64,000 bases of DNA from Ruminococcus sp. (GTDB lineage Bacteria; Bacillota; Clostridia; Oscillospirales; Ruminococcaceae): the NCBI GenBank assembly GCA_017516465.1, contig JAFXCR010000043.1:1-64000 (forward strand), given 5' to 3'. The translations under genes were made by a program, and so were the position numbers. The notes beneath the pieces are model-generated. The model had not been told where the DNA came from. It did not search any database and saw only the letters and a program-made list of their open reading frames with translations. Positions 1-64,000 of the stretch are shown piece after piece. The stretch's first letter is position 1. Every line of letters starts with the position of its first letter.

Positions 1-102
1 CGTATGCGATAGCAGACTGCCGCCTTGTACAGAGTGAGTGCGTTTACGCACGGAAACGTGAACTGGGTGCAGCGTCACGCTGCCGGGGGTACCGCTGGTG
101 CC
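1..102 (+). repeat. Dispersed repeat family A, copy 1
   Basis: About 100 bp beginning CGTATGCGATAGCAGACTGC and ending CCGCTGGTGCC. It contains small inverted repeats (GTGCGTTTACGCAC; GCAGCGTCACGCTGC; a variant of GGCACC/GGTGCC). Similar copies occur near 13.9, 25.7, 34.6 and 41.2 kb. It may extend left of the window. Here it lies directly before the DnaA boxes upstream of dnaA. Confidence 0.85.
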
Positions 103-403
103 TGTTGAAAGTTTTGAAAACTATGTTAAAATGAATGATAGAAAATAATTTTCAACATAAGTTTTCCTGTTTTACACAGCCATAAAGTCAGTTTTTTAAC
201 GGTTGCATTGTTGATTCCACAAAGTTTTCAACAATATGTCAATTCAGGTGTGGAATTAATCTTTATTTTCTAAACCTTTGACATATAAAATCGCTTGCTT
301 TTTCAACAATGATATGTTATAATATTAGTATATTTATTATAGGAGAGTATCATCTTCTGAGATTTAAAACATTAAATTTACATAAAAATCATGGAGGTCA
401 AAT
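103..403 (+). promoter_or_regulatory. dnaA upstream region: DnaA boxes and dnaA promoter
   Basis: Boxes of the form TTTTCAACA occur at 149-157, 235-243 and 300-308, with a reverse copy TGTTGAAAG at 104-112. A promoter reads TTGCTT (295-300), 17 nt, TATAAT (318-323). The box at 300-308 overlaps the -35 end, which fits DnaA autoregulation (inference). The start codon at 404 is preceded by GGAGG. This is probably the upstream half of a bipartite oriC, as in Bacillus. Confidence 0.75.
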
Positions 404-1774
404 ATGAATTCATTTGAGGAAGTTTTTGAAAATGTAAAGAAATACTGCCTTGAAACCCAGAAAATTCCGGAAATAGGAATCTCAACATGGATAAACCCGC
501 TTAAGCCTGATAATTTTAACGGCACTGACGCTGTTTTCAAAATCCAGACTACCTTTCAGAAGGATATTATCATGGCAAAATACGGCGAAACCCTTAAAGA
601 AGCTTTCTATAACGTTCTTGGATTTAATGTGAATATCATTATAAACGTTGAATCAGACGAACACAAGACAATCAAGGTTCCGACTGACGCTGAGATAGAC
701 CAGAAACACGCTGAGCTTGAAAAATCCTATAAATTTGCAAATTATGACTACACATTCGATACCTTCATCGAAGGAAGATCAAACGAATTTGCTCTTGCGT
801 GCAGTAAATCAGTAGCTAAAAACTGCGGAGAAAAGGCTGTTCCGGACTATAATCCTCTTTTTATCTACGGACCTTCCGGAATGGGAAAAACTCACCTTAT
901 CACCGCTATCGCAAATGAAGTCAGAAAAAATCACCCTGACTTCAATATTGTTTACGTTACCAGCGAGACCTTCGGCGGAGATCTCATCAATGCAATTAAC
1001 AAGAGTATGATGTCTGATTTCCACGATAAGTACAGAAATGCCGATATACTGCTGATAGACGACGTTCAGTTCTTCGCTGAAAAAGAACGTATGCAGGAAG
1101 AATTCTTCCACACCTTCTACAAGCTTCATCAGGAAGGAAAACAGATCGTCATCACATCAGATAAGCCTCCGAAGGAACTCATCACGCTCGAAGAACGTCT
1201 CAGAACAAGATTTGAAGGCGGTCTTATTGCTGATATTTCGGCTCCTGACTACGAAACAAGACTTGCTATCATCAACAGAAAATCCGAGCTTTTAGAGCTT
1301 AAAATGCCCGGAGAGGTAGCAGAATTTATGGCAAACCGCCTTAAATCCAATATCCGTCAGCTTGAAGGTGCAGTTGTACGTCTCAAGGCTCTCAACCATT
1401 TTGCAGGAAGCCCTATAACAATTTCCATGGCTCAAAGCGTTATCCGTGACGTTCTTACAGATGAACAGCCGCTTCCTATCACCGTTGAGAAGATCATCTC
1501 AGAGGTATCTACCGTTTACGGTGTTTCTCCTGAGGATATCCGTTCAACAAAGCGTTCTTCACAGATTTCAACTGCAAGAAAGGTAGCTATCTATGTTGTA
1601 AGAGAAGTAACACAGATGCCTCTTGCTTCTATTGGTACTGAATTCGGCGGCAGAGATCACTCAACAATCGTTTATTCAGTTACAAACGTTACTGACGCTA
1701 TGAAAAAGGATTCTACACTGCGTACTCTTGTTGAGGATATTATCAAAAATATTAGGGACAGAAGCAAAATCTGA
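404..1774 (+). CDS. dnaA: Chromosomal replication initiator protein DnaA
   Basis: AAA+ ATPase that binds DnaA boxes at oriC, opens the duplex and recruits the helicase. The 456-residue length is normal for the family. Visible are the Walker A motif (GPSGMGKT, about residue 156), Walker B in ILLIDDVQF, the arginine-rich sensor region (RLRTRFEGG) and the domain IV helix-turn-helix with GGRDHSTI near residue 415. The N-terminus (domain I, helicase interaction) is intact. It is the first gene of the replication cluster and is flanked on both sides by DnaA boxes, so it likely represses its own promoter. Confidence 0.98.
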   Translation: MNSFEEVFENVKKYCLETQKIPEIGISTWINPLKPDNFNGTDAVFKIQTTFQKDIIMAKYGETLKEAFYNVLGFNVNIIINVESDEHKTIKVPTDAEIDQKHAELEKSYKFANYDYTFDTFIEGRSNEFALACSKSVAKNCGEKAVPDYNPLFIYGPSGMGKTHLITAIANEVRKNHPDFNIVYVTSETFGGDLINAINKSMMSDFHDKYRNADILLIDDVQFFAEKERMQEEFFHTFYKLHQEGKQIVITSDKPPKELITLEERLRTRFEGGLIADISAPDYETRLAIINRKSELLELKMPGEVAEFMANRLKSNIRQLEGAVVRLKALNHFAGSPITISMAQSVIRDVLTDEQPLPITVEKIISEVSTVYGVSPEDIRSTKRSSQISTARKVAIYVVREVTQMPLASIGTEFGGRDHSTIVYSVTNVTDAMKKDSTLRTLVEDIIKNIRDRSKI

Positions 1775-2377
1775 AAAAAATATCACCTGAACTGTCCTTC
1801 AGAATCTTCATTTTTCATGAGTGGAAAATGTTGGAACTGTTAAGTTTAAAAGTTGAAAGAAAATATTATTCCACCATGTTTTCAACATGGTGTTGAAAAA
1901 TAAGTTGAATATCAGCCAGACAACCTTTATCAGATATATTGCTGAAAAATAAGGACAAGCCCTTACAGTAGAATCTGCTGTTCAACAGTTTTAAACTTTC
2001 AACAATCCACCGATTATTGAAAGTTAAAAATCGAAAATCACCGATTCCACAGATTTGTAAACAATTCATCAACTTCAACTCCACAGACTTCAACTTATTC
2101 AACAAAAAAATAAAGAAAAATAAAATCTTCCACATTTCCCCAAAATTTAACAACAGCCTGATGTGGATGATTTTCTGGCTTGATACAGGGAAAAATATTA
2201 CTTCCTGACTTTTCCACAGCCCCAACAACAACAACAAATATATTATTCTTATCTTATCTTATTTTTGATTTATATTTTCTTATCTTATCTCATCTTATAC
2301 AGAAGGGATAATTAATTCTTTTTGTGTCCGCCATTCAGGGACATATTCTGACATCTTATATATACCGGAGGTTTCAA
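1775..2377. other. Likely chromosomal origin (oriC): dnaA-dnaN spacer
   Basis: A 600-bp spacer without a credible gene. DnaA-box-like 9-mers include TTTTCAACA at 1879-1887, its reverse complement at 1891-1899, CTTTCAACA near 1996-2004, several TTCCACA-type sites at 2040-2140 and TTTTCCACA at 2210-2218. An AT-rich tract at about 2240-2300 repeats the unit TCTTA(T), which resembles a duplex-unwinding element next to the last box. Position between dnaA and dnaN matches the Firmicute oriC. No experiment is implied; assignment is from layout and motifs. Confidence 0.8.
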
Positions 2378-3481
2378 ATGAAATTTACCTGCAATAAATC
2401 AGAACTGAGCGAAGCTATCGGAAACGTATCAAGAGCTGTTCCTCAGAAATCAACAATTCCCGCACTTGAAGGAATCAAAGTAAGAATTGAATCCGGAAAG
2501 GTTATTCTTACTGCCTATAATCTCGAAATGGGAATCCGTACATCTATAAACGCCCAGACAGAGGGCGAAGGAGAATTCGTTGTTGGAACAAGACTCTTCA
2601 GCGAATTTACAAGACGTATGTCAGGCGATGTAATCAGCTTCGATATCGATGAAAACCTCATTATAAATATCTCCTGCGGCTCAACAGAATGCAGTATCTC
2701 TGCAATGTCCGCTGAGGATTATCCGGAACTTCCTGTTGTTGATTCAAACAGAAGCTTCTCTATAAAGCAGTCAGTACTGCGCTCCATGATAAACCAGACA
2801 AGCTATGCAACCTCTACAAACGAAAGCAAGCCAGTTATGACAGGCGAGCTTTTCGATATCGAGGACGGAAATTTCAATATGGTTGCAATTGATGGATTCC
2901 GTCTTGCTATCCGCTGCGAAAAATCAGGCTGCGATGAAAAATATAACTTCGTTGTTCCGAAAAAGGCTCTCACCGAAGTTTCTACTCTTATAAAGGATGA
3001 CAGCGAAAATGACTGCGTTATCTGCATCAATGACCGCCACATCATCTTTGAAATTGACAACGTTATCGTAATTTCACGTCTGCTTGAGGGTGCTTTCCAT
3101 AATTATAAGCTGAGCATCCCCACAGGCTACAAGACAGAAGTTATCATCAGCAAGAGAGAATTTTCCACCTGTCTTGAAAGATGCTCGCTTCTCCTTGACG
3201 AAAAAAATAAATCGCCTATCCGCTGCGAGGTAGGAAATGGAGCTGTCAAAATCAGCTGCCGTACAGGCATCGGAAAAATCAACGACTCAATTTCGGCTGA
3301 TATTTCCGGGGAAACAGTGACAATAGGCTTCAATAACAAGCTTATCCTCGAGGCTCTCAGAGCAGCAGAGGGCGATAAGCTGAGAATACGCTTCAACGGT
3401 GCTATGAAGGTAATCGAAATTCTTCCTTTTGAAGGAGAAAGCTATATCTACCTTGTAATGCCTATTCAGCTCAAAAACTGA
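2378..3481 (+). CDS. dnaN: DNA polymerase III beta subunit (sliding clamp)
   Basis: Ring-shaped processivity clamp that tethers polymerase III and many repair enzymes to DNA. The 367 residues cover three repeated clamp domains, beginning MKFTCNKSEL and ending YLVMPIQL, typical of the family's C-terminal strand. I place the start at the ATG at 2378 because CCGGAGG lies 7 nt upstream; an in-frame start 54 bp earlier lacks a ribosome site. It follows oriC and is probably co-transcribed with the S4 gene 28 bp downstream. Confidence 0.97.
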   Translation: MKFTCNKSELSEAIGNVSRAVPQKSTIPALEGIKVRIESGKVILTAYNLEMGIRTSINAQTEGEGEFVVGTRLFSEFTRRMSGDVISFDIDENLIINISCGSTECSISAMSAEDYPELPVVDSNRSFSIKQSVLRSMINQTSYATSTNESKPVMTGELFDIEDGNFNMVAIDGFRLAIRCEKSGCDEKYNFVVPKKALTEVSTLIKDDSENDCVICINDRHIIFEIDNVIVISRLLEGAFHNYKLSIPTGYKTEVIISKREFSTCLERCSLLLDEKNKSPIRCEVGNGAVKISCRTGIGKINDSISADISGETVTIGFNNKLILEALRAAEGDKLRIRFNGAMKVIEILPFEGESYIYLVMPIQLKN

Positions 3482-3509
3482 TATGCTCCGAACTTTCTGA
3501 GGTAAAAGT

Positions 3510-3716
3510 ATGAATACAATCAAGATAAATACAGAATTCATAAAGCTTGACGCTCTGCTTAAATTTGCGTCACTTGTAGGCTCCGGCGGAGAAGCCAAGG
3601 CTCTTATTCAGGAAGGCTGCGTTCTTGTGAACGGAGAAGTCTGCACTATGAGAGGTAAAAAGATACGTTCCGGTGATACCGTCTCTCTTGACGGTCAGGA
3701 GGTAACCGTAGAGTGA
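3510..3716 (+). CDS. yaaA: S4-domain RNA-binding protein, YaaA family
   Basis: A 68-residue protein consisting of little more than one S4 RNA-binding fold: [20 protein letters not shown], then a basic strand with [17 protein letters not shown]. In Bacillus the YaaA/RlbA-type protein sits between dnaN and recF, exactly as here, and has been linked to ribosome assembly. The stop overlaps the GTG start of recF by 4 bp, indicating translational coupling. Confidence 0.93.
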
Positions 3717-4849
3717 TTATCACCTATGCGGAAATCGACGGATTCAAGAATCTTTCCGGAATCTCTTTTGCTCCCCATTATAAATACAATATAATCACAG
3801 GACGAAATGCTCAGGGGAAAACAAATCTCCTTGAAGCTATGTGGATACTTTCCGGCTGCCGGAGCTTCAGAGGCTCTAAAGAAAAAGACTACATTACTAT
3901 CGGCGGCAGCAGAATGTCCTCTGAAGTTAAAATTCATGACGGTGCAAGAGAACAGAAAATTAGCATAAAAATGGCGAGAAATGCTTCTGTCCCGAAGCAG
4001 ATAACCCTCAACGGCGTGAAGCAGAAGGGTACACGTTCGCTTTTCGATGTTTTCAAGTGTATTGCTTTCATTCCGGATGATGTCGAAATAATAAAAGGCT
4101 CTCCCGAAAAACGCAGAAATTTCATAGATATGGCAGCTTCACAGCTCAATCCCGTTTTTGTGGTGCATATAAACAAGCACAATGCCGTTATGAATCAGCG
4201 CAATGCTCTGCTGAAAGAAATAATGCAGGGAAATTCCGGTGCAGATGTCCTTGAAATATGGGACAGACAGGCGGCTCATGAGGGAACTCTCATTTCCTAC
4301 ATGAGAAACGAGTATATCTCGAAAATCAACGAAATATGCGGCAGATTATACAGGACTATATCCGGCGGAAGCGAGGAAATGGAGCTTGAATATAAATCGG
4401 CAGTGTTCCGTCCTGAGGATTTTGAAAAGCCTTGCGACAAGGACGCCTATGAGCAGTATTACAGAAAACTGCGTGAATCCGTTGAATACGACATCCGCAC
4501 AGGAACAACTCATACCGGCGTGAACCGTGATGAGATAATAGTGAAAATAAACGGTCTGAGCGCAAGGGAATACGGCTCACAGGGACAGATAAAGAGTGCC
4601 GCCCTCGTGATGAAGCTCGCTCAGGCGGAAATATACAAGAAAAAATCGAAGGATTCTCCGGTCGTGTTTCTTGACGACGTTATGGGAGAGCTTGACGAAA
4701 GCCGTCAACGCTTCGTTTTCGATATAATAAAGGATATGCAGATATTTCTGACAACACCTAATGAAAGTGCGATTCTTCCCGAAATAAAGGGAAAACTCCT
4801 GAGAATAGACGGAGGAAAGATTACAGATGTATCTTCACATTGGGAATAA
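3713..4849 (+). CDS. recF: DNA replication and repair protein RecF
   Basis: SMC-like ATPase that helps load RecA at gaps and stalled forks together with RecO and RecR (recR is at 38.3 kb). Walker A is GRNAQGKTN near residue 30, the ABC-type signature [10 protein letters not shown] lies near 285, and Walker B is [12 protein letters not shown]. Length 378 is slightly above the usual 360-370. The start is GTG, overlapping the upstream S4 gene by 4 bp; the 3' end overlaps remB by 23 bp. Confidence 0.97.
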
Positions 4850-5090
4850 TTATTCCGTAGATATGCGTGATGTGGTGGGAATTTTCGACATTGAGAACAC
4901 GACTGTTGAAAAGTGCACCAAGCTTCTCCTTGACCGTGCGGTAAAGGAAAAAAAATGCGTTTATACAAGCTATGAAATGCCGAAAAGCTTCATAATAACT
5001 ATGGGAAAAGGCATTGAAAAGGTCTATATATCGCCTCTTTCGGCGGCAACTCTGAGAAAGAGGATGGAAATTGGCGGCGGATTGTTATAA
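4827..5090 (+). CDS. remB: RemB-like DUF370 regulator
   Basis: An 87-residue DUF370 protein beginning [11 protein letters not shown]. In Bacillus the RemA/RemB family are small DNA-binding regulators of matrix genes; the copy directly after recF is the RemB (YaaB) type, so position supports this name. It overlaps the 3' end of recF by 23 bp. Target genes cannot be inferred from the sequence. A transposase gene has been inserted between it and gyrB. Confidence 0.88.
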   Translation: MYLHIGNNYSVDMRDVVGIFDIENTTVEKCTKLLLDRAVKEKKCVYTSYEMPKSFIITMGKGIEKVYISPLSAATLRKRMEIGGGLL

Positions 5091-5103
5091 TTCGGAAAAA
5101 ATT

Positions 5104-5631
5104 ATGAAAAAAGAATATTCAATAAGAAAAGAAATACGCCTGAAAAATTACGATTATTCACGGAATGGGTTGTATTTCATAACAATATGCACCAAGGATA
5201 AAATACCGTATTTAAGCGAAATAAATGGTGTAGGGGACGGCGTCCTCGACGTCCCGCAACATAAATTGACGGAATACGGAACATTTGTAAATGACCAGAT
5301 AAAAGAGATAAACAGTATATATGAAAAAATAAAAATTATAAAATATGTGATAATGCCCGATCATGTCCATATGATAATTTACATTTTCGATGAATATAAA
5401 ATCATCAATGGGACGTCGAGGACGCCGTCCCCTACAAATAAAAAGATTCCGTCAGTAATATCAGCATTGAAAAGATTTGTTAATAAAAAAACAGGTTTCA
5501 ATATATGGCAGCGTTCGTATTACGACCATATAATCCGCAATAAAAAGGAATTTTTTGAAATATTCAGATATATCGAAAATAATCCTCTGAATTGGATAAA
5601 TAATAATTTCAATCAGAATATATGGAGGTAA
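5104..5631 (+). CDS. REP-associated tyrosine transposase (Y1/HUH, IS200-like)
   Basis: A single-strand nuclease of the Y1_Tnp (RAYT) family. Visible are the strand GLYFITICTKD, the HUH motif in MPDHVHMII and the catalytic tyrosine region IWQRSYYDHIIRN; the ending with NNPLNWINNNF is typical. I use the ATG at 5104 (175 residues); an in-frame TTG at 5071 is possible, and neither has a strong ribosome site. The gene is much more AT-rich than its neighbours, suggesting transfer. Two REP-like palindromes lie inside it in opposite orientations and are translated in frame (GVGDGVLDVPQ and GTSRTPSPTN). It interrupts the remB-gyrB spacing of the replication cluster, yet ends 4 bp before gyrB and supplies its GGAGG. 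Confidence 0.9.
   Translation: MKKEYSIRKEIRLKNYDYSRNGLYFITICTKDKIPYLSEINGVGDGVLDVPQHKLTEYGTFVNDQIKEINSIYEKIKIIKYVIMPDHVHMIIYIFDEYKIINGTSRTPSPTNKKIPSVISALKRFVNKKTGFNIWQRSYYDHIIRNKKEFFEIFRYIENNPLNWINNNFNQNIWR
5230..5255 (+). repeat. REP-like palindrome inside the transposase gene, copy 1
   Basis: GTAGGGGACGGCGTCC followed by TCGACGTCCC. It is the inverse of the copy 155 bp downstream and matches intergenic copies at 11.7, 22.4, 29.3 and 41.6 kb. Confidence 0.85.
5410..5435 (-). repeat. REP-like palindrome inside the transposase gene, copy 2
   Basis: GGGACGTCGAGGACGCC then GTCCCCTAC: the reverse complement of the unit at 5230-5255. The pair flanks the HUH-motif coding region and could fold together as a long stem in single-stranded DNA or mRNA (inference). 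Confidence 0.85.
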
Positions 5632-5635
5632 GTAA

Positions 5636-7561
<1,926 letters not shown>

Positions 7562-7577
7562 CTGAAAAGGAATCAAA

Positions 7578-8180
7578 ATGGAAGAAAATTACACACTTGA
7601 AAAGAAATATACCGTTTCGCCGGAAATCTTTGAGAAGGCATATAAAAGCTATCAGAAGAAATTCGTATACCTGAAAAGCTATATTTTCATGGGTATATTC
7701 CTGATTCTTGCCGCTGATTTCATCTATGCGGCGGTGAAAAATCCGGATAATACCATAGTATATCTTCTTATAGTGGCTTGTCTGGCATTCGCATTCCGTG
7801 AATGGAACAATCCCCGATTTGTAAGGAGACGCCTTGTTGAAACTGTCACTGAAATGGGCGAGGTCGTATATAAGATAGGTGTTGGTGATGGATTTATAGA
7901 TATATCTACCGTTGACGACGGGACATCCGGTGATGATGAAGCTGAACAGCCGGAAAATGACGGCTCTGAAGAAAATGCAGAGGATATTCCGCCGGAAGAC
8001 GAAGATATTATGCCGGAAAAATCCAGATTGAATACAAAAGAAAATTACAGTCTTCTTGAATATGATGAATACTTCCTTCTCATGCAGGGAAAAGAAGTGT
8101 TCTATATTCTGCCAAAAGCAGGATTTTCTGAGGACGAGCTTGAAATAATCAGAAAAACCAGTGCGGAAAGCACTGAGTAA
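7578..8180 (+). CDS. YcxB-like membrane protein
   Basis: A 200-residue protein with two hydrophobic segments (about residues 36-52 and 60-75), then a soluble part interrupted by a very acidic stretch (about residues 112-155) and a C-terminal segment EYFLLMQGKEVFYILPKAGF that resembles the YcxB-like domain found in many Firmicute membrane proteins. Molecular function is unknown. It sits between gyrB and gyrA with spacings of only 16 and 15 bp, so it is co-expressed with gyrase; that position is unusual, and gyrase-linked function is not implied. Confidence 0.7.
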   Translation: MEENYTLEKKYTVSPEIFEKAYKSYQKKFVYLKSYIFMGIFLILAADFIYAAVKNPDNTIVYLLIVACLAFAFREWNNPRFVRRRLVETVTEMGEVVYKIGVGDGFIDISTVDDGTSGDDEAEQPENDGSEENAEDIPPEDEDIMPEKSRLNTKENYSLLEYDEYFLLMQGKEVFYILPKAGFSEDELEIIRKTSAESTE

Positions 8181-8195
8181 ACGGAGGAAAAGACA

Positions 8196-10823
8196 TTGCT
8201 TTATCAGGATAATTCTAAAGTAATAAATACCGAGCTTGTTGATGAAATGGAAAATTCCATGCTTCATTACGCAATGTCGGTAATTGTATCACGAGCTCTT
8301 CCGGATGTAAGAGACGGTCTGAAGCCTGTTCACAGAAGAATTCTGTACACACTTCATGAAAACGGACTTACTCCGGAAAAGCCATACAGAAAATGCGCTG
8401 ATACAGTAGGTGCCGTTCTCGGACGATATCATCCTCACGGTGACGCTTCTGTATACGACGCACTTGTACGTCTTGCACAGGACTTTTCACTGAGATATCC
8501 GCTTGTTGACGGTCATGGAAACTTCGGCTCAATTGATGGTGACGGTCCTGCCGCTTACCGTTATACCGAAGCAAAAATGCAGAAGCTTACTCTTGATATG
8601 CTTACTGATATCAACAAGGATACCGTTGATTTCACGTCAAATTACGACGATCGTCTTAAAGAACCTGTTGTTCTGCCGTCAAGATTCCCGAATCTTCTGG
8701 TGAACGGATCTGTCGGAATCGCCGTAGGTATGGCAACAAATATTCCTCCCCACAATCTCGGAGAGGTAATAGACGCACTCCGCCTGCTTATCGAGGATCC
8801 CGAATGCTCCCTTGAACAGCTTATGGAGCATATTCAGGGACCTGATTTCCCGACCGGCGGAATTATCATGGGCAAGGCGGGAATCCGTGCCGCATACGCT
8901 ACGGGAAAGGGAAAGATAACTCTCCGAAGCCGTACTCATTTTGAGGAAATAAAGGGCAGAAACTGCATCATTATCGATGAAATTCCTTATATGCTCAGAA
9001 AAGAGCGTCTTATTAAGAGCATAAATCAGCTTGCAAGAAACAAGAAGATAGAGGGACTTTACGATCTCCGTGACGAATCCGACAAGGATGGAATGAGAGT
9101 AGTTATCGAGCTGAAAAAGGACGCTGTTCCGCAGATAGTACTTAACAAGCTTTTTGCACTCACACAGCTTCAGGATACAGTAGGAATCATCATGCTTGCC
9201 CTCGTAAACGGCGAGCCTAAGGTACTTACGCTCAAGAGTATGCTCCAGCATTACCTTGATTTTCAGGTTGAGGTAATCCAGCGCAGAACACGTTTTGATC
9301 TCCGCAAGGCACTCGAAAGAGCTCATCTTTTACAGGGCTTCGTGCTTGCCGCTGACTATATCGACGAGGTAATTGCGATTCTCCGTTCAAGCTCGACAAT
9401 CGGCGAGGCAAAGGAACGCATGATAGAACGCTTCAAGGACATTGATATGTCCGCACTTCTTGACCGTGCACAGTATGACTTCACAGGACTTCACGTTGAA
9501 AAGCAGACCGGACTTTCACAGGAACAGGCAGAAGCTATCGTTCAGATGCGTCTTGGACAGCTCACAGGTCTTGAAAGACAGAAAATTACTGACGAACTCT
9601 ACGGAATCCTCACAAAAATTTCTGATTATGAGGATATCCTTGCAAATATTGAGCGTGTTTACGGCATAATCATGGAAGATCTCGACGCTATCCGCAGGAA
9701 GTTCAGCGACAAGAGAAGAACTGACATCGAAGCTGTCAGCGGCGAGGTTGATATCGAGGACCTTATCCCCGAAGAAGACTGCGTTGTAACTCTCACGAAC
9801 AACGGATACATCAAGAGAATGCCCGTTACTGAGTACAAGACTCAGAGGAGAGGCGGCAGAGGTATCACCGGAATGAAGCAGCGTGAGGAGGACTTCGTTG
9901 AGGAAATGTTCATCTGCGGCTCGCATGATAATATCCTGTTCATCTCGAATAAGGGTATCATGTACAAGCTGAAATGCTATGAAGTTCCGGACGGCTCAAA
10001 GGCTTCAAGAGGCTTTAATCTGATAAATCTCATTCCGCTGTCTGAGGGCGAGAAGATAGCCGCAATGATAAAGACGACAGATTTCAGCGAAGATAAATAT
10101 ATAACAATGGTCACCAGAAATGGCAAGATAAAGAGATCTAACCTGTCTCTTTACAAGAATGTCCGCAAGAATGGTCTTATCGCCATCGGACTTGATGAGG
10201 GTGACGAAATTGCCGGTGTAAGAATGACCGACGGAAAACAGCAGATTTTCGTAGCTACTCACAATGGTATGGTTATACGCATTGAGGAAGAAAAGGGACG
10301 TTCAATGTCACGTTCTGCTCACGGCGTAAGAGTTATAAAGCTCCGAGAGGGCGATTACGTTGTAGGAATGGCAAAGGTCCGTGAGGGAGCTTCACTTCTC
10401 ACCATTACCGAAAATGGCTACGGCAAGAGAACGGAAATTGACAGCTACCGCATCCAGAACAGAGGTGGCTACGGTTTGACCAACTACAAGGTTGACGATG
10501 TACGAGGATATGTCTGCGGAATCAAGATAGTTGACGAGGAGGATGACATTATTCTCGTTTCAAGCGACGGAATAATTATCAGAATCCTTGCAAGCGATAT
10601 CAGAATTATGGGAAGAATCGCAAAGGGCGTCCGTGTAATGAGAGTAACTGATGGATCAAAGGTTGTTGCATTTACAAGAGCAGAACACGATGATAACGCA
10701 GAAACTGAAAAGGTTGAGCAGCTTACTGAGGAGCAGATCCGTGAAGCAGAAGCAGAAGCGGCTCTTGAGGAGCAGAATGAGGTAATCATCGAGGCTGATC
10801 CGGATGATGAAGATAACGAATGA
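8196..10823 (+). CDS. gyrA: DNA gyrase subunit A
   Basis: DNA breakage-reunion subunit of gyrase. The TTG start at 8196 follows GGAGG by 8 nt. The catalytic tyrosine is residue 123 in AAYRYTEAKM. The GyrA box QRRGGRG near residue 550 marks a true gyrase rather than topoisomerase IV. The C-terminal six-bladed wrapping domain is complete and ends in an acidic tail. The quinolone-determining segment reads HGDASVYD, with Ala where E. coli has Ser83. The last codons overlap the next gene by 4 bp (ATGA). Confidence 0.98.
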   Translation: MLYQDNSKVINTELVDEMENSMLHYAMSVIVSRALPDVRDGLKPVHRRILYTLHENGLTPEKPYRKCADTVGAVLGRYHPHGDASVYDALVRLAQDFSLRYPLVDGHGNFGSIDGDGPAAYRYTEAKMQKLTLDMLTDINKDTVDFTSNYDDRLKEPVVLPSRFPNLLVNGSVGIAVGMATNIPPHNLGEVIDALRLLIEDPECSLEQLMEHIQGPDFPTGGIIMGKAGIRAAYATGKGKITLRSRTHFEEIKGRNCIIIDEIPYMLRKERLIKSINQLARNKKIEGLYDLRDESDKDGMRVVIELKKDAVPQIVLNKLFALTQLQDTVGIIMLALVNGEPKVLTLKSMLQHYLDFQVEVIQRRTRFDLRKALERAHLLQGFVLAADYIDEVIAILRSSSTIGEAKERMIERFKDIDMSALLDRAQYDFTGLHVEKQTGLSQEQAEAIVQMRLGQLTGLERQKITDELYGILTKISDYEDILANIERVYGIIMEDLDAIRRKFSDKRRTDIEAVSGEVDIEDLIPEEDCVVTLTNNGYIKRMPVTEYKTQRRGGRGITGMKQREEDFVEEMFICGSHDNILFISNKGIMYKLKCYEVPDGSKASRGFNLINLIPLSEGEKIAAMIKTTDFSEDKYITMVTRNGKIKRSNLSLYKNVRKNGLIAIGLDEGDEIAGVRMTDGKQQIFVATHNGMVIRIEEEKGRSMSRSAHGVRVIKLREGDYVVGMAKVREGASLLTITENGYGKRTEIDSYRIQNRGGYGLTNYKVDDVRGYVCGIKIVDEEDDIILVSSDGIIIRILASDIRIMGRIAKGVRVMRVTDGSKVVAFTRAEHDDNAETEKVEQLTEEQIREAEAEAALEEQNEVIIEADPDDEDNE

Positions 10824-11620
10824 AGAAGATTATACAGAAAGTATTGATAGCCGGAGCATTATATTCGGCGGCTGAGAATCTTCTTATGCTTAAGACACGG
10901 CACGAAAGGCTTGGAAAAGGCATTTGTGTTGTGCATATATCCGATCTGCACAAGAGAAAATTCGGCAGGGACAACAGATATCTCTGCAAAATAATAAAGC
11001 GTGAAAATCCTGATTTAATCCTGATAACAGGCGATCTTGTAACGAGAGACTGCTCTGATTTCACAACGGCAGGACTTACACTGAAAAGGCTGTGTTCTAT
11101 TGCTCCGGTGTTCATGATTGAGGGAAATCATGAGCAGAGCATAGCTCCGGAAAATAAGGTGAAATATTACTCTATGCTTCGTGAAACTGACATAATATTG
11201 CTGAAAAACAGCTATTCTGATGTTAAGTTCGAGGACAGGAAAATAAGAATTTACGGTCTGTGCGAGCCTTATTCGACCTACAAGAAGAACGGCGGATATT
11301 TCGGTCTTGACAGCGTGACTGCCGATGATCTTGACCGGTATCTCGGAAGATGCTCCGGCGGAGAGGTATGGCTCATGGCACATAATCCGCTTCATGGAAG
11401 GATTTACGCTGAGTGGGGTGCAAACTACACCTTCAGCGGGCACGTTCACGGCGGTGCAGTGAGGCTTTTCGGGCATGGGATACTTTCGCCGGAGAGGAAA
11501 TTCTTTCCGGAATTCTCAAAAGGAATTTATACTATCGGTAGAATGAAACTTCTTGTTTCGGCTGGACTTGGCAAACTGAGACTGTTCAATCCGCCGGAAA
11601 TTGTGACATATTATATATAA
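10820..11620 (+). CDS. Calcineurin-like metallophosphoesterase (YkuE/YaeI-like)
   Basis: A 266-residue binuclear metal phosphoesterase. The metal-binding series is intact: SDLH, TGDLV, EGNHE, MAHNP and SGHVHGG. A hydrophobic N-terminus (VLIAGALYSAAENLL) suggests membrane anchoring or export, as in YkuE-type proteins; the substrate cannot be read from the sequence. It is translationally coupled to gyrA through an ATGA overlap. A perfect 10-bp inverted repeat follows the stop. Confidence 0.88.
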   Translation: MKKIIQKVLIAGALYSAAENLLMLKTRHERLGKGICVVHISDLHKRKFGRDNRYLCKIIKRENPDLILITGDLVTRDCSDFTTAGLTLKRLCSIAPVFMIEGNHEQSIAPENKVKYYSMLRETDIILLKNSYSDVKFEDRKIRIYGLCEPYSTYKKNGGYFGLDSVTADDLDRYLGRCSGGEVWLMAHNPLHGRIYAEWGANYTFSGHVHGGAVRLFGHGILSPERKFFPEFSKGIYTIGRMKLLVSAGLGKLRLFNPPEIVTYYI

Positions 11621-11643
11621 TCTGAAAAATTAATTGTGGGATT

Positions 11644-11703
11644 CCAAAGGGTTTATAACCCTTTGGAGGAGTTTTGGGGGACGTCGAGGACGCCGTCCCC
11701 TAC
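11644..11703 (+). repeat. Perfect hairpin plus REP-like palindrome
   Basis: CCAAAGGGTT, TAT, AACCCTTTGG at 11644-11666 is a strong hairpin that may end the gyrase transcript, although a U-tract is poor. It is followed at 11676-11703 by the REP-like unit GGGGACGTCGAGGACG plus CCGTCCCCTAC. Confidence 0.75.
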
Positions 11704-11742
11704 AAACGTTCATTTTAAATTGAGGTGTTTTTTCATTCATTA

Positions 11743-12330
11743 TTATATAAACAACGCAAATAAAATCAGAATAATTCCTCCTACCCATGAGAAATCATGG
11801 TTCAGGGAGGAAATTTTTTTGCCCGTAAGATTTCCAAGAAGAATCGCCGCAGATCCGCAGATTATTGCAAAAATTGAAACCATAAACGGCGAGTTTACAG
11901 AAATACCGCTGCTCAGACCGATAGCCGCAGAATCCAGCGAGCCTGCCAGCGAAAGTGCCGCCGCTTCGCCTGCGGAAAGAATCTTTGAATTGTCAAAATC
12001 TGCCGCGGTATCATCGAAATAAAGCCTCAGTATAATCGGACTTTTTCCCATTTTCAGTGAAATACTGCCTTTCTCAGAGAGCCGTGCAGAGAGACTTCTG
12101 ACAAGACTTCTGAAAATAGCTGCAATTCCTATGAAAACGAGGAATCCTACGCTGAGAGCGTGAAATATATTGGACGGGAAAAATCCGTGAAGGAATCCGG
12201 AGAGAGTAAGAGATAAAAAAAGCACAGCTCCGCTTAAAATACTGATAACCGCCGCCGATAATGCAGGAATTCTTATTCCGCTGTTGCAGTAAGCTGCTGC
12301 CGCCAGATATGTATCTATGCTGACAACCAA
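11743..12330 (-). CDS. ytaF: YtaF/MntP-like membrane protein (sporulation-type)
   Basis: A protein of about 195 residues with six hydrophobic segments and the SID(T)Y and SLDSAAIGLS repeats typical of the MntP/YtaF superfamily; YtaF members are annotated as sporulation membrane proteins. The coordinate given begins at a TTG that would remove most of the first helix. Upstream codons (EKDIFLAL) remain open in frame, and an AAGGAG at 12364-12369 lies 9 nt from an ACG at 12354. No ATG/GTG is available, so either TTG 12330 or a rare start is used. It reads against the gyrA block. Confidence 0.72.
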   Translation of the reverse strand: MVVSIDTYLAAAAYCNSGIRIPALSAAVISILSGAVLFLSLTLSGFLHGFFPSNIFHALSVGFLVFIGIAAIFRSLVRSLSARLSEKGSISLKMGKSPIILRLYFDDTAADFDNSKILSAGEAAALSLAGSLDSAAIGLSSGISVNSPFMVSIFAIICGSAAILLGNLTGKKISSLNHDFSWVGGIILILFALFI

Positions 12331-12871
12331 AGCAAGAAAAATATCCTTTTCCGTAAAAATCAGCTCCTTATTTTAATCACTATATAGTATGAAGATGCGA
12401 CAGGATGTGTGCAGTCTGACGGATGTGAAGGATATTCCTGATGAAACAAATTATAACCAGATTGTCATTTTTTTATTACTTCCTGAATAATATTTACAAG
12501 ATGGTAAACAGTGAAATCTGCACGGAAAATATGCTCCGGAGAATGTTTTCTGACGATAAATCGGCTATAACAAAGCGAAAAAGTAACCGCAGATTATACG
12601 AATAGTTGTTTATTATCAGACATAATTGTAATCAAAATGTAACTTATTTTGGTTTTATATTAAAATCAATTCATTAAATATCTATTATGATGTTACAATT
12701 TGTATACAATATATGTGTTGTTTTGCACTAATCTGGCAGAAAAGAATATCTGTTTTTGGTCGGAAAATCGAAAAAACCCCGAAACTATTGATATTTTCTT
12801 CCAGATATGTTATCATTTATGTACCCCGAAAGGGATAATGCAATTGCTTATTTTATTGAAAGGATGAGCTG
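12331..12871 (+). promoter_or_regulatory. Divergent spacer with promoter for the cell-wall hydrolase
   Basis: The clear element is TTGATA (12788-12793), 17 nt, TATCAT (12811-12816), 56 bp before the hydrolase start. Two short open frames at 12389-12490 (33 codons) and 12501-12605 (34 codons) lack ribosome sites and are not called. The rest is AT-rich with no recognised element. Confidence 0.6.
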
Positions 12872-13822
12872 ATGAGAGAAGCTAAACTTGCAGCAAGTGT
12901 CTTCGGCGTAATCACTGCTTGTTTAATAGGCGGCGGAGCTGTTGCTTATAATGCAGCACCTCAGGTAAGTACAAGAGATAATTTTGAAATTGTAGAGCCC
13001 GCTTACAACGTGACACTCTCTGCTGAAACTTCCGATGAGTACAAACCCGCAATAACAAAGCCAGAAAAGGAGAATAAAGCAACAAAAAATTCGGTGTATG
13101 AAACGTACAAAAGTGCAAACACCGTAAATCTTTCCTATATTGTATCTTCAACGGATAATAATACAGTTGCTTCAACAGTTGTTTCCACATTCCAGTCCGT
13201 AACAGAGACAATCACTAAGGAATCAACAACAATTGCAACAGAAGCAGCTTCCACAACAGTGGAAAAAACAACGAATAATGAGGTTCAGACAACAACAACA
13301 ACTGCTGAGCCTACAACAGAAGCTACAACAGTGGCTCCTGTTACTACCGAAGCAACGTCTACTGAGGAAGTAACGGTTACAGTTACTGTTCCTGTGACAG
13401 AAGTTCCGACAGAAGCACCTACTGAACCGGACACAGAGCCGGCAACAGAAGACGCTTTTGTTGAAAATCCTGATACAGGCATCTCAGGACTCCCGATTTC
13501 GGAAAGCGATTTTATCCTCCTCTGCAACGTAGTTGCTCACGAGGCAGGATCCTATTGGATAGGCCCTTACGAAAAGGCTTATGTAGTAGAGGTTGTAATG
13601 AACAGAGTTTACAGTCCTCTCTATCCAAATACAGTATACGGCGTACTTACACAGCCATATCAGTTCTCAGGAAGCGGCGGATATGCCAACCTCGGAACAT
13701 ATTCAGGCAACGTTACAGAAGCCGTTAAAGAAGCAGTTATGCTCTACTTCACCGAGCCGGATTCCTTTACTCAGGGATACCTCAGCTTCTATGGTGACGG
13801 AATCAGAAACTACTTCCGTTAA
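12872..13822 (+). CDS. Secreted SleB-like cell-wall hydrolase with Thr-rich linker
   Basis: A 316-residue exported protein. An N-terminal signal or anchor (ASVFGVITACLIGGGAVAY) is followed by a long Thr/Glu/Val-rich linker (about residues 90-195) and a C-terminal Hydrolase_2 (SleB/CwlJ-type) domain from about residue 209. The likely catalytic Glu is in VVAHEAGS, near residue 224, and VVMNRVYSPLYPNTVYGVL is the family's central motif. SleB-type enzymes cleave peptidoglycan, often spore cortex; a general vegetative wall role is equally possible. Start at ATG 12872 with AAAGGATGAG upstream. A strong terminator follows. Confidence 0.85.
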   Translation: MREAKLAASVFGVITACLIGGGAVAYNAAPQVSTRDNFEIVEPAYNVTLSAETSDEYKPAITKPEKENKATKNSVYETYKSANTVNLSYIVSSTDNNTVASTVVSTFQSVTETITKESTTIATEAASTTVEKTTNNEVQTTTTTAEPTTEATTVAPVTTEATSTEEVTVTVTVPVTEVPTEAPTEPDTEPATEDAFVENPDTGISGLPISESDFILLCNVVAHEAGSYWIGPYEKAYVVEVVMNRVYSPLYPNTVYGVLTQPYQFSGSGGYANLGTYSGNVTEAVKEAVMLYFTEPDSFTQGYLSFYGDGIRNYFR

Positions 13823-13842
13823 AAAACTTTATAAAAAACAAC

Positions 13843-13870
13843 AAAGACTCAGGGAACAACCTGAGTCTTT
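13843..13870 (+). terminator. Rho-independent terminator after the hydrolase
   Basis: Stem AAAGACTCAGG / CCTGAGTCTTT with a 6-nt loop, continuing into TTT. Confidence 0.92.
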
Positions 13871-13916
13871 TTTGCAGCGTCACGCTTTATATATAAATTA
13901 CCGCATTAATTTTTTT

Positions 13917-14011
13917 CGTATGCGAAAGCAGACTGCCGTCTTGTATAGAGTGAGTGCGTTTACGCACGGAAACGTGAACAGGGTGCAGCGTCACGCTGCG
14001 GCACCGCTGGT
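13917..14011 (+). repeat. Dispersed repeat family A, copy 2
   Basis: CGTATGCGAAAGCAGACTGC through GCAGCGTCACGCTGC and a GGCACCGCTGG end; closely matches the copy at 1-102. A fragment (GCAGCGTCACGC) also lies directly after the terminator at 13874-13885. Confidence 0.85.
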
Positions 14012-14037
14012 TCAATATAAAAATGTCCGGCATAAAA

Positions 14038-14129
14038 TCTGTTCCCACGAGCGAATGGCGAGTTCAGCGACGTACATAGGAATGTGCGGAACGCACATGG
14101 GAACGTGATTCGGGGGCACCGCTGGTGCC
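14038..14129 (+). repeat. Dispersed repeat family B, copy 1
   Basis: TTCCCACGAGCGAATGGCGA, then an inverted repeat around ATGTGCGGAACGCACAT, ending GGGGGCACCGCTGGTGCC. It shares its last 18 bp with family A. Its last base is part of the gpr stop codon (TAG on the minus strand). Confidence 0.82.
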
Positions 14130-14974
14130 TAAAATAATCCTCTTACATCGTCAAGTGTGAGGGAAGGCTGAAGTGCAAGATTGATTCCGAAAGCGATTAG
14201 CTGAGAAGCACGTTCAGTCAGCCGATCGATATCACGGGGAGTAACCATCATATTCGGAAGCTCTTTGTCGGGGTCGTTTCCGGTGAGACTACGCACGATA
14301 GTATGCATATCCACGACAGTCGGCACGCCTATCGCAATGACAGGAATACCGAAAATCTTTTCTGAAAGCTCCTTCCGTGTGTTTGAAACACCGCTGCCGG
14401 GAGATATTCCGGCATCACATATCTGAATTGTTGTTCCAAGACGACTTATGTCAGAACAGGCAAGAGCGTCAATGACGATAATCGCTGCTGGATGAATATG
14501 CTGTACAATAGCATGAACCATCTCTGAGGTTTCAATTCCTGTCTGACCGAGAACTCCGCCGGCAAAGGCACTGACAGGTCTCAGGGATGTGAGAAAGCGT
14601 TCCTCCTCGCTGTCAAGCTCGTCACGGAGATGACGTGTGGCAAGTACCTTTGATATCACCTGCGGACCAAGAGCATCCGGTGTGATATCGTTGTTTCCGA
14701 GACCGGCAACAAGAATTTCTCCGTCAGGAACAAGCTTACCTATTTCGCCGGCAAGCTCAATTATCATCTGTTCATAATCGTCGGAAAAACGGCTCAGACT
14801 TGTTCCCTCAAGCGTGATATATCTACCTTTTCCCTTTCCGATTGTGGAAAGACAGCTGTCGTCATCGATGGTGATTTCCGTTATGCTGAAAGAACTTCCT
14901 CTCGTCCGGCGATGAACTCCATCAGGCAGGGAGCTGTCCGGAAAACTTTCAACTGCAAGATCTGTACGAATCAT
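14129..14974 (-). CDS. gpr: Germination protease (spore protease Gpr)
   Basis: Aspartic-type protease that degrades the small acid-soluble proteins protecting spore DNA at germination. The N-terminus RTDLAVES and core GLGNNDITPDALGP, FAGGVLGQTGIETSE and VVDMHTIVRSL match the family. I set the start at 14974 (RBS GGAGG upstream), giving 281 residues, which is shorter than the Bacillus enzyme (about 370). Its presence argues that the organism has, or had, a sporulation programme. A family B repeat abuts the stop codon. Confidence 0.93.
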   Translation of the reverse strand: MIRTDLAVESFPDSSLPDGVHRRTRGSSFSITEITIDDDSCLSTIGKGKGRYITLEGTSLSRFSDDYEQMIIELAGEIGKLVPDGEILVAGLGNNDITPDALGPQVISKVLATRHLRDELDSEEERFLTSLRPVSAFAGGVLGQTGIETSEMVHAIVQHIHPAAIIVIDALACSDISRLGTTIQICDAGISPGSGVSNTRKELSEKIFGIPVIAIGVPTVVDMHTIVRSLTGNDPDKELPNMMVTPRDIDRLTERASQLIAFGINLALQPSLTLDDVRGLF

Positions 14975-15056
14975 AAAAACCTCCAGAAATGTAATATTTG
15001 TGTATATTGCTATAAATAATGAAAGATATTTTTTTGAAAATTTCTGTTTTTGCCTA

Positions 15057-15085
15057 TTGAAAAGTATGTTGAAAAATGATATAAT
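15057..15085 (+). promoter_or_regulatory. rpsT promoter
   Basis: TTGAAA (15057-15062), 17 nt, TATAAT (15080-15085). Confidence 0.88.
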
Positions 15086-15091
15086 ATTTAA

Positions 15092-15210
15092 TGTCTCAGT
15101 ATGGTAAGTGTGCGTTGCACTTATCGGGAGCATATAGAACCCGTGTATGCTCTATTATCTGTAAAATGCGGAAAGATATACATCCGCAGAATTCAAGGAG
15201 GTGTAACAAA
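15092..15210 (+). promoter_or_regulatory. Structured rpsT leader
   Basis: About 119 nt between the promoter and the rpsT start, with three successive inverted repeats: GGTAAGTG/CACTTATC (15103-15125), GAGCATA/TATGCTC (15128-15152) and TGCGG/CCGCA (15167-15188), then AAGGAGGTG. This could be an autoregulatory S20 leader; the function is inferred from structure only. Confidence 0.6.
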
Positions 15211-15471
15211 ATGCCGAATATTAAATCTGCTAAGAAGAGAGTTAAGGTAAACAAGACAAAGGCTGCTGCTAACAAGGCAAGAAAGTCTAATCTCAAGACA
15301 ATGCTCAAGAAGGCTGATATCGCTGTTTCAACAGGTGCTGCTGATAAGGCAGAAGCTATCAGAGTTGCAATCAAGAAGGTTGATCAGGCTTGCGCAAAGG
15401 GTCTTATGCACAAGAATGCAGCTGCAAGAAAGAAGTCTCAGCTCGCTAAGAAGCTTAACGCTGCTGAATAA
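15211..15471 (+). CDS. rpsT: 30S ribosomal protein S20
   Basis: An 86-residue, very basic helical protein that binds 16S rRNA early in 30S assembly. It begins MPNIKSAKKRVKVN, the family signature, and ends KSQLAKKLNAAE. Start ATG 15211 follows AAGGAGGTG. It is a monocistronic unit, with its own promoter, a structured leader and a strong terminator. Confidence 0.98.
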   Translation: MPNIKSAKKRVKVNKTKAAANKARKSNLKTMLKKADIAVSTGAADKAEAIRVAIKKVDQACAKGLMHKNAAARKKSQLAKKLNAAE

Positions 15472-15498
15472 TTTGTCTTTTAAGATACAGCAAAAAAT

Positions 15499-15520
15499 CT
15501 CCCCGATAATGTTCGGGGAG
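15499..15520 (+). terminator. Rho-independent terminator of rpsT
   Basis: CTCCCCGA / TCGGGGAG with a 6-nt loop followed by seven T. Confidence 0.95.
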
Positions 15521-15536
15521 TTTTTTTATGTATGAA

Positions 15537-15743
15537 TTATACGATATCCTGTATACCTAAACATACGTCGAAAATATAGTTGAAAACTTCCTCTGCGGTG
15601 GGAATTTTTCCCTTGCACGGAACGCATTTTGCTGATTTAGTAGGGTTCTCATAAGCACAGGCAATAGCTTTGTTTATCTCTGATATTACCTCTTCTTCGC
15701 TTACTCCGTGAATTACAGCTGTTTTTTTGAATGGATCAATCAT
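15537..15743 (-). CDS. Small conserved helical protein
   Basis: A 68-residue protein, start at 15743 with GGAGG 7 nt upstream. The core HGVSEEEVISEINKAI followed by PCKGKIPTAEEVFNYI resembles a family of short Clostridia proteins sometimes annotated as related to the Spo0A C-terminal domain; I regard that name as weak. Two cysteines (CVPC) are present. It converges on the rpsT terminator. Function unknown. Confidence 0.65.
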   Translation of the reverse strand: MIDPFKKTAVIHGVSEEEVISEINKAIACAYENPTKSAKCVPCKGKIPTAEEVFNYIFDVCLGIQDIV

Positions 15744-15948
15744 TGTTCTGCCTCCTGTTGAAATTTATTTTTTATGTGTGAAATTTGCTGTATTTATTAT
15801 AAATCAAAGTTATGTAAAAATCAACAGATGAACCATAGAAAGTTGCGTAAATCTGTGTCGATATGAGTCGGATAATGTCTGCGTGTAAAAATAATGCCGA
15901 AGAAACATAATTGTGTAGGAAAGTATTTGTAAAATAAATATAGGCAAT

Positions 15949-16020
15949 GTAGGGAGCGATGCTCAAATCGCACCGTTGACAAATTACATTCATGACGGGC
16001 GGATGCAGGCATCCGCCCCT
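15949..16020 (-). repeat. Paired REP-like palindromes (BIME-like)
   Basis: Two imperfect palindromes: GTAGGGAGCGATGCTC with AATCGCACCG, and GGGCGGATGC with GCATCCGCCCC, joined by a spacer containing ACAAATTACATTCATGA. The same composite, in reverse orientation, is at 59558-59632. Confidence 0.8.
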
Positions 16021-16089
16021 AAATAAGAAATAAACAAATATAATATATTTGTCTACGAAATTTTTACACATACTGTCGGAAAATTTTTA

Positions 16090-16118
16090 TTGACATTATA
16101 ATCTGAATGTTATATAAT
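16090..16118 (+). promoter_or_regulatory. Consensus promoter of the zinc-ribbon repeat protein
   Basis: TTGACA (16090-16095), 17 nt, TATAAT (16113-16118); a perfect sigma-A match. Confidence 0.93.
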
Positions 16119-16153
16119 ATAATCAGCAATATAATATCAGGAGGTTGAAATTT

Positions 16154-17860
16154 ATGATATGCAATAATTGTGGAAAAGAATTAAGTGCAGAAGCAAAGTT
16201 TTGCATAAACTGCGGAAGCAAGGTTGAGAAAATAGACGATATACCTCAGTCAGAAACAATTCTTGATGATGGAAGCGAGAAAACAGTATACATTTCGGGT
16301 GAAGAAGCTGCTGGCAGTGCAGATGATTCTGTCAATACAAATACAGCATTCTTCGGCGACGATAAGACAGTCCTGCTTGATGAGGAGCCTGTTGATACAA
16401 ATACAGCATTCTTCGGCGATGATAAGACAGTCCTGCTTGATGAGGAGCCTGTTGATACAAATACAGCATTCTTCGGCGATGAAAAGACAGTTCTGCTTGA
16501 CGAAGAGCCTGCCGAAACAAATACAGCATTCTTCGGCGATGAAAAGACAGTCCTGCTTGATGAGGAGCCTGATGATAAAAATACAGCATTTTCCGGCGAT
16601 GACAAGACAGTTCTTCTTGACGAAGAGCCTGCCGGAACAAATACAGCATTCTTCGGCGATGAAAAGACGGTCCTGCTTGACGAAGAGCCTGCCGGAACAA
16701 ATACAGCATTTTCCGGCGATGACAAGACAGTACTGCAAAATGAGGAAGTACCTTCTGAAAAAGATTCTGTATTCTTCGGTGACAATAACAGATATCCGGA
16801 AGCTCAGCCGCAGCCTGTACAGAATTACTCACAGCCGAAGCAGTACGGCGGTTATGTGAATCCCGATATGGGAGCAGTTCCTCCGATGCCCGTGCCTGTT
16901 TCCCAGCAGAAGGAGTCTTCTGTAAAGGTTGGCAAAGGAAGAATATTTGGTGCTTCTGTTGTTGCATTCTTCGCAATTTTATTCCTTATTGTCGTGAATG
17001 TTATTGTATGCTGCAAGATAGGATTATCAGGCGGTACGCTCAAAAAACGTGTGGAAAAGCTTAATCTCAATACAGTTTTCAATGCAGAGCTTGACGGAAA
17101 GGATGTTTCCGAGAATATCTACAATTCAGTAGGCTTCAGAAGCGTTACCGATGGAAATGCAGATGTAAGCGATTTCAAGGATTACATAAAGAACACTGAT
17201 TTCCTCGAATATGCAGGTGCTAATATCGAAAATTACGCTGACTATATCATCGACGGAAAGGGTGATGATCCTTCTATCAATTCTGAGGATATCACATACG
17301 ATTTCTTCGCTGAAAACAATGACGCTGCTGACGACGCTTTCGGATATGAGCTTCGTAAGGAAGATCTTAAGAAAATCCGCAAGAATCTCGAAAGTGAAGG
17401 CGTTGACGAGGCTCTTTCCGTAAAGGAATGGAAAAAAGAAATCGGCATAGATCCCAAGAATGTAAGCTACGCTGTTTCATACATCACAATAGGAATTGTA
17501 AGTGCTCTTGTTCTGATTATGCTTATCTGGATTGTCATTATTGTTGACAAGAAGGGCCGCCATGTGATGAAGTTCTTCGGAAATATCCTCTTTATTTCGG
17601 GACTTGTAATTTTCCTCTGCGGAGCTGCTGTTACAGGCGGAGCTATGATAGCATTCTCGCTTACAAGCAACGTTATATTCTATCTTATTTCAAATATACT
17701 TCTTACCTTCGGAATCCTTGCACTTATCATCGGATTCTCAGAGCTTGTTATCGGTCTTATATTCAAGAAGATCGGCAAGACACTTAAGAATAAGAAAAAG
17801 CTTGCAGATGCACGCAGACTTGTAAATCAGAATCCTGCACCTGCTGTTATGTATAACTGA
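16154..17860 (+). CDS. Zinc-ribbon membrane protein with tandem TVLLDEEP repeats
   Basis: A protein of 568 residues, start at ATG 16154 (GGAGG at 16140-16144; an earlier TTG is too close). Residues 1-30 form a four-cysteine zinc ribbon (CNNCGKEL and CINCGSKV). Next come seven 20-residue repeats of the type NTAFFGDDKTVLLDEEP, a Pro/Gln linker, one membrane segment (VVAFFAILFLIVVNVIVC), an extracytoplasmic or soluble part, and about three C-terminal membrane segments. Each repeat has a Thr followed at +3 by Leu, a spacing favoured by FHA domains when the Thr is phosphorylated (inference). Function is unknown. It is monocistronic with a consensus promoter, so probably well expressed. Confidence 0.85.
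   Translation: MICNNCGKELSAEAKFCINCGSKVEKIDDIPQSETILDDGSEKTVYISGEEAAGSADDSVNTNTAFFGDDKTVLLDEEPVDTNTAFFGDDKTVLLDEEPVDTNTAFFGDEKTVLLDEEPAETNTAFFGDEKTVLLDEEPDDKNTAFSGDDKTVLLDEEPAGTNTAFFGDEKTVLLDEEPAGTNTAFSGDDKTVLQNEEVPSEKDSVFFGDNNRYPEAQPQPVQNYSQPKQYGGYVNPDMGAVPPMPVPVSQQKESSVKVGKGRIFGASVVAFFAILFLIVVNVIVCCKIGLSGGTLKKRVEKLNLNTVFNAELDGKDVSENIYNSVGFRSVTDGNADVSDFKDYIKNTDFLEYAGANIENYADYIIDGKGDDPSINSEDITYDFFAENNDAADDAFGYELRKEDLKKIRKNLESEGVDEALSVKEWKKEIGIDPKNVSYAVSYITIGIVSALVLIMLIWIVIIVDKKGRHVMKFFGNILFISGLVIFLCGAAVTGGAMIAFSLTSNVIFYLISNILLTFGILALIIGFSELVIGLIFKKIGKTLKNKKKLADARRLVNQNPAPAVMYN
16331..16750 (+). repeat. Seven in-frame 60-bp tandem repeats
   Basis: Units begin at 16331, 16391, 16451, 16511, 16571, 16631 and 16691 and encode xTNTAFFGDDKTVLLDEEPx. 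Most differences are single bases, so copy number may vary among strains; a degenerate eighth unit follows. Confidence 0.95.
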
Positions 17861-18185
17861 CAGGTAGCTTGAAGCTGCACCGGCACCAGCGGTGCCCCCG
17901 AAACACGTTTCCATGTGCTGACGCACATTCCTCTGTGCGGCATGGTCAGTAAAAGCTCGCTCGCTTAGACTATTACCTCGACAAAAAGTTATAAATGCCA
18001 GCGGTGCTTAGAATATCACGGCTATTAAGTAGGGGCGGACCTATTGTGTCCGCCCTTTATATTTTATTGAATATACCACGTTATGCGAACCAGTAGTCGT
18101 CCCTACAAATTGTTACACGATATTTTTATCGTATGTAAATAAAAATGGGCGGACCCATGTGTCCGCCCCTACTAATGGCTAAAAG
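17861..18185. repeat. Repeat-filled spacer: reversed family B and two REP-like palindromes
   Basis: A reversed family B element occupies about 17881-17970 (GGCACCAGCGGTGCCCCC then CGTTTCCATGTG). REP-like palindromes lie at 18030-18057 (TAGGGGCGGACC with GTCCGCCC) and 18146-18172 (GGGCGGACCC with GTCCGCCCCTAC). No gene is seen. Confidence 0.75.
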
Positions 18186-19043
18186 TTAATTACTATTATC
18201 TATAAAAAGAACACCCAGCGTATTAGGTCCGCAATGGCTGGAGACTACGCAGCCCGCCCTTGTTTCAAGAATCTCGCTGAATATTCCGAGATCTTCAAGA
18301 TACTTCCTCACTTCACTCACAATAGCCTTACTGCATCCGGAATGTGTAATGAATACACGATCCTTCTGAGCATTTCTGAGGTCGTTTTCCATATCTCTGA
18401 CGTAATTCATGATAACACGGCTGATATTTCCCATATATTTCTTTGTAGGACTCATTTTTCCGTTCTTTACAATGATTTTAGGATGAAGCCTGAGAGCTGT
18501 TCCGGCAAGAGCCGCCATACCGCTGCATCTGCCGCCTCTGTGCAGATATTTCAGCGTGTCAATGACAAAGCTTGCCCTCACACGAGGAATTATCTCCGCA
18601 ATGTGTCTGGATATCTGTGCGGCACTGTGCCCTTCCTCCGCCATGATAGCCGCTTCTATTACCTGAAGACCGATTCCTGTTGAAAGATTGCGTGAATCTA
18701 TAATAAAAATCCTGTCCTCTGCTTCAAGCTCCTCAGCCGCAAGACGCATTACATTAGCGGTTGTTGACATTTCTCCGGAGATTGAAAAGCATACTATTTC
18801 ATCACCGGCTTCGATAATCGGGCGGAAAAAATCAATCACATAAGTCATGTTAATCGCAGAGGTTTTAGGAGTAGCGTTGTTTTCGTCTGACCATTTGTAG
18901 ATTTCATCCGGAGTAATTGAAAAACCGTCCTCGAATTCCTTATCGCCCAGCACGATATGAAGAGGCATGATCTTTATGCCGTATTTTTCTATCAGTTCAG
19001 GAGAGAGGTCGCAGGTACTGTCAGAAATTATTTTTACACTCAT
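18186..19043 (-). CDS. DegV-family fatty-acid-binding protein
   Basis: A 285-residue DegV (FakB-like) protein. The N-terminal IISDSTCDLSPE and the ligand-site motifs PKTSAIN and SISGEMSTT are characteristic; FakB-type proteins present fatty acids to a kinase for phospholipid synthesis. I set the start at 19043 because AGGAGG lies 11 nt upstream, dropping 11 residues of upstream frame. It has its own promoter at 19131-19159 and a 90-nt leader with small inverted repeats. No FakA kinase gene is in the window. Confidence 0.92.
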   Translation of the reverse strand: MSVKIISDSTCDLSPELIEKYGIKIMPLHIVLGDKEFEDGFSITPDEIYKWSDENNATPKTSAINMTYVIDFFRPIIEAGDEIVCFSISGEMSTTANVMRLAAEELEAEDRIFIIDSRNLSTGIGLQVIEAAIMAEEGHSAAQISRHIAEIIPRVRASFVIDTLKYLHRGGRCSGMAALAGTALRLHPKIIVKNGKMSPTKKYMGNISRVIMNYVRDMENDLRNAQKDRVFITHSGCSKAIVSEVRKYLEDLGIFSEILETRAGCVVSSHCGPNTLGVLFIDNSN

Positions 19044-19130
19044 TGATATATTAACCTCCTTACGGCAACACCGCACAAGACCGTCAGGCGGTATTGCTTT
19101 AAGTCCGCATGGACTATTTTTATGAGTATA

Positions 19131-19159
19131 ATTATATCACAGTATTTGTTATTTGTCAA
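19131..19159 (-). promoter_or_regulatory. Promoter of the degV-family gene
   Basis: On the minus strand TTGACA (19159-19154), 17 nt, TATAAT (19136-19131). Confidence 0.9.
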
Positions 19160-19201
19160 AGGGATTTGTAATAAATCTGGAGTACATTTTTATGTCTGCT
19201 A

Positions 19202-19230
19202 TTGACTTTGTACTGAAACACAGTTATAAT
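19202..19230 (+). promoter_or_regulatory. Promoter, duplicated type (copy 1)
   Basis: TTGACT (19202-19207), 17 nt, TATAAT (19225-19230), preceded by TATGTCTGCTA. The same -35 flank and upstream bases recur exactly 1020 bp downstream. Confidence 0.85.
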
Positions 19231-19313
19231 ATTTGTATATAAAATCATTGTGATTATGATTATCCTCAGATATATATTTAATCCTTATCAGAATTATTAA
19301 GGGAGGTACTACC

Positions 19314-20129
19314 ATGAAAAAAATTATATCACTGCTTTGCTCACTTACCATTATCACCGGTGCAGGTGCGGCTTTTTGCACAAGTGCGGTTGATGCGACG
19401 GCTGAATCAACCGAAACACCCGATAAAACACCAGTCGGAACAGTGTCCCTTTTATTCAACAGCAGCGATGATACAAATTCTCTTGACAGCAAAATGATAT
19501 ACAAAGACGGACAGTTCGACATGACATGGAATGTTGCTGATTCCGGAATAAACGAGGCGAATAATATTACTCTCTCAATCGAAAATATTCACCCCAATCC
19601 GCTTGGATTAAAAGACGAGCTTGAGCTTAAAATAGACGAAATATGGGTAGACGGCGAAAAGCTTGATGTCACTCTGCACGGCAAGCCTGCTTACGCTATA
19701 ATGACAGACAATATATATACATCTGACGAAATTGTGAGATATATTTATCCTCTGAAACAAACATATATAAATAACAGTGATGATTCTTTCAATGACCTTG
19801 GCACGTCTATTGATGATGAAGTCAGAATCGTATTTACAATGAATGGTCTTATTGATCCTGATACATATCGTGATGAACATCCGGGACGCCCCCCAATGCC
19901 GGCACCTCCGTCAGTTTCGTCTACAACAACAACAACTACTACTACAACTACTACCGAAGCAGCTGCAACGACTACTACAACCGCAAAAACTACTGCTGCT
20001 CCGAAAACTACTGCAAAACAATCAGCGAACAATCCTCCTAAAACAGGTGACGCTGGTATTGCCGGAATTCTCCTTGCCGGTGCAGGTGCTGTCGCTATGG
20101 CATTTGTAATGAAAAAACAGAAAGATTAA
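19314..20129 (+). CDS. Secreted protein with sortase-like C-terminal signal
   Basis: A 271-residue exported protein. Residues 1-28 are a signal peptide (KIISLLCSLTIITGAGAAF). A globular part of about 180 residues of unknown fold follows, then a Thr-rich tract (about residues 203-237) and a C-terminal anchor: NPPKTGD, a hydrophobic helix and the tail KKQKD, the layout of a sortase substrate. In this lineage NPxTG-type motifs are plausible variants of LPxTG. Start ATG 19314 follows GGGAGG. Function unknown; probably displayed on the wall. Confidence 0.82.
   Translation: MKKIISLLCSLTIITGAGAAFCTSAVDATAESTETPDKTPVGTVSLLFNSSDDTNSLDSKMIYKDGQFDMTWNVADSGINEANNITLSIENIHPNPLGLKDELELKIDEIWVDGEKLDVTLHGKPAYAIMTDNIYTSDEIVRYIYPLKQTYINNSDDSFNDLGTSIDDEVRIVFTMNGLIDPDTYRDEHPGRPPMPAPPSVSSTTTTTTTTTTTEAAATTTTTAKTTAAPKTTAKQSANNPPKTGDAGIAGILLAGAGAVAMAFVMKKQKD
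19921..19980 (+). repeat. Thr-codon microsatellite
   Basis: Runs of ACA and ACT triplets encoding poly-threonine within the surface protein; prone to in-frame slippage. Confidence 0.8.
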
Positions 20130-20137
20130 TTAATTTA

Positions 20138-20162
20138 ACACCGCACATTTACTGTGCGGTGT
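20138..20162 (+). terminator. Terminator of the surface-protein gene
   Basis: ACACCGCACA / TGTGCGGTGT, loop TTTAC, followed by TTTCTTT. Confidence 0.9.
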
Positions 20163-20221
20163 TTTCTTTATCAGCGTTATTTATCATGGCTAAATCCTTA
20201 TGTATAATTTTATGTCTGCTA

Positions 20222-20250
20222 TTGACTTTGTACGGAAATTCAGTTATAAT
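20222..20250 (+). promoter_or_regulatory. Promoter, duplicated type (copy 2)
   Basis: TTGACT (20222-20227), 17 nt, TATAAT (20245-20250), with the same upstream TATGTCTGCTA as the promoter at 19202. Confidence 0.85.
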
Positions 20251-20283
20251 AATGGTATATAATTCAGATGTGGAGGTTCAGTT

Positions 20284-21066
20284 TTGATTGCCGGTGTTTC
20301 TACTGCCTGTCTTTTCCCCAAGCCTCTTGAGGAAAGTCTTTATGAGCTTCTTGTAAACGGTACTTCCTGCGTGGAAATATTTATAAATACTCACTCGGAA
20401 CTGAAAAAAAGCTTTGCCTATGGTGCGGCTGAAATGCTGAAACGCTTCGACGCAAAATGTACTGCCGTTCATCCTTTCACCTGCGAAATGGAACAGCTTG
20501 CATTCTTCTCCGACTATGAGCGTCGTATCACTGATGCACTTGAATATTACAGATACTTCTTCAGATTCATGAATATTGTCGGAGCTGAATACTTTGTATT
20601 TCACAGTGCAAAGTCAGTCAGATCAAAGGAGTTCTTCTGTGAGCGTTACAGCAGGCTTTACAGGCTCGGCAAGGAGTTCGGCGTAACCGTAGCCATTGAG
20701 AATGTTTCACGCTGTCAGAGTGGCTCTGCGGCGTTTATAAGAGAGATTGCCGCAATGCTCGGAAATGAGTTCTCATTCGTGCTTGATACAAAACAAGCTA
20801 TACGTGCAGGGGAAAATCCTATGACCTTCATCGAAGCCGCAGGACTTGCTGTTGATCACGTTCATATAAGCGATTCCGGAGAAATGGGCGATTGTCTTCC
20901 GATTGGCAAGGGAAGATTCAATTTCAAACGCTTTTTCGATCTGCTGTATATGATGAGTCCGCACTGCTCTGTGATTCTGGAGCTTTACAGAAATAATTTC
21001 AGCGGAATAAGCGAGCTTATGTCAAGCTATAATATTCTTAATAACATGATAGAGAGGTATAACTGA
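20284..21066 (+). CDS. Sugar phosphate isomerase/epimerase-like TIM-barrel protein
   Basis: A 260-residue member of the xylose-isomerase-like AP-endonuclease-2 superfamily. Metal-ligand positions are visible: FHSAKS, AIENVSR, FVLDTKQA, DHVHISDSG and VILELYRNN. The exact reaction is not inferable. The start is TTG at 20284, 7 nt after GGAGG. The stop overlaps the nrdR start by 1 bp, so the two genes form an operon under the promoter at 20222. Confidence 0.85.
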   Translation: MIAGVSTACLFPKPLEESLYELLVNGTSCVEIFINTHSELKKSFAYGAAEMLKRFDAKCTAVHPFTCEMEQLAFFSDYERRITDALEYYRYFFRFMNIVGAEYFVFHSAKSVRSKEFFCERYSRLYRLGKEFGVTVAIENVSRCQSGSAAFIREIAAMLGNEFSFVLDTKQAIRAGENPMTFIEAAGLAVDHVHISDSGEMGDCLPIGKGRFNFKRFFDLLYMMSPHCSVILELYRNNFSGISELMSSYNILNNMIERYN

Positions 21067-21542
21067 TGAATTGCCCTGTATGCGGCTTTGAGGATTCAAA
21101 GGTTACTGATACCCGTCATCTTGCCGACCGCATAAAACGACGCAGAGAATGTATAAAATGCCGTGCAAGATTCACAACCTATGAGGTAGTTGAAATTCCG
21201 CTTCTTATGGTTGAAAAGCGTACCGGTGGATTTGAGACATTTGACCGGTCCAAGCTGATAAAGGGAATCTTCAGTGCGATAAAAAAACGTCCTGTCACCA
21301 TAGATCAGGTTGAGGAAATTGCAGATTTTGTGGAAAACTACTGTGCCAACGAAATGCTGAATACCATAAAATCCAGCGAAATAGGCGATCTGGTGCTGAA
21401 TAAGCTCCGTGTGATTGATCCTATATCGTATATCAGATTCGCTTCTGTCTACAAGGATTTTACAGATATTGACAGCTTTGTGGCAGTTATAAGCGAACTC
21501 AACAGTGTTAATAATGAAGCAGAAGCTTCTGAAAATATTTAA
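21066..21542 (+). CDS. nrdR: Ribonucleotide reductase repressor NrdR
   Basis: A zinc-ribbon plus ATP-cone repressor that senses ATP/dATP and binds NrdR boxes before nrd genes. The 158 residues include the zinc ribbon CPVCG...CIKC (residues 3-34) and the ATP-cone from about residue 48 (VEKRTGGFETFDRSKL). The family's RRRREC-type segment reads IKRRREC. No nrd genes or obvious NrdR boxes lie in the window. It is translationally coupled to the upstream TIM-barrel gene. Confidence 0.97.
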   Translation: MNCPVCGFEDSKVTDTRHLADRIKRRRECIKCRARFTTYEVVEIPLLMVEKRTGGFETFDRSKLIKGIFSAIKKRPVTIDQVEEIADFVENYCANEMLNTIKSSEIGDLVLNKLRVIDPISYIRFASVYKDFTDIDSFVAVISELNSVNNEAEASENI

Positions 21543-21559
21543 ACGGAGGTATCCCAAAA

Positions 21560-21931
21560 ATGAAAGAAATCCTTGAAAACTTCAACGACCAGAGTGCACA
21601 AAGCAGCTTTAATCAGGCTGACGTACAGAAGAACAAAATTCTCGTAGCTATATGCTATATTTTCCCGATTTTGTTCTTTGTGCCGATCATTATTGATGGA
21701 AGCTCCAGCTATTGCCGTTTCCATGCAAATCAGCAGCTTACACAGCTCATTTTAGGAATTATTTTAGGCGTAGTTCTGGGAATAGTTGGTCTTATTCCTG
21801 TACTTGGTGCTATCATCGGCGTTCTCGTGGGAATCTGTATGCTTGCTCTCGTTGTTGCTCTCTTTTATGGTGCAATTAAGGGCATGGCTGTAAGAATTCC
21901 CTTTATCGGAAACATGATAAACATTTTCTGA
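21560..21931 (+). CDS. DUF4870-like small membrane protein
   Basis: A 123-residue protein with three to four hydrophobic helices and the CRFHANQQL motif typical of DUF4870/Tic20-like proteins. GGAGG lies 9 nt before ATG 21560, and it follows nrdR by 17 bp, so it probably belongs to the same transcript. No specific function is known. Confidence 0.8.
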   Translation: MKEILENFNDQSAQSSFNQADVQKNKILVAICYIFPILFFVPIIIDGSSSYCRFHANQQLTQLILGIILGVVLGIVGLIPVLGAIIGVLVGICMLALVVALFYGAIKGMAVRIPFIGNMINIF

Positions 21932-21933
21932 TT

Positions 21934-22362
21934 TCACGAAACTGGTAAGCGGAGACTTCCGCCGTCTTCACTGTAAATCATGGAAGCCACCGCTGTATCA
22001 CCGCAAACAAGCAGCTCTGCCAGCATTTTTCTGCTATCAGGGCTGTAATTTTTTACCTCGTATACATAAAGCTGACCGCTTTCTCCAGCGTATTCACGCA
22101 GAGGAAGTCCTTGTTTGTCCTGAAGCAGAGCGTAATCCTCGTATGACTGAGAAAAATCATCCGGAATTGTAATCTTCTTTCCGGCGATTTCCTCGACCTC
22201 CCAACCATGAGAGGCAAAATAGCCGATACGCTCGCTGACGGTCGCAGCCGGAACACTTTGGCTGTTCAGGACAGATTCTCCGCTTTTTTCGCCGGTGACG
22301 GCAATATAAACCGCTCCAATGACAAGAGCCGCTGAGATTACCATAAATGTACGTCTTTTCAT
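21934..22362 (-). CDS. DUF4830-like membrane-anchored protein
   Basis: A 142-residue protein with an N-terminal anchor (FMVISAALVIGAVYIAV) and a single domain with RIGYFASHGWEVE, KITIPDDFSQSYEDY and YVYEVKNYSPDSRKM, which I recognise as DUF4830. It converges on the DUF4870-like gene, with only 2 bp between stops. GGGGG lies upstream of the ATG. Function unknown. Confidence 0.72.
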   Translation of the reverse strand: MKRRTFMVISAALVIGAVYIAVTGEKSGESVLNSQSVPAATVSERIGYFASHGWEVEEIAGKKITIPDDFSQSYEDYALLQDKQGLPLREYAGESGQLYVYEVKNYSPDSRKMLAELLVCGDTAVASMIYSEDGGSLRLPVS

Positions 22363-22612
22363 TTATTAAAATTACCCCCTTGTGTTTTTTATGTTGGGAC
22401 AGATGTTCACATCCGCCGGTTATTATGTGGGACGTCGAGACGCCGTCCCCTACAATCGGTCATTTTATATTTGATATAACATTTCAATCCGTCAGCGAAT
22501 GCCAACACCATAATTACGCATTACGAATTACGCATTCCAAATTAAAAATGCGACCGCATGGGTTCGCTTCTACTTTACAAGCATTAAATTCTATTCTTCC
22601 GGAGGAAAAAAT
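22363..22612. repeat. Spacer with REP-like palindrome and AT-rich ATTACGNATTA repeats
   Basis: 22429-22453 is a REP-like unit (GGGACGTCGAGACG then CCGTCCCCTAC, one base shorter than the others). About 22510-22552 carries tandem variants of ATTACGCATTACGAATTA, also found near 29.4, 34.3 and 41.6 kb. GGAGG precedes the next gene. Confidence 0.75.
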
Positions 22613-23398
22613 ATGCCGCTTATCCGTCTTGATAAATTTATTTCTGAACGCTCTGAGTTGTCACGCAGCCAGATAAAACAGCTTGCTGCAAAGGGACAAA
22701 TTACCCTCAACGGCAGCGTTGTGAAGAAATCTGATACAAAAATTGATCCCGACAGCGACAGCATCTCTGTATCGGGAAAGGTGATATCTGCCCAGAGATT
22801 CAGATATTTTCTCGTCAACAAACCGAAGGGGTATGTATGCTCCACAAACAACAATGACGGCACCTCTGTTCTGGAGCTGATTCCGCCTGAATTTCGCACA
22901 AAGGGACTCTTTCCGGCAGGCAGACTCGACAAGGATTCTCTCGGTGCAGTTCTTGTGACGGATGACGGCGAGCTTGCACATCGGATTCTGTCTCCGAAGA
23001 GCCATATACCGAAAATTTATATTGTGAAACTTGACAGACCATTTCAAAATAAATATATTGACATATTCAAAAATGGAATAATTTTGGCGGATGGCGAAAC
23101 GTGTCTCCCAGCAAAGGTCAAAATGGCTGAAAACAGCGATAAACTGGCGTTTGTGGAACTTTATGAAGGGAAATATCATCAAGTTAAAAGAATGTTCGCA
23201 GCAGTCGGAAATCACGTTGAAGTTCTTATGAGAATTTCTCTCGGAAGTCTCGTTTTACCCGAAATACTGGGGTTTGGCGACTGTATAGAATTATTGCACA
23301 AAGATGTTGAAAACTTGTTTAAACAGCAGGATTTCGAGCTTTTTTATGACAGTTTCAGCCCTATTTTTTCGGCTATTTTAACAAACAAGCAATTGTAA
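22613..23398 (+). CDS. RsuA-family rRNA pseudouridine synthase
   Basis: A 261-residue pseudouridine synthase: N-terminal S4 domain (IRLDKFISERSELSRSQIKQ) and a catalytic domain whose nucleophilic Asp lies in AGRLDKDSLG. YLVNKPKGYVCS-type and YEGKYHQVKRMFAAVGN are family motifs. RsuA members usually modify 16S U516; related 23S enzymes of the RluB/E/F group are an alternative. GGAGG lies 8 nt before the ATG. Confidence 0.92.
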   Translation: MPLIRLDKFISERSELSRSQIKQLAAKGQITLNGSVVKKSDTKIDPDSDSISVSGKVISAQRFRYFLVNKPKGYVCSTNNNDGTSVLELIPPEFRTKGLFPAGRLDKDSLGAVLVTDDGELAHRILSPKSHIPKIYIVKLDRPFQNKYIDIFKNGIILADGETCLPAKVKMAENSDKLAFVELYEGKYHQVKRMFAAVGNHVEVLMRISLGSLVLPEILGFGDCIELLHKDVENLFKQQDFELFYDSFSPIFSAILTNKQL

Positions 23399-23416
23399 CT
23401 TTGGTGATTTAACATC

Positions 23417-23445
23417 TTGAAAAAATTCTGAAAATTTGGTATTAT
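23417..23445 (+). promoter_or_regulatory. Promoter of the msmK-type ATPase
   Basis: TTGAAA (23417-23422), 17 nt, TATTAT (23440-23445). Confidence 0.75.
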
Positions 23446-23527
23446 ATTATCATAGCTGATAGTGTAATTATAAAACAAAATATTTAACTGTTAGCAAGAA
23501 ATTTTGAACTGGAGGACTGGATTTAAA

Positions 23528-24667
23528 ATGGCAGGTTTAACACTTAAAGGCATTTATAAAAAATATCCGGGCGGCGTTGTTGCTGTTACAGATGTTAATT
23601 TAGAGATAAGAGATAAGGAATTTATCGTTCTCGTAGGACCGTCAGGCTGCGGTAAGTCAACTACTCTCCGTATGATCGCTGGACTCGAAGAAATTTCTGA
23701 GGGTGAGCTCTACATCGGCGACCGTCTCGTTAACGATATCGCTCCTAAGGACAGAGATATTGCAATGGTTTTCCAGAACTACGCTCTCTATCCTCACATG
23801 ACTGTTTTTGATAACATGGCTTTCGGACTTAAGCTCCGTAAGGTTCCTAAGGATGAAATCGAAAGAAAGGTAAACGAGGCAGCTAAGATCCTCGACCTCT
23901 CTCACCTCCTCGACAGAAAGCCGAAGGCTATGTCAGGTGGTCAGCGTCAGAGAGTTGCTCTCGGCCGTTGTATCGTTCGTTCTCCTAAGGTATTCCTCCT
24001 CGATGAGCCTCTCTCAAACCTCGATGCTAAGCTCCGTGCTCAGATGAGAACCGAGATCGCTAAGATCCACAAGAAGCTCGGTACTACATTTATCTATGTA
24101 ACTCATGACCAGACTGAGGCTATGACAATGGGTGACAGAATCGTTTGTATGAAGGACGGTTTCGTTCAGCAGGTTGATACTCCTCAGAACCTCTATGAGA
24201 GACCTGTTAATAAGTTCGTTGCAGGATTCCTTGGTTCTCCTCAGATGAACTTCATCGACGCTGTTCTTAAGGAAGAATACGGTCAGTTCATTGTTGAGTT
24301 CGGCTCAAATGACTCAAGAGGTCGTGCTGGTGTTAAATATCAGATTATCGTTCCTGAGTCAAAGGTTACTCCTGAACTCGGCAACTATGTTGGCAAAGAA
24401 ATTATCCTCGGTGTTCGTCCTGAGAGTATCCACGATGAGGAAATGTACCTCTCTAACGCTTCAACAGGTGTTATCGACTGTAACGTTGAAATCACTGAGC
24501 TTATGGGTGCTGAGACTTACCTCTACCTCCTCTGCGAGGGTATTCCGCTTACAGCAAGAGTAAGCCCCAGATCAACAGCAAGATCAGGCGACGAAATCAA
24601 GGTTGCTATTGATCCTAACAGAATCCATATCTTCGATAAGGAAACTGAAAAGGCTATCGTAAACTAA
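23528..24667 (+). CDS. msmK: Carbohydrate ABC transporter ATPase (MsmK/UgpC type)
   Basis: A 379-residue ATPase: Walker [11 protein letters not shown]-loop [10 protein letters not shown], signature MSGGQRQR, Walker [14 protein letters not shown]-loop VTHDQ, and a C-terminal MOI/TOBE regulatory domain. There is no permease or binding protein nearby; in Gram-positives such orphan ATPases energise several sugar importers. Start at ATG 23528 (GGAGG at 23511-23515 is somewhat far; the earlier in-frame start overlaps it). Codon choice is strongly biased (CTC, GCT, CGT), unlike several neighbours, suggesting high expression. Confidence 0.93.
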
Positions 24668-24720
24668 TAAAATCTTTTCATATTTATCCTTTCTTTTCTG
24701 CATATCACGAGATATGCACA

Positions 24721-24748
24721 AAAACCGCAGCTTTTCCGCTGCGGTTTT
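24721..24748 (+). terminator. Terminator between msmK and the convergent lipoprotein gene
   Basis: AAAACCGCAGC / GCTGCGGTTTT with a 6-nt loop; A and T runs on both sides allow bidirectional use. Confidence 0.92.
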
Positions 24749-24752
24749 CTGT

Positions 24753-25085
24753 TTATCGGTCTCTTGTAGTGCTGTCAGCTTCGGAATCTCTCTCACGATT
24801 GTCCTTGTTATCGTCACGATGATTGTGACTATCACCGCCAAGTATATCGTCAACGGCATCCGTAGCACCGCCGATAATATCTTCGCCGGCATCCTTGACA
24901 TCATCAATTTCATCGTCAATTCGCTCCGCAGTCGGGTCAGTATCCCTCTGCATATAGTTTCCGTCATCATCCATAATTCCGGAATCTCTATGCTCTGTTC
25001 TGTCTGAATTGTCCTTCTCTCCACAGCCTGTGAATGTTGCACAAATCGACAGGAATACGGAACATATTGCTAAAAACTTTTTCAT
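24753..25085 (-). CDS. Small acidic lipoprotein
   Basis: A 110-residue protein starting at ATG 25085 (upstream in-frame codons discarded). Residues 1-20 form a signal peptide with lipobox-like FTGC; the mature part is almost entirely Asp/Glu/Arg/Asn-rich and probably disordered, with one amphipathic stretch (DDEIDDVKDAGEDIIGG). Function unknown. Its upstream region is the DnaA-box cluster at 25.12-25.46 kb, so DnaA could influence it (inference). Confidence 0.7.
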   Translation of the reverse strand: MKKFLAICSVFLSICATFTGCGEKDNSDRTEHRDSGIMDDDGNYMQRDTDPTAERIDDEIDDVKDAGEDIIGGATDAVDDILGGDSHNHRDDNKDNRERDSEADSTTRDR

Positions 25086-25122
25086 ACAATCATATCCTCT
25101 GGTTGAATTTGTTGCGGTGTAG

Positions 25123-25463
25123 TTTTCCACAACATATTTTTATTGTTTACACTTTTTCCCCGATTATCCACATACTTTTCAACTTTTCCGGTTATCCAAA
25201 ATATGGATTATACGTTGATTTCCACACTTTCAACATATTTATCAACATACAATTCCACAGCTCCACAATAGTTTCAACACCCTGTTGAAAGTTTATTCAC
25301 ATTACTCAACACTTTTTTAGTATTATATTGCTGTAATTTATTGGTTAAAAAATCTTTGTGTCATAAAATCTTAAGCTTTGTATTTTATGCAAAAAAACGG
25401 CAAATTGGCGGGTTATCTTTTTGAGTATGGATTTTTAACATCTTAAAACCGGAGTGTTGAAAA
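25123..25463. promoter_or_regulatory. Second DnaA-box cluster, 23 kb from oriC
   Basis: TTTTCCACA (25123-25131), the perfect consensus TTATCCACA (25164-25172), TTTTCAACT (25176-25184), TTATCCAAA (25192-25200), ATTTCCACA (25218-25226), CTTTCAACA (25227-25235), TTATCAACA (25239-25247), AATTCCACA (25251-25259), GTTTCAACA (25271-25279), reverse CTTTCAACA (25283-25291), TTATTCACA (25293-25301) and a reverse TTTTCAACA (25455-25463). This density matches oriC. A datA/DBC-like DnaA-titration site is a reasonable inference. Confidence 0.75.
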
Positions 25464-25563
25464 CTTCTGATGCAAACTGAAAACAAATCACATTTTTGAT
25501 GGCCCCCTGTTAGGTGCGACATCCATTACAAATATGGTGAAGATATTTACAATTGCACAATAA

Positions 25564-25591
25564 AAATGGACGGCTTTAATGCCGTCCATTT
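25564..25591 (-). terminator. Likely terminator downstream of carB
   Basis: AAATGGACGGC / GCCGTCCATTT with a 6-nt loop. Read on the minus strand the stem is followed by TTATTG, giving a run of five T. It is about 180 bp beyond the carB stop. Confidence 0.75.
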
Positions 25592-25618
25592 CAGTTTGTC
25601 GATAAACATGATTATTTG

Positions 25619-25645
25619 CGTGCGGACACATAGGTCCGCCCCTAC
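25619..25645 (+). repeat. REP-like palindrome
   Basis: GCGTGCGGACACATAGGTCC then GCCCCTAC; the inner stem is GCGGAC/GTCCGC. Confidence 0.7.
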
Positions 25646-25668
25646 AAATTAACGTTTAAATTTTCTAT

Positions 25669-25767
25669 CGTATGCGATTGGCAATTATCGCCTCGTATAG
25701 AGTAAGTGCGAAGCACGGCAACGTGAGCCGGGTGCAGCGTCACGCTGCCGGGTGCACCGCTGGTGCT
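25669..25767 (+). repeat. Dispersed repeat family A, copy 3
   Basis: CGTATGCGATTGGCAATTAT through GCAGCGTCACGCTGC to GCACCGCTGGTGC; ends 3 bp from the carB stop codon. Confidence 0.85.
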
Positions 25768-25770
25768 TAT

Positions 25771-28995
<3,225 letters not shown>

Positions 28996-29003
28996 ATTGA
29001 TCT

Positions 29004-29105
29004 CCCAACCCGTACACTTTTTATGTACGTTATTAAATTTGCCATTTTTTCATCATGGCACAACTTCTTACTCTATATAATAACACATAATGATAAAAAA
29101 TGCAA
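29004..29105 (-). promoter_or_regulatory. carB promoter and leader
   Basis: On the minus strand TTGCAT (29105-29100), 17 nt, TATTAT (29082-29077). The leader of about 75 nt holds two inverted repeats, TGCCAT/ATGGCA and CGTACA/TGTACG. I see no PyrR-binding consensus. Confidence 0.65.
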
Positions 29106-29412
29106 GTATAAAATCATATTTTCTATTATTAAATATTAACAGTTCATCTCTTATATTTTGGTTATTTTATCCATGGCAGCGTGACTCACGTTTCCGTACA
29201 ATAATGGGCGACCGCAATGGTCGCCCCTACTATTTTACTATTTTACGTTGTACGTCGTATAGGCGGATATCATCCGCCCGAAAAAATTGCGTTTTGTTAT
29301 GTGGGACGTCGTGGACGCCCAACGGAAGTGCCCTTGGGGTGCGCCGTCCCCTACAATCGGCTTCATGTAATATTTAAATATGTCCCGAAGGGACACCGCA
29401 ATTACGAATTAA
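29106..29412. repeat. Repeat-filled spacer between carB and dnaJ
   Basis: No gene. It holds a family A fragment (about 29176-29199), REP-like palindromes at 29205-29230 (GGGCGACC/GGTCGCCC) and 29261-29280 (GGCGGAT/ATCCGCC), an expanded REP-like unit at 29301-29354 whose loop has grown by about 30 bp, and an ATTACGAATTA element near 29400. Confidence 0.75.
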
Positions 29413-29437
29413 AAATGGCGGAAAAATTCCGCCATTT
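29413..29437 (-). terminator. Terminator of the heat-shock operon
   Basis: AAATGGCGGAA / TTCCGCCATTT with a 3-nt loop; minus-strand readout continues TTAATT, giving a run of five T. Directly after dnaJ. Confidence 0.85.
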
Positions 29438-29439
29438 AA

Positions 29440-30588
29440 TTACATATCAAATTTCTTTTTCAGCTTTTCAAAGAAGCTCTGTCTCTTGGCGTAATTCTTT
29501 TCAGTCAGTGAGTTTTCAAACGCTTTGAGCAGATCTTTTTGCTTCTTGTTCAGATTCTTCGGAACCTCAACATTTACCTTCACATACTGGTTACCCCTGT
29601 CTGTCTTGTATACCTTCTGGATACCTTTGCCTTTCAGTCTGAATACAGTTCCTGTCTGAGTTCCCTCGCCGATGTTGTACTTTACATCACCATCGATAGT
29701 CGGAACGATTATTTCCGCACCGAGAACAGCCTCCATATAGGTAACAGGAATATCACAGTGGATGTCGTATCCCTCTCTCCTGAACAGTGTATGAGGCTTT
29801 ACATTAACGTTGATAAGGAGATCTCCGGAAGGACCGCCGTTTGCACCGCAGTCGCCCTGACTGCCAAGACGTATAGTCTGCTGATCTGCGATTCCTGCCG
29901 GAATATCAACAGAAACAGTTTTCTGAGATCTTATTCTGCCTATGCCGCGACAGGAATTACAGGGATTTTTGATGATCTTGCCTTTTCCGCTGCAGTGAGG
30001 ACATACCTTGGTTGAGGATATCGCACCGAAGGGAGTTCTCTGGGTTGCCTTTACAGAGCCGCGTCCGTGACAGTCCGGACAGATATCGGCAGTTGTACCC
30101 TCATGAGCACCGGTACCCTTACAGCTGCTGCAGGTACACATTTTGTTGATGCTTATTTCCTTTTTAACGCCCTTACAGGCATCCATGAAGCTGATTGTAA
30201 CGGATTCCTGAATATCTGCTCCTCTTTTCGGGGAATTTGCCGATGCTGCACCACGGCTTCCGCCGCCGAATCCGAAGCCGCCGAAGATACTTTCAAGGAT
30301 ATCGCCCATATCTCCGAAGCCGCCGAAGCCGCCTGCACCGTCAGCTCCGCCGTAGTTCGGATCTACTCCGGCATGACCGAACTGATCATATCGTGACTTC
30401 TTGTCGGGATCGTTAAGTACTTCAAAAGCCTCGTTGACTTCCTTCATCTTCTCCTCGCAGGTAGGGTCGTTGGGGTGAAGGTCAGGATGATATTCCCTTG
30501 CCTTTTTCTTATAGGCTTTTTTTATTTCGTCCTCAGAAGCTCCCTTCTGGATGCCGAGCACTTCATAATAATCTCTTTTGTCAGCCAT
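29440..30588 (-). CDS. dnaJ: Chaperone protein DnaJ
   Basis: Co-chaperone that delivers substrates to DnaK and stimulates its ATPase. The 382 residues show the J domain with HPD ([11 protein letters not shown]), a Gly/Phe-rich region, four CxxCxGxG zinc motifs ([32 protein letters not shown]) and the C-terminal substrate domain. Last gene of hrcA-grpE-dnaK-dnaJ. Confidence 0.97.
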
Positions 30589-30645
30589 TTATTTCTCCGT
30601 TCTGCGGCGGAAATCATGCCGCAATAATATTTCCTTTAACGCACC

Positions 30646-30673
30646 TTAAGGGCGAAACGAATTCCGCCCTTAA
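30646..30673 (-). other. dnaK-dnaJ intercistronic hairpin
   Basis: TTAAGGGCG / CGCCCTTAA with a 10-nt loop, no U-tract. It may trim or partly terminate the transcript so that DnaK exceeds DnaJ (inference). Confidence 0.6.
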
Positions 30674-30688
30674 TCGTTTATATATCAA

Positions 30689-32536
30689 TTATACTTCTGT
30701 GAAGTCAGCATCAACAACATCGTCGTTTCCGCCGTCTGCCTGACCGCCTGCCATATCAGCGAACTGTGAAGGATCAACACCGCCCTGACCATTGGGATTA
30801 GCCTGCTGGTAGAGTCTTGAAGAAAGATCATAGAAAGCCTTCTGGAGATCCTCCTTCAGAGACTTGATCTCATCGTGGTTGTCAGCCTCAACAGCAGCCT
30901 TGAGAGCTGCACACTTGGACTCGATAGCTGTCTTTTCGTCAGCAGATACCTTATCGCCGAAGTCTGTGAGAGCCTTCTCGCACTGGAACAGGAGATTTTC
31001 AGCTTCATTCTTTGTATCAACCTGTTCACGGCGCTTCTTGTCTTCAGCTGCATACTGTTCAGCTTCCTTGACAGCCTTGTCGATATCCTCCTTGGACATA
31101 TTTGTGGAAGAAGTGATAGTGATATTCTGCTCCTTGCCTGTACCGAGATCCTTTGCGGAAACATGAACGATACCGTTTCCGTCGATGTCAAAGGTTACTT
31201 CGATCTGGGGGATTCCTCTTGGTGCGGGAGCGATTCCGTCAAGGAGGAATGTTCCGAGCATTTTGTTATCCTTTGCAAATTCACGTTCACCCTGAAGAAC
31301 CTTGATGTCAACAGCAGGCTGATTATCAGCATAGGTTGAGAATACCTGAGACTTCTTTGTGGGGATTGTAGTATTTCTTTCGATCATTCTTGTGCAGATT
31401 CCGCCGGCTGTCTCGATACCGAGAGAAAGAGGAGTTACGTCAAGGAGAAGGAGACCGTTTTCTACTTCGCCGCCGAGGATACCGCCCTGATATGCAGCAC
31501 CGAGAGCAACGCACTCATCGGGGTTGATTCCCTTGAAGGGTTCCTTGCCGGTAAACTTCTTTACAGCTTCCTGAACAGCAGGAATTCTTGAAGAACCGCC
31601 GACCATAAGAACCTTGCCGATCTCTGAGATTGAAAGTCCGCTGTCGCTGAGAGCCTGACGTACAGGACCCATTGTTCCTTCTACGAGATCAGCTGTAAGC
31701 TCGTTGAACTTAGCCTGTGTAAGAGTAAGATCAAGGTGCTTGGGAGTACCTGTTGCGTCAACAGTGATGAAAGGAATGTTGATAGAAGTTGTTGTTCTGG
31801 AGGAAAGCTCAATCTTAGCCTTTTCAGCTGCGTCCTTGAGTCTCTGACCAGCCATTTTGTCCTGTGAGAGGTCGATTCCCTCGGATTTCTTGAATTCGTC
31901 AACGATCCAGTTGATAATACGCTGATCGAAGTCGTCACCACCGAGACGGTTATTTCCGGCTGTTGCAAGAACCTGCTGAACATCCTCGCCCATTTCGATA
32001 ATGGAAACATCGAATGTACCGCCGCCGAGGTCATAAACCATGATGATCTGTTCTTCTTCCTTGTCGATACCGTAGGAAAGAGCAGCAGCAGTAGGCTCGT
32101 TGATGATACGCTTTACTGTAAGACCGGCGATCTGACCTGCGTCCTTTGTAGCCTGTCTCTGTGAGTCTGTGAAGTATGCGGGAACTGTGATAACAGCTTC
32201 TGTTACAGGCTCGCCGAGATATGCCTCTGCGTCAGCCTTGAGCTTCTGGAGAGTCATAGCAGAAATCTGCTGGGGAGTGTAGTTCTTGCCGTCGATAGTC
32301 ACCTTGTAGTCAGAGCCCATGTGTCTCTTGATTGAAGAAACTGTTCTGTCGTGGTTTGTGATAGCCTGTCTCTTAGCCACCTGACCTACAAGACGCTCGC
32401 CTGTGTTTGTGAATGCAACAACTGAAGGAGTTGTTCTTGCACCCTCGCTGTTGGGGATAACTACTGCGTTACCGCCCTCCATAACAGCTACGCATGAGTT
32501 TGTTGTACCAAGGTCAATACCAATAATCTTTCCCAT
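30689..32536 (-). CDS. dnaK: Chaperone protein DnaK (Hsp70)
   Basis: ATP-dependent Hsp70 chaperone, 615 residues, normal for Gram-positives. Visible are [13 protein letters not shown] at the N-terminus, the phosphate loop [13 protein letters not shown], the [11 protein letters not shown] adenosine motif, the linker and substrate-binding domain from about residue 365, and a Gly/Gln/Asp-rich tail ending in DADFTEV. AGGAGG precedes the start. The codon choice is strongly biased, fitting high expression. Confidence 0.98.
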
Positions 32537-32606
32537 AATAAAATCCTCCTAAAAAAGTATCATATATTTATTTGTACAGCGGGATTCCGCTGATTGTTTT
32601 TGTGCA

Positions 32607-33185
32607 TCAGACTGCAACAGCAACCATTGCCGGACGTATAAGCTTATCACCGAGCATATAACCCTTCTGGTATACGGCACATACATGACCGGACGCATAA
32701 TCCGTTCCCTCCTGCTGCTGGATTGCATTGTGGAAATTCGGATCGAACTCACTTCCGAGTGCTTCTATTGCGGTAACATTCATATTATTCAGAAATTCCT
32801 TGATTTGTCCGAAGATCATAACCATTCCGTTTTTGAAGTTTTCGTCGGTACACTCGAATTCAAGCGATCTTTCAAAGCTGTCAATAACAGGGAGAAGCTG
32901 TTCTATGCACTTGACAGAAGCGTTCTGATAGGTTTCTGTTTTTTCCTTTGCCGTTCTTTTGCGGTAGTTGTCATACTCTGCAAAAAGACGAATGTATTTA
33001 TCCTTTGATTCCTGAAGCTCTTCTTCAAGCTCTGCATACTGAGAAGCCGTATCGTTGTATTCGCTTACAGCGTCGTCCTCATCGGTAGAAGCTTCAAGGA
33101 TATTGTTTATAAGCTCCTCGTTGATTTCAACCTGAGGCTCTGCGGAAGCTTCCTCAGCTTCTTTTGTGAAGTTTTTATCTTCCAT
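32607..33185 (-). CDS. grpE: Nucleotide exchange factor GrpE
   Basis: DnaK nucleotide exchange factor, 192 residues. An acidic N-terminal extension is followed by the long coiled coil (about residues 45-105, KYIRLFAEYDNYRKRTAKE) and the beta domain with the signature VTAIEALGSEFDPNFHNAIQ. It lies 14 bp after hrcA. Confidence 0.96.
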   Translation of the reverse strand: MEDKNFTKEAEEASAEPQVEINEELINNILEASTDEDDAVSEYNDTASQYAELEEELQESKDKYIRLFAEYDNYRKRTAKEKTETYQNASVKCIEQLLPVIDSFERSLEFECTDENFKNGMVMIFGQIKEFLNNMNVTAIEALGSEFDPNFHNAIQQQEGTDYASGHVCAVYQKGYMLGDKLIRPAMVAVAV

Positions 33186-33199
33186 CGGTATGCTCCTTT

Positions 33200-34234
33200 C
33201 TACGATTCCTGATCGTTTGTATCATAATCTCCGCTGTCTGACATGATGCTTGAAATTTTCTGAGTCAGGTAGTCAACATAGGGGATTATCTTTTTATAGT
33301 CAACTCTCATGGGACCGATAACGCCAAGTGAGCCGGCTTCCTTGCCGTCCTTTTTGTATTTTGATACGATGAGACTTGAATTTCCGATAGCAAAGCTTCC
33401 TGATTCTGAGCCGAATTTCACCTGTATTCCGCTGAATGCGTCTTCTAAAAGCTCGGTGAATTCGTTTTTATGCTCGATGAATCTCACGACCTCCATTTTG
33501 TCAAGATCGTCGCATGAGAGAAGCTTCTCGCCGCCTCTCACTGTAAGCTCCTGATGTCTGAGATCCTCGGAAAGCTCGCATATTCCTTTCACCAGAGGCG
33601 AAAGCGATACCATATATGTGCTGAGTGCCGCCACCATTTTATCGAACATTTCATCTGAAAGCTCGCTGACGGAAACACCGTTGAGGTTTTCTTCTATATA
33701 ATGCCTGAAAAACTCAAGCTGTTCGTGGTTGAGATCAAATTCCAGACGGCAAGCCTTGTTCTTGATGTTACCGCTTGAAGTGATAAGAAGAATTACATAA
33801 AGTCTTTTTCCGGTAGGAATTACCTCTACTTTAGAAATTACCGAGAATCTCGGTGCTGTATTTACTGTGACAGCCGCACAGTGTGTAATTTCTGTGAGAG
33901 CCGCAGCAGCATTCTGTACAAGAAGCTCCTCTGTGACATCATCTCCGCCAAGCATTGCGTCAAGACGTTGTTTTTCGTCGTCGGAAAGCTCCGGCAGAGT
34001 CATAAGCTCGTCTATATAAAGTCTGTATCCCATAAATGTGGGAACACGTCCGGCTGATGTGTGAGGCTGTTCAAGATAGCCCATCTGTTCAAGAGCCGCC
34101 ATATCATTACGGATAGTAGCAGCGGAAACCTTTATATGCTCCAGCTTTGAAATCGCCTTGGAGCCGACAGGATCGCCGGTTCTGATATACTCGTCAATTA
34201 CAGCAGCAAGAATTTTCAGCTTTCTGTCATCCAC
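33200..34234 (-). CDS. hrcA: Heat-inducible repressor HrcA
   Basis: Winged-helix repressor that binds CIRCE and needs GroEL for folding, so it releases heat-shock genes under stress. The 344 residues begin with the helix-turn-helix (IRTGDPVGSKAIS, VSAATIRNDMAAL) and the conserved LEQPHTSAGRVPT. It is the first gene of the operon. A perfect CIRCE stands 428 bp upstream of its start, separated by repeats, giving an unusually long leader. Confidence 0.97.
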   Translation of the reverse strand: MDDRKLKILAAVIDEYIRTGDPVGSKAISKLEHIKVSAATIRNDMAALEQMGYLEQPHTSAGRVPTFMGYRLYIDELMTLPELSDDEKQRLDAMLGGDDVTEELLVQNAAAALTEITHCAAVTVNTAPRFSVISKVEVIPTGKRLYVILLITSSGNIKNKACRLEFDLNHEQLEFFRHYIEENLNGVSVSELSDEMFDKMVAALSTYMVSLSPLVKGICELSEDLRHQELTVRGGEKLLSCDDLDKMEVVRFIEHKNEFTELLEDAFSGIQVKFGSESGSFAIGNSSLIVSKYKKDGKEAGSLGVIGPMRVDYKKIIPYVDYLTQKISSIMSDSGDYDTNDQES

Positions 34235-34660
34235 GAATAATCACAACCTTTCTCTATATAATGTTTAATGCTTAATGCTTAATGCGTAATTGTGGTGTCG
34301 GCATTTCTAATTCTTAATTCGTAATGCGTAATGCGTAATTATGGTGTCCACAAAACATTTAACGTTCATTTATACATTGCATTTTTAATGACCGGTATAA
34401 AATTTGTTCCCACGAGCGAATGGCAAGTTCTGCATCGTACAGAGGAATGTGCGGAACGCACATGGGACCGTGTATCGGGGGCACCGCTGGTGCTTGCACG
34501 GAAACGTGAACTGAGTGCAGCGTCACGCCTTCATATAAAAATTGACGTTTTATCATTCTGCCGTATGCGATAGCAGACTTCCGTTCCGTACAGAGTGAGT
34601 GCGAAGCACGGAAACGTGAACTGGGTGCAGCGTCACGCTGCCGGGGGCACCGCTGGTGCC
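34235..34660. repeat. Repeat-filled hrcA leader
   Basis: Between the CIRCE-proximal promoter and hrcA lie AT-rich repeats of TAATGCGTAATTATGGTGTC type (34262-34345), a family B element (34408-34495), a family A fragment (about 34497-34530) and a full family A copy (34562-34660). No gene is seen. Confidence 0.8.
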
Positions 34661-34661
34661 C

Positions 34662-34688
34662 TTAGCACTCGTAGTGGTTGAGTGCTAA
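34662..34688 (-). promoter_or_regulatory. CIRCE operator (HrcA-binding site)
   Basis: TTAGCACTC, 9 nt, GAGTGCTAA: a perfect match to the CIRCE consensus. It lies just downstream of the -10 of the promoter at 34693-34721 and starts 1 bp after a family A repeat. Confidence 0.97.
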
Positions 34689-34692
34689 ATAT

Positions 34693-34721
34693 AATTTATC
34701 ATTATTATTGCTCTTTGTCAA
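34693..34721 (-). promoter_or_regulatory. Heat-shock operon promoter
   Basis: Minus strand TTGACA (34721-34716), 17 nt, TAAATT (34698-34693). The expected start of transcription falls at the CIRCE edge. Confidence 0.88.
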
Positions 34722-34796
34722 GGGATTTATACATTTTCAGCATTTTGCATTATTTTTGCGAATACGTCTTGTATCGTTTCGACAGATTGACAATAA

Positions 34797-34821
34797 AAAA
34801 GACAGCCACTGGCTGTCTTTT
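34797..34821 (-). terminator. Terminator of the VanY-type gene
   Basis: AAAAGACAGCC / GGCTGTCTTTT, 3-nt loop, with a T-run on the minus strand. Confidence 0.9.
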
Positions 34822-34845
34822 AAATAATGTGATTGCTGCTGATGA

Positions 34846-36012
34846 TTACATTTCACCGGAATATCCGTTGTCATCCTCTGTGGAAACTTCATTTGTATCT
34901 TCAATTGTATCCTTGCTGAAATCCTCCGTAGCATCCTCACTGGAATCCTCAGTAGTATCTTCATCGGAATCATCGGTCAGAGATACAAGATTTTTTACAA
35001 CTGGAGTGCCATCATTGTAAACGGTAACGATAAAGCCGTCGATATTGTTGCCCGATATATTGTATTCCTTTCCTGCCGGAACTGGAACAGTAGTCTTTTC
35101 GGCTCCGTCATCAGATGGAACGAAATAAACCTCATAGCTTCTGTTATCGTGATCTGTAAATGTCAGATGCTCGCCGTCATAGGGGTGATTCTTGCCGATA
35201 AGCTCAATGTATTCTTCAAGGCAGAGATTGTTTTTTGTCATGTAGTAAGCATGAGGAATTCCCACATAGCGGAAGTGCCAAGGCTCGTTGGGTATCTTTG
35301 TAATATCCTCTTTTTCTTCAGTGTAACGCACGATAAATCCATATTTATAGCAGTTTTCGTTAATCCACGCATGATTTCCTATGCCCATGTAATCATAGTT
35401 TACAGTTTCGCTGAAATCAAAGGCATAGCCTGTTTCGTGCTCGCTGTGTCCCGGCTTTGCGGCAATCTCAGGACCTTTTTCATCAAGGATTTCCTGCTGA
35501 CGCTCGGTGCTTCTGTACGCTCCGTATATAATGAGAGTGCCGTCCCAGTAAAGGTTATAGTAGTCTTCTATCAGTATCTCCATAGGATCGTAGACAGAAG
35601 CAAGAATCAGGTCGTCCTCCTCGTCTGTATTTGGATCAGCAAGTGCGGAGAAGAAAGAGATTCCCTTCTCATTGTTCTTTTCGATAATGCTGACGAGATC
35701 CTCATCGCCGCCGAAATACTGGTGATCCTCGTTGACAAGAATGAGATCGCCCCTGTATTTGCTTTTGGTATCGACCATAAGTGATTCATATATCACCTTG
35801 TTGGGATCAATAATTTCCTCCGGCGGAATTGTTGTTGGTTCTGTAACCTCAATGATATTTGATGTATTGTCGGCTCTCTGTATTGTTTGAGAACGCTTCA
35901 TGGCACCGCTTATAAGGAAAGCTGCCGCTGCGATTATTCCTGCACAGATAACGAATTCTGTCAGCAGCTTTGTTCTTTGTATACTTTTTGCTTTGCTTAT
36001 TTTTCTTTTCAT
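34846..36012 (-). CDS. VanY-type D-alanyl-D-alanine carboxypeptidase (M15B), membrane-anchored
   Basis: A 388-residue exported zinc peptidase that trims D-Ala from peptidoglycan stem peptides. One N-terminal membrane segment (FVICAGIIAAAAFLI) precedes the VanY domain: YRSTERQQEI, SEHETGYAFDF (His and Asp ligands) and EPWHFRYVG. The C-terminal 50 residues are an acidic Thr/Glu/Asp repeat (EDTTEDSSEDATED), unusual for the family. A GAAAGGAG ribosome site precedes the ATG. There are no glycopeptide-resistance genes nearby, so ordinary wall trimming is more likely. Confidence 0.9.
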   Translation of the reverse strand: MKRKISKAKSIQRTKLLTEFVICAGIIAAAAFLISGAMKRSQTIQRADNTSNIIEVTEPTTIPPEEIIDPNKVIYESLMVDTKSKYRGDLILVNEDHQYFGGDEDLVSIIEKNNEKGISFFSALADPNTDEEDDLILASVYDPMEILIEDYYNLYWDGTLIIYGAYRSTERQQEILDEKGPEIAAKPGHSEHETGYAFDFSETVNYDYMGIGNHAWINENCYKYGFIVRYTEEKEDITKIPNEPWHFRYVGIPHAYYMTKNNLCLEEYIELIGKNHPYDGEHLTFTDHDNRSYEVYFVPSDDGAEKTTVPVPAGKEYNISGNNIDGFIVTVYNDGTPVVKNLVSLTDDSDEDTTEDSSEDATEDFSKDTIEDTNEVSTEDDNGYSGEM

Positions 36013-36069
36013 AGTATTTTTGCTCCTTTCTGCCGTATGGCACAGATGTTTCTTTTGCTATACGGCTAT

Positions 36070-36116
36070 ATTATAACACATCTACAAAAAAAAATATAGT
36101 ACCTTCGTGCTATATT
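36070..36116 (-). promoter_or_regulatory. Promoter -10 with adjoining palindrome upstream of the VanY-type gene
   Basis: Minus-strand TATAAT at 36075-36070. A palindrome AATATAGTAC / GTGCTATATT with a 4-nt centre lies at 36093-36116, overlapping the expected -35. On the minus strand it is followed by nine T, so it could also act as a terminator; an operator is the alternative. Confidence 0.5.
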
Positions 36117-36256
36117 CGTGATTCTGCTGTATTTATTTATCTGTTGCGGTGTTGGAATTGTAAGTAATAAACTAATGGTGTGTGTGAGTCTGTGTCTATT
36201 ATGCACAATTTTTGTGTTTGAAATATTTCCTTTTATACAATGTTTTCTTAAACCTA

Positions 36257-36285
36257 TTGAAAATAATTGAATAAGATGTTATAAT
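36257..36285 (+). promoter_or_regulatory. Promoter of the second zinc-ribbon repeat protein
   Basis: TTGAAA (36257-36262), 17 nt, TATAAT (36280-36285). Confidence 0.88.
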
Positions 36286-36319
36286 TATAATGTATTCACT
36301 ATTCAGAAGGAGTGATATT

Positions 36320-37864
36320 ATGACGTGCCCTAAATGCGGCAACGAGAATCCGCCCAAACTTAAATTCTGTGTTTCGTGCGGAACTAATCTCGAAAATCCG
36401 CAGGAAATAAACTACGAACAGGTTGATATGGGTAATTACCATTCCGAAGAGGAACAAAGCTCCGGAGGATTTAGCCTGAGCAGCGGAACCTTCACTATCT
36501 GCGATACTGTACGAAGCACTGATTCGTCTTCTGATTTCTACACCGCCGATGAGCTTAACAGCGATGAGGAGGAATTCGATTTCAGCAGCTTTGACGAGCC
36601 TTTCATCCCGAAACTTGATGCAGACAGACTTTCACTTCCGTCTATGGGAAAACAGGCACCAACGCAGCAGTCACCTCAGCCTCAGCCTCAGGGAATGCGG
36701 GGATTTCCCCAGCCGCAGCAGCAGCCCCAGCCTTACGGACAGCAGCCTCAGATGGGCGGAATGCAGTCTATGCCGGCTATGAATGGTATTCCACAGCCTA
36801 TGGGCGGAATGCCGCAGATGCAGCCGTATGGTCAGCCTCAGCCGCAGATAATCGGCTACGACCAGAACGGAATGCCGATTTACGGTCAGGCACAGCCTAT
36901 GATGTATGCTCAGCCGCAGATAATCGGCTACGACCAGAACGGAATGCCGATTTACGGTCAGGCACAGCCTATGATGTACGGTCAGCCGCAGATAATCGGC
37001 TATGACCAGAACGGAATGCCGATTTACGGTCAGGCACAGCCTATGATGTATGCTCAGCCGCAGATAATCGGCTATGACCAGAATGGAATGCCTGTTTATG
37101 GACAGCCACAGCCTATGATGTATCCGCAGCAGCCTGTTCAGCCCGTGCAGAATGATATGTACGGTATGCAGTCTATGCCGGGTATGCCTGCTATGGGCGG
37201 AATGCCGCAGATGCAGCCGTATGGACAGCCGCAGCAGCCTGTTCAGAATCAGCCTGCAAGAAGCGACAGAGTTCAGGTATCTGATGATTTCTGGAAATTC
37301 TTTGATGGTGGAAAAGCGTCTGAACACAGGGACGATGATGATTTCTTTGGAAATAATGCCGGTGGTAATTCTTCAGCAGAAGGTCTTGATGTCAGCCGTC
37401 TTAAGCGTTTTGAACGCAAAAAAGATGAATTCATGAGCGATACTCCTATTGTTGACGGTTCTAAGCTTGCCGCAAATACAGAGGCAAAGTACAACAAGCT
37501 CTACATGAAGCCGACAGAAAAAGTCAACGCTGATGAGCTTGAAGCCAATAATAAAGAACACAAGCAGGATATCATGAGCGTTACAAAGGATGTTGACGCA
37601 GAAAAGATACAGGAATACAAGCATTATAAATCAAGAATTTCAATGGAATATACCGAGGATACCAACGCTGATGAGCTTGAAGCTTATGTGCCTGAGCATA
37701 CGGAAGCTATAATGTCACAGGCAGATCATGCTGTTGAAGCTATGCCGAAAAAGAAGGAAACATACGTTGACGAGATCGACAAAATTGAAATTCCTGAATA
37801 TATGCAGGCAAAAAAGACCGTCCGTGATGAAAATCCGCATATTCCTGATCTTCCGGAAGTATAA
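36320..37864 (+). CDS. Zinc-ribbon protein with Pro/Gln/Met-rich repeats
   Basis: A protein of 514 residues, start at ATG 36320 (GAAGGAG 8 nt upstream). Residues 3-20 form a zinc ribbon (CPKCGNEN and CVSCGTN). A long low-complexity region (about residues 110-320) contains four 24-residue repeats with IIGYDQNGMPIYGQAQ. The C-terminal 130 residues are charged and carry two imperfect NADELEA-EH-IMS motifs. No membrane segment is seen. Function unknown; the plan (zinc ribbon, disordered repeats) parallels the protein at 16154. mscL follows 22 bp downstream, so the two may be co-transcribed. Confidence 0.82.
   Translation: MTCPKCGNENPPKLKFCVSCGTNLENPQEINYEQVDMGNYHSEEEQSSGGFSLSSGTFTICDTVRSTDSSSDFYTADELNSDEEEFDFSSFDEPFIPKLDADRLSLPSMGKQAPTQQSPQPQPQGMRGFPQPQQQPQPYGQQPQMGGMQSMPAMNGIPQPMGGMPQMQPYGQPQPQIIGYDQNGMPIYGQAQPMMYAQPQIIGYDQNGMPIYGQAQPMMYGQPQIIGYDQNGMPIYGQAQPMMYAQPQIIGYDQNGMPVYGQPQPMMYPQQPVQPVQNDMYGMQSMPGMPAMGGMPQMQPYGQPQQPVQNQPARSDRVQVSDDFWKFFDGGKASEHRDDDDFFGNNAGGNSSAEGLDVSRLKRFERKKDEFMSDTPIVDGSKLAANTEAKYNKLYMKPTEKVNADELEANNKEHKQDIMSVTKDVDAEKIQEYKHYKSRISMEYTEDTNADELEAYVPEHTEAIMSQADHAVEAMPKKKETYVDEIDKIEIPEYMQAKKTVRDENPHIPDLPEV
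36839..37126 (+). repeat. Four in-frame 72-bp tandem repeats
   Basis: Units begin at 36839, 36911, 36983 and 37055 and encode QPQIIGYDQNGMPIYGQAQP plus four residues. The units are nearly identical, so copy number may vary. Confidence 0.95.
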
Positions 37865-37886
37865 TTAAATATAAGGAGAAAAGAAA

Positions 37887-38285
37887 ATGAAAAAGTTTTT
37901 AGAAGAATTCAAGGCGTTTGCTCTTAAGGGCAATGTAATGGATATGGCTATCGGTGTGATTATCGGTGCTGCATTCGGAAATATCGTTACTGCATTCACA
38001 GAGGATTTTATCAACCCCCTTATCGCCTGTATAGGCGGCTCTGAAATAGGCGGAAGAACAGAAATCTTCAATACTGGACAATATATCAACTGGGGACACT
38101 TCATTACTGCTGTAATTAACTTCCTGATTATGGCATTCTGTATCTTCCTTATGATGAAGGCAGTTAATAAGCTTCTCACAGCCGGAAAGAAAAAGGCTGA
38201 AGAAGCTCCCGCTGCTCCTCCTGAGCCAACTAAGGAAGAAATTCTACTTACTGAAATCAGAGACCTTCTTAAGGAAAAGAACTGA
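37887..38285 (+). CDS. mscL: Large-conductance mechanosensitive channel MscL
   Basis: Pentameric membrane-tension channel that releases solutes during hypo-osmotic shock. The 132 residues contain FKAFALKGNVMDMAIGVIIGAAF (first helix), a periplasmic loop with IGGRTEIFNTGQYINWG, the second helix and a charged C-terminal helix. AAGGAG precedes the ATG. A bidirectional terminator follows. Confidence 0.97.
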   Translation: MKKFLEEFKAFALKGNVMDMAIGVIIGAAFGNIVTAFTEDFINPLIACIGGSEIGGRTEIFNTGQYINWGHFITAVINFLIMAFCIFLMMKAVNKLLTAGKKKAEEAPAAPPEPTKEEILLTEIRDLLKEKN

Positions 38286-38286
38286 T

Positions 38287-38322
38287 AAAAAAGAACTCCA
38301 CATTACCGTGGAGTTCTTTTTT
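38287..38322. terminator. Bidirectional terminator between mscL and recR
   Basis: AAAAAAGAACTCCAC / GTGGAGTTCTTTTTT with a 6-nt loop; recR's stop lies at its edge. Confidence 0.95.
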
Positions 38323-38923
38323 ACATATCATTTCTATTTTCAAGTGCCTTAAACAGAGTGATTTCGTCAGCGTATTCGAGTATACCGCCGACAGGGAGTC
38401 CGAAGGCAAGTCTTGTAACCTTAATACCCATAGGTTTGAGAAGTCCGGCGACATACATAGCCGTAGCATCGCCCTCAACAGTGGGATTTGTAGCCATGAT
38501 AACTTCTTCCACGCTGCCAGCTGAAATTCTCGCCAAAAGCTCTCTTATACGGAGCTTGTCCGGAGTTATTCCGTCCATAGGTGAGAGCAGACCGTGAAGA
38601 ACATGATATACGCCGTTATATTCCCTTGTACGTTCAAAAGCAGTGACATCTTTTGGTCCCTCGACAACACAGATCACGCTTGCGTCACGTTCATCGTCGC
38701 CGCATATAGGGCAGATATCCTTTTCCGTCAGATTCTGACAGCATTTACAGCTGTGAACGTTATTTTTTGCATCAATAAGAGCTTTTGCGAAGTCCCTGAC
38801 AGATTCCTCATCCATAGACATAATGTGATAGGCGAGTCTCTGTGCGGATTTCATACCGATTCCGGGAAGTGAAGCGAATTTTTCCGCAAGAATTACAAGC
38901 GGAAGTGCGTTATGATCTGCCAT
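38321..38923 (-). CDS. recR: Recombination mediator RecR
   Basis: Part of the RecFOR pathway that loads RecA on gapped DNA. The 200 residues show the helix-hairpin-helix (SLPGIGMKSAQRLA), the four-cysteine zinc finger (CKCCQNL, CPICGD) and the TOPRIM domain (VICVVEGPKDV). It ends the dnaX-ebfC-recR operon, a common bacterial order. Confidence 0.97.
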   Translation of the reverse strand: MADHNALPLVILAEKFASLPGIGMKSAQRLAYHIMSMDEESVRDFAKALIDAKNNVHSCKCCQNLTEKDICPICGDDERDASVICVVEGPKDVTAFERTREYNGVYHVLHGLLSPMDGITPDKLRIRELLARISAGSVEEVIMATNPTVEGDATAMYVAGLLKPMGIKVTRLAFGLPVGGILEYADEITLFKALENRNDM

Positions 38924-38927
38924 TCGA

Positions 38928-39275
38928 TCAGAACAGGCCTGGGAGTGAAACTCCTCCAGTGATCTTGCTCATTTCGCTCTCAGTTGTAGTTTCAACGTTG
39001 TTGATAGCCTCGTTTACTGCACTGATAATGAGATCCTGAAGCATATCAATATCCTCGGGATCAACTACCTCAGGCTTGATTGTAAGTGCCTTAATAGTCT
39101 TTTTGCCTGTTACTGTAACTTCAACAGCACCGCCGCCGGAAGTAGCGGAGAATTCTCTCTCCTCGATATCTTCCTGAAGCTCAGTGATCTGATCCTGCAT
39201 TTTCTGAGCCTGCTTTATCATCTGGTTCATGTTCTGAGCACCGCCGCCCACATTCTTTGGAATTCTTGCTTTCAT
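38928..39275 (-). CDS. ebfC: YbaB/EbfC nucleoid-associated protein
   Basis: A small DNA-binding protein of 115 residues. Central MNQMIKQAQKMQDQITELQE and EFSATSGGGAVEVTVTGKK are the family core. The N-terminus (ARIPKNVGGGAQN) is Gly-rich. Located between dnaX and recR, its usual place, with 4 bp before recR. Confidence 0.95.
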   Translation of the reverse strand: MKARIPKNVGGGAQNMNQMIKQAQKMQDQITELQEDIEEREFSATSGGGAVEVTVTGKKTIKALTIKPEVVDPEDIDMLQDLIISAVNEAINNVETTTESEMSKITGGVSLPGLF

Positions 39276-39331
39276 TATAATTTCTCCTTTATTTTTAAGT
39301 TATATTAATGTAAATACCAGAGTTACGGCAT

Positions 39332-40939
39332 TTACGAATTATCAACAGCAGTTTCAATATTGCTGTCAATTGCCTTTTTTATAAGCTGTTCCGCCATGCT
39401 TTTCTGCTGATCGACAGTAGTTGCACATCTTGCACGGATGATGTATTTTTGTCCAAGTATACGGTTTATAGTTTCTCCGAGAGCCAGAGCATTTTCTCTG
39501 ACCTTGAAAAGCGTTATGAAGAAGCGGTTCTGTGAGGTAATGAAGATAACATTTCCTGCGGTTGCTGCCGTAGATCCGTCAAGACTTCCGGCGACTGCGG
39601 GACAAACATTCCTGAATTCTGTCAGAACTTCATCCCAGCGTGTGCATGGTATAAGATCCTCCGGACGAAGCTTTCTGATATCAACTGTCGGTGCAGGATC
39701 TGCCTCTGTCACGGGATTTGAAGCCGTAAGCTCCTCACGTTCTTTTTTTGCCGCAGCCGGTTTAGGCTGAATTGCGGCATGGCTGATTTTTTCTTCCAGC
39801 CTTTTTATTTTATCATAAATTTCAGAATTGTCAATAGATTCGGTGTGATTTCCGCCGGAACACATAGTTATCAGCGACATTTCAAACTCAACACGCTTGT
39901 TCATGGCACGCTGCATACGTTCACGGCATTCCTGAAGCAGAGAAAGTCTGTTCATAACGGCGTCGAGCTCAGTTTTTCCGGCAAGAGCTTTAAGTCTTTC
40001 AAGCTCATCGGGAAGGCAGGCGATAAGATTTTCAGCCGTTTCCGGAGAGACTTTAATCAGCATGATATTCCTCAGCTGAGTGATCATCTCATCGCAGAGA
40101 CGAGTGAGATCCTTCGACATATCGTAAAGCTCTCCTGTAATGGAAAGAGCCTTTGAAGCGTCAGAATTCTCAACGGCTTCAAGGATATTGTACAGATAAT
40201 CCCTGCCTGCTATGCCGGCTGAAGCTGAAACAGCCTCTGCATTTATGACATCGGAGCAGGCGGAACACTGGTCAAGAAGCGAAACAGCGTCTCTCATTCC
40301 GCCGTCCGCAAGACGTGCGATAAGTGCCGCACCATCGGGAGTGAGGTCTATATTCTCCTGCTGAGCAATGTAGGTCAGACGTGAAGCGATATCATCCGGC
40401 TTTATGCGTCTGAAATCGTATCTCTGACAGCGTGAAGCGATAGTTGCCGGAACCTTATGGATTTCCGTAGTAGCGAGGATGAACTTTACATAAGCCGGAG
40501 GCTCCTCCATAATTTTAAGTAGTGCATTGAAGGCACTCGGTGAAAGCATATGAACCTCATCGATAATGTACACCTTGTATTTTCCTCGTTCCGGCATATA
40601 GACTGCACCGTCACGGAGATCACGTATATCGTCAACACCGTTGTTAGAGGCGGCGTCGATTTCTATGATATCTGTCAGAGCTCCGGTATCTGCGTCACGG
40701 CAGATATCACATTCAAGGCAGGGATTTCCATCCTTCATGCTGCGGCAGTTGACAGCCTTTGCAAGGATTCTGGCACAGGTAGTTTTTCCCGTACCCCTTG
40801 AGCCGGTGAAAAGGTAAGCATGAGCTGTTTTTTCGCTTGTTATCTGATTTTTCAGCGTTTCGGTAGTCTGCTGTTGTGAGATGACATCATCAAAGGTCAG
40901 GGGTCTCCACTTTCGATATAAAGCCTTATACACTTTCAT
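39332..40939 (-). CDS. dnaX: DNA polymerase III gamma/tau subunit
   Basis: Clamp-loader ATPase, 535 residues. Visible: YRKWRPLTFDDVISQ, Walker A GSRGTGKTT, a zinc-binding cluster (C...CLECDIC), Walker B-type DEVHMLS and the SRC motif in IASRCQRYDF. A tau-like C-terminal region follows from about residue 370; no slippery heptamer is obvious. It lies just downstream of the SRP RNA gene, as in many Firmicutes. Confidence 0.96.
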   Translation of the reverse strand: MKVYKALYRKWRPLTFDDVISQQQTTETLKNQITSEKTAHAYLFTGSRGTGKTTCARILAKAVNCRSMKDGNPCLECDICRDADTGALTDIIEIDAASNNGVDDIRDLRDGAVYMPERGKYKVYIIDEVHMLSPSAFNALLKIMEEPPAYVKFILATTEIHKVPATIASRCQRYDFRRIKPDDIASRLTYIAQQENIDLTPDGAALIARLADGGMRDAVSLLDQCSACSDVINAEAVSASAGIAGRDYLYNILEAVENSDASKALSITGELYDMSKDLTRLCDEMITQLRNIMLIKVSPETAENLIACLPDELERLKALAGKTELDAVMNRLSLLQECRERMQRAMNKRVEFEMSLITMCSGGNHTESIDNSEIYDKIKRLEEKISHAAIQPKPAAAKKEREELTASNPVTEADPAPTVDIRKLRPEDLIPCTRWDEVLTEFRNVCPAVAGSLDGSTAATAGNVIFITSQNRFFITLFKVRENALALGETINRILGQKYIIRARCATTVDQQKSMAEQLIKKAIDSNIETAVDNS

Positions 40940-40976
40940 GCCTCCTTATCCGCAAATTGCAGGTTATAACAAAAAA

Positions 40977-41104
40977 TTCCGGAACATAGATGTGCAGGCT
41001 TACTGCGGCACACAACACGCACCGCTTAATGCTGCTCGGTCTCCCGCCTGACATGGTTCACGGGGTCTTGTTGCACAGGGCCCACACATCTATATTTCGG
41101 AATT
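40977..41104 (-). ncRNA. ffs: Signal recognition particle RNA (4.5S/scRNA)
   Basis: Minus strand contains the domain IV core GTCAGGCGGGAG followed by ACCGAGCAGC, with GTGAACC before it, the universal Ffh-binding hairpin. The ends pair over a long distance (TTCCGAAATATAGATGTG with CACATCTATGTTCCGG), followed by AATTTTTT as a terminator. Length about 128 nt. A perfect promoter lies upstream. The location before dnaX and the presence of ffh at 42.5 kb support it. Exact ends are estimated. Confidence 0.93.
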
Positions 41105-41152
41105 TACTGCCTGTAATCTCCTGATTGAGCCTACAATTATGCTCTGTATAAT

Positions 41153-41181
41153 ATTATATCATACTATTTTATTTTTGTCAA
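41153..41181 (-). promoter_or_regulatory. Promoter of the SRP RNA
   Basis: Minus strand TTGACA (41181-41176), 17 nt, TATAAT (41158-41153): full consensus. Confidence 0.93.
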
Positions 41182-41191
41182 TACTTTTTTT

Positions 41192-41293
41192 GGCACCAGC
41201 GGTGCCCCCGGCAGCGTGACGCTGCACCCGGCTCACGTTTCCGTGCGTAAACGCACTCACTCTGTACAAAGCGACAGTCTGCTATCGCATACG
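41192..41293 (-). repeat. Dispersed repeat family A, copy 6
   Basis: Reverse orientation: GGCACCAGCGGTGCCCCC, GGCAGCGTGACGCTGC, GTGCGTAAACGCAC and the end CTATCGCATACG. It begins 11 bp upstream of the -35 of the SRP RNA promoter. Confidence 0.88.
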
Positions 41294-41325
41294 AAAGAAA
41301 ATTTAAAATCTTACGGAATCAAAAT

Positions 41326-41645
41326 GTAGGGACAGCCCTTGCGGCTGTCCGTCTCATCTATGTCAATCATCCATATAAAATACAATGGGCGACCGCAAGC
41401 AATAACGGGCGAACACAGTTCGCCCCTACAAAATGGTTATTTTCCGTCGTAGGGGCGACCCATGTGTCCGCCCTTTTATTTTGTCGGATATTTTTCGTAG
41501 GTACACGGCGTGCCGTGTCCGTTATTTTATTGTACACGAAAAATTTTAATGTTATAAATTGTAGGGGACGACGTCCCATTATTCAAACGTTATTTCAACG
41601 GTACACCATAATTACACATTAAGCATTATGAATTACGAATTGTAT
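41326..41645. repeat. Cluster of REP-like palindromes and AT-rich repeats
   Basis: At least four palindromes with different cores: GGACAGCC/GGCTGTCC (41331-41350), GGGCGAAC/GTTCGCCC (41406-41425), GGGGCGACC with GTCCGCCC (41450-41474) and GTAGGGGACGACGTCCC (41561-41577), then ATTACGAATTG-type repeats. No gene. Confidence 0.75.
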
Positions 41646-41654
41646 TATAATCAG

Positions 41655-41682
41655 AATCCCCCTGATGTGAATCAGAGGGATT
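41655..41682 (-). terminator. Possible terminator after khpA
   Basis: AATCCCCCTGA / TCAGAGGGATT with a 6-nt loop and one G-T pair; the T-tract is weak on both sides. Confidence 0.5.
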
Positions 41683-41691
41683 AATTTTCTA

Positions 41692-41925
41692 TTATTCAAT
41701 ATTTACAGAGACCTTAAGATCCTTTTTAGCTGCACCGGCACGCATAATTGTGCGGAGAGCCTTTGCGATTCTGCCCTGTTTACCGATAACACGTCCCATA
41801 TCATCGGGAGCAACGGTAAGATGGAAAACGATAACGCCTTCCTCATCGGGTTCGTCCTCGATAATCTGTATAGCAGACTTATCTTCAACGAGTCCTGCTG
41901 CAATAGCATAAAGTAAATCCTTCAT
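41692..41925 (-). CDS. khpA: KH-domain RNA-binding protein KhpA (YlqC)
   Basis: A 77-residue single KH-domain protein with the GxxG loop in VIGKQGRIAKALRTIM. KhpA binds RNA with KhpB and affects cell division genes in streptococci. Start set at 41925 because GGAGG lies 8 nt upstream. It follows rpsP, its usual neighbour. Confidence 0.93.
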   Translation of the reverse strand: MKDLLYAIAAGLVEDKSAIQIIEDEPDEEGVIVFHLTVAPDDMGRVIGKQGRIAKALRTIMRAGAAKKDLKVSVNIE

Positions 41926-41996
41926 AAAAATATCCTCCAAGTTCTGTGCGGAACAGAGGCAGAGACAGTAGTCTCTCCTCTGCCGTAGAGCAGTGA

Positions 41997-42239
41997 TTAA
42001 AGAACGCCTTCGTTCTTGAGGATGCTCTTTACAGTATCTGTGGGCTGTGCACCCTTAGCGATCCAGTCCTTAGCCTTATCAGCGTCAACCTTAACAACTG
42101 AAGGGTTCTTTGTAGGATCATAGTAACCGATCTCCTCAACGAATCTTCCGTCTCTGGGGTATCTGGAATCAGCAACTACAATACGATAGAAAGGAGCCTT
42201 CTTAGCACCCATTCTTCTGAGTCTGATTTTAACTGCCAT
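41997..42239 (-). CDS. rpsP: 30S ribosomal protein S16
   Basis: An 80-residue small-subunit protein beginning [20 protein letters not shown], the family signature, with [20 protein letters not shown]. Start at 42239, preceded by GGAGGTG. It stands between ffh and khpA as in many Firmicutes, apart from one inserted small membrane gene. Confidence 0.98.
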
Positions 42240-42312
42240 TTTAAATTCACCTCCGTATAAAAATTTCTTGTATATCAAAGCAGTAAAAGCTGCGTTGAAC
42301 CGTGATTTAAAT

Positions 42313-42519
42313 TCAGAGAGTAACTACGAGAAAAACAACGGCAATAGCGATAACGAAAACACCTATAAACCCGTAGATTATTCTTGTACCGGTTCTTCCG
42401 AAAAGAGTCATGAAAGGCTTTGCCTTGTAATTATTCATGAACCAGTCCCAATTGCATATCGCTCCGGCGAGTGAAAAAGCACCGGCGGCAATCATGATAA
42501 TTGCAAAAAGTATTTCCAT
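42313..42519 (-). CDS. Imm17-like small membrane protein
   Basis: A 68-residue protein with two membrane helices flanking [20 protein letters not shown] and [13 protein letters not shown], a pattern I associate with the Immunity-17 family. Imm17 proteins are predicted immunity partners of polymorphic toxins. No toxin gene lies nearby; it sits between ffh and rpsP, in the same direction and 19 bp after ffh, so it is expressed with the secretion/ribosome operon. Confidence 0.65.
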
Positions 42520-42538
42520 AATGCGAAGTTTCCGTCAA

Positions 42539-43924
42539 TCAAAGCTGAGGAAGATTTCCGCCGCCCTTGCCTTGAAGCTTGTCGAAATTCATGCCGGCGA
42601 GCTGTTTTCTTGCCTTACGCAGAGACACCTTGTTGTTTTTGCCTGTAAATCGCTTCATCATCTGCTGCATCTGATCGAACTGCTTGAGAAGTCTGTTTAC
42701 ATCTTCGACCTTTGTACCGGATCCCTTTGCGATACGTTTTTTGCGTGAGGGATTGATAATTGAAGGCTTAGCACGTTCTGCGAGAGTCATCGAGGTGATG
42801 ATCGCTTCGATTCTGTCAAGCTGTTTTTCGTCGATATCCGCATCTTTGATCTTATCGCCGACTCCGGGGAGCATTCCGAGGATAGACTTCATTGAACCGA
42901 GTCTCTTGATCTGCTTCATCTGATTGAGGAGATCGTCCATATCGAACTTGTTCTCCTGCAGTTTCTTGGTAAGCTTTTCAGCTTCCTTTTGGGACATAAC
43001 GTTTTCGGCTTTTTCAATAAGGGTAAGAACATCGCCCATACCGAGGATTCTCGAAGCCATACGCTCAGGGTGGAACTGCTCGAAATCGTCAAGTTTTTCG
43101 CCCATACCGACGTATTTGATAGGCTTTCCTGTAACGGAGAGAACGGACAGAGCCGCACCGCCTCTTGTATCGGAGTCAAGCTTCGACATAAGAACGCTGG
43201 TGATTCCAACTGCCTCATCGAATGCCTTGGCAACGTTTACGGCGTCCTGACCGGTCATAGCGTCAACAACGAGCATAATTTCATCGGGCTGAGTAAGTTC
43301 CTTTATATTTACAAGCTCATCCATCAGCTTTTCGTCGATATGGAGACGTCCGGCGGTGTCGATGATAAGGATATCGTGACCGTAGTCCTTAGCGTGGGCG
43401 AGAGCCTGTTTTGCGATGATTACGGGATCGATCTGTCCCATTTCAAAGACGGGTACATCTGCCTTCTGACCTACTACCTGAAGCTGATTTATAGCCGCAG
43501 GACGGTAGATATCGCAGGCTGCGAGAAGCGGACGATGACCTTCTTTTTTGAGGAGCTTTGCGAGCTTTGCAGAATGAGTTGTTTTTCCCGAACCCTGAAG
43601 ACCGCACATCATGATAACCGTAGGCGGTTTAGAGGAGAAATTAATTCTTGCGTTGCTGTCTCCCATGAGGGAGCAGAGTTCTTCATTTACTATTTTGATA
43701 ACCTGCTGGGCTGGGGTAAGGCTTGAAAGAACCTCCTCACCGACAGCACGTTCTGTTACTTTTTTTACGAATTCCTTAACTACCTTGTAGCTTACATCAG
43801 CTTCAAGGAGGGCGAGGCGTACCTCACGCATAGCCTCCTTAACGTCGCTTTCGCTGAGCTTTCCTCTTGATTTCAGTTTTTTAAAGACGCCGTTGAGCTT
43901 TTCTGAAAGTCCTTCAAATGCCAT
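42539..43924 (-). CDS. ffh: Signal recognition particle protein Ffh
   Basis: SRP54 GTPase that binds signal sequences and the SRP RNA (ffs, 1.4 kb away) to target membrane proteins. The 461 residues comprise the N domain, the G domain (GLQGSGKTTHSAKL, DTAGRLHIDE, SKLDSDTRGG) and the Met-rich M domain from about residue 330 (MKQIKRLGSMKSILGMLPG, QMQQMMKRF). It follows ylxM by 14 bp. Confidence 0.98.
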   Translation of the reverse strand: MAFEGLSEKLNGVFKKLKSRGKLSESDVKEAMREVRLALLEADVSYKVVKEFVKKVTERAVGEEVLSSLTPAQQVIKIVNEELCSLMGDSNARINFSSKPPTVIMMCGLQGSGKTTHSAKLAKLLKKEGHRPLLAACDIYRPAAINQLQVVGQKADVPVFEMGQIDPVIIAKQALAHAKDYGHDILIIDTAGRLHIDEKLMDELVNIKELTQPDEIMLVVDAMTGQDAVNVAKAFDEAVGITSVLMSKLDSDTRGGAALSVLSVTGKPIKYVGMGEKLDDFEQFHPERMASRILGMGDVLTLIEKAENVMSQKEAEKLTKKLQENKFDMDDLLNQMKQIKRLGSMKSILGMLPGVGDKIKDADIDEKQLDRIEAIITSMTLAERAKPSIINPSRKKRIAKGSGTKVEDVNRLLKQFDQMQQMMKRFTGKNNKVSLRKARKQLAGMNFDKLQGKGGGNLPQL

Positions 43925-43938
43925 GCTTATCTCCCCTT

Positions 43939-44274
43939 TTAAAGAAGCTCCATTCCTTTGCTGATCTCTTCGATGAGAGTTTGCCGGAGCTGTAAATTTT
44001 CTATATTATCTGCAAGAGCCGTGATATTTCCGAAGCAGTCTCTCATTTTGCCGAGTCTTGCGGCAAAGCCGAGCTTTTCCTCGTAGTTGAGAAGAATACC
44101 TTCGGTACGTTTTATAAGGCTGAGAACCGCCTGTCGTGTGATTCCCATAGGATTGCCGATTTCTGCGAGCGACAGATCCTCACAGTAGTAAAGCTCCATA
44201 ACGTTTCTCTGGTGATCGGTAAGAAGATCGCCGTAGCAGTCGAGGAGCAGAACGAATTGAAGTTCCTTAGCCAT
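43939..44274 (-). CDS. ylxM: YlxM/p13-like DNA-binding protein
   Basis: A 111-residue UPF0122 protein with a sigma-4-like helix-turn-helix (LTDHQRNVMELYYCEDLSLA, ITRQAVLSLIKR). YlxM proteins are encoded next to ffh and are thought to modulate SRP. Start at ATG 44274 (GAGG 9 nt upstream); a GTG 6 bp earlier is less well spaced. Confidence 0.94.
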   Translation of the reverse strand: MAKELQFVLLLDCYGDLLTDHQRNVMELYYCEDLSLAEIGNPMGITRQAVLSLIKRTEGILLNYEEKLGFAARLGKMRDCFGNITALADNIENLQLRQTLIEEISKGMELL

Positions 44275-44315
44275 AATCACGGACCTCGCTGGTGTAATCT
44301 AAAAATACTTTACAC

Positions 44316-44344
44316 ATTTTATCACATAACTTCCTGTTTGTCAA
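44316..44344 (-). promoter_or_regulatory. Promoter of the ylxM-ffh-rpsP operon
   Basis: Minus strand TTGACA (44344-44339), 17 nt, TAAAAT (44321-44316). Confidence 0.88.
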
Positions 44345-44459
44345 GGGGGATAAGGACGAAAAATTCATATATGTAAACAATTACAAATAGCTGTTGCAAT
44401 CACTATTCGGATTTGTTGATTTTTTCTCGTATCGCCGCCGGACTTGCTTCGGGCAGTGC

Positions 44460-44488
44460 TTGCATATAATAAAAAAGTGTGATATAAT
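44460..44488 (+). promoter_or_regulatory. Promoter of the glycosidase operon
   Basis: TTGCAT (44460-44465), 17 nt, TATAAT (44483-44488). No catabolite-repression element was recognised. Confidence 0.8.
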
Positions 44489-44530
44489 ATGGATAATTAC
44501 CTATAAGGGAAAAAGAAAGGGGCATTATTT

Positions 44531-46840
44531 ATGAACAGAGAAACCGTTCTCAGGTACAACGCACCGGCAGAGAGCTTCAACAGCGCACTTCCAGTCGGAA
44601 ATGGAAGAATCGGCGGAATGATCTTCGGCGGAGCCGCTGACGAGCTTATACGCCTCAATGAGGATTCCTTCTGGTCCGGTAGTCTGCGTCACAGAATCAA
44701 TCCCGATTCTCAGGAGGGACTTGAGGAAGTCCGCACGCTCCTTAAGGAAGGGAATATTCCCGAAGCTGAAAAGATTTCCTTTGAAAAGCTTCAGGGTGTG
44801 ACTCCGGAAATGCGTCGTTATCTTCCTCTGGGCGATCTCAGGCTGAATATGGATATCTCCGGCAGACCGAAGGATTATCATCGCAGTCTTGATCTTGAAA
44901 GTGCCTGTACAGAGGTAAGCTTCAGTGCAGACGAAGTGAGTTTTGCAAGAACGGTATTTGTTTCTGCTCCGGACAATGTAATGGTTATAAAGGTAAGTGC
45001 GGATTCTCCGGCTTCCGTAAGCCTTGAATGTTCAATAGAGGGACGTGACGACAACTATGACGACAATCGTCCTTGCGGCGAAAATATGATCCTTTATACA
45101 GGCGGAAACAGCGGTATATCATTTGCCGCAGTTCTCGGTGCAAAGGCATCTGGAGGAACTATAAGAACAGTCGGCGGAAGGATTTCCGTAAGGAATGCCG
45201 ACGAGGTAATGCTGATTCTCTCCGTGAGAACGAGCTTCTACGGAAAGCACTATACAGAATCTGCCGAGGTTGACGCTGAAATGGCTCTCCAGTGCGAATG
45301 GGATGAGCTTCACTACCGTCATGTGTGCGACTACCGTGATCTTTTCGACCGTACTTCCCTTGAACTCAACGACAACAGCGACGCTTCCGTTGCAGATATG
45401 ACTACTGATGAACGTCTTGAACGTCTTAAGGGAGACGAGCTTGACAGCAGGGAATGTCAGCGTCTTATCCATGACAACAAGCTGATAGAGCTTTACTTCA
45501 ATTACGGCAGATACCTGATGATATCGGCAAGCCGTCCCGGAACACAGCCCATGAATCTTCAGGGGATCTGGAACGAGGATATGCACCCTATCTGGGGAAG
45601 CCGCTATACAGTAAACGTTAATACGCAGATGAATTACTGGTGTGTAGAAAGCTGCAATCTGCCGGAATGTCACCTTCCCCTTTTCGATCTTGCCGAACGT
45701 GTATGCGAAAACGGCAGAACAGCCGCAAAGGAGATGTACGGCATATCAAAGGGCTTTGTGTGCCATCATAATACCGATATATGGGGCGACTGTGCTCCTG
45801 CCGACCTCTGGATGCCGGCAACAATCTGGCCCACAGGCGGAGCATGGCTTGCACTGCATATTTTCGAGCATTATGAATATACTCTTGACAGGGATTTCCT
45901 TGAAGAAAAATACCATATCCTCAAAGAGGCGGCAGAATTCTTTTCGGAATATCTCATGGAGGACGATAAGGGACGTCTCGTGACGTGTCCTTCTGTATCG
46001 CCCGAAAATACATACATCACCGATAAGGGCGTAAAGGGAAGTCTCTGCATGGGACCTTCAATGGATTCACAGATTATCACCGTGCTTTTCAGCAATGTTA
46101 TCAGAGCTGCCGGAATTCTTGAACGTGACTTTGCTTTTGTGAAGAAGCTTAAGTCAATGCTGGAAAGAATTCCTCAGCCGCAGATCGGAAAATACGGTCA
46201 GATTCAGGAATGGGCTGAGGATTACGACGAGGCAGAGCCGGGACACAGACACGTTTCGCAGCTTTTTGCACTTCATCCGGCGGATATTATAACTCCTCAC
46301 AAAACACCGAAGCTTGCTGACGCCGCAAGAGCTACTCTTATAAGGCGACTCGTTCACGGCGGCGGACACATGGGCTGGAGCTGTGCATGGTTCGCAAATA
46401 TGTGGGCAAGGCTTCATGACGGAAGAATGGTCTACGAAAATATAAAGCAGCTTCTTCTCAACTATACTAACCCCAATATGCTGAATACTCATCCGCCCTT
46501 CCAGATTGACGGAAATTTCGGCGGAGTTTCGGCAATAACCGAGGCTCTGCTCCAGAGCTGCGGTGGAGAAATCAATCTTCTGCCCGCACTCCCCGACGAA
46601 TGGAGCAGCGGAAGTGTAAAGGGCCTCCGTGCAAAGGGCGGCTTCGGAATATCAATGGAATGGAAGAACGGAAAGCTCAGCTCAGCCGAAATCACTTCCG
46701 ATAACGGCGGCGAATGCCGTCTCCGTGCGAACTGCGTTGTAAGCATACTCTGCGACGGCGAAAGCGTCGGTTCAAAGATAGAAAATGGTGTGGTCATCTT
46801 CAATACCACAGCCGGAAGCACATATACTGTCAGGACTTAA
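44531..46840 (+). CDS. Glycoside hydrolase family 95 (alpha-L-fucosidase/galactosidase)
   Basis: A 769-residue inverting GH95 enzyme that removes alpha-1,2-linked L-fucose or L-galactose from plant or host glycans. The N-terminal beta domain starts [16 protein letters not shown]; the (alpha/alpha)6 barrel carries the Asn pair in NVNTQMNYW (N362, N364), the acid Glu in SVSPENTY (E492) and the Asp in QIDGNFGG (D660). No signal peptide, so it should act in the cytoplasm on imported oligosaccharides. GH26 follows 11 bp downstream. Confidence 0.93.
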
Positions 46841-46851
46841 GGAGAAGTCAG

Positions 46852-48597
46852 ATGAATATAAAGAAATATGCGGCTTTTGCGGCGGCGATGCTCATGGCAG
46901 CATCGACCGTCTGCGGATGCAGCAAAAAAAAGAAGAAATCCGATTCAGCAAAGGACGCTCCGGTGTCGGTTGTCGAGGTTGAAACCACAACAGAAGCACC
47001 GACGCAGGCTCCCACTGAGGTGGAGACTTTTCCGGATTATCCCGTTGCTGTTCCGGAGATAAAGAAACAGGATACAGGAGACTTCTACGAGGCGGAAAAC
47101 GCTGATTTCCCGAAGGCTCTCAGGGTAGAAAGCAAAAAGGATAATTTCAGCGGAGAAGGGTATGTTACCGGTTTCCCTTCCGGAGGAAGCGCTTCTGTTA
47201 AGTTCAGCGTGGACGCTCCGAGCAATCAGCACTATGATCTCTCTTTCAATATAGCCTCGCAGAGAGAAACGGAATGTAAGCTCTCCCTGAACGGAAAGCA
47301 GCTTACGACCTTTAAAACTGTCAAGGGTGGAAAATTCAATCAGATTACTGTTCACGGAGTATTCCTCGTAAAGGGAAGGTCTGAAATATTCATAAGTCCG
47401 TCAGACGGAAATATCTGCCTTGATTACCTCAAGCTCACTGACAGTGCTTCTCTGGGCGATATAAGTTACGAGGCAGACGGCGATATCTCCAACGAGAACG
47501 CCGGAGAAGCCGCACAGGAGCTTATGAATCTTATTTCAGGCTGCTATGGAAAATACATCATTACCGGTCAGTATGCCGCAGATTCCGACAACTCCGAGCT
47601 TGACCTCATTTACAGGACAACCGGAAAATATCCCGTAATACGCTTTTCCAACCTCACTGTCCCAAGAGGCTCCTACGACGACAGCCATAAGGATATCGAA
47701 GCGTGTGCCGACTGGTACAGAAACGGCGGAATTCCCTGCGTAAGCTGGTACTGGAATTCCCCGTCTGAAAAAAGCTCGTTCAGGACTGATGAGACTGATT
47801 TCAGCCTTACCGACGCTATGACAGAGCTTGATATTGCAATGCTCTCTCAGGAGGAAATCAGAGGTCTTTACGGCGAAGGAAATATTTCCGGAGAATGTTA
47901 CAGCATTATCCTCGATATCGACAGCATGGCAGGACAGCTTACATCGCTGAAAAACAAGGGAATCCCCGTTCTGTGGAGACCTCTCCCCGAAGGCAGCGGC
48001 GACTGGTACTGGTGGGGAGCATCCGGCGAGGACGCCTACAAATGGCTGTGGAATTTGCTGTATACAAGGCTTACCGGCTACTTTGAGCTTGATAATCTTA
48101 TATGGATATGGAACGGTCAGAGCAAGGGGACTCTCGTGGACGAATCCACATTCGATATCGCCGCTGTTGATATCTACCACAACGGCGAAAAGGATTACGG
48201 CAGTACCTACTACGAAAATTTTGCGGCTGTCCAGAAGTTTGCCGGAAGCAAGAAGCCGATAGCTCTCAGCGAATGCGGAAGTGTTCCGGATATTGACAGT
48301 GCTTACAGGGATAACGCTTTGTGGTCGTTCTTCGGACTGTGGTTCGGCGAATATATCGAGGACGAAAACGGTGGATATTCGGAGAAATACACAAGCCGTG
48401 ACAGGCTTATAAAGACATACAATTCCGAGGGTGCACTCACTCTGGACGAATTCACAAAGCTTCGGGATGAAGAGGAAATTCCGGAGATAACCGTGCAGAC
48501 GGAAAAGGTTACTGAAACAGCTTCGGCGGAGATTTCCACACATACGGAAACTGTCTCGCAGACAGAAGCATCCGCACAGACCGGAACGGAGGGGTGA
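46852..48597 (+). CDS. GH26 beta-mannanase-like lipoprotein with CBM35-like domain
   Basis: A 581-residue lipoprotein, start at ATG 46852 (AAGGAG upstream; earlier in-frame codons lie inside GH95). Lipobox VCGC at residues 20-23, a Lys-rich and Thr/Pro linker, a beta-sandwich module (about residues 75-196, YEAENADFP... CLDYLKLT) like CBM35/6, then a GH26 barrel (about 215-560). The nucleophile Glu is E474 in ALSECG and the acid/base E380 in RPLPEGSGDWYWWG. The usual His before E380 (PLHE) is Pro here. It probably attacks mannan outside the cell and feeds the cytoplasmic GH95. Confidence 0.88.
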   Translation: MNIKKYAAFAAAMLMAASTVCGCSKKKKKSDSAKDAPVSVVEVETTTEAPTQAPTEVETFPDYPVAVPEIKKQDTGDFYEAENADFPKALRVESKKDNFSGEGYVTGFPSGGSASVKFSVDAPSNQHYDLSFNIASQRETECKLSLNGKQLTTFKTVKGGKFNQITVHGVFLVKGRSEIFISPSDGNICLDYLKLTDSASLGDISYEADGDISNENAGEAAQELMNLISGCYGKYIITGQYAADSDNSELDLIYRTTGKYPVIRFSNLTVPRGSYDDSHKDIEACADWYRNGGIPCVSWYWNSPSEKSSFRTDETDFSLTDAMTELDIAMLSQEEIRGLYGEGNISGECYSIILDIDSMAGQLTSLKNKGIPVLWRPLPEGSGDWYWWGASGEDAYKWLWNLLYTRLTGYFELDNLIWIWNGQSKGTLVDESTFDIAAVDIYHNGEKDYGSTYYENFAAVQKFAGSKKPIALSECGSVPDIDSAYRDNALWSFFGLWFGEYIEDENGGYSEKYTSRDRLIKTYNSEGALTLDEFTKLRDEEEIPEITVQTEKVTETASAEISTHTETVSQTEASAQTGTEG

Positions 48598-48600
48598 CAT

Positions 48601-49914
48601 ATGTACATTGACAACAGTCTGAAGCGTCAGCCAACTGCCGCACAGACAGATATACTGGACAAAATGACAGCTGATGTCCGCAGTCCTCGTAACAGTGCTG
48701 TAAGCTTCAGAATGCAGGATGTTCTCGTCATGACTCCTTTTTCGGAGGAGTATGACCTCTTTCTGTTCATGGAGGATGATTACGCTCCCTTTAAAACGGG
48801 AAAGAAATCCTTCACAGAGCTGCGTCTTGCGGCTCAGGAGGCGGCACTGAAAAAATGCGAGGTATATCCCCGCGTGACGCTGGAGCTTATTTACGATATC
48901 TTTGAAAAGCTCAGCGGAATAAGTCCTTCCGGAAAAGAACAGCTTATGCAGCGTGAATGTGAACTCATTGAGTACTTTTCATTTCCGAGGCAATGCGGAA
49001 AAACTCTTTTCCGTGAAGCTAAGGCACAGGGCAAGCGTACAATAATATTTTCCGAGTCGGTCTATCCGTCGGATGTTGTGAAGAATATTCTTGAAAAATG
49101 CGGATATGGTTCTTATGACGGTCTTGTGATAGTTTCTGAGATAAAAAAATGCACCGCAGAAAGCTGGTACGATGCCGTTCTTGCAAAAGCGGGAGTATCT
49201 GCCGATAAGCTTCTCCACATCGGAAGCAGTGTTGCGTATGATATTGAACTTCCTATTGTAAAGGGTGCAAAGGCTCTGCTTCTTGCTCCGGCGATACAGC
49301 TCATGGAAAAATCCGGCAGGATTCTGGGGTACATCCGGAAAAAGCATTTTTACAGCTACGACAGCACGAAATATCTTACTCTCCACTGCGTTCTGGGACT
49401 TTATGCGGCATACGGCTTTGATTTACCACAGAACAGAGAGGCTCTCAGCGATTTCTGCGGCGATCCGTGTCTGATAGGCTTTCTCGGAGCCGGAGCAGCG
49501 TCGCTCGAACAGGCTAATCCGGCAAAAAAGTATAAAATGCGTCCGGTTATTGCAGAAGCTCTTACGCATGATGAAAAATTCCTTGACGGACTTGACGACT
49601 TTAATAAAATGCTGGAGGATCACTTCGGAAGTAATCTTGAAAAATACGGCAGTGAAGGCTGCAGCGGCTTTCTTGACTTCCTTGATGAATGCTGTGCTTC
49701 GGCTGACAGAAAATTTTTTGTTCCGTATATGTCGACATCAGCCCTGAAAACATGGGCTTCATCCGTGAAGGAACCTGAAATAGTGCCGTTTTCCGGCAGA
49801 AATCATAAAGAAAGCTCACTGAATCGTCTCGCAGACAAAATGTTTCCACCCGGAACAAAAGTCCGCAATATAGCAGACGGAATTCTTGCAAAGGGGCACA
49901 AAAAGAGCAGATAA
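48601..49914 (+). CDS. Degenerate HAD-superfamily protein (COG5610-like)
   Basis: A 437-residue protein resembling the HAD proteins found in polysaccharide loci. Motif I, normally FDIFDTL, reads FRMQDVL, so the nucleophilic Asp is Arg; motif II has Ser but SES in place of SDM; motif IV reads HIGSSVAYD where GDN...D is expected. The fold elements (LEKCGY, KKCTAESWYDAVL, VKGAKALLL) remain. It is therefore probably catalytically dead. GGAGG precedes the ATG; it lies 3 bp after the GH26 gene. Confidence 0.7.
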   Translation: MYIDNSLKRQPTAAQTDILDKMTADVRSPRNSAVSFRMQDVLVMTPFSEEYDLFLFMEDDYAPFKTGKKSFTELRLAAQEAALKKCEVYPRVTLELIYDIFEKLSGISPSGKEQLMQRECELIEYFSFPRQCGKTLFREAKAQGKRTIIFSESVYPSDVVKNILEKCGYGSYDGLVIVSEIKKCTAESWYDAVLAKAGVSADKLLHIGSSVAYDIELPIVKGAKALLLAPAIQLMEKSGRILGYIRKKHFYSYDSTKYLTLHCVLGLYAAYGFDLPQNREALSDFCGDPCLIGFLGAGAASLEQANPAKKYKMRPVIAEALTHDEKFLDGLDDFNKMLEDHFGSNLEKYGSEGCSGFLDFLDECCASADRKFFVPYMSTSALKTWASSVKEPEIVPFSGRNHKESSLNRLADKMFPPGTKVRNIADGILAKGHKKSR

Positions 49915-50099
49915 CCGCAGAAATCCCCTTTTTATACATCTTCCGGAGCAGAAGTGCTTTTTCGCCGGATATCTCCCGAACATTAGCCATTCTGATAAAA
50001 TATTCCGTTGCGCCGCCAATGTTACATATGATATGATAATAGCAGGACAGAAAAAAGTAATTCTGGCACTATATATGTATAACATGGAGGACTTGAATA

Positions 50100-50876
50100 A
50101 TGAATGGTAAGGTAAAGGTACTTATTGGCGATGACTCGGCTGAAACAGGTGTAAGCACGGCGAACAAGCTTCGTGAGCGTGGGATGTACGCTTACACACG
50201 AAGAAAGGATTGCGGTATCATCCTTGAATCTATTAAAAAGGATCCGCCGGATGTTGCCGTGCTCGACATCAGTGCACAGAACGGAGATGTTGTAACTATA
50301 ATGAAAAGAGTGAGGGAGCTTGGAGTAAAGTTTCCGGTATTCATTATAACATCATCCTGTGACAACGAATTCATTGAGCGTCAGGTGATGGATAACGGAG
50401 CTTCAAAGTTTCTGCTGAAGCCCTACGATGCAGATGATCTCTGTGCCGCTATAAATTCGGCTCTCGGCGACAACGCAAGCAGTCTCAGTGATGATATGGA
50501 AATTGTTGTTACGGATATAATCCACCAGCTTGGTGTTCCGGCACATATCAAGGGATATCACTATCTGAGAACAGCGATACTCTATTCAATTGAGAACAAG
50601 GCGCTTCTTGACAGCGTTACAAAGCAGCTTTACCCGACCGTTGCGGAGATGTACGATACCACCTCATCCCGTGTGGAGCGTGCTATCCGTCATGCCATTG
50701 AAATCGCATGGGATCGTGGAAATGTAGATACACTAAATTCCTTTTTCGGATATACGGTTGATACCGGAAAGGGCAAGCCGACCAATTCTGAATTCATAGC
50801 TCTTATCACCGACAAGCTGCGTCTGCGGTATAAATCGGCTCTGAGACAGAACTCTGAGTTCAAGGTAAAAAACTGA
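50100..50876 (+). CDS. spo0A: Sporulation master regulator Spo0A
   Basis: Response regulator that commits cells to sporulation. The 258 residues have a receiver domain (acidic pair GDDS near residues 10-12, phospho-Asp in VAVLDISAQ near 57, Ser/Thr in FIITSS, Lys in FLLKPYD) and the characteristic Spo0A effector domain with [17 protein letters not shown] and [22 protein letters not shown] precedes the ATG. A weak promoter-like TTGCGC (50008) with TATGAT (50032) is seen. spoIVB, the usual neighbour, is absent. An inverted repeat ACAGGAG/CTCCTGT (50881-50901) follows. Confidence 0.96.
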
Positions 50877-50930
50877 TATTACAGGAGACACAGCCTCCTG
50901 TATAATGTATAGTATAAGGAGGAAAATCTT

Positions 50931-51437
50931 ATGTCATTCAGAAAAATCGAAATCAGCGAATTACAGTTCAATCCATTCACTAAAATCGGAAAGGAATGGA
51001 TGCTCGTTACCGGCGGAAGCATGGACAGCTTCAACACCATGACAGCCTCATGGGGACAGCTTGGCGTACTCTGGAACAGAAATGTTCTTACCTGCTATAT
51101 CCGTCCCAATCGCTACACATACGAATTCATCGAAAAGGGCGGCAGCTTTGCCGTATCGTTTTTTGGCGAGGAATTCCGCAGTGCACTTTCGTTCTGCGGC
51201 TCTCATTCAGGAAGAGACTGTGACAAGATAAAGGAAACTGGTCTTACTCCCGTTGAAGCTGATGGCTGCGTGGCTTTCGGCGAAGCTGATCTTGTGCTTG
51301 TATGCCGCAAGCTTTACAGCTACGACATGGAGGAGTCAGGCTTCCTCACCGAAGACGGAATTCCGGCTCAGTTCTTTGGAAAGGATCCCTATCACAGAGC
51401 GTATATCTGCGAAATCACTGCTGCATACTGTAAGTAA
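50931..51437 (+). CDS. Flavin reductase-like FMN-binding protein
   Basis: A 168-residue split-barrel flavin reductase domain protein. The segment LVTGGSMDSFNTMTASWGQL corresponds to the FMN-binding core of this family. It may supply reduced flavin or act as a redox enzyme; no partner monooxygenase is nearby. AAGGAGG precedes the ATG, and a clear terminator follows. Confidence 0.88.
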   Translation: MSFRKIEISELQFNPFTKIGKEWMLVTGGSMDSFNTMTASWGQLGVLWNRNVLTCYIRPNRYTYEFIEKGGSFAVSFFGEEFRSALSFCGSHSGRDCDKIKETGLTPVEADGCVAFGEADLVLVCRKLYSYDMEESGFLTEDGIPAQFFGKDPYHRAYICEITAAYCK

Positions 51438-51450
51438 ATATGTTACCCGA

Positions 51451-51483
51451 AACCTGCCTGCACCATGACTATGCAGGCGGGTT
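51451..51483 (+). terminator. Terminator of the flavin reductase gene
   Basis: AACCTGCCTGCA / TGCAGGCGGGTT with a 9-nt loop, then TT and GTG; one G-T pair. Confidence 0.88.
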
Positions 51484-51536
51484 TTGTGTATTCTGCCGGA
51501 AAAGGGTAAAAAATCTTGTAAATTACAACAGATGTA

Positions 51537-51565
51537 TTGACATAATATCGGCAATTTGTTATAAT
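51537..51565 (+). promoter_or_regulatory. Promoter of the exopolysaccharide operon
   Basis: TTGACA (51537-51542), 17 nt, TATAAT (51560-51565): full consensus. Confidence 0.93.
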
Positions 51566-51612
51566 CATATTGTATGCTTGCAGGCGTACGATTTATTAAA
51601 TATTAAAATAAA

Positions 51613-51654
51613 AAGGAGATAACATCCCGAAAAGTGTTATCGTAAATAATTATG
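51613..51654 (+). promoter_or_regulatory. Ribosome site separated from its start codon by a hairpin
   Basis: AAGGAG is at 51613-51618 but the only usable start, ATG 51652, is 33 nt away. Between them GATAACA (51618-51624) can pair with TGTTATC (51635-51641). Folding would bring the two to about 10 nt. An in-frame TAA just upstream of the ATG rules out an earlier start. Confidence 0.6.
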
Positions 51655-53028
51655 AACAGTAAAAGAGACAGATACAAAAGATTTATCTCTTTCGGTGCTG
51701 CATTGGTGCTTCTTGCTGTGCTTACGGGAATTTTCGCCTTCATCTGGTACAAATATTACAGCGAAGCTATTGTTCTGCCATACTACCGACGAGGAAACTG
51801 GGTGCTTATCGGTATCTACGGGCTGCTTACAATCCTCTTTTTCAAGGCTTACGGCGGTTTCAAGCTGGGATATCTCAAAAAGACAGATATGCTGTTTTCT
51901 CAGCTGATATCAATGGCGTGCGTCAATACTGTGGCGTATTTCCTCATAAGCCTTATCGGCAGACGCTTCATGGACGGTGTTCCTCTTGTCCTGATGACCT
52001 TTACCGATTTCGGAGTGATTTCCCTGTGGACGGTCTTTACGGGAAAGCTGTATTTCCTCATGTACCCCCCAAGGCGGCTGATTATCCTCTACGGAAGCAG
52101 GCAGGCGGCTTCTCTCGTTATGAAGATGAGCCAGCGTGTGGACAAGTATATGATCTGCGAATCAGTCAGTGCAGACGAGGATCCCGACAGGATAAGAGAG
52201 CTTATTCTGAAATACGAGGGCGTTATTATATGCGATATCCCAGCCGAACAGAGAAACGACTATATAAAATTTTGCTTTGATAAATCACTCAGAGCGTATA
52301 TTGCTCCTAAAATTTCCGATATTATTGTAAGAGGTGCCGACGATATACGGCTCTTTGATACACCGCTGCTTCTCTGCCGCAACTACGGTCTTGACTTTGA
52401 ACAGCGTTTCATCAAGAGAATTTTCGATATCGTGTTCTCGCTTGTCGCTATTATTCCGGCACTTCCGGTTATGCTGATCTCAGCCGCTGCCGTGAAGCTC
52501 TATGACAGAGGTCCGGTATTCTACAAGCAGAAACGCCTTACTATCGACGGAAAAGAATTCTTTGTGTATAAATTCCGCAGCATGATCGTTGACGCCGAAA
52601 AGGACGGCAGACCTCAGCTTGCGTCCGATGAGGACGACCGTATTACTCCGGTGGGAAAAATACTCAGAAAATTCCGTATAGACGAGCTTCCGCAGCTTCT
52701 GAATATCCTGAAGGGAGATATGTCCGTTGTCGGTCCGCGTCCGGAACGTCCGGAGCTTTCAGAGGAATACAAAAAGCATATGCCGGAATTTGAGTTCCGC
52801 CTTAAGGTAAAGGCAGGACTTACAGGCTATGCACAGGTTACGGGAGTGTATGACACAACTCCATACGACAAGCTGAAAATGGATCTGATGTACATTGAAA
52901 ATTACTCAATGCTGCTCGATCTTCAGATAATTCTCATGACTATAAAAACGATGCTCTTTCCCGGCAAGACAAACGCTGAATCAGGCGAGAGCATACTGAA
53001 CACAGGAAAAGAGGATAAGGATAAATGA
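51652..53028 (+). CDS. Polyprenyl-phosphate sugar-phosphate transferase (EPS priming enzyme)
   Basis: A 458-residue membrane enzyme that starts a repeat unit by moving a sugar phosphate to undecaprenyl phosphate. Four to five N-terminal membrane helices and a CoA-binding-like middle part are followed by the Bac_transf domain from about residue 255 (KRIFDIVFSLVAI, GPVFYKQKR, FRSMIVDAE, RIDELPQLLNILKGDMSVVGPRPE). It is the first gene of the operon, overlapping manC by 4 bp. The sugar may be Glc, Gal or Man; not resolved here. Confidence 0.93.
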   Translation: MNSKRDRYKRFISFGAALVLLAVLTGIFAFIWYKYYSEAIVLPYYRRGNWVLIGIYGLLTILFFKAYGGFKLGYLKKTDMLFSQLISMACVNTVAYFLISLIGRRFMDGVPLVLMTFTDFGVISLWTVFTGKLYFLMYPPRRLIILYGSRQAASLVMKMSQRVDKYMICESVSADEDPDRIRELILKYEGVIICDIPAEQRNDYIKFCFDKSLRAYIAPKISDIIVRGADDIRLFDTPLLLCRNYGLDFEQRFIKRIFDIVFSLVAIIPALPVMLISAAAVKLYDRGPVFYKQKRLTIDGKEFFVYKFRSMIVDAEKDGRPQLASDEDDRITPVGKILRKFRIDELPQLLNILKGDMSVVGPRPERPELSEEYKKHMPEFEFRLKVKAGLTGYAQVTGVYDTTPYDKLKMDLMYIENYSMLLDLQIILMTIKTMLFPGKTNAESGESILNTGKEDKDK

Positions 53029-54089
53029 AAATAACCGCAGTTATAATGGCAGGCGGCAGAGGCGAACGTTTCTGGCCGAAAAGCAGAAATTCCTGCCCTA
53101 AACAGTTCCTCTCGCTCACGTCAGATGGCGAGACTATGATTCAGAAAACCGTAAAGCGTCTCAGTCCCCTTGTGGCGGCAGAGGATGTCTTTATCGTTAC
53201 AAATGCCGCTTACACTGAGCTTGTAAAGGATCAGCTTCCGGATATTCCGGCTGAGAACATCCTTGCAGAGCCGTGTTCAAGAAATACTGCTCCGTGCATA
53301 GCCTTTGCGGCAGCAGTTATCGGCAGAAAATACGACGACGCAATTATGCTTGTACTCCCCTCAGACCATCTCATCGGCTATGAGGATATCTACGTCAGCA
53401 CGCTGAAAAAGGCTGTTGCTGTTGCTGAACAGGGAAAGAATCTCGTTACTATCGGAATTACTCCGACATATCCCGAAACAGGCTACGGATACATCAATTT
53501 CGGAACGGAAACAGGCAACGCATACATGGTTGAACGCTTCGTTGAAAAGCCTGATCTTGCAACTGCAAAAAAATATCTCGCATCCGGTAAATATCTCTGG
53601 AACAGCGGTATGTTCGTGTGGAAGATTTCCTCCGTTATGGCGAATATTAAGGAATTCATGCCGACAGTCTACGAGGGTGCCGTGAAAATCGGTGAAAGCT
53701 TCGGAACTCCGGCTTATGAAGAAACTCTCGTGAAGGAATTTACTGCATTCCCAAGTGAATCAGTGGATTTCGGCATTATGGAAAAGGCTTCAGATATCTA
53801 CACTCTCCCCGGCAGCTTCGGCTGGGATGATGTCGGAAGCTGGCTCGCCGTTGAACGCATCAACGAGACTGACGAAAACAAGAACTTCATCAGCGGCGAC
53901 GTTATCGCTGTTGATTCCGAAAGAACTACAATATGCGGCGGAAAACGTCTTATTGCAGCTATCGGTACCGAAGATCTCATTATCGTGGATACCGACGATG
54001 TGCTTCTTGTATGCTCCAAGAACAACACTCAGGATGTAAAGAAGGTAATCGCACAGCTCAAAGAAACAGGCAGAACAGATCTTGTGTAA
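53025..54089 (+). CDS. manC: Mannose-1-phosphate guanylyltransferase
   Basis: Makes GDP-mannose from mannose 1-phosphate and GTP. The 354 residues contain VIMAGGRGERFWPKSR, LPSDHLI and FVEKPD typical of the ManC/RfbM nucleotidyltransferase. It is the short form without a fused phosphomannose isomerase. GDP-mannose then feeds Gmd directly downstream and possibly the GT4 enzymes. No phosphomannomutase gene is in the cluster. Confidence 0.94.
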   Translation: MKITAVIMAGGRGERFWPKSRNSCPKQFLSLTSDGETMIQKTVKRLSPLVAAEDVFIVTNAAYTELVKDQLPDIPAENILAEPCSRNTAPCIAFAAAVIGRKYDDAIMLVLPSDHLIGYEDIYVSTLKKAVAVAEQGKNLVTIGITPTYPETGYGYINFGTETGNAYMVERFVEKPDLATAKKYLASGKYLWNSGMFVWKISSVMANIKEFMPTVYEGAVKIGESFGTPAYEETLVKEFTAFPSESVDFGIMEKASDIYTLPGSFGWDDVGSWLAVERINETDENKNFISGDVIAVDSERTTICGGKRLIAAIGTEDLIIVDTDDVLLVCSKNNTQDVKKVIAQLKETGRTDLV

Positions 54090-55151
<1,062 letters not shown>

Positions 55152-55160
55152 TTTTTACAG

Positions 55161-55179
55161 GGCGGTCAATGACCGCCCA
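55161..55179 (+). repeat. REP-like hairpin inside the EPS operon
   Basis: GGGCGGTCAATGACCGCCC, a perfect palindrome of the same GGGCG...CGCCC type as intergenic REP-like elements. With no U-tract it is unlikely to be a full terminator but could stabilise or attenuate the gmd transcript. Confidence 0.7.
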
Positions 55180-55213
55180 TTTGCAATATACTAATAGTAA
55201 AGGAGTTGCTGGA

Positions 55214-56359
55214 ATGAAAATTACTTTTGACGCTGTTCCGCTTATCGCCGATAAGATAACAGGAATCGGCTGGTGCGAAGCCGGTCAGACCATGAAGCTT
55301 GCAGAGCTTTATCCCGAAAACCGCTGTGAATACAGCTTTTTCGCCGACCGCAAAGGAAATGCTGTACGGCAGATAAAGCAGTTTTCCGGCAAAAATATCA
55401 AGCTGAACACGTCACGCTTCCCGAAAAAGCTGTACAGACTGCTGTCGGTGCTGCTTCCGGTGCCGTACTCTGCGTTCTTTGGGAAGAAGTCCGATATCAC
55501 GCATTTTTTCAACTATATCATTCCGCCCGGAGTCAAAGGAAAAACAGTAGTTACCGTTCACGATATGGTCTATAAGGCTTTTCCGGAGACTGTCAGGGGA
55601 CGCACACGCTTCATGCTCGACGCCGGACTGAAAAAGTCCCTGAAACGTGCAGATATCGTAGTTACCGACTCGGAATTTTCACGCACTGAGATAGTGAAAT
55701 ATTTCCCGTGGTGCGAAGATAAGCTCAGAGTTGTGCCGTGCGGGGTTGATACTGAGAGATTTCATCCGTGCGGAGATTCTAAGAAAATCGCCGATGTAAA
55801 GGCATCTCTCGGCATTGAGGGAGATTATTTCCTTTACCTCGGAACAATTGAGCCGAGAAAGAATCTGGAGCGTCTTATTTCAGCCTACAATGCCTTTTCA
55901 AAGAAGGTAGGCAATTCGCCGAAGCTTGTTCTTGCCGGCGGAAAGGGCTGGCTGTATGACGGGATTTTCAGCCGTGTGAAGTCTCTCGGACTGGAAGATA
56001 AGGTTATTTTCACGAAATACGTTCCCTCAGAGGACATGAACGCTCTCATGTGCGGAGCACTGGCATTTGTATTCCCTTCTCTTTATGAGGGCTTCGGTAT
56101 GCCGCCGCTTGAGGCTATGGCTTGCGGAGTTCCAGTTCTTGTATCGGGTGCGGCATCGCTTCCGGAGGTAACAGGCGACTGTGCTGTTATCGTTGATCCT
56201 TACGATGTGAAAAGCATCGCAAGAGGATTATACAGACTGTATACAGATGAGGAGCTTCGCCGAGATCTCAGCAGACGTGGAATTGAACGTGCAAAGGGAT
56301 TCACATGGGAAAGATCGGCACAGATGCTTCACGACATTTACAAGGAGTTAGTATCATGA
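55214..56359 (+). CDS. GT4-family glycosyltransferase 1
   Basis: A 381-residue retaining transferase, start at ATG 55214 after AGGAG. The N-terminal acceptor lobe ends in VTVHDMVYKAFPE, and the C-terminal donor lobe shows LYLGTIEPRKNLERLI, VFPSLYEGFGMPPLEAMACG (EX7E motif) and VTGDCAVIVDP. Close to mannosyl- or rhamnosyltransferases of WbdA/B type; GDP-sugar donor suggested by the cluster. Overlaps the next gene by 4 bp. Confidence 0.9.
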   Translation: MKITFDAVPLIADKITGIGWCEAGQTMKLAELYPENRCEYSFFADRKGNAVRQIKQFSGKNIKLNTSRFPKKLYRLLSVLLPVPYSAFFGKKSDITHFFNYIIPPGVKGKTVVTVHDMVYKAFPETVRGRTRFMLDAGLKKSLKRADIVVTDSEFSRTEIVKYFPWCEDKLRVVPCGVDTERFHPCGDSKKIADVKASLGIEGDYFLYLGTIEPRKNLERLISAYNAFSKKVGNSPKLVLAGGKGWLYDGIFSRVKSLGLEDKVIFTKYVPSEDMNALMCGALAFVFPSLYEGFGMPPLEAMACGVPVLVSGAASLPEVTGDCAVIVDPYDVKSIARGLYRLYTDEELRRDLSRRGIERAKGFTWERSAQMLHDIYKELVS

Positions 56360-57492
56360 CGAAAAAACTGAGGATTTTAGAGGTAAACAAGGCTTATTAC
56401 CCTCATGTTGGCGGAATCGAAACGCTTGTGAGACTGTATTCCGAGGAGCTTGGCAGAAGCTATGACGCTGACGTGAAAGTTCTGGTGTGCCGTGATGATC
56501 GTGGAAAAACCGTGAGACAGCGCATAAACGGCGTGGAAGTTACCCGTGCCGCAAGTCTCGGAACGTTCTTCAAGTGTCCGATTTCCTTTACTTTTATAAG
56601 ACTTTTCAGAAAAATGGCGAAAAATGCGGATGTAATCCACATTCATATGCCCTTTCCCCTTGCGGACGCTGCTGTGCTTCTGTCCGGATTCAAGGGTAGA
56701 ATAGTACTTTCGTGGCATGCCGACATAGTAAAGCAGAAGAAACTCATGCTCGTCTATAAGCCGTTCATGAAATGGCTTCTCAACCGTGCGGACGCAATTG
56801 CAATTGCAACTCCCGGACATTATTCCGGCTCTGATTATCTTACCGATTACGGTGATAAATGCCGGATTGTTCCATATGGAATCGCTCCGGAGAAGTACCT
56901 CGGCATCGAAAGAAAGCCGGTTCTTACCAAAAAATGCAGCGATAAAAGAAGCGTGAAGGTGTTTTTCACCGGACGTCTTGTCTACTACAAGGGCGTGGAT
57001 GTGCTTCTGAAAGCGTTCCGCAGAGTAAAGGGCTGTGAGCTTTTTATTGCCGGAACAGGCGATCTTGAACCTACACTTAAAGAATATGCCCGCAAAAAAG
57101 GGCTTGAAAATAAAGTGCATTTTCTTGGATTTCTCTCCGACCATGAGCTTAAACAGGCATATGCCGACTGCGATATCTTCGTGCTTCCCTCGGTAGAAAA
57201 AAGCGAGGCATTCGGCATAGTTCAGCTTGAAGCCATGATTTACGGCAAGCCTGTTATAAATACGCTTCTGCCGTCGGGAGTTCCTCATGTAAGCCTTGCC
57301 GGAGTTACCGGTCTTACCGTGAAAAAATCTGATCCGGCTGAGCTTGCAGACGCTATAAATACCCTTGCTGCAAACAAGGAACTGCGTGAAATCCTCGGAA
57401 AAGCGGCGGCAGAAAGAGTCTGCTCGCAGTTTAATGAAAAAATCGCTCTGGACAGCCTTTATCGTGTTTTGTCCGGAAAGGAGAACAGCTGA
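56356..57492 (+). CDS. GT4-family glycosyltransferase 2
   Basis: A 378-residue GT4 enzyme, start at ATG 56356 overlapping the preceding stop (ATGA). It begins RILEVNKAYYPHVGGIETLV, has HIHMPFPLADAA and WHADIVKQKK in the acceptor lobe, and FFTGRLVYYKGVDVLLKAF with EKSEAFGIVQLEAMIYGKPV in the donor lobe. The substrate is probably GDP-mannose or GDP-rhamnose (context). Its stop overlaps rmd by 1 bp. Confidence 0.9.
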   Translation: MTKKLRILEVNKAYYPHVGGIETLVRLYSEELGRSYDADVKVLVCRDDRGKTVRQRINGVEVTRAASLGTFFKCPISFTFIRLFRKMAKNADVIHIHMPFPLADAAVLLSGFKGRIVLSWHADIVKQKKLMLVYKPFMKWLLNRADAIAIATPGHYSGSDYLTDYGDKCRIVPYGIAPEKYLGIERKPVLTKKCSDKRSVKVFFTGRLVYYKGVDVLLKAFRRVKGCELFIAGTGDLEPTLKEYARKKGLENKVHFLGFLSDHELKQAYADCDIFVLPSVEKSEAFGIVQLEAMIYGKPVINTLLPSGVPHVSLAGVTGLTVKKSDPAELADAINTLAANKELREILGKAAAERVCSQFNEKIALDSLYRVLSGKENS

Positions 57493-58427
57493 TGAAAGCT
57501 CTTATTATAGGCGGTGCCGGCTTCGTGGGAGGATACCTCATCCGTGAACTCAGCTCCGCAGGTCAGGAGGTCTTTGCGACCTGTCTGGAAAATGAAAATA
57601 TAAGCGGAAACTGCTCCGTCCGCACGCTGAATATTCTCAATGCGGACGCTGTAATTGAAGTTATCGGCGAAATAAAGCCGGATGTGATATATCACCTTGC
57701 GGCACAGAGTTCTGTTTCCCTGTCGTGGAAAAAACCTCAGCTCACGGCGGATATCAACGTTATCGGAACGATAAATGTTCTTGAAGCCGTGAAAAACTGC
57801 GAAAAAAAGGATATCCGCCTGATTCTTATCGGCTCCGGCGAGGAATACGGCTTTATCCGAAAGGACGCCTGTCCGCTTACTGAGGAAGAACCTCTCAACC
57901 CCGGAAACATCTATGCCGCAACAAAGGCTTGTCAGGGAATGCTCGGCGAAGTTTACGCCCGTGCCTACAAAATGGATATCGTAATGGTGAGAGCATTCAA
58001 TCACTCCGGACCGCAGCAGCTTCCGATGTTTGTTATTTCCGATTTCTGCCGTCAGATAGCACTTATCGAAAAGGGCGATTCTCCGGCTGTTATGAGCGTC
58101 GGAAATCTTGCCGCAAAGCGTGATTTCACCGATGTCCGTGACGTTGTAAGAGCATACAGACTTCTTGGTGAAAAGGGTGTCAGCGGACGCACATACAATG
58201 TCGGCAGAGGAAAAGCCGTTGAGATTCAGTATATTCTCGATACGGCACTGAGCTTCTCACAGAAGGAAATAAAAGTTCAGCAGGATCCTGCAAGAATGAG
58301 AGCATCCGATATTCCCGTTATTGAGCCGGATGTTTCAAGGATTTATGAGGATACCGGCTGGAAGGCTGAAATATCAATGGAACAGACAATTGAGGATACT
58401 TTGGATTACTGGAGGAACAACGTATGA
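57492..58427 (+). CDS. rmd: GDP-4-dehydro-6-deoxy-D-mannose reductase
   Basis: Reduces the Gmd product to GDP-D-rhamnose. A 311-residue SDR protein: GGAGFVGGYL, YHLAAQSSVSLSW, GSGEEYG, IYAATKACQ (YxxxK), RAFNHSGPQQ, VRDVVRAY and TYNVGRGKAV. The motifs match RMD rather than GDP-L-fucose synthase, which begins differently. Its stop overlaps the next ATG by 4 bp. Confidence 0.88.
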   Translation: MKALIIGGAGFVGGYLIRELSSAGQEVFATCLENENISGNCSVRTLNILNADAVIEVIGEIKPDVIYHLAAQSSVSLSWKKPQLTADINVIGTINVLEAVKNCEKKDIRLILIGSGEEYGFIRKDACPLTEEEPLNPGNIYAATKACQGMLGEVYARAYKMDIVMVRAFNHSGPQQLPMFVISDFCRQIALIEKGDSPAVMSVGNLAAKRDFTDVRDVVRAYRLLGEKGVSGRTYNVGRGKAVEIQYILDTALSFSQKEIKVQQDPARMRASDIPVIEPDVSRIYEDTGWKAEISMEQTIEDTLDYWRNNV

Positions 58428-59119
58428 AAAAATTTCTGACAATTCTGCTTGCTATGTCGATGATGTCATGTACATTTGCTTCATGCGGAAAAAAAGAAAG
58501 CGACAAGGAAGATAAGAAAAACTTATCTACTGAGGAGGAAGTTCATCCCGCAGTCGGCAGATGGGTACCCGTTGAAAAAGAAGATACAATCTTTGATATA
58601 CACAGCGAGGATGAGGCTTATATCTGTGCTGTGCAGGATCTTTCCGATGATCTTTACTTTGAAGATGATAACTTTGTGTTCAGCGGAATGGAATTTTCCG
58701 GCGATAATTACGATTTCGACGGTGAAACCTTTGTGCTCCATGCTTTCAGTGATAACGACCTTACCATGGAGAAAACAGACGGCAGCGAGGAACTTTACGG
58801 TGAATTCCAATGGATAAGCGGCGATCTCTACGATGATATTGTGAGAGATTTTACTGAAGCTTCCGTTACTGACGGATATGATATTACGGGCGATAATATA
58901 AAAACATTCATGATATGCAATGATGAAGGTACATCCCTTGAAATCAGGATAGGAGTATCTGATTTTGAGCTTACAGATGAGACAATTACTATCAGCGGAT
59001 CAATTTTCGGTGGTGAAGAACTCAGGGACGCTGAATATACCGTTGACGGCGATAAAATGATTATTATAAATGCTCAGAGTGAAGAAATAGAGCTTGAAAG
59101 AATCACGGACGATGAATGA
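58424..59119 (+). CDS. Acidic lipoprotein of unknown function
   Basis: A 231-residue protein coupled to rmd by an ATGA overlap. Signal peptide with lipobox FASC (Cys20), then a strongly acidic mature region rich in beta-type strands, with two similar halves around GDNYDFDGETFVLHAF and AEYTVDGDKMIIINAQSEEI. No family recognised. Could help assemble or bind the polysaccharide at the surface, from context only. Confidence 0.75.
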   Translation: MKKFLTILLAMSMMSCTFASCGKKESDKEDKKNLSTEEEVHPAVGRWVPVEKEDTIFDIHSEDEAYICAVQDLSDDLYFEDDNFVFSGMEFSGDNYDFDGETFVLHAFSDNDLTMEKTDGSEELYGEFQWISGDLYDDIVRDFTEASVTDGYDITGDNIKTFMICNDEGTSLEIRIGVSDFELTDETITISGSIFGGEELRDAEYTVDGDKMIIINAQSEEIELERITDDE

Positions 59120-59129
59120 GGTGAAAATT

Positions 59130-59492
59130 ATGGCAGAAACTAAGCTTACCAACGAATTTGTCCGTTCCTTTGACGGACATGAAAAGATCAGGATGACAAA
59201 GGCGGCAGAAAAGCTTACTGAGTTCGGAGAAAAGCAGAACGATGTGAATGAGGCTCTTGCCGGAAATATCAACAGTCTTATAAAGCGTGTATGTGCTCTG
59301 GAGGACAAACAGGAAAAAAATACCGAGATCATGAAGAAAATCGCCAATGAGCTTGCTGCTTTCAAGCGTGAGCTTGACAGGGTAAGACTTACGGAAAAGC
59401 TGAATTCCGGTGCAATCGAAAGACTATCGAATGCTATGTCTCTGGCAGCTGCTCCGGCTGAGGAAGGCTCTGGCGAAAACGGTGAGGAATAA
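59130..59492 (+). CDS. Small coiled-coil protein
   Basis: A 120-residue charged protein, start at ATG 59130 (GAGGTG upstream; two earlier in-frame ATGs lie inside the preceding gene). Heptad-like sequence from about residue 45 to 95 (ALEDKQEKNTEIMKKIANEL) indicates a coiled coil; the tail is Gly/Glu-rich. No membrane segment. It follows the lipoprotein by 10 bp. Function unknown. Confidence 0.7.
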   Translation: MAETKLTNEFVRSFDGHEKIRMTKAAEKLTEFGEKQNDVNEALAGNINSLIKRVCALEDKQEKNTEIMKKIANELAAFKRELDRVRLTEKLNSGAIERLSNAMSLAAAPAEEGSGENGEE

Positions 59493-59557
59493 TTGAGATT
59501 TCATTGGTATGTGTAAAAAATTGCAGGCAGATATATTTTATAGGTTTATAACTTATG

Positions 59558-59632
59558 TAGGGGCGGATGCCTACATCCGCCCGTTATGAATGTAATTTGT
59601 CTGCGGTGCGATGTGGGCATCGCACCCTACAT
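59558..59632 (+). repeat. Paired REP-like palindromes (BIME-like)
   Basis: GTAGGGGCGGATGCCTACAT with CCGCCC, spacer ATGAATGTAATTTGTC, then GGTGCGATGTGGGCATCGCA with CCCTAC. The same pair, inverted and with base-pair-preserving changes in the second stem loop, is at 15949-16020. Confidence 0.82.
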
Positions 59633-59672
59633 TGCATATATTTATTTTATATATATATTTCACTGTAATCTA

Positions 59673-59701
59673 TTGACAATTCTGAGGTTTTGTTATATTA
59701 T
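59673..59701 (+). promoter_or_regulatory. Promoter of the ATP synthase operon
   Basis: TTGACA (59673-59678), 17 nt, TATTAT (59696-59701). Confidence 0.8.
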
Positions 59702-59708
59702 TAATAGT

Positions 59709-59831
59709 GGAAACTGCTCTGCAATATGAAGCAGGGCTTCCGCTGATTCTGTACGGATAAACGGAGGTTTTCACAACTCTCCGTTTTTTATTTATTACAG
59801 CAATACCGCACAGGTTTTGCACGGTATTGTC
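59709..59831 (+). promoter_or_regulatory. atp leader with terminator-like hairpin
   Basis: After the promoter: an inverted repeat with GGAA...CTGC and GCAG...TTCC (59709-59741), then AAACGGAG / CTCCGTTT (59759-59786) followed by further T to make T6, and CAATACCG / CGGTATTG (59801-59828). The middle element looks like an intrinsic terminator about 65 bp before atpB, suggesting attenuation; alternatively it ends an unrelated short transcript. Confidence 0.55.
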
Positions 59832-59852
59832 TTAGAATGAGGGTGCTTGTAT

Positions 59853-60539
59853 ATGGATATTGCTGAAAAGCTCCTTGAGGAGCTTGAATGCCGTGTAGCC
59901 TTTACCATACCGATTTTCGGGGGAATCCCCGTTCCTGAGTCATGCGTTATGACGTGGGGAATAATGGTAGTTGTCGTGCTTGTTTCAATGCTGATTGTCA
60001 GAAGGCTGAAAACTGTTCCCACCGGAGCACAATGTCTGCTGGAAATCGGCATAAACTGGATGAATAACTTTTTCCTTGACATTCTCGGTCCGAAGGGGAA
60101 GAAATATCTTCCGATCCTTGAAACGATGCTGATTTACATAGGTATCTCGAATATAGTCGGCATAGTGGGGCTTCGTCCGCCGACAAAGGATCTGGGAGTT
60201 ACCGCAACACTTGCGATATTTGCAATACTGCTGATACAGTTCTGCGGTATAAAGGAACGTGGCGGAAAAGGCTGGCTTCACAGCTTTATCGAACCTATGC
60301 CGCTGCTTTTGCCAATCAAGATACTTGAGCTTTTCATCAAGCCGCTTTCGCTCTGTATGCGTCTTTTCGGAAACATTCTCGGTGCATTCGTTGTAATGGA
60401 GCTTATAAGGCTTGTTGTTCCGGTGGGAATTCCGCTGGTTCTCGGCTTGTATTTTGACATCTTCGACGGATGTATTCAGGCTTATGTATTTGTATTTCTC
60501 ACCTCTTTGTTCATGGCTGAGGCAATGGAAGAGGAATAA
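59853..60539 (+). CDS. atpB: ATP synthase F0 subunit a
   Basis: Membrane stator subunit that forms the ion half-channels beside the c-ring. The 228 residues have five to six helices, with LCMRLFGNILGAFVVMELIR carrying the essential Arg region and ending QAYVFVFLTSLFMAEA. Start at ATG 59853 (GAGGG 9 nt upstream); a TTG two codons earlier is too close. First gene of the operon; no atpI is present upstream. Confidence 0.95.
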   Translation: MDIAEKLLEELECRVAFTIPIFGGIPVPESCVMTWGIMVVVVLVSMLIVRRLKTVPTGAQCLLEIGINWMNNFFLDILGPKGKKYLPILETMLIYIGISNIVGIVGLRPPTKDLGVTATLAIFAILLIQFCGIKERGGKGWLHSFIEPMPLLLPIKILELFIKPLSLCMRLFGNILGAFVVMELIRLVVPVGIPLVLGLYFDIFDGCIQAYVFVFLTSLFMAEAMEEE

Positions 60540-60547
60540 CAGACAGC

Positions 60548-60568
60548 ACCGCACAAGCTCTGTGCGGT
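60548..60568 (+). other. atpB-atpE intercistronic hairpin
   Basis: ACCGCACA / TGTGCGGT with a 5-nt loop, just before the strong GGAGG of the first atpE. It may help raise c-subunit expression relative to subunit a (inference). Confidence 0.6.
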
Positions 60569-60597
60569 ATTGCTAATATTTTTTTGGAGGATTTTTT

Positions 60598-60819
60598 ATG
60601 GGAGCAATCGCATTGGGTGCCGCTATTGCCGTTCTTACGGGAGCAGGCGCAGGAATTGGAATCGGAATTGCAACATCAAAGGCGGCTGAGGCAATCGCAC
60701 GTCAGCCGGAAGCCAAGGGAGATATCAACAAAGCACTTCTTTTAGGATGCGCTCTTGCTGAAGCTACGGCTATCTATGGCTTTGTAATCGCAATACTCAT
60801 CATCTTTTTCCTTAAATAA
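60598..60819 (+). CDS. atpE: ATP synthase F0 subunit c, copy 1
   Basis: Rotor-ring subunit, 73 residues, two helices. Loop motif ARQPEAKGDI and ion-binding Glu in CALAEATAIYG. The helix-1 position that is Gln in Na+-type rings (GVGQG) is Ile here (GIGIG), and the residue after the Glu is Ala rather than Ser, which points to H+ coupling. TGGAGG precedes the ATG. The protein is identical to that of the next gene. Confidence 0.96.
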   Translation: MGAIALGAAIAVLTGAGAGIGIGIATSKAAEAIARQPEAKGDINKALLLGCALAEATAIYGFVIAILIIFFLK

Positions 60820-60833
60820 AACGGAGGTTTACT

Positions 60834-61055
60834 ATGGGAGCAATCGCATTGGGTGCCGCTATTGCCGTTCTTACGGGAGCAGGTGCAGGAATCGGAATCG
60901 GAATTGCAACATCAAAGGCGGCTGAGGCAATCGCACGTCAGCCGGAAGCCAAGGGAGATATCAACAAAGCACTTCTTTTAGGATGTGCTCTTGCTGAAGC
61001 TACGGCTATCTATGGCTTTGTAATCGCAATACTCATCATCTTTTTCCTTAAGTAA
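60834..61055 (+). CDS. atpE: ATP synthase F0 subunit c, copy 2
   Basis: A tandem duplicate 14 bp after copy 1, with its own CGGAGG. The 73-residue product is identical; the DNA differs at only four third-codon positions over 222 bp. This indicates recent duplication or gene conversion and may serve to increase c-subunit dosage for the ring (inference). Confidence 0.96.
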   Translation: MGAIALGAAIAVLTGAGAGIGIGIATSKAAEAIARQPEAKGDINKALLLGCALAEATAIYGFVIAILIIFFLK

Positions 61056-61075
61056 GAGCAGGAGGAAGCAATTTT

Positions 61076-61564
61076 ATGCTGGATATAGACCACTGGAACT
61101 TTATATGGGCGGCAGTAAATTTCATACTGCTGTTCATATTGCTTAAGATATTCCTTTTCAAGCCGGTCGGAAAGATCATGGATGAACGTACCCGTACTAT
61201 TCAGGATGATCTCGATGCCGCAAAGAAATCCAAGGAAGAAGCCGAGGCTTTGAAAAAGGAGTATGAGGACAGCATCAGCGAGGCAAAGGAAAAGGCTCAG
61301 GAAATTATCATGAAAGCTCACGAGGACGCAGAATCGGAGAAATCTGCCATTCTGAAAAAATCTCAGGAGGAAGCAGACCAGATGATTTCTGACGCAAACA
61401 AGACTATCGAAAACGAGCGTAAGAGAGTTCTTGCACAGGCACAGACTCAGATCGCCGACCTTGCTATTGAAGCTGCCTCGAAAATTATCGGAGAAAATCT
61501 TGATGACGAGAAAAACCGCCGCCTTGTGGATGAATTCTTATCCGATGAGGAGGGTGATGCCTGA
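61076..61564 (+). CDS. atpF: ATP synthase F0 subunit b
   Basis: Peripheral stalk subunit, 162 residues. One N-terminal helix (WNFIWAAVNFILLFILLKIFL) anchors a long charged coiled coil (about residues 35-150) that reaches the delta domain on top of F1. The last base overlaps the start of the delta-alpha fusion by 1 bp (TGATG). AGGAGG lies upstream of the ATG. Confidence 0.95.
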   Translation: MLDIDHWNFIWAAVNFILLFILLKIFLFKPVGKIMDERTRTIQDDLDAAKKSKEEAEALKKEYEDSISEAKEKAQEIIMKAHEDAESEKSAILKKSQEEADQMISDANKTIENERKRVLAQAQTQIADLAIEAASKIIGENLDDEKNRRLVDEFLSDEEGDA

Positions 61565-63597
61565 TGAGTACCGCAGATAAAGAACTTCTCAGGGAGCTTC
61601 TTCGTCTTGATATCACTCAGGATGACGCAGAAGCCGCAAAGCATATCTTTACAGATTGTAAAGATGTTGCTGATACTCTTTCAAATCCGCTTGTTACCTC
61701 GGATGAAAAGCGTTCGATAATCTCACGGCTTTTTCCCGAAAGTCTGCACAGATTTATGCTTGGTGCAGTAAAGAACAGAAGTATAGAGTCTGTTCCTGCC
61801 GCACTGGAAGAATACAATGACGCACTTCTTGAAAAGCAGGGATGTATCAAGGCTGTTGTCCGCTATGTTACGCCGCTTACGGAGAGTCAGCAGGCTGATC
61901 TCCGCAGATATATAATGGAAAAATTCGTCAAGGATGATATTTCCATAGAGTACAGGCAGGATCCCGATATCATAGGAGGATTCATCCTCAATGCAGGCGA
62001 TGTCGAGTACGATAAGAGTTACCGCAGTGCTCTCAGCCGCATGAAGGAAAGCCTTCACAGTAGAGCTACTGAATATACAGGCAGTAATAAAGAAAAAGCT
62101 GTTATCGGCTCTATGAACGATATAATCTCCGTGCTTAAAACGGAGATTCAGGACTTTGATGTAAAATCCGGAGCCACTGAAACCGGATTCATAACACGTC
62201 TCGGAGATGGAATTGCTCAGGTAAGAGGAATGAATTCCGTTATGTATGGCGAGCTTGTTGAGTTTGAAACAGGAATCAGAGGAATCGTACAGAATATAGA
62301 GGAAAAAACAACAGGCATAGTGCTTCTTGGCGATGACTACGGACTTACAGAAGGCTCCTCCGTTGCCAGAACGGGAAAACGTGCCGGAATCGGCGTGAGC
62401 AGCGAACTTATCGGACGTGTCGTTGATGCTCTCGGCGCACCAGTTGACGGCGGAGAAAGAATAATCGCCGAGGACTACTTTCCTATTGAACGTGAGGCTC
62501 CCGGAGTTATCGAGAGAAAGCCGGTAAATGTTCCGCTTGAGACGGGAATTCTTGCCATTGACTCCATGTTCCCCATCGGACGCGGACAGCGTGAGCTTAT
62601 TATCGGTGACAGACAGACAGGAAAGACCTCAATTGCCATCGATACTATCATAAATCAGAAGGACAAGAACATTATCTGCGTATATGTGGCTATCGGTCAG
62701 AAGAATTCTACCGTTGCACAGATCGTGGGAACTCTCAGGAAGCACGGAGCCATGGATCACACTGTTGTAGTGTGTGCTTCTGCAAGCGATCCGGCACCGT
62801 TTCAGTATATAGCCCCCTATTCGGGAACTGCGATCGCTGAATATTTCATGTCAAAGGGACATGATGTCCTCATTGTATACGATGATCTTTCAAAGCACGC
62901 GGTAGCATACCGTGCGATGTCGCTGCTGCTTCACAGACCTCCGGGACGTGAGGCATATCCGGGCGATGTTTTCTATCTGCATTCAAGGCTTCTGGAACGC
63001 TCCTGCCGCCTTGATGATGAACACGGCGGAGGATCGCTGACGGCACTGCCGGTTATAGAGACTCTTGCCGGAGATATCTCCGCATATATTCCGACAAACG
63101 TTATTTCTATCACGGACGGACAGATTTTCCTTGAAAGCGAGCTTTTCAATGCCGGACAGCGTCCTGCGGTGAATTATGGACTTTCTGTGTCCCGTGTAGG
63201 AGGAGCCGCCCAGACAAAGGCAATGAAAAAAGCTGCCGGAAATCTCCGTATCGACCTTGCTCAGTACAAGGAAATGGAAATCTTCACGCAGTTTTCGTCT
63301 GAGCTTGACCAGTCCACTACGGAGCTTCTTGCTCACGGAAGAATGCTTACAGAGCTGCTCAAACAGCCTTTGTGCAGACCCCTGCCGCATTATGAACAGG
63401 TAATTCTGCTTTATGCGGCACAGCACGGATTTTTCAAGGGGATTCCCGCCGCAGAAATCAAGGATTACTGTGACGATCTTATGAGCTACATCGGCACATA
63501 CGGACAGGATATCATAGCGGAAATCGAGCAGAACAAGGTGCTTACTGACGACCTTTCCGAGAGAATCGAGCGGATTGTCACTGCATTCGAGGAATAA
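61564..63597 (+). CDS. atpHA: Natural fusion of ATP synthase delta and alpha subunits
   Basis: One 677-codon frame. Residues 1-165 are a delta/OSCP subunit (LLRLDITQDDAEAA, NPLVTSDEKRSII, VTPLTESQQADL, DPDIIGGFILNAGD). An 18-residue linker follows. Residues 184-677 are a whole alpha subunit: RLGDGIAQVRG, Walker A GDRQTGKT at 348-355, LIVYDDLSKHAVAYR, PGREAYPGD and the C-terminal helices. Alpha normally starts near where M184 lies; its ATG (62113) has no ribosome site, unlike other genes in the operon. Delta normally binds alpha N-termini at the top of F1, so the joined ends are spatially compatible, but three alpha per F1 would bring three delta domains. A sequencing error or internal start cannot be fully excluded. 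Confidence 0.9.
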   Translation: MSTADKELLRELLRLDITQDDAEAAKHIFTDCKDVADTLSNPLVTSDEKRSIISRLFPESLHRFMLGAVKNRSIESVPAALEEYNDALLEKQGCIKAVVRYVTPLTESQQADLRRYIMEKFVKDDISIEYRQDPDIIGGFILNAGDVEYDKSYRSALSRMKESLHSRATEYTGSNKEKAVIGSMNDIISVLKTEIQDFDVKSGATETGFITRLGDGIAQVRGMNSVMYGELVEFETGIRGIVQNIEEKTTGIVLLGDDYGLTEGSSVARTGKRAGIGVSSELIGRVVDALGAPVDGGERIIAEDYFPIEREAPGVIERKPVNVPLETGILAIDSMFPIGRGQRELIIGDRQTGKTSIAIDTIINQKDKNIICVYVAIGQKNSTVAQIVGTLRKHGAMDHTVVVCASASDPAPFQYIAPYSGTAIAEYFMSKGHDVLIVYDDLSKHAVAYRAMSLLLHRPPGREAYPGDVFYLHSRLLERSCRLDDEHGGGSLTALPVIETLAGDISAYIPTNVISITDGQIFLESELFNAGQRPAVNYGLSVSRVGGAAQTKAMKKAAGNLRIDLAQYKEMEIFTQFSSELDQSTTELLAHGRMLTELLKQPLCRPLPHYEQVILLYAAQHGFFKGIPAAEIKDYCDDLMSYIGTYGQDIIAEIEQNKVLTDDLSERIERIVTAFEE

Positions 63598-63610
63598 GAG
63601 GTGAGCAGAT

Positions 63611-64000
63611 ATGCCTAATATGAGAGAGATACGGGAACGTATCGACAGCATAAAGCAGATACTGAAAATCACTAACGCTATGTACCTTATATCCTCGTCA
63701 AAGCTTAAAAAGGCACGAAAGGCACTTGATGCAACAGAGCCTTACTTCTATAAATTGCAGGAAACAATTGAAAGCGTTATGGAGCATACTCCGCACATGA
63801 GGCAGATGTATTTCGACCGCCGTCCGAATATTTCTCCGGAGAAGCGTAAAAAGGGCTATATCGTCATTACTGCCGACAAGGGACTCTGCGGAAGCTACAA
63901 CCACAACATACTGAAATTCACCGAAAACGAGCTTGCAAAATCGCCTGATATCAACAACTGCTATCTTTTCGTGCTGGGACAGGTCGGAAGAATATACTTC
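63611..64000 (+). CDS. atpG: ATP synthase F1 subunit gamma (partial, runs off window)
   Basis: The first 130 residues of the central rotor shaft. MPNMREIRERIDSIKQILKI and TNAMYLISSSKLKKA form the N-terminal helix of the coiled coil; YIVITADKGLCGSYN is the conserved gamma motif. GAGGTG precedes ATG 63611, 13 bp after the fusion gene. The remaining gene and, presumably, atpD and atpC lie beyond 64000. Confidence 0.95.
   Translation, partial: MPNMREIRERIDSIKQILKITNAMYLISSSKLKKARKALDATEPYFYKLQETIESVMEHTPHMRQMYFDRRPNISPEKRKKGYIVITADKGLCGSYNHNILKFTENELAKSPDINNCYLFVLGQVGRIYF

What the first reader, a model, noticed from the sequence alone, without database searches (positions are those of the whole stretch)
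61564..63597. Delta and alpha subunits of ATP synthase are fused in one gene
Seen: a single 677-codon frame with a complete delta domain, an 18-residue linker and a complete alpha subunit, no stop between them, and no ribosome site before the internal Met184 codon although operon neighbours have GGAGG-type sites. Known: delta caps F1 by binding alpha N-termini; F1 has three alpha and one delta; the fusion I know of is b-delta in mycobacteria. Inference: either three delta domains crowd one F1, or some products are cleaved, or internal initiation supplies free alpha. Any of these would be new for an F-type enzyme.
Basis: partly seen in the sequence, partly recalled or inferred. Interest (0 to 1): 0.93.

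Follow-up and report, generated by a model that had tools for sequence, protein, structure and literature searches.

The report
Natural three-delta ATP synthase fusion
A Ruminococcus-like bacterium encodes two parts of its ATP-making enzyme, delta and alpha, as one protein; because the enzyme uses three alphas it would carry three deltas and is predicted to be able to hold up to three side stalks instead of one, a layout that has been built artificially but, as far as I could find, not yet shown in nature.

Summary
The fusion is real: one 677-codon frame (61564-63597) encodes a complete delta (OSCP), a linker of about 15 residues and a complete alpha. All 120 listed nearest proteins and 54 of 60 genomes of the genus share it. 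In 39 of 41 fusion genomes given to it is the only alpha gene; this genome is an exception, with a second, conventional operon. Met184 is unconserved across the genus and lacks a ribosome site, so three deltas per F1 is likeliest. Ueno et al. 2025 engineered a delta-C-domain-alpha fusion carrying up to three stalks and mentioned natural cases. The window differs by keeping the delta N-domain that they argue limits stalks to one. Relatives form a series: delta-alpha, deltaCTD-alpha, and b'-deltaCTD-alpha triple fusions whose N-terminus looks membrane-anchored, beside a separate b gene. The tree puts fusion first and N-domain loss later, about four times if never regained. No stoichiometry is measured. 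Verdict: a genuine new variant of a known kind and a testable natural multi-stalk candidate.

The parts
61564..63597 (+). delta-alpha fusion gene, 677 aa
   Evidence: conserved frame
61564..61851 (+). delta N-terminal domain (residues 1-96), predicted six-helix bundle
   Evidence: AlphaFold2 helices 3-15, 19-31, 35-40, 46-56, 59-70, 74-91, block pLDDT 70-89 over residues 1-90; HMM
61852..62067 (+). delta C-terminal domain (residues 97-168), the part that binds the b dimer in known enzymes
   Evidence: Pfam OSCP, HMM; more conserved than in separate deltas at matched alpha identity
62068..62112 (+). linker (residues 169-183), variable between species
   Evidence: junctions listed
62113..63594 (+). 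alpha subunit (residues 184-677), N-terminal segment NDIISVLKTEIQDF kept
   Evidence: TIGR00962 184-676; alignment
62113..62115 (+). Met184 codon at the alpha start; no ribosome site of 4+ bases
   Evidence: 2 of 18 genus genomes, 56 of 119 close relatives
61548..61553 (+). AGGAGG ribosome site of the fusion gene, 10 nt before its ATG
61076..61564 (+). atpF, subunit b, 162 aa, overlaps the fusion start by 1 base
   Evidence: PF00430
60598..60819 (+). atpE copy 1, subunit c, 73 aa
   Evidence: PF00137
60834..61055 (+). atpE copy 2, identical protein
59847..60539 (+). atpB, subunit a, 230 aa
   Evidence: PF00119
63611..64000 (+). atpG, subunit gamma, start (303 aa in the contig), followed outside the window by beta and epsilon
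   Evidence: on L098

Best explanation
The gene encodes a single delta-alpha polypeptide that likely serves as every alpha subunit of this enzyme, so each F1 would carry three delta domains and is predicted to offer three docking sites for b dimers, allowing up to three peripheral stalks. Shown here: the fused frame, its conservation, and the absence of a separate delta or alpha in this operon. Shown elsewhere (Ueno et al. 2025): a delta C-domain fused to alpha lets up to three b2 stalks, each with its own a subunit, assemble on one F1 and about doubles H+/ATP. Inferred: that the native fusion is not cleaved, that it does not mix with the second operon's alpha, and that more than one C-domain is occupied although the N-domain is kept. 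I expect one N-domain on the axis, the other two displaced, and C-domains held in register by their own alpha. The gain would be ATP synthesis (or a steadier reverse pump) at low proton-motive force in what is likely a fermenting bacterium.
For: Fusion fixed in the lineage. Only alpha gene over the cut-off in 39 of the 41 delta-alpha genomes given. Internal starts: a ribosome site of 4+ bases before an internal start in 2 of 30 records (26 genomes), against 23 of 30 for the gene's own start. As a contrast, gamma-beta fused frames, where 1:1 stoichiometry is impossible, keep a Met before beta in 43 of 46 readable junctions of 56 rows. C-domain more constrained after fusion: at alpha identity 0.88-0.92, C-domain identity 0.81 in delta-alpha fusions (55 pairs) against 0.61 in separate deltas (37 pairs); N-domain 0.56 against 0.49. 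Phylogeny: the window's clade of 7 and 25 further rows form one wholly fused clade (99/96); inside it the N-domain was lost four times if never regained, two of these losses resting on branches under 90% bootstrap. A natural deltaCTD-alpha relative (L082, 10-558) aligns with the engineered three-stalk chain 9JC1 (10-562). Relatives go further: b'-deltaCTD-alpha triple fusions with an N-terminal hydrophobic helix, which would tie three b' subunits to each F1.
Against: This very genome has a second operon with separate delta and alpha (C10), as have G042, G021 and G034, so mixing is not excluded here. The N-domain, which Ueno et al. hold to restrict stalks to one, is kept, predicted folded, and evolves no faster than in separate deltas, so it probably still works. 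No protein, stoichiometry or structure data. Met184 is present in 56 of 119 close relatives, and 61 of 119 have some Met in that zone. G428, an independent fusion, has an ATG with AGGA at the alpha start. The ribosome-site test is weak in the triple fusions, whose own starts pass it in only 35 of 80. Gamma-beta fused frames in relatives show that a fused frame need not mean only a fused product. The AlphaFold2 model was poor outside the N-domain (mean pLDDT 43.8) and says nothing on docking.
Confidence: 0.55

Rival explanations
1. Three deltas but one stalk: the fusion is intact, one N-domain sits on the axis as in ordinary enzymes, its C-domain carries the single b2 stalk, and the other two deltas are idle passengers.
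For: N-domain retained with normal constraint and predicted folded; Ueno et al. argue the N-domain limits stalks to one.
Against: Repeated loss of the N-domain after fusion and the high constraint on the C-domain fit C-domains being used on more than one alpha.
Confidence: 0.28
2. Processing: a protease cuts the linker, giving ordinary free alpha and delta, so the complex is conventional with delta in excess.
For: The linker is short, variable and polar; gamma-beta fused frames in related bacteria would need some way of making separate products.
Against: No shared motif is visible by eye in the linkers (no formal test), and the junctions of deltaCTD-alpha and triple-fusion relatives differ from it while the fusion persists. 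Delta in threefold excess would be wasteful (inference).
Confidence: 0.1
3. Internal initiation at Met184 supplies free alpha, so an F1 holds one fusion and two plain alphas.
For: Met184 exists in the window and in 56 of 119 close relatives; G428 has an ATG with AGGA at its alpha start.
Against: No ribosome site in the window; the Met is absent in 16 of 18 genus genomes; triple fusions have a Met in that zone in 8 of 120, although 51 of 80 have an ATG somewhere in the junction, 9 with a site.
Confidence: 0.06
4. Assembly or sequencing error joins two genes.
For: The genome is a 55-contig draft.
Against: Same architecture in the 120 listed nearest proteins and 54 of 60 genomes, including named R. 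flavefaciens entries.
Confidence: 0.01

Closest known systems
Engineered deltaDeltaN-alpha fused FoF1 of Bacillus PS3 (Ueno et al. 2025, PMC12229609; PDB 9JC1; abstract and sections 4, 5, 13 read)
   Same: delta C-domain joined to the alpha N-terminus as the only alpha; shown to carry up to three b2 stalks and a subunits, H+/ATP 5.8 against 3.0
   Different: Engineered, N-domain deleted, epsilon truncated; the window is natural and keeps the N-domain
Acidaminococcus fermentans delta-alpha fusion (one passage in the same Discussion, plus UniProt G4Q3K6 and A0A1I2C5T3; its Supplementary Fig. 9 not seen)
   Same: natural delta-alpha fusion in an ATP synthase operon, proposed to be multi-stalk, untested
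   Different: N-domain said to be missing, so it is the deltaCTD-alpha type; in the main text the terms Ruminococcus, Clostrid and b-delta do not occur
Mycobacterial b-delta fusion (b-delta chains such as 7JG5 seen; delta/b Rosetta Stone in PMC5709465, passages read)
   Same: delta fused to another stator subunit in the operon
   Different: joined to b; alpha separate
N-ATPase (alternate F1F0), whose b model TIGR03321 matches a delta C-domain
   Same: delta reduced to its C-domain and fused
   Different: fused to b; window alpha scores 605 against the 750.5 cut-off of the alternate alpha model
Eukaryotic V-ATPase with three EG peripheral stalks (recalled)
   Same: three stalks on three non-catalytic subunits
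   Different: unrelated stalk proteins, different rotor and collar

Membership tests
F-type ATP synthase alpha (atpA) | full-length match above the curated cut-off | tested here: met
   TIGR00962 745.5 bits, cut-off 484.45, residues 184-676
ATP synthase delta / OSCP | Pfam OSCP above cut-off over both domains | tested here: met
   PF00213 91.1 bits, cut-off 22.3, residues 15-164; best solved relative PS3 delta 6N2Y, residues 11-164
Multi-stalk deltaDeltaN-alpha fused FoF1 (Ueno et al. 2025) | delta C-domain covalently joined to the alpha N-terminus | tested here: met
   in the reading frame: (protein not seen)
Multi-stalk deltaDeltaN-alpha fused FoF1 (Ueno et al. 2025) | delta N-domain absent | tested here: not met
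   N-domain present and predicted folded; absent in deltaCTD-alpha relatives such as L082
Multi-stalk deltaDeltaN-alpha fused FoF1 (Ueno et al. 2025) | no separate delta or alpha available to the complex | tested here: inconclusive
   none in this operon, but this genome has both on C10; no other alpha in 39 of the 41 delta-alpha genomes
Multi-stalk deltaDeltaN-alpha fused FoF1 (Ueno et al. 2025) | more than one b2 stalk and a subunit per complex, raised H+/ATP | not testable with these tools
   needs purified enzyme
N-ATPase (alternate F1F0) | alpha above the TIGR03324 cut-off | tested here: not met
   605 bits, cut-off 750.5
Mycobacterial-type b-delta fusion | delta fused to b | tested here: not met
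   b is a separate 162-aa gene at 61076-61564

The most novel reading that the evidence does not exclude
Clostridia evolved F-type ATP synthases with three peripheral stalks. Fusing delta to alpha put a stalk-docking domain on each of the three alphas; the delta N-domain was then discarded several times; and in another branch a membrane-anchored b' was fused on as well, so that b'-deltaCTD-alpha triple fusions covalently tie three stalks, and probably three a subunits, to one F1, raising the ion/ATP ratio by subunit number rather than c-ring size. The window shows the first step caught in the act, with three N-domains still present.
Probability: 0.45. Interest if true: 0.93.

Novelty: new variant of a known kind. 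Interest (0 to 1): 0.8.

Why it matters
Text-book F-type enzymes have one delta, one b dimer and one a subunit, which fixes ions per ATP by c-ring size alone. If these natural fusions carry two or three stalks, stator copy number becomes a second evolutionary handle on the ion/ATP ratio, and it could explain how organisms with weak proton-motive force run the enzyme. The series of intermediates makes the claim of Ueno et al., that the delta N-domain limits stalk number, testable in nature.

Tried and rejected
Delta helix 1 lost: I first read the OSCP match starting at profile position 19 as loss of helix 1; the structure prediction shows a helix at 3-15, so it is only diverged. N-domain decaying: a first comparison suggested faster N-domain change after fusion; with pairs matched for alpha identity the N-domain is normal and the C-domain is slower. 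That comparison dropped 12 of 57 separate-delta loci whose domain cut failed; its pairs are not independent. Two origins of the triple fusion: the quick tree of 79 rows gave two, the better model on 53 of those 79 rows (26 left out to save time, 5 of 11 triple fusions among them) gave one (93/84, 92% of bootstraps); left open. Fold search with the whole window model listed only ATP synthase alpha-type matches, so it does not test the delta part. The triple-fusion model is usable only for the b' helices and the C-domain (mean pLDDT 58.3). Paper searches for a Ruminococcus or delta-alpha fusion outside Ueno et al. showed none in their listings (in only the best 15, 15 and 12 of 134, 19 and 501 papers were listed).

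Full report
Observation. The window holds a, c, c, b, delta-alpha and the start of gamma in one operon; the contig continues with gamma (303 aa), beta and epsilon. The fusion frame 61564-63597 encodes OSCP (15-164) and a full alpha (184-676 by TIGR00962). Its start has AGGAGG 10 nt upstream and overlaps the b stop codon by one base.

Second enzyme. The same genome has a complete conventional operon a, c, b, delta (179 aa), alpha (497 aa), gamma, beta, epsilon on contig C10. Its c subunit has Glu in both helices and an ETT motif, which I recall as a sodium-type pattern; the window's c lacks the first Glu. The C10 alpha groups with those of G021, G034 and G042, so it is probably native rather than contamination. 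Of the 41 delta-alpha genomes given, only G000 and G042 have such a second alpha over the cut-off; G021 and G034, not given to that call, also have one.

Conservation. The 120 best hits of the window protein (7992 scored, 120 listed) are all 673-679 aa with the four Pfam domains. In 60 genomes of the genus, 54 have the delta match inside an alpha-length frame (counted by hand; the six others are named under the observation check).

Order-wide anatomy. OSCP was sought in 395 genomes of the order; 237 matched. I re-searched 80 of the 237, mostly the lower-scoring ones, to see frame lengths. By frame length and match position the 80 fall into 10 full-delta-alpha, 33 deltaCTD-alpha (one, G148, with two C-domains), 11 with frames of 736-784 aa, 7 with a stand-alone C-domain of 73-78 codons, 12 conventional and 7 unclear. 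Eighty regions were then read (anatomy). Of these, 79 alpha genes were typed: 15 full-delta-alpha (T2), 29 deltaCTD-alpha (T4), 11 b'-deltaCTD-alpha (T5), 7 stand-alone C-domain (T3), 1 unusual and 16 conventional; L096, whose alpha frame is broken, was left out. The regions were chosen for their type, so these numbers are not frequencies.

Triple fusion. T5 proteins have a hydrophobic N-terminal helix, a coiled-coil-like b' part, a delta C-domain and alpha, and lie next to a separate b gene. Pfam finds ATP-synt_B, OSCP and alpha domains in L061; in the divergent L062 ATP-synt_B is not found. A scan of one genome per species with a b'-deltaCTD alignment gave 141 relatives; the best 80 were kept. 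All 80 have alpha in the same frame (76 whole, 4 cut by a contig end), which is the independent result, since b' and C-domain were the query; 75 of 80 have a separate b just upstream and 75 of 80 a membrane-like stretch in the first 31 residues. The titles shown are MAGs, many named after goat, sheep, deer, buffalo or horse gut samples. If these products are not cut, three b' per F1 are unavoidable.

Phylum. A delta-alpha junction profile (A1) against 398 genomes of the phylum gave 20 genomes with an uninterrupted fused frame, counting the window and one frame at a contig end (at most 8 candidates per genome were scored and the list is cut). Neighbouring delta and alpha genes in one frame with a stop between them were not counted.

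Evolution. A careful alpha tree of 53 of the 79 rows places the window's clade of 7 and 25 further T2/T4 rows in one wholly fused clade (99/96). Within it T2 and T4 are interleaved; with no regain of the N-domain the tree needs four losses (L083/L165, L131, L167, and the clade of 15), two of them resting on branches of 82 and 89% bootstrap. L078 and L077 are T2 fusions inside unfused surroundings, hence likely separate events; L135 and the triple fusions add more. The 79-row quick tree needs at least 7 changes between fused and unfused and 8 between with and without N-domain.

Is the product fused? In 30 T2 records (26 genomes), 2 (G020 and G428) have an in-frame internal start with a ribosome site of 4 or more bases, against 23 of 30 for the own start; in G428 that ATG sits at the alpha start. 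Met184 is present in 56 of 119 readable close relatives as a variable linker position, and 61 of 119 have some Met in the zone; in the genus it is in 2 of 18. T4 is looser: 9 of 29 have some start with a site, 3 an ATG. In 80 T5 loci, 51 have an ATG in the junction and 9 an ATG with a site, but the own starts pass the test in only 35 of 80, so the test is weak there; a Met at the usual distance of the alpha start occurs in 8 of 120 T5 proteins. As a contrast, gamma-beta frames keep a Met before beta in 43 of 46 readable junctions out of 56 rows. Cleavage cannot be judged from sequence.

Constraint. At alpha identity 0.88-0.92, T2 pairs (55) have N-domain identity 0.56 and C-domain 0.81; separate-delta pairs (37) have 0.49 and 0.61. 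So fusion goes with a more constrained C-domain and an ordinary N-domain. The pairs are not independent.

Mechanism. Ueno et al. 2025 (abstract and sections 4, 5 and 13 read) deleted the PS3 delta N-domain and joined the C-domain to alpha. They found 2.2-fold a and 1.8-fold b, H+/ATP 5.8 against 3.0, and cryo-EM particles with 0, 1, 2 and 3 stalks at 15, 51, 26 and 8%. A natural T4 protein aligns along nearly the whole engineered chain. The window works like this design in carrying one C-domain per alpha, but fails its second defining feature, absence of the N-domain; I therefore do not file it as a member. Three N-domains cannot all take the axial seat, so either one does and the rest hang free, or they pack in a new way (inference). 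Whether this allows extra stalks is the open question.

Verdict. The fusion is genuine, old within its clade and widespread, not found in this form in the papers searched, and anticipated by one engineering paper. New variant of a known kind.

Noticed in passing
L169 188-2548 (G173), L250 5444-7804 (G128): Gamma and beta (rotor and catalytic subunit) form one 786-codon frame in two species of one genus; by a script filter 56 of the 120 listed hits look like gamma-beta frames, and a Met before beta is kept in 43 of 46 readable junctions. Both DNA examples have a GTG with an AGGA motif at the beta start. How free gamma is made is unclear.
   Followed up: partly
window 60598-60819 and 60834-61055: Two tandem atpE genes with identical proteins; 17 of 26 genus operons examined have two c genes, 8 of the 17 with identical proteins.
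   Followed up: partly
L097 (G000 contig C10, 177-6480): A second, conventional ATP synthase operon in the window's genome whose c subunit has a recalled sodium-type pattern.
   Followed up: partly
L071 5041-7068 (G148): Two tandem delta C-domains in front of alpha in one 675-aa frame.
   Followed up: partly
L085-L091: Operons with a stand-alone 71-74-aa delta C-domain and no N-domain, followed by an alpha of ordinary length.
   Followed up: partly
L071-L074, L076, L080, L082, L084: Subunit c frames of 111-133 aa with about 43-65 residues before the c match; start codons not verified.
   Followed up: no
L096 3381-5400 (G033): The fused frame is broken inside alpha (576 + 124 aa), possibly a draft-genome error.
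   Followed up: no
window 59094-59492: 132-aa ORF upstream of atpB with a weak DUF1664 match below the cut-off.
   Followed up: no
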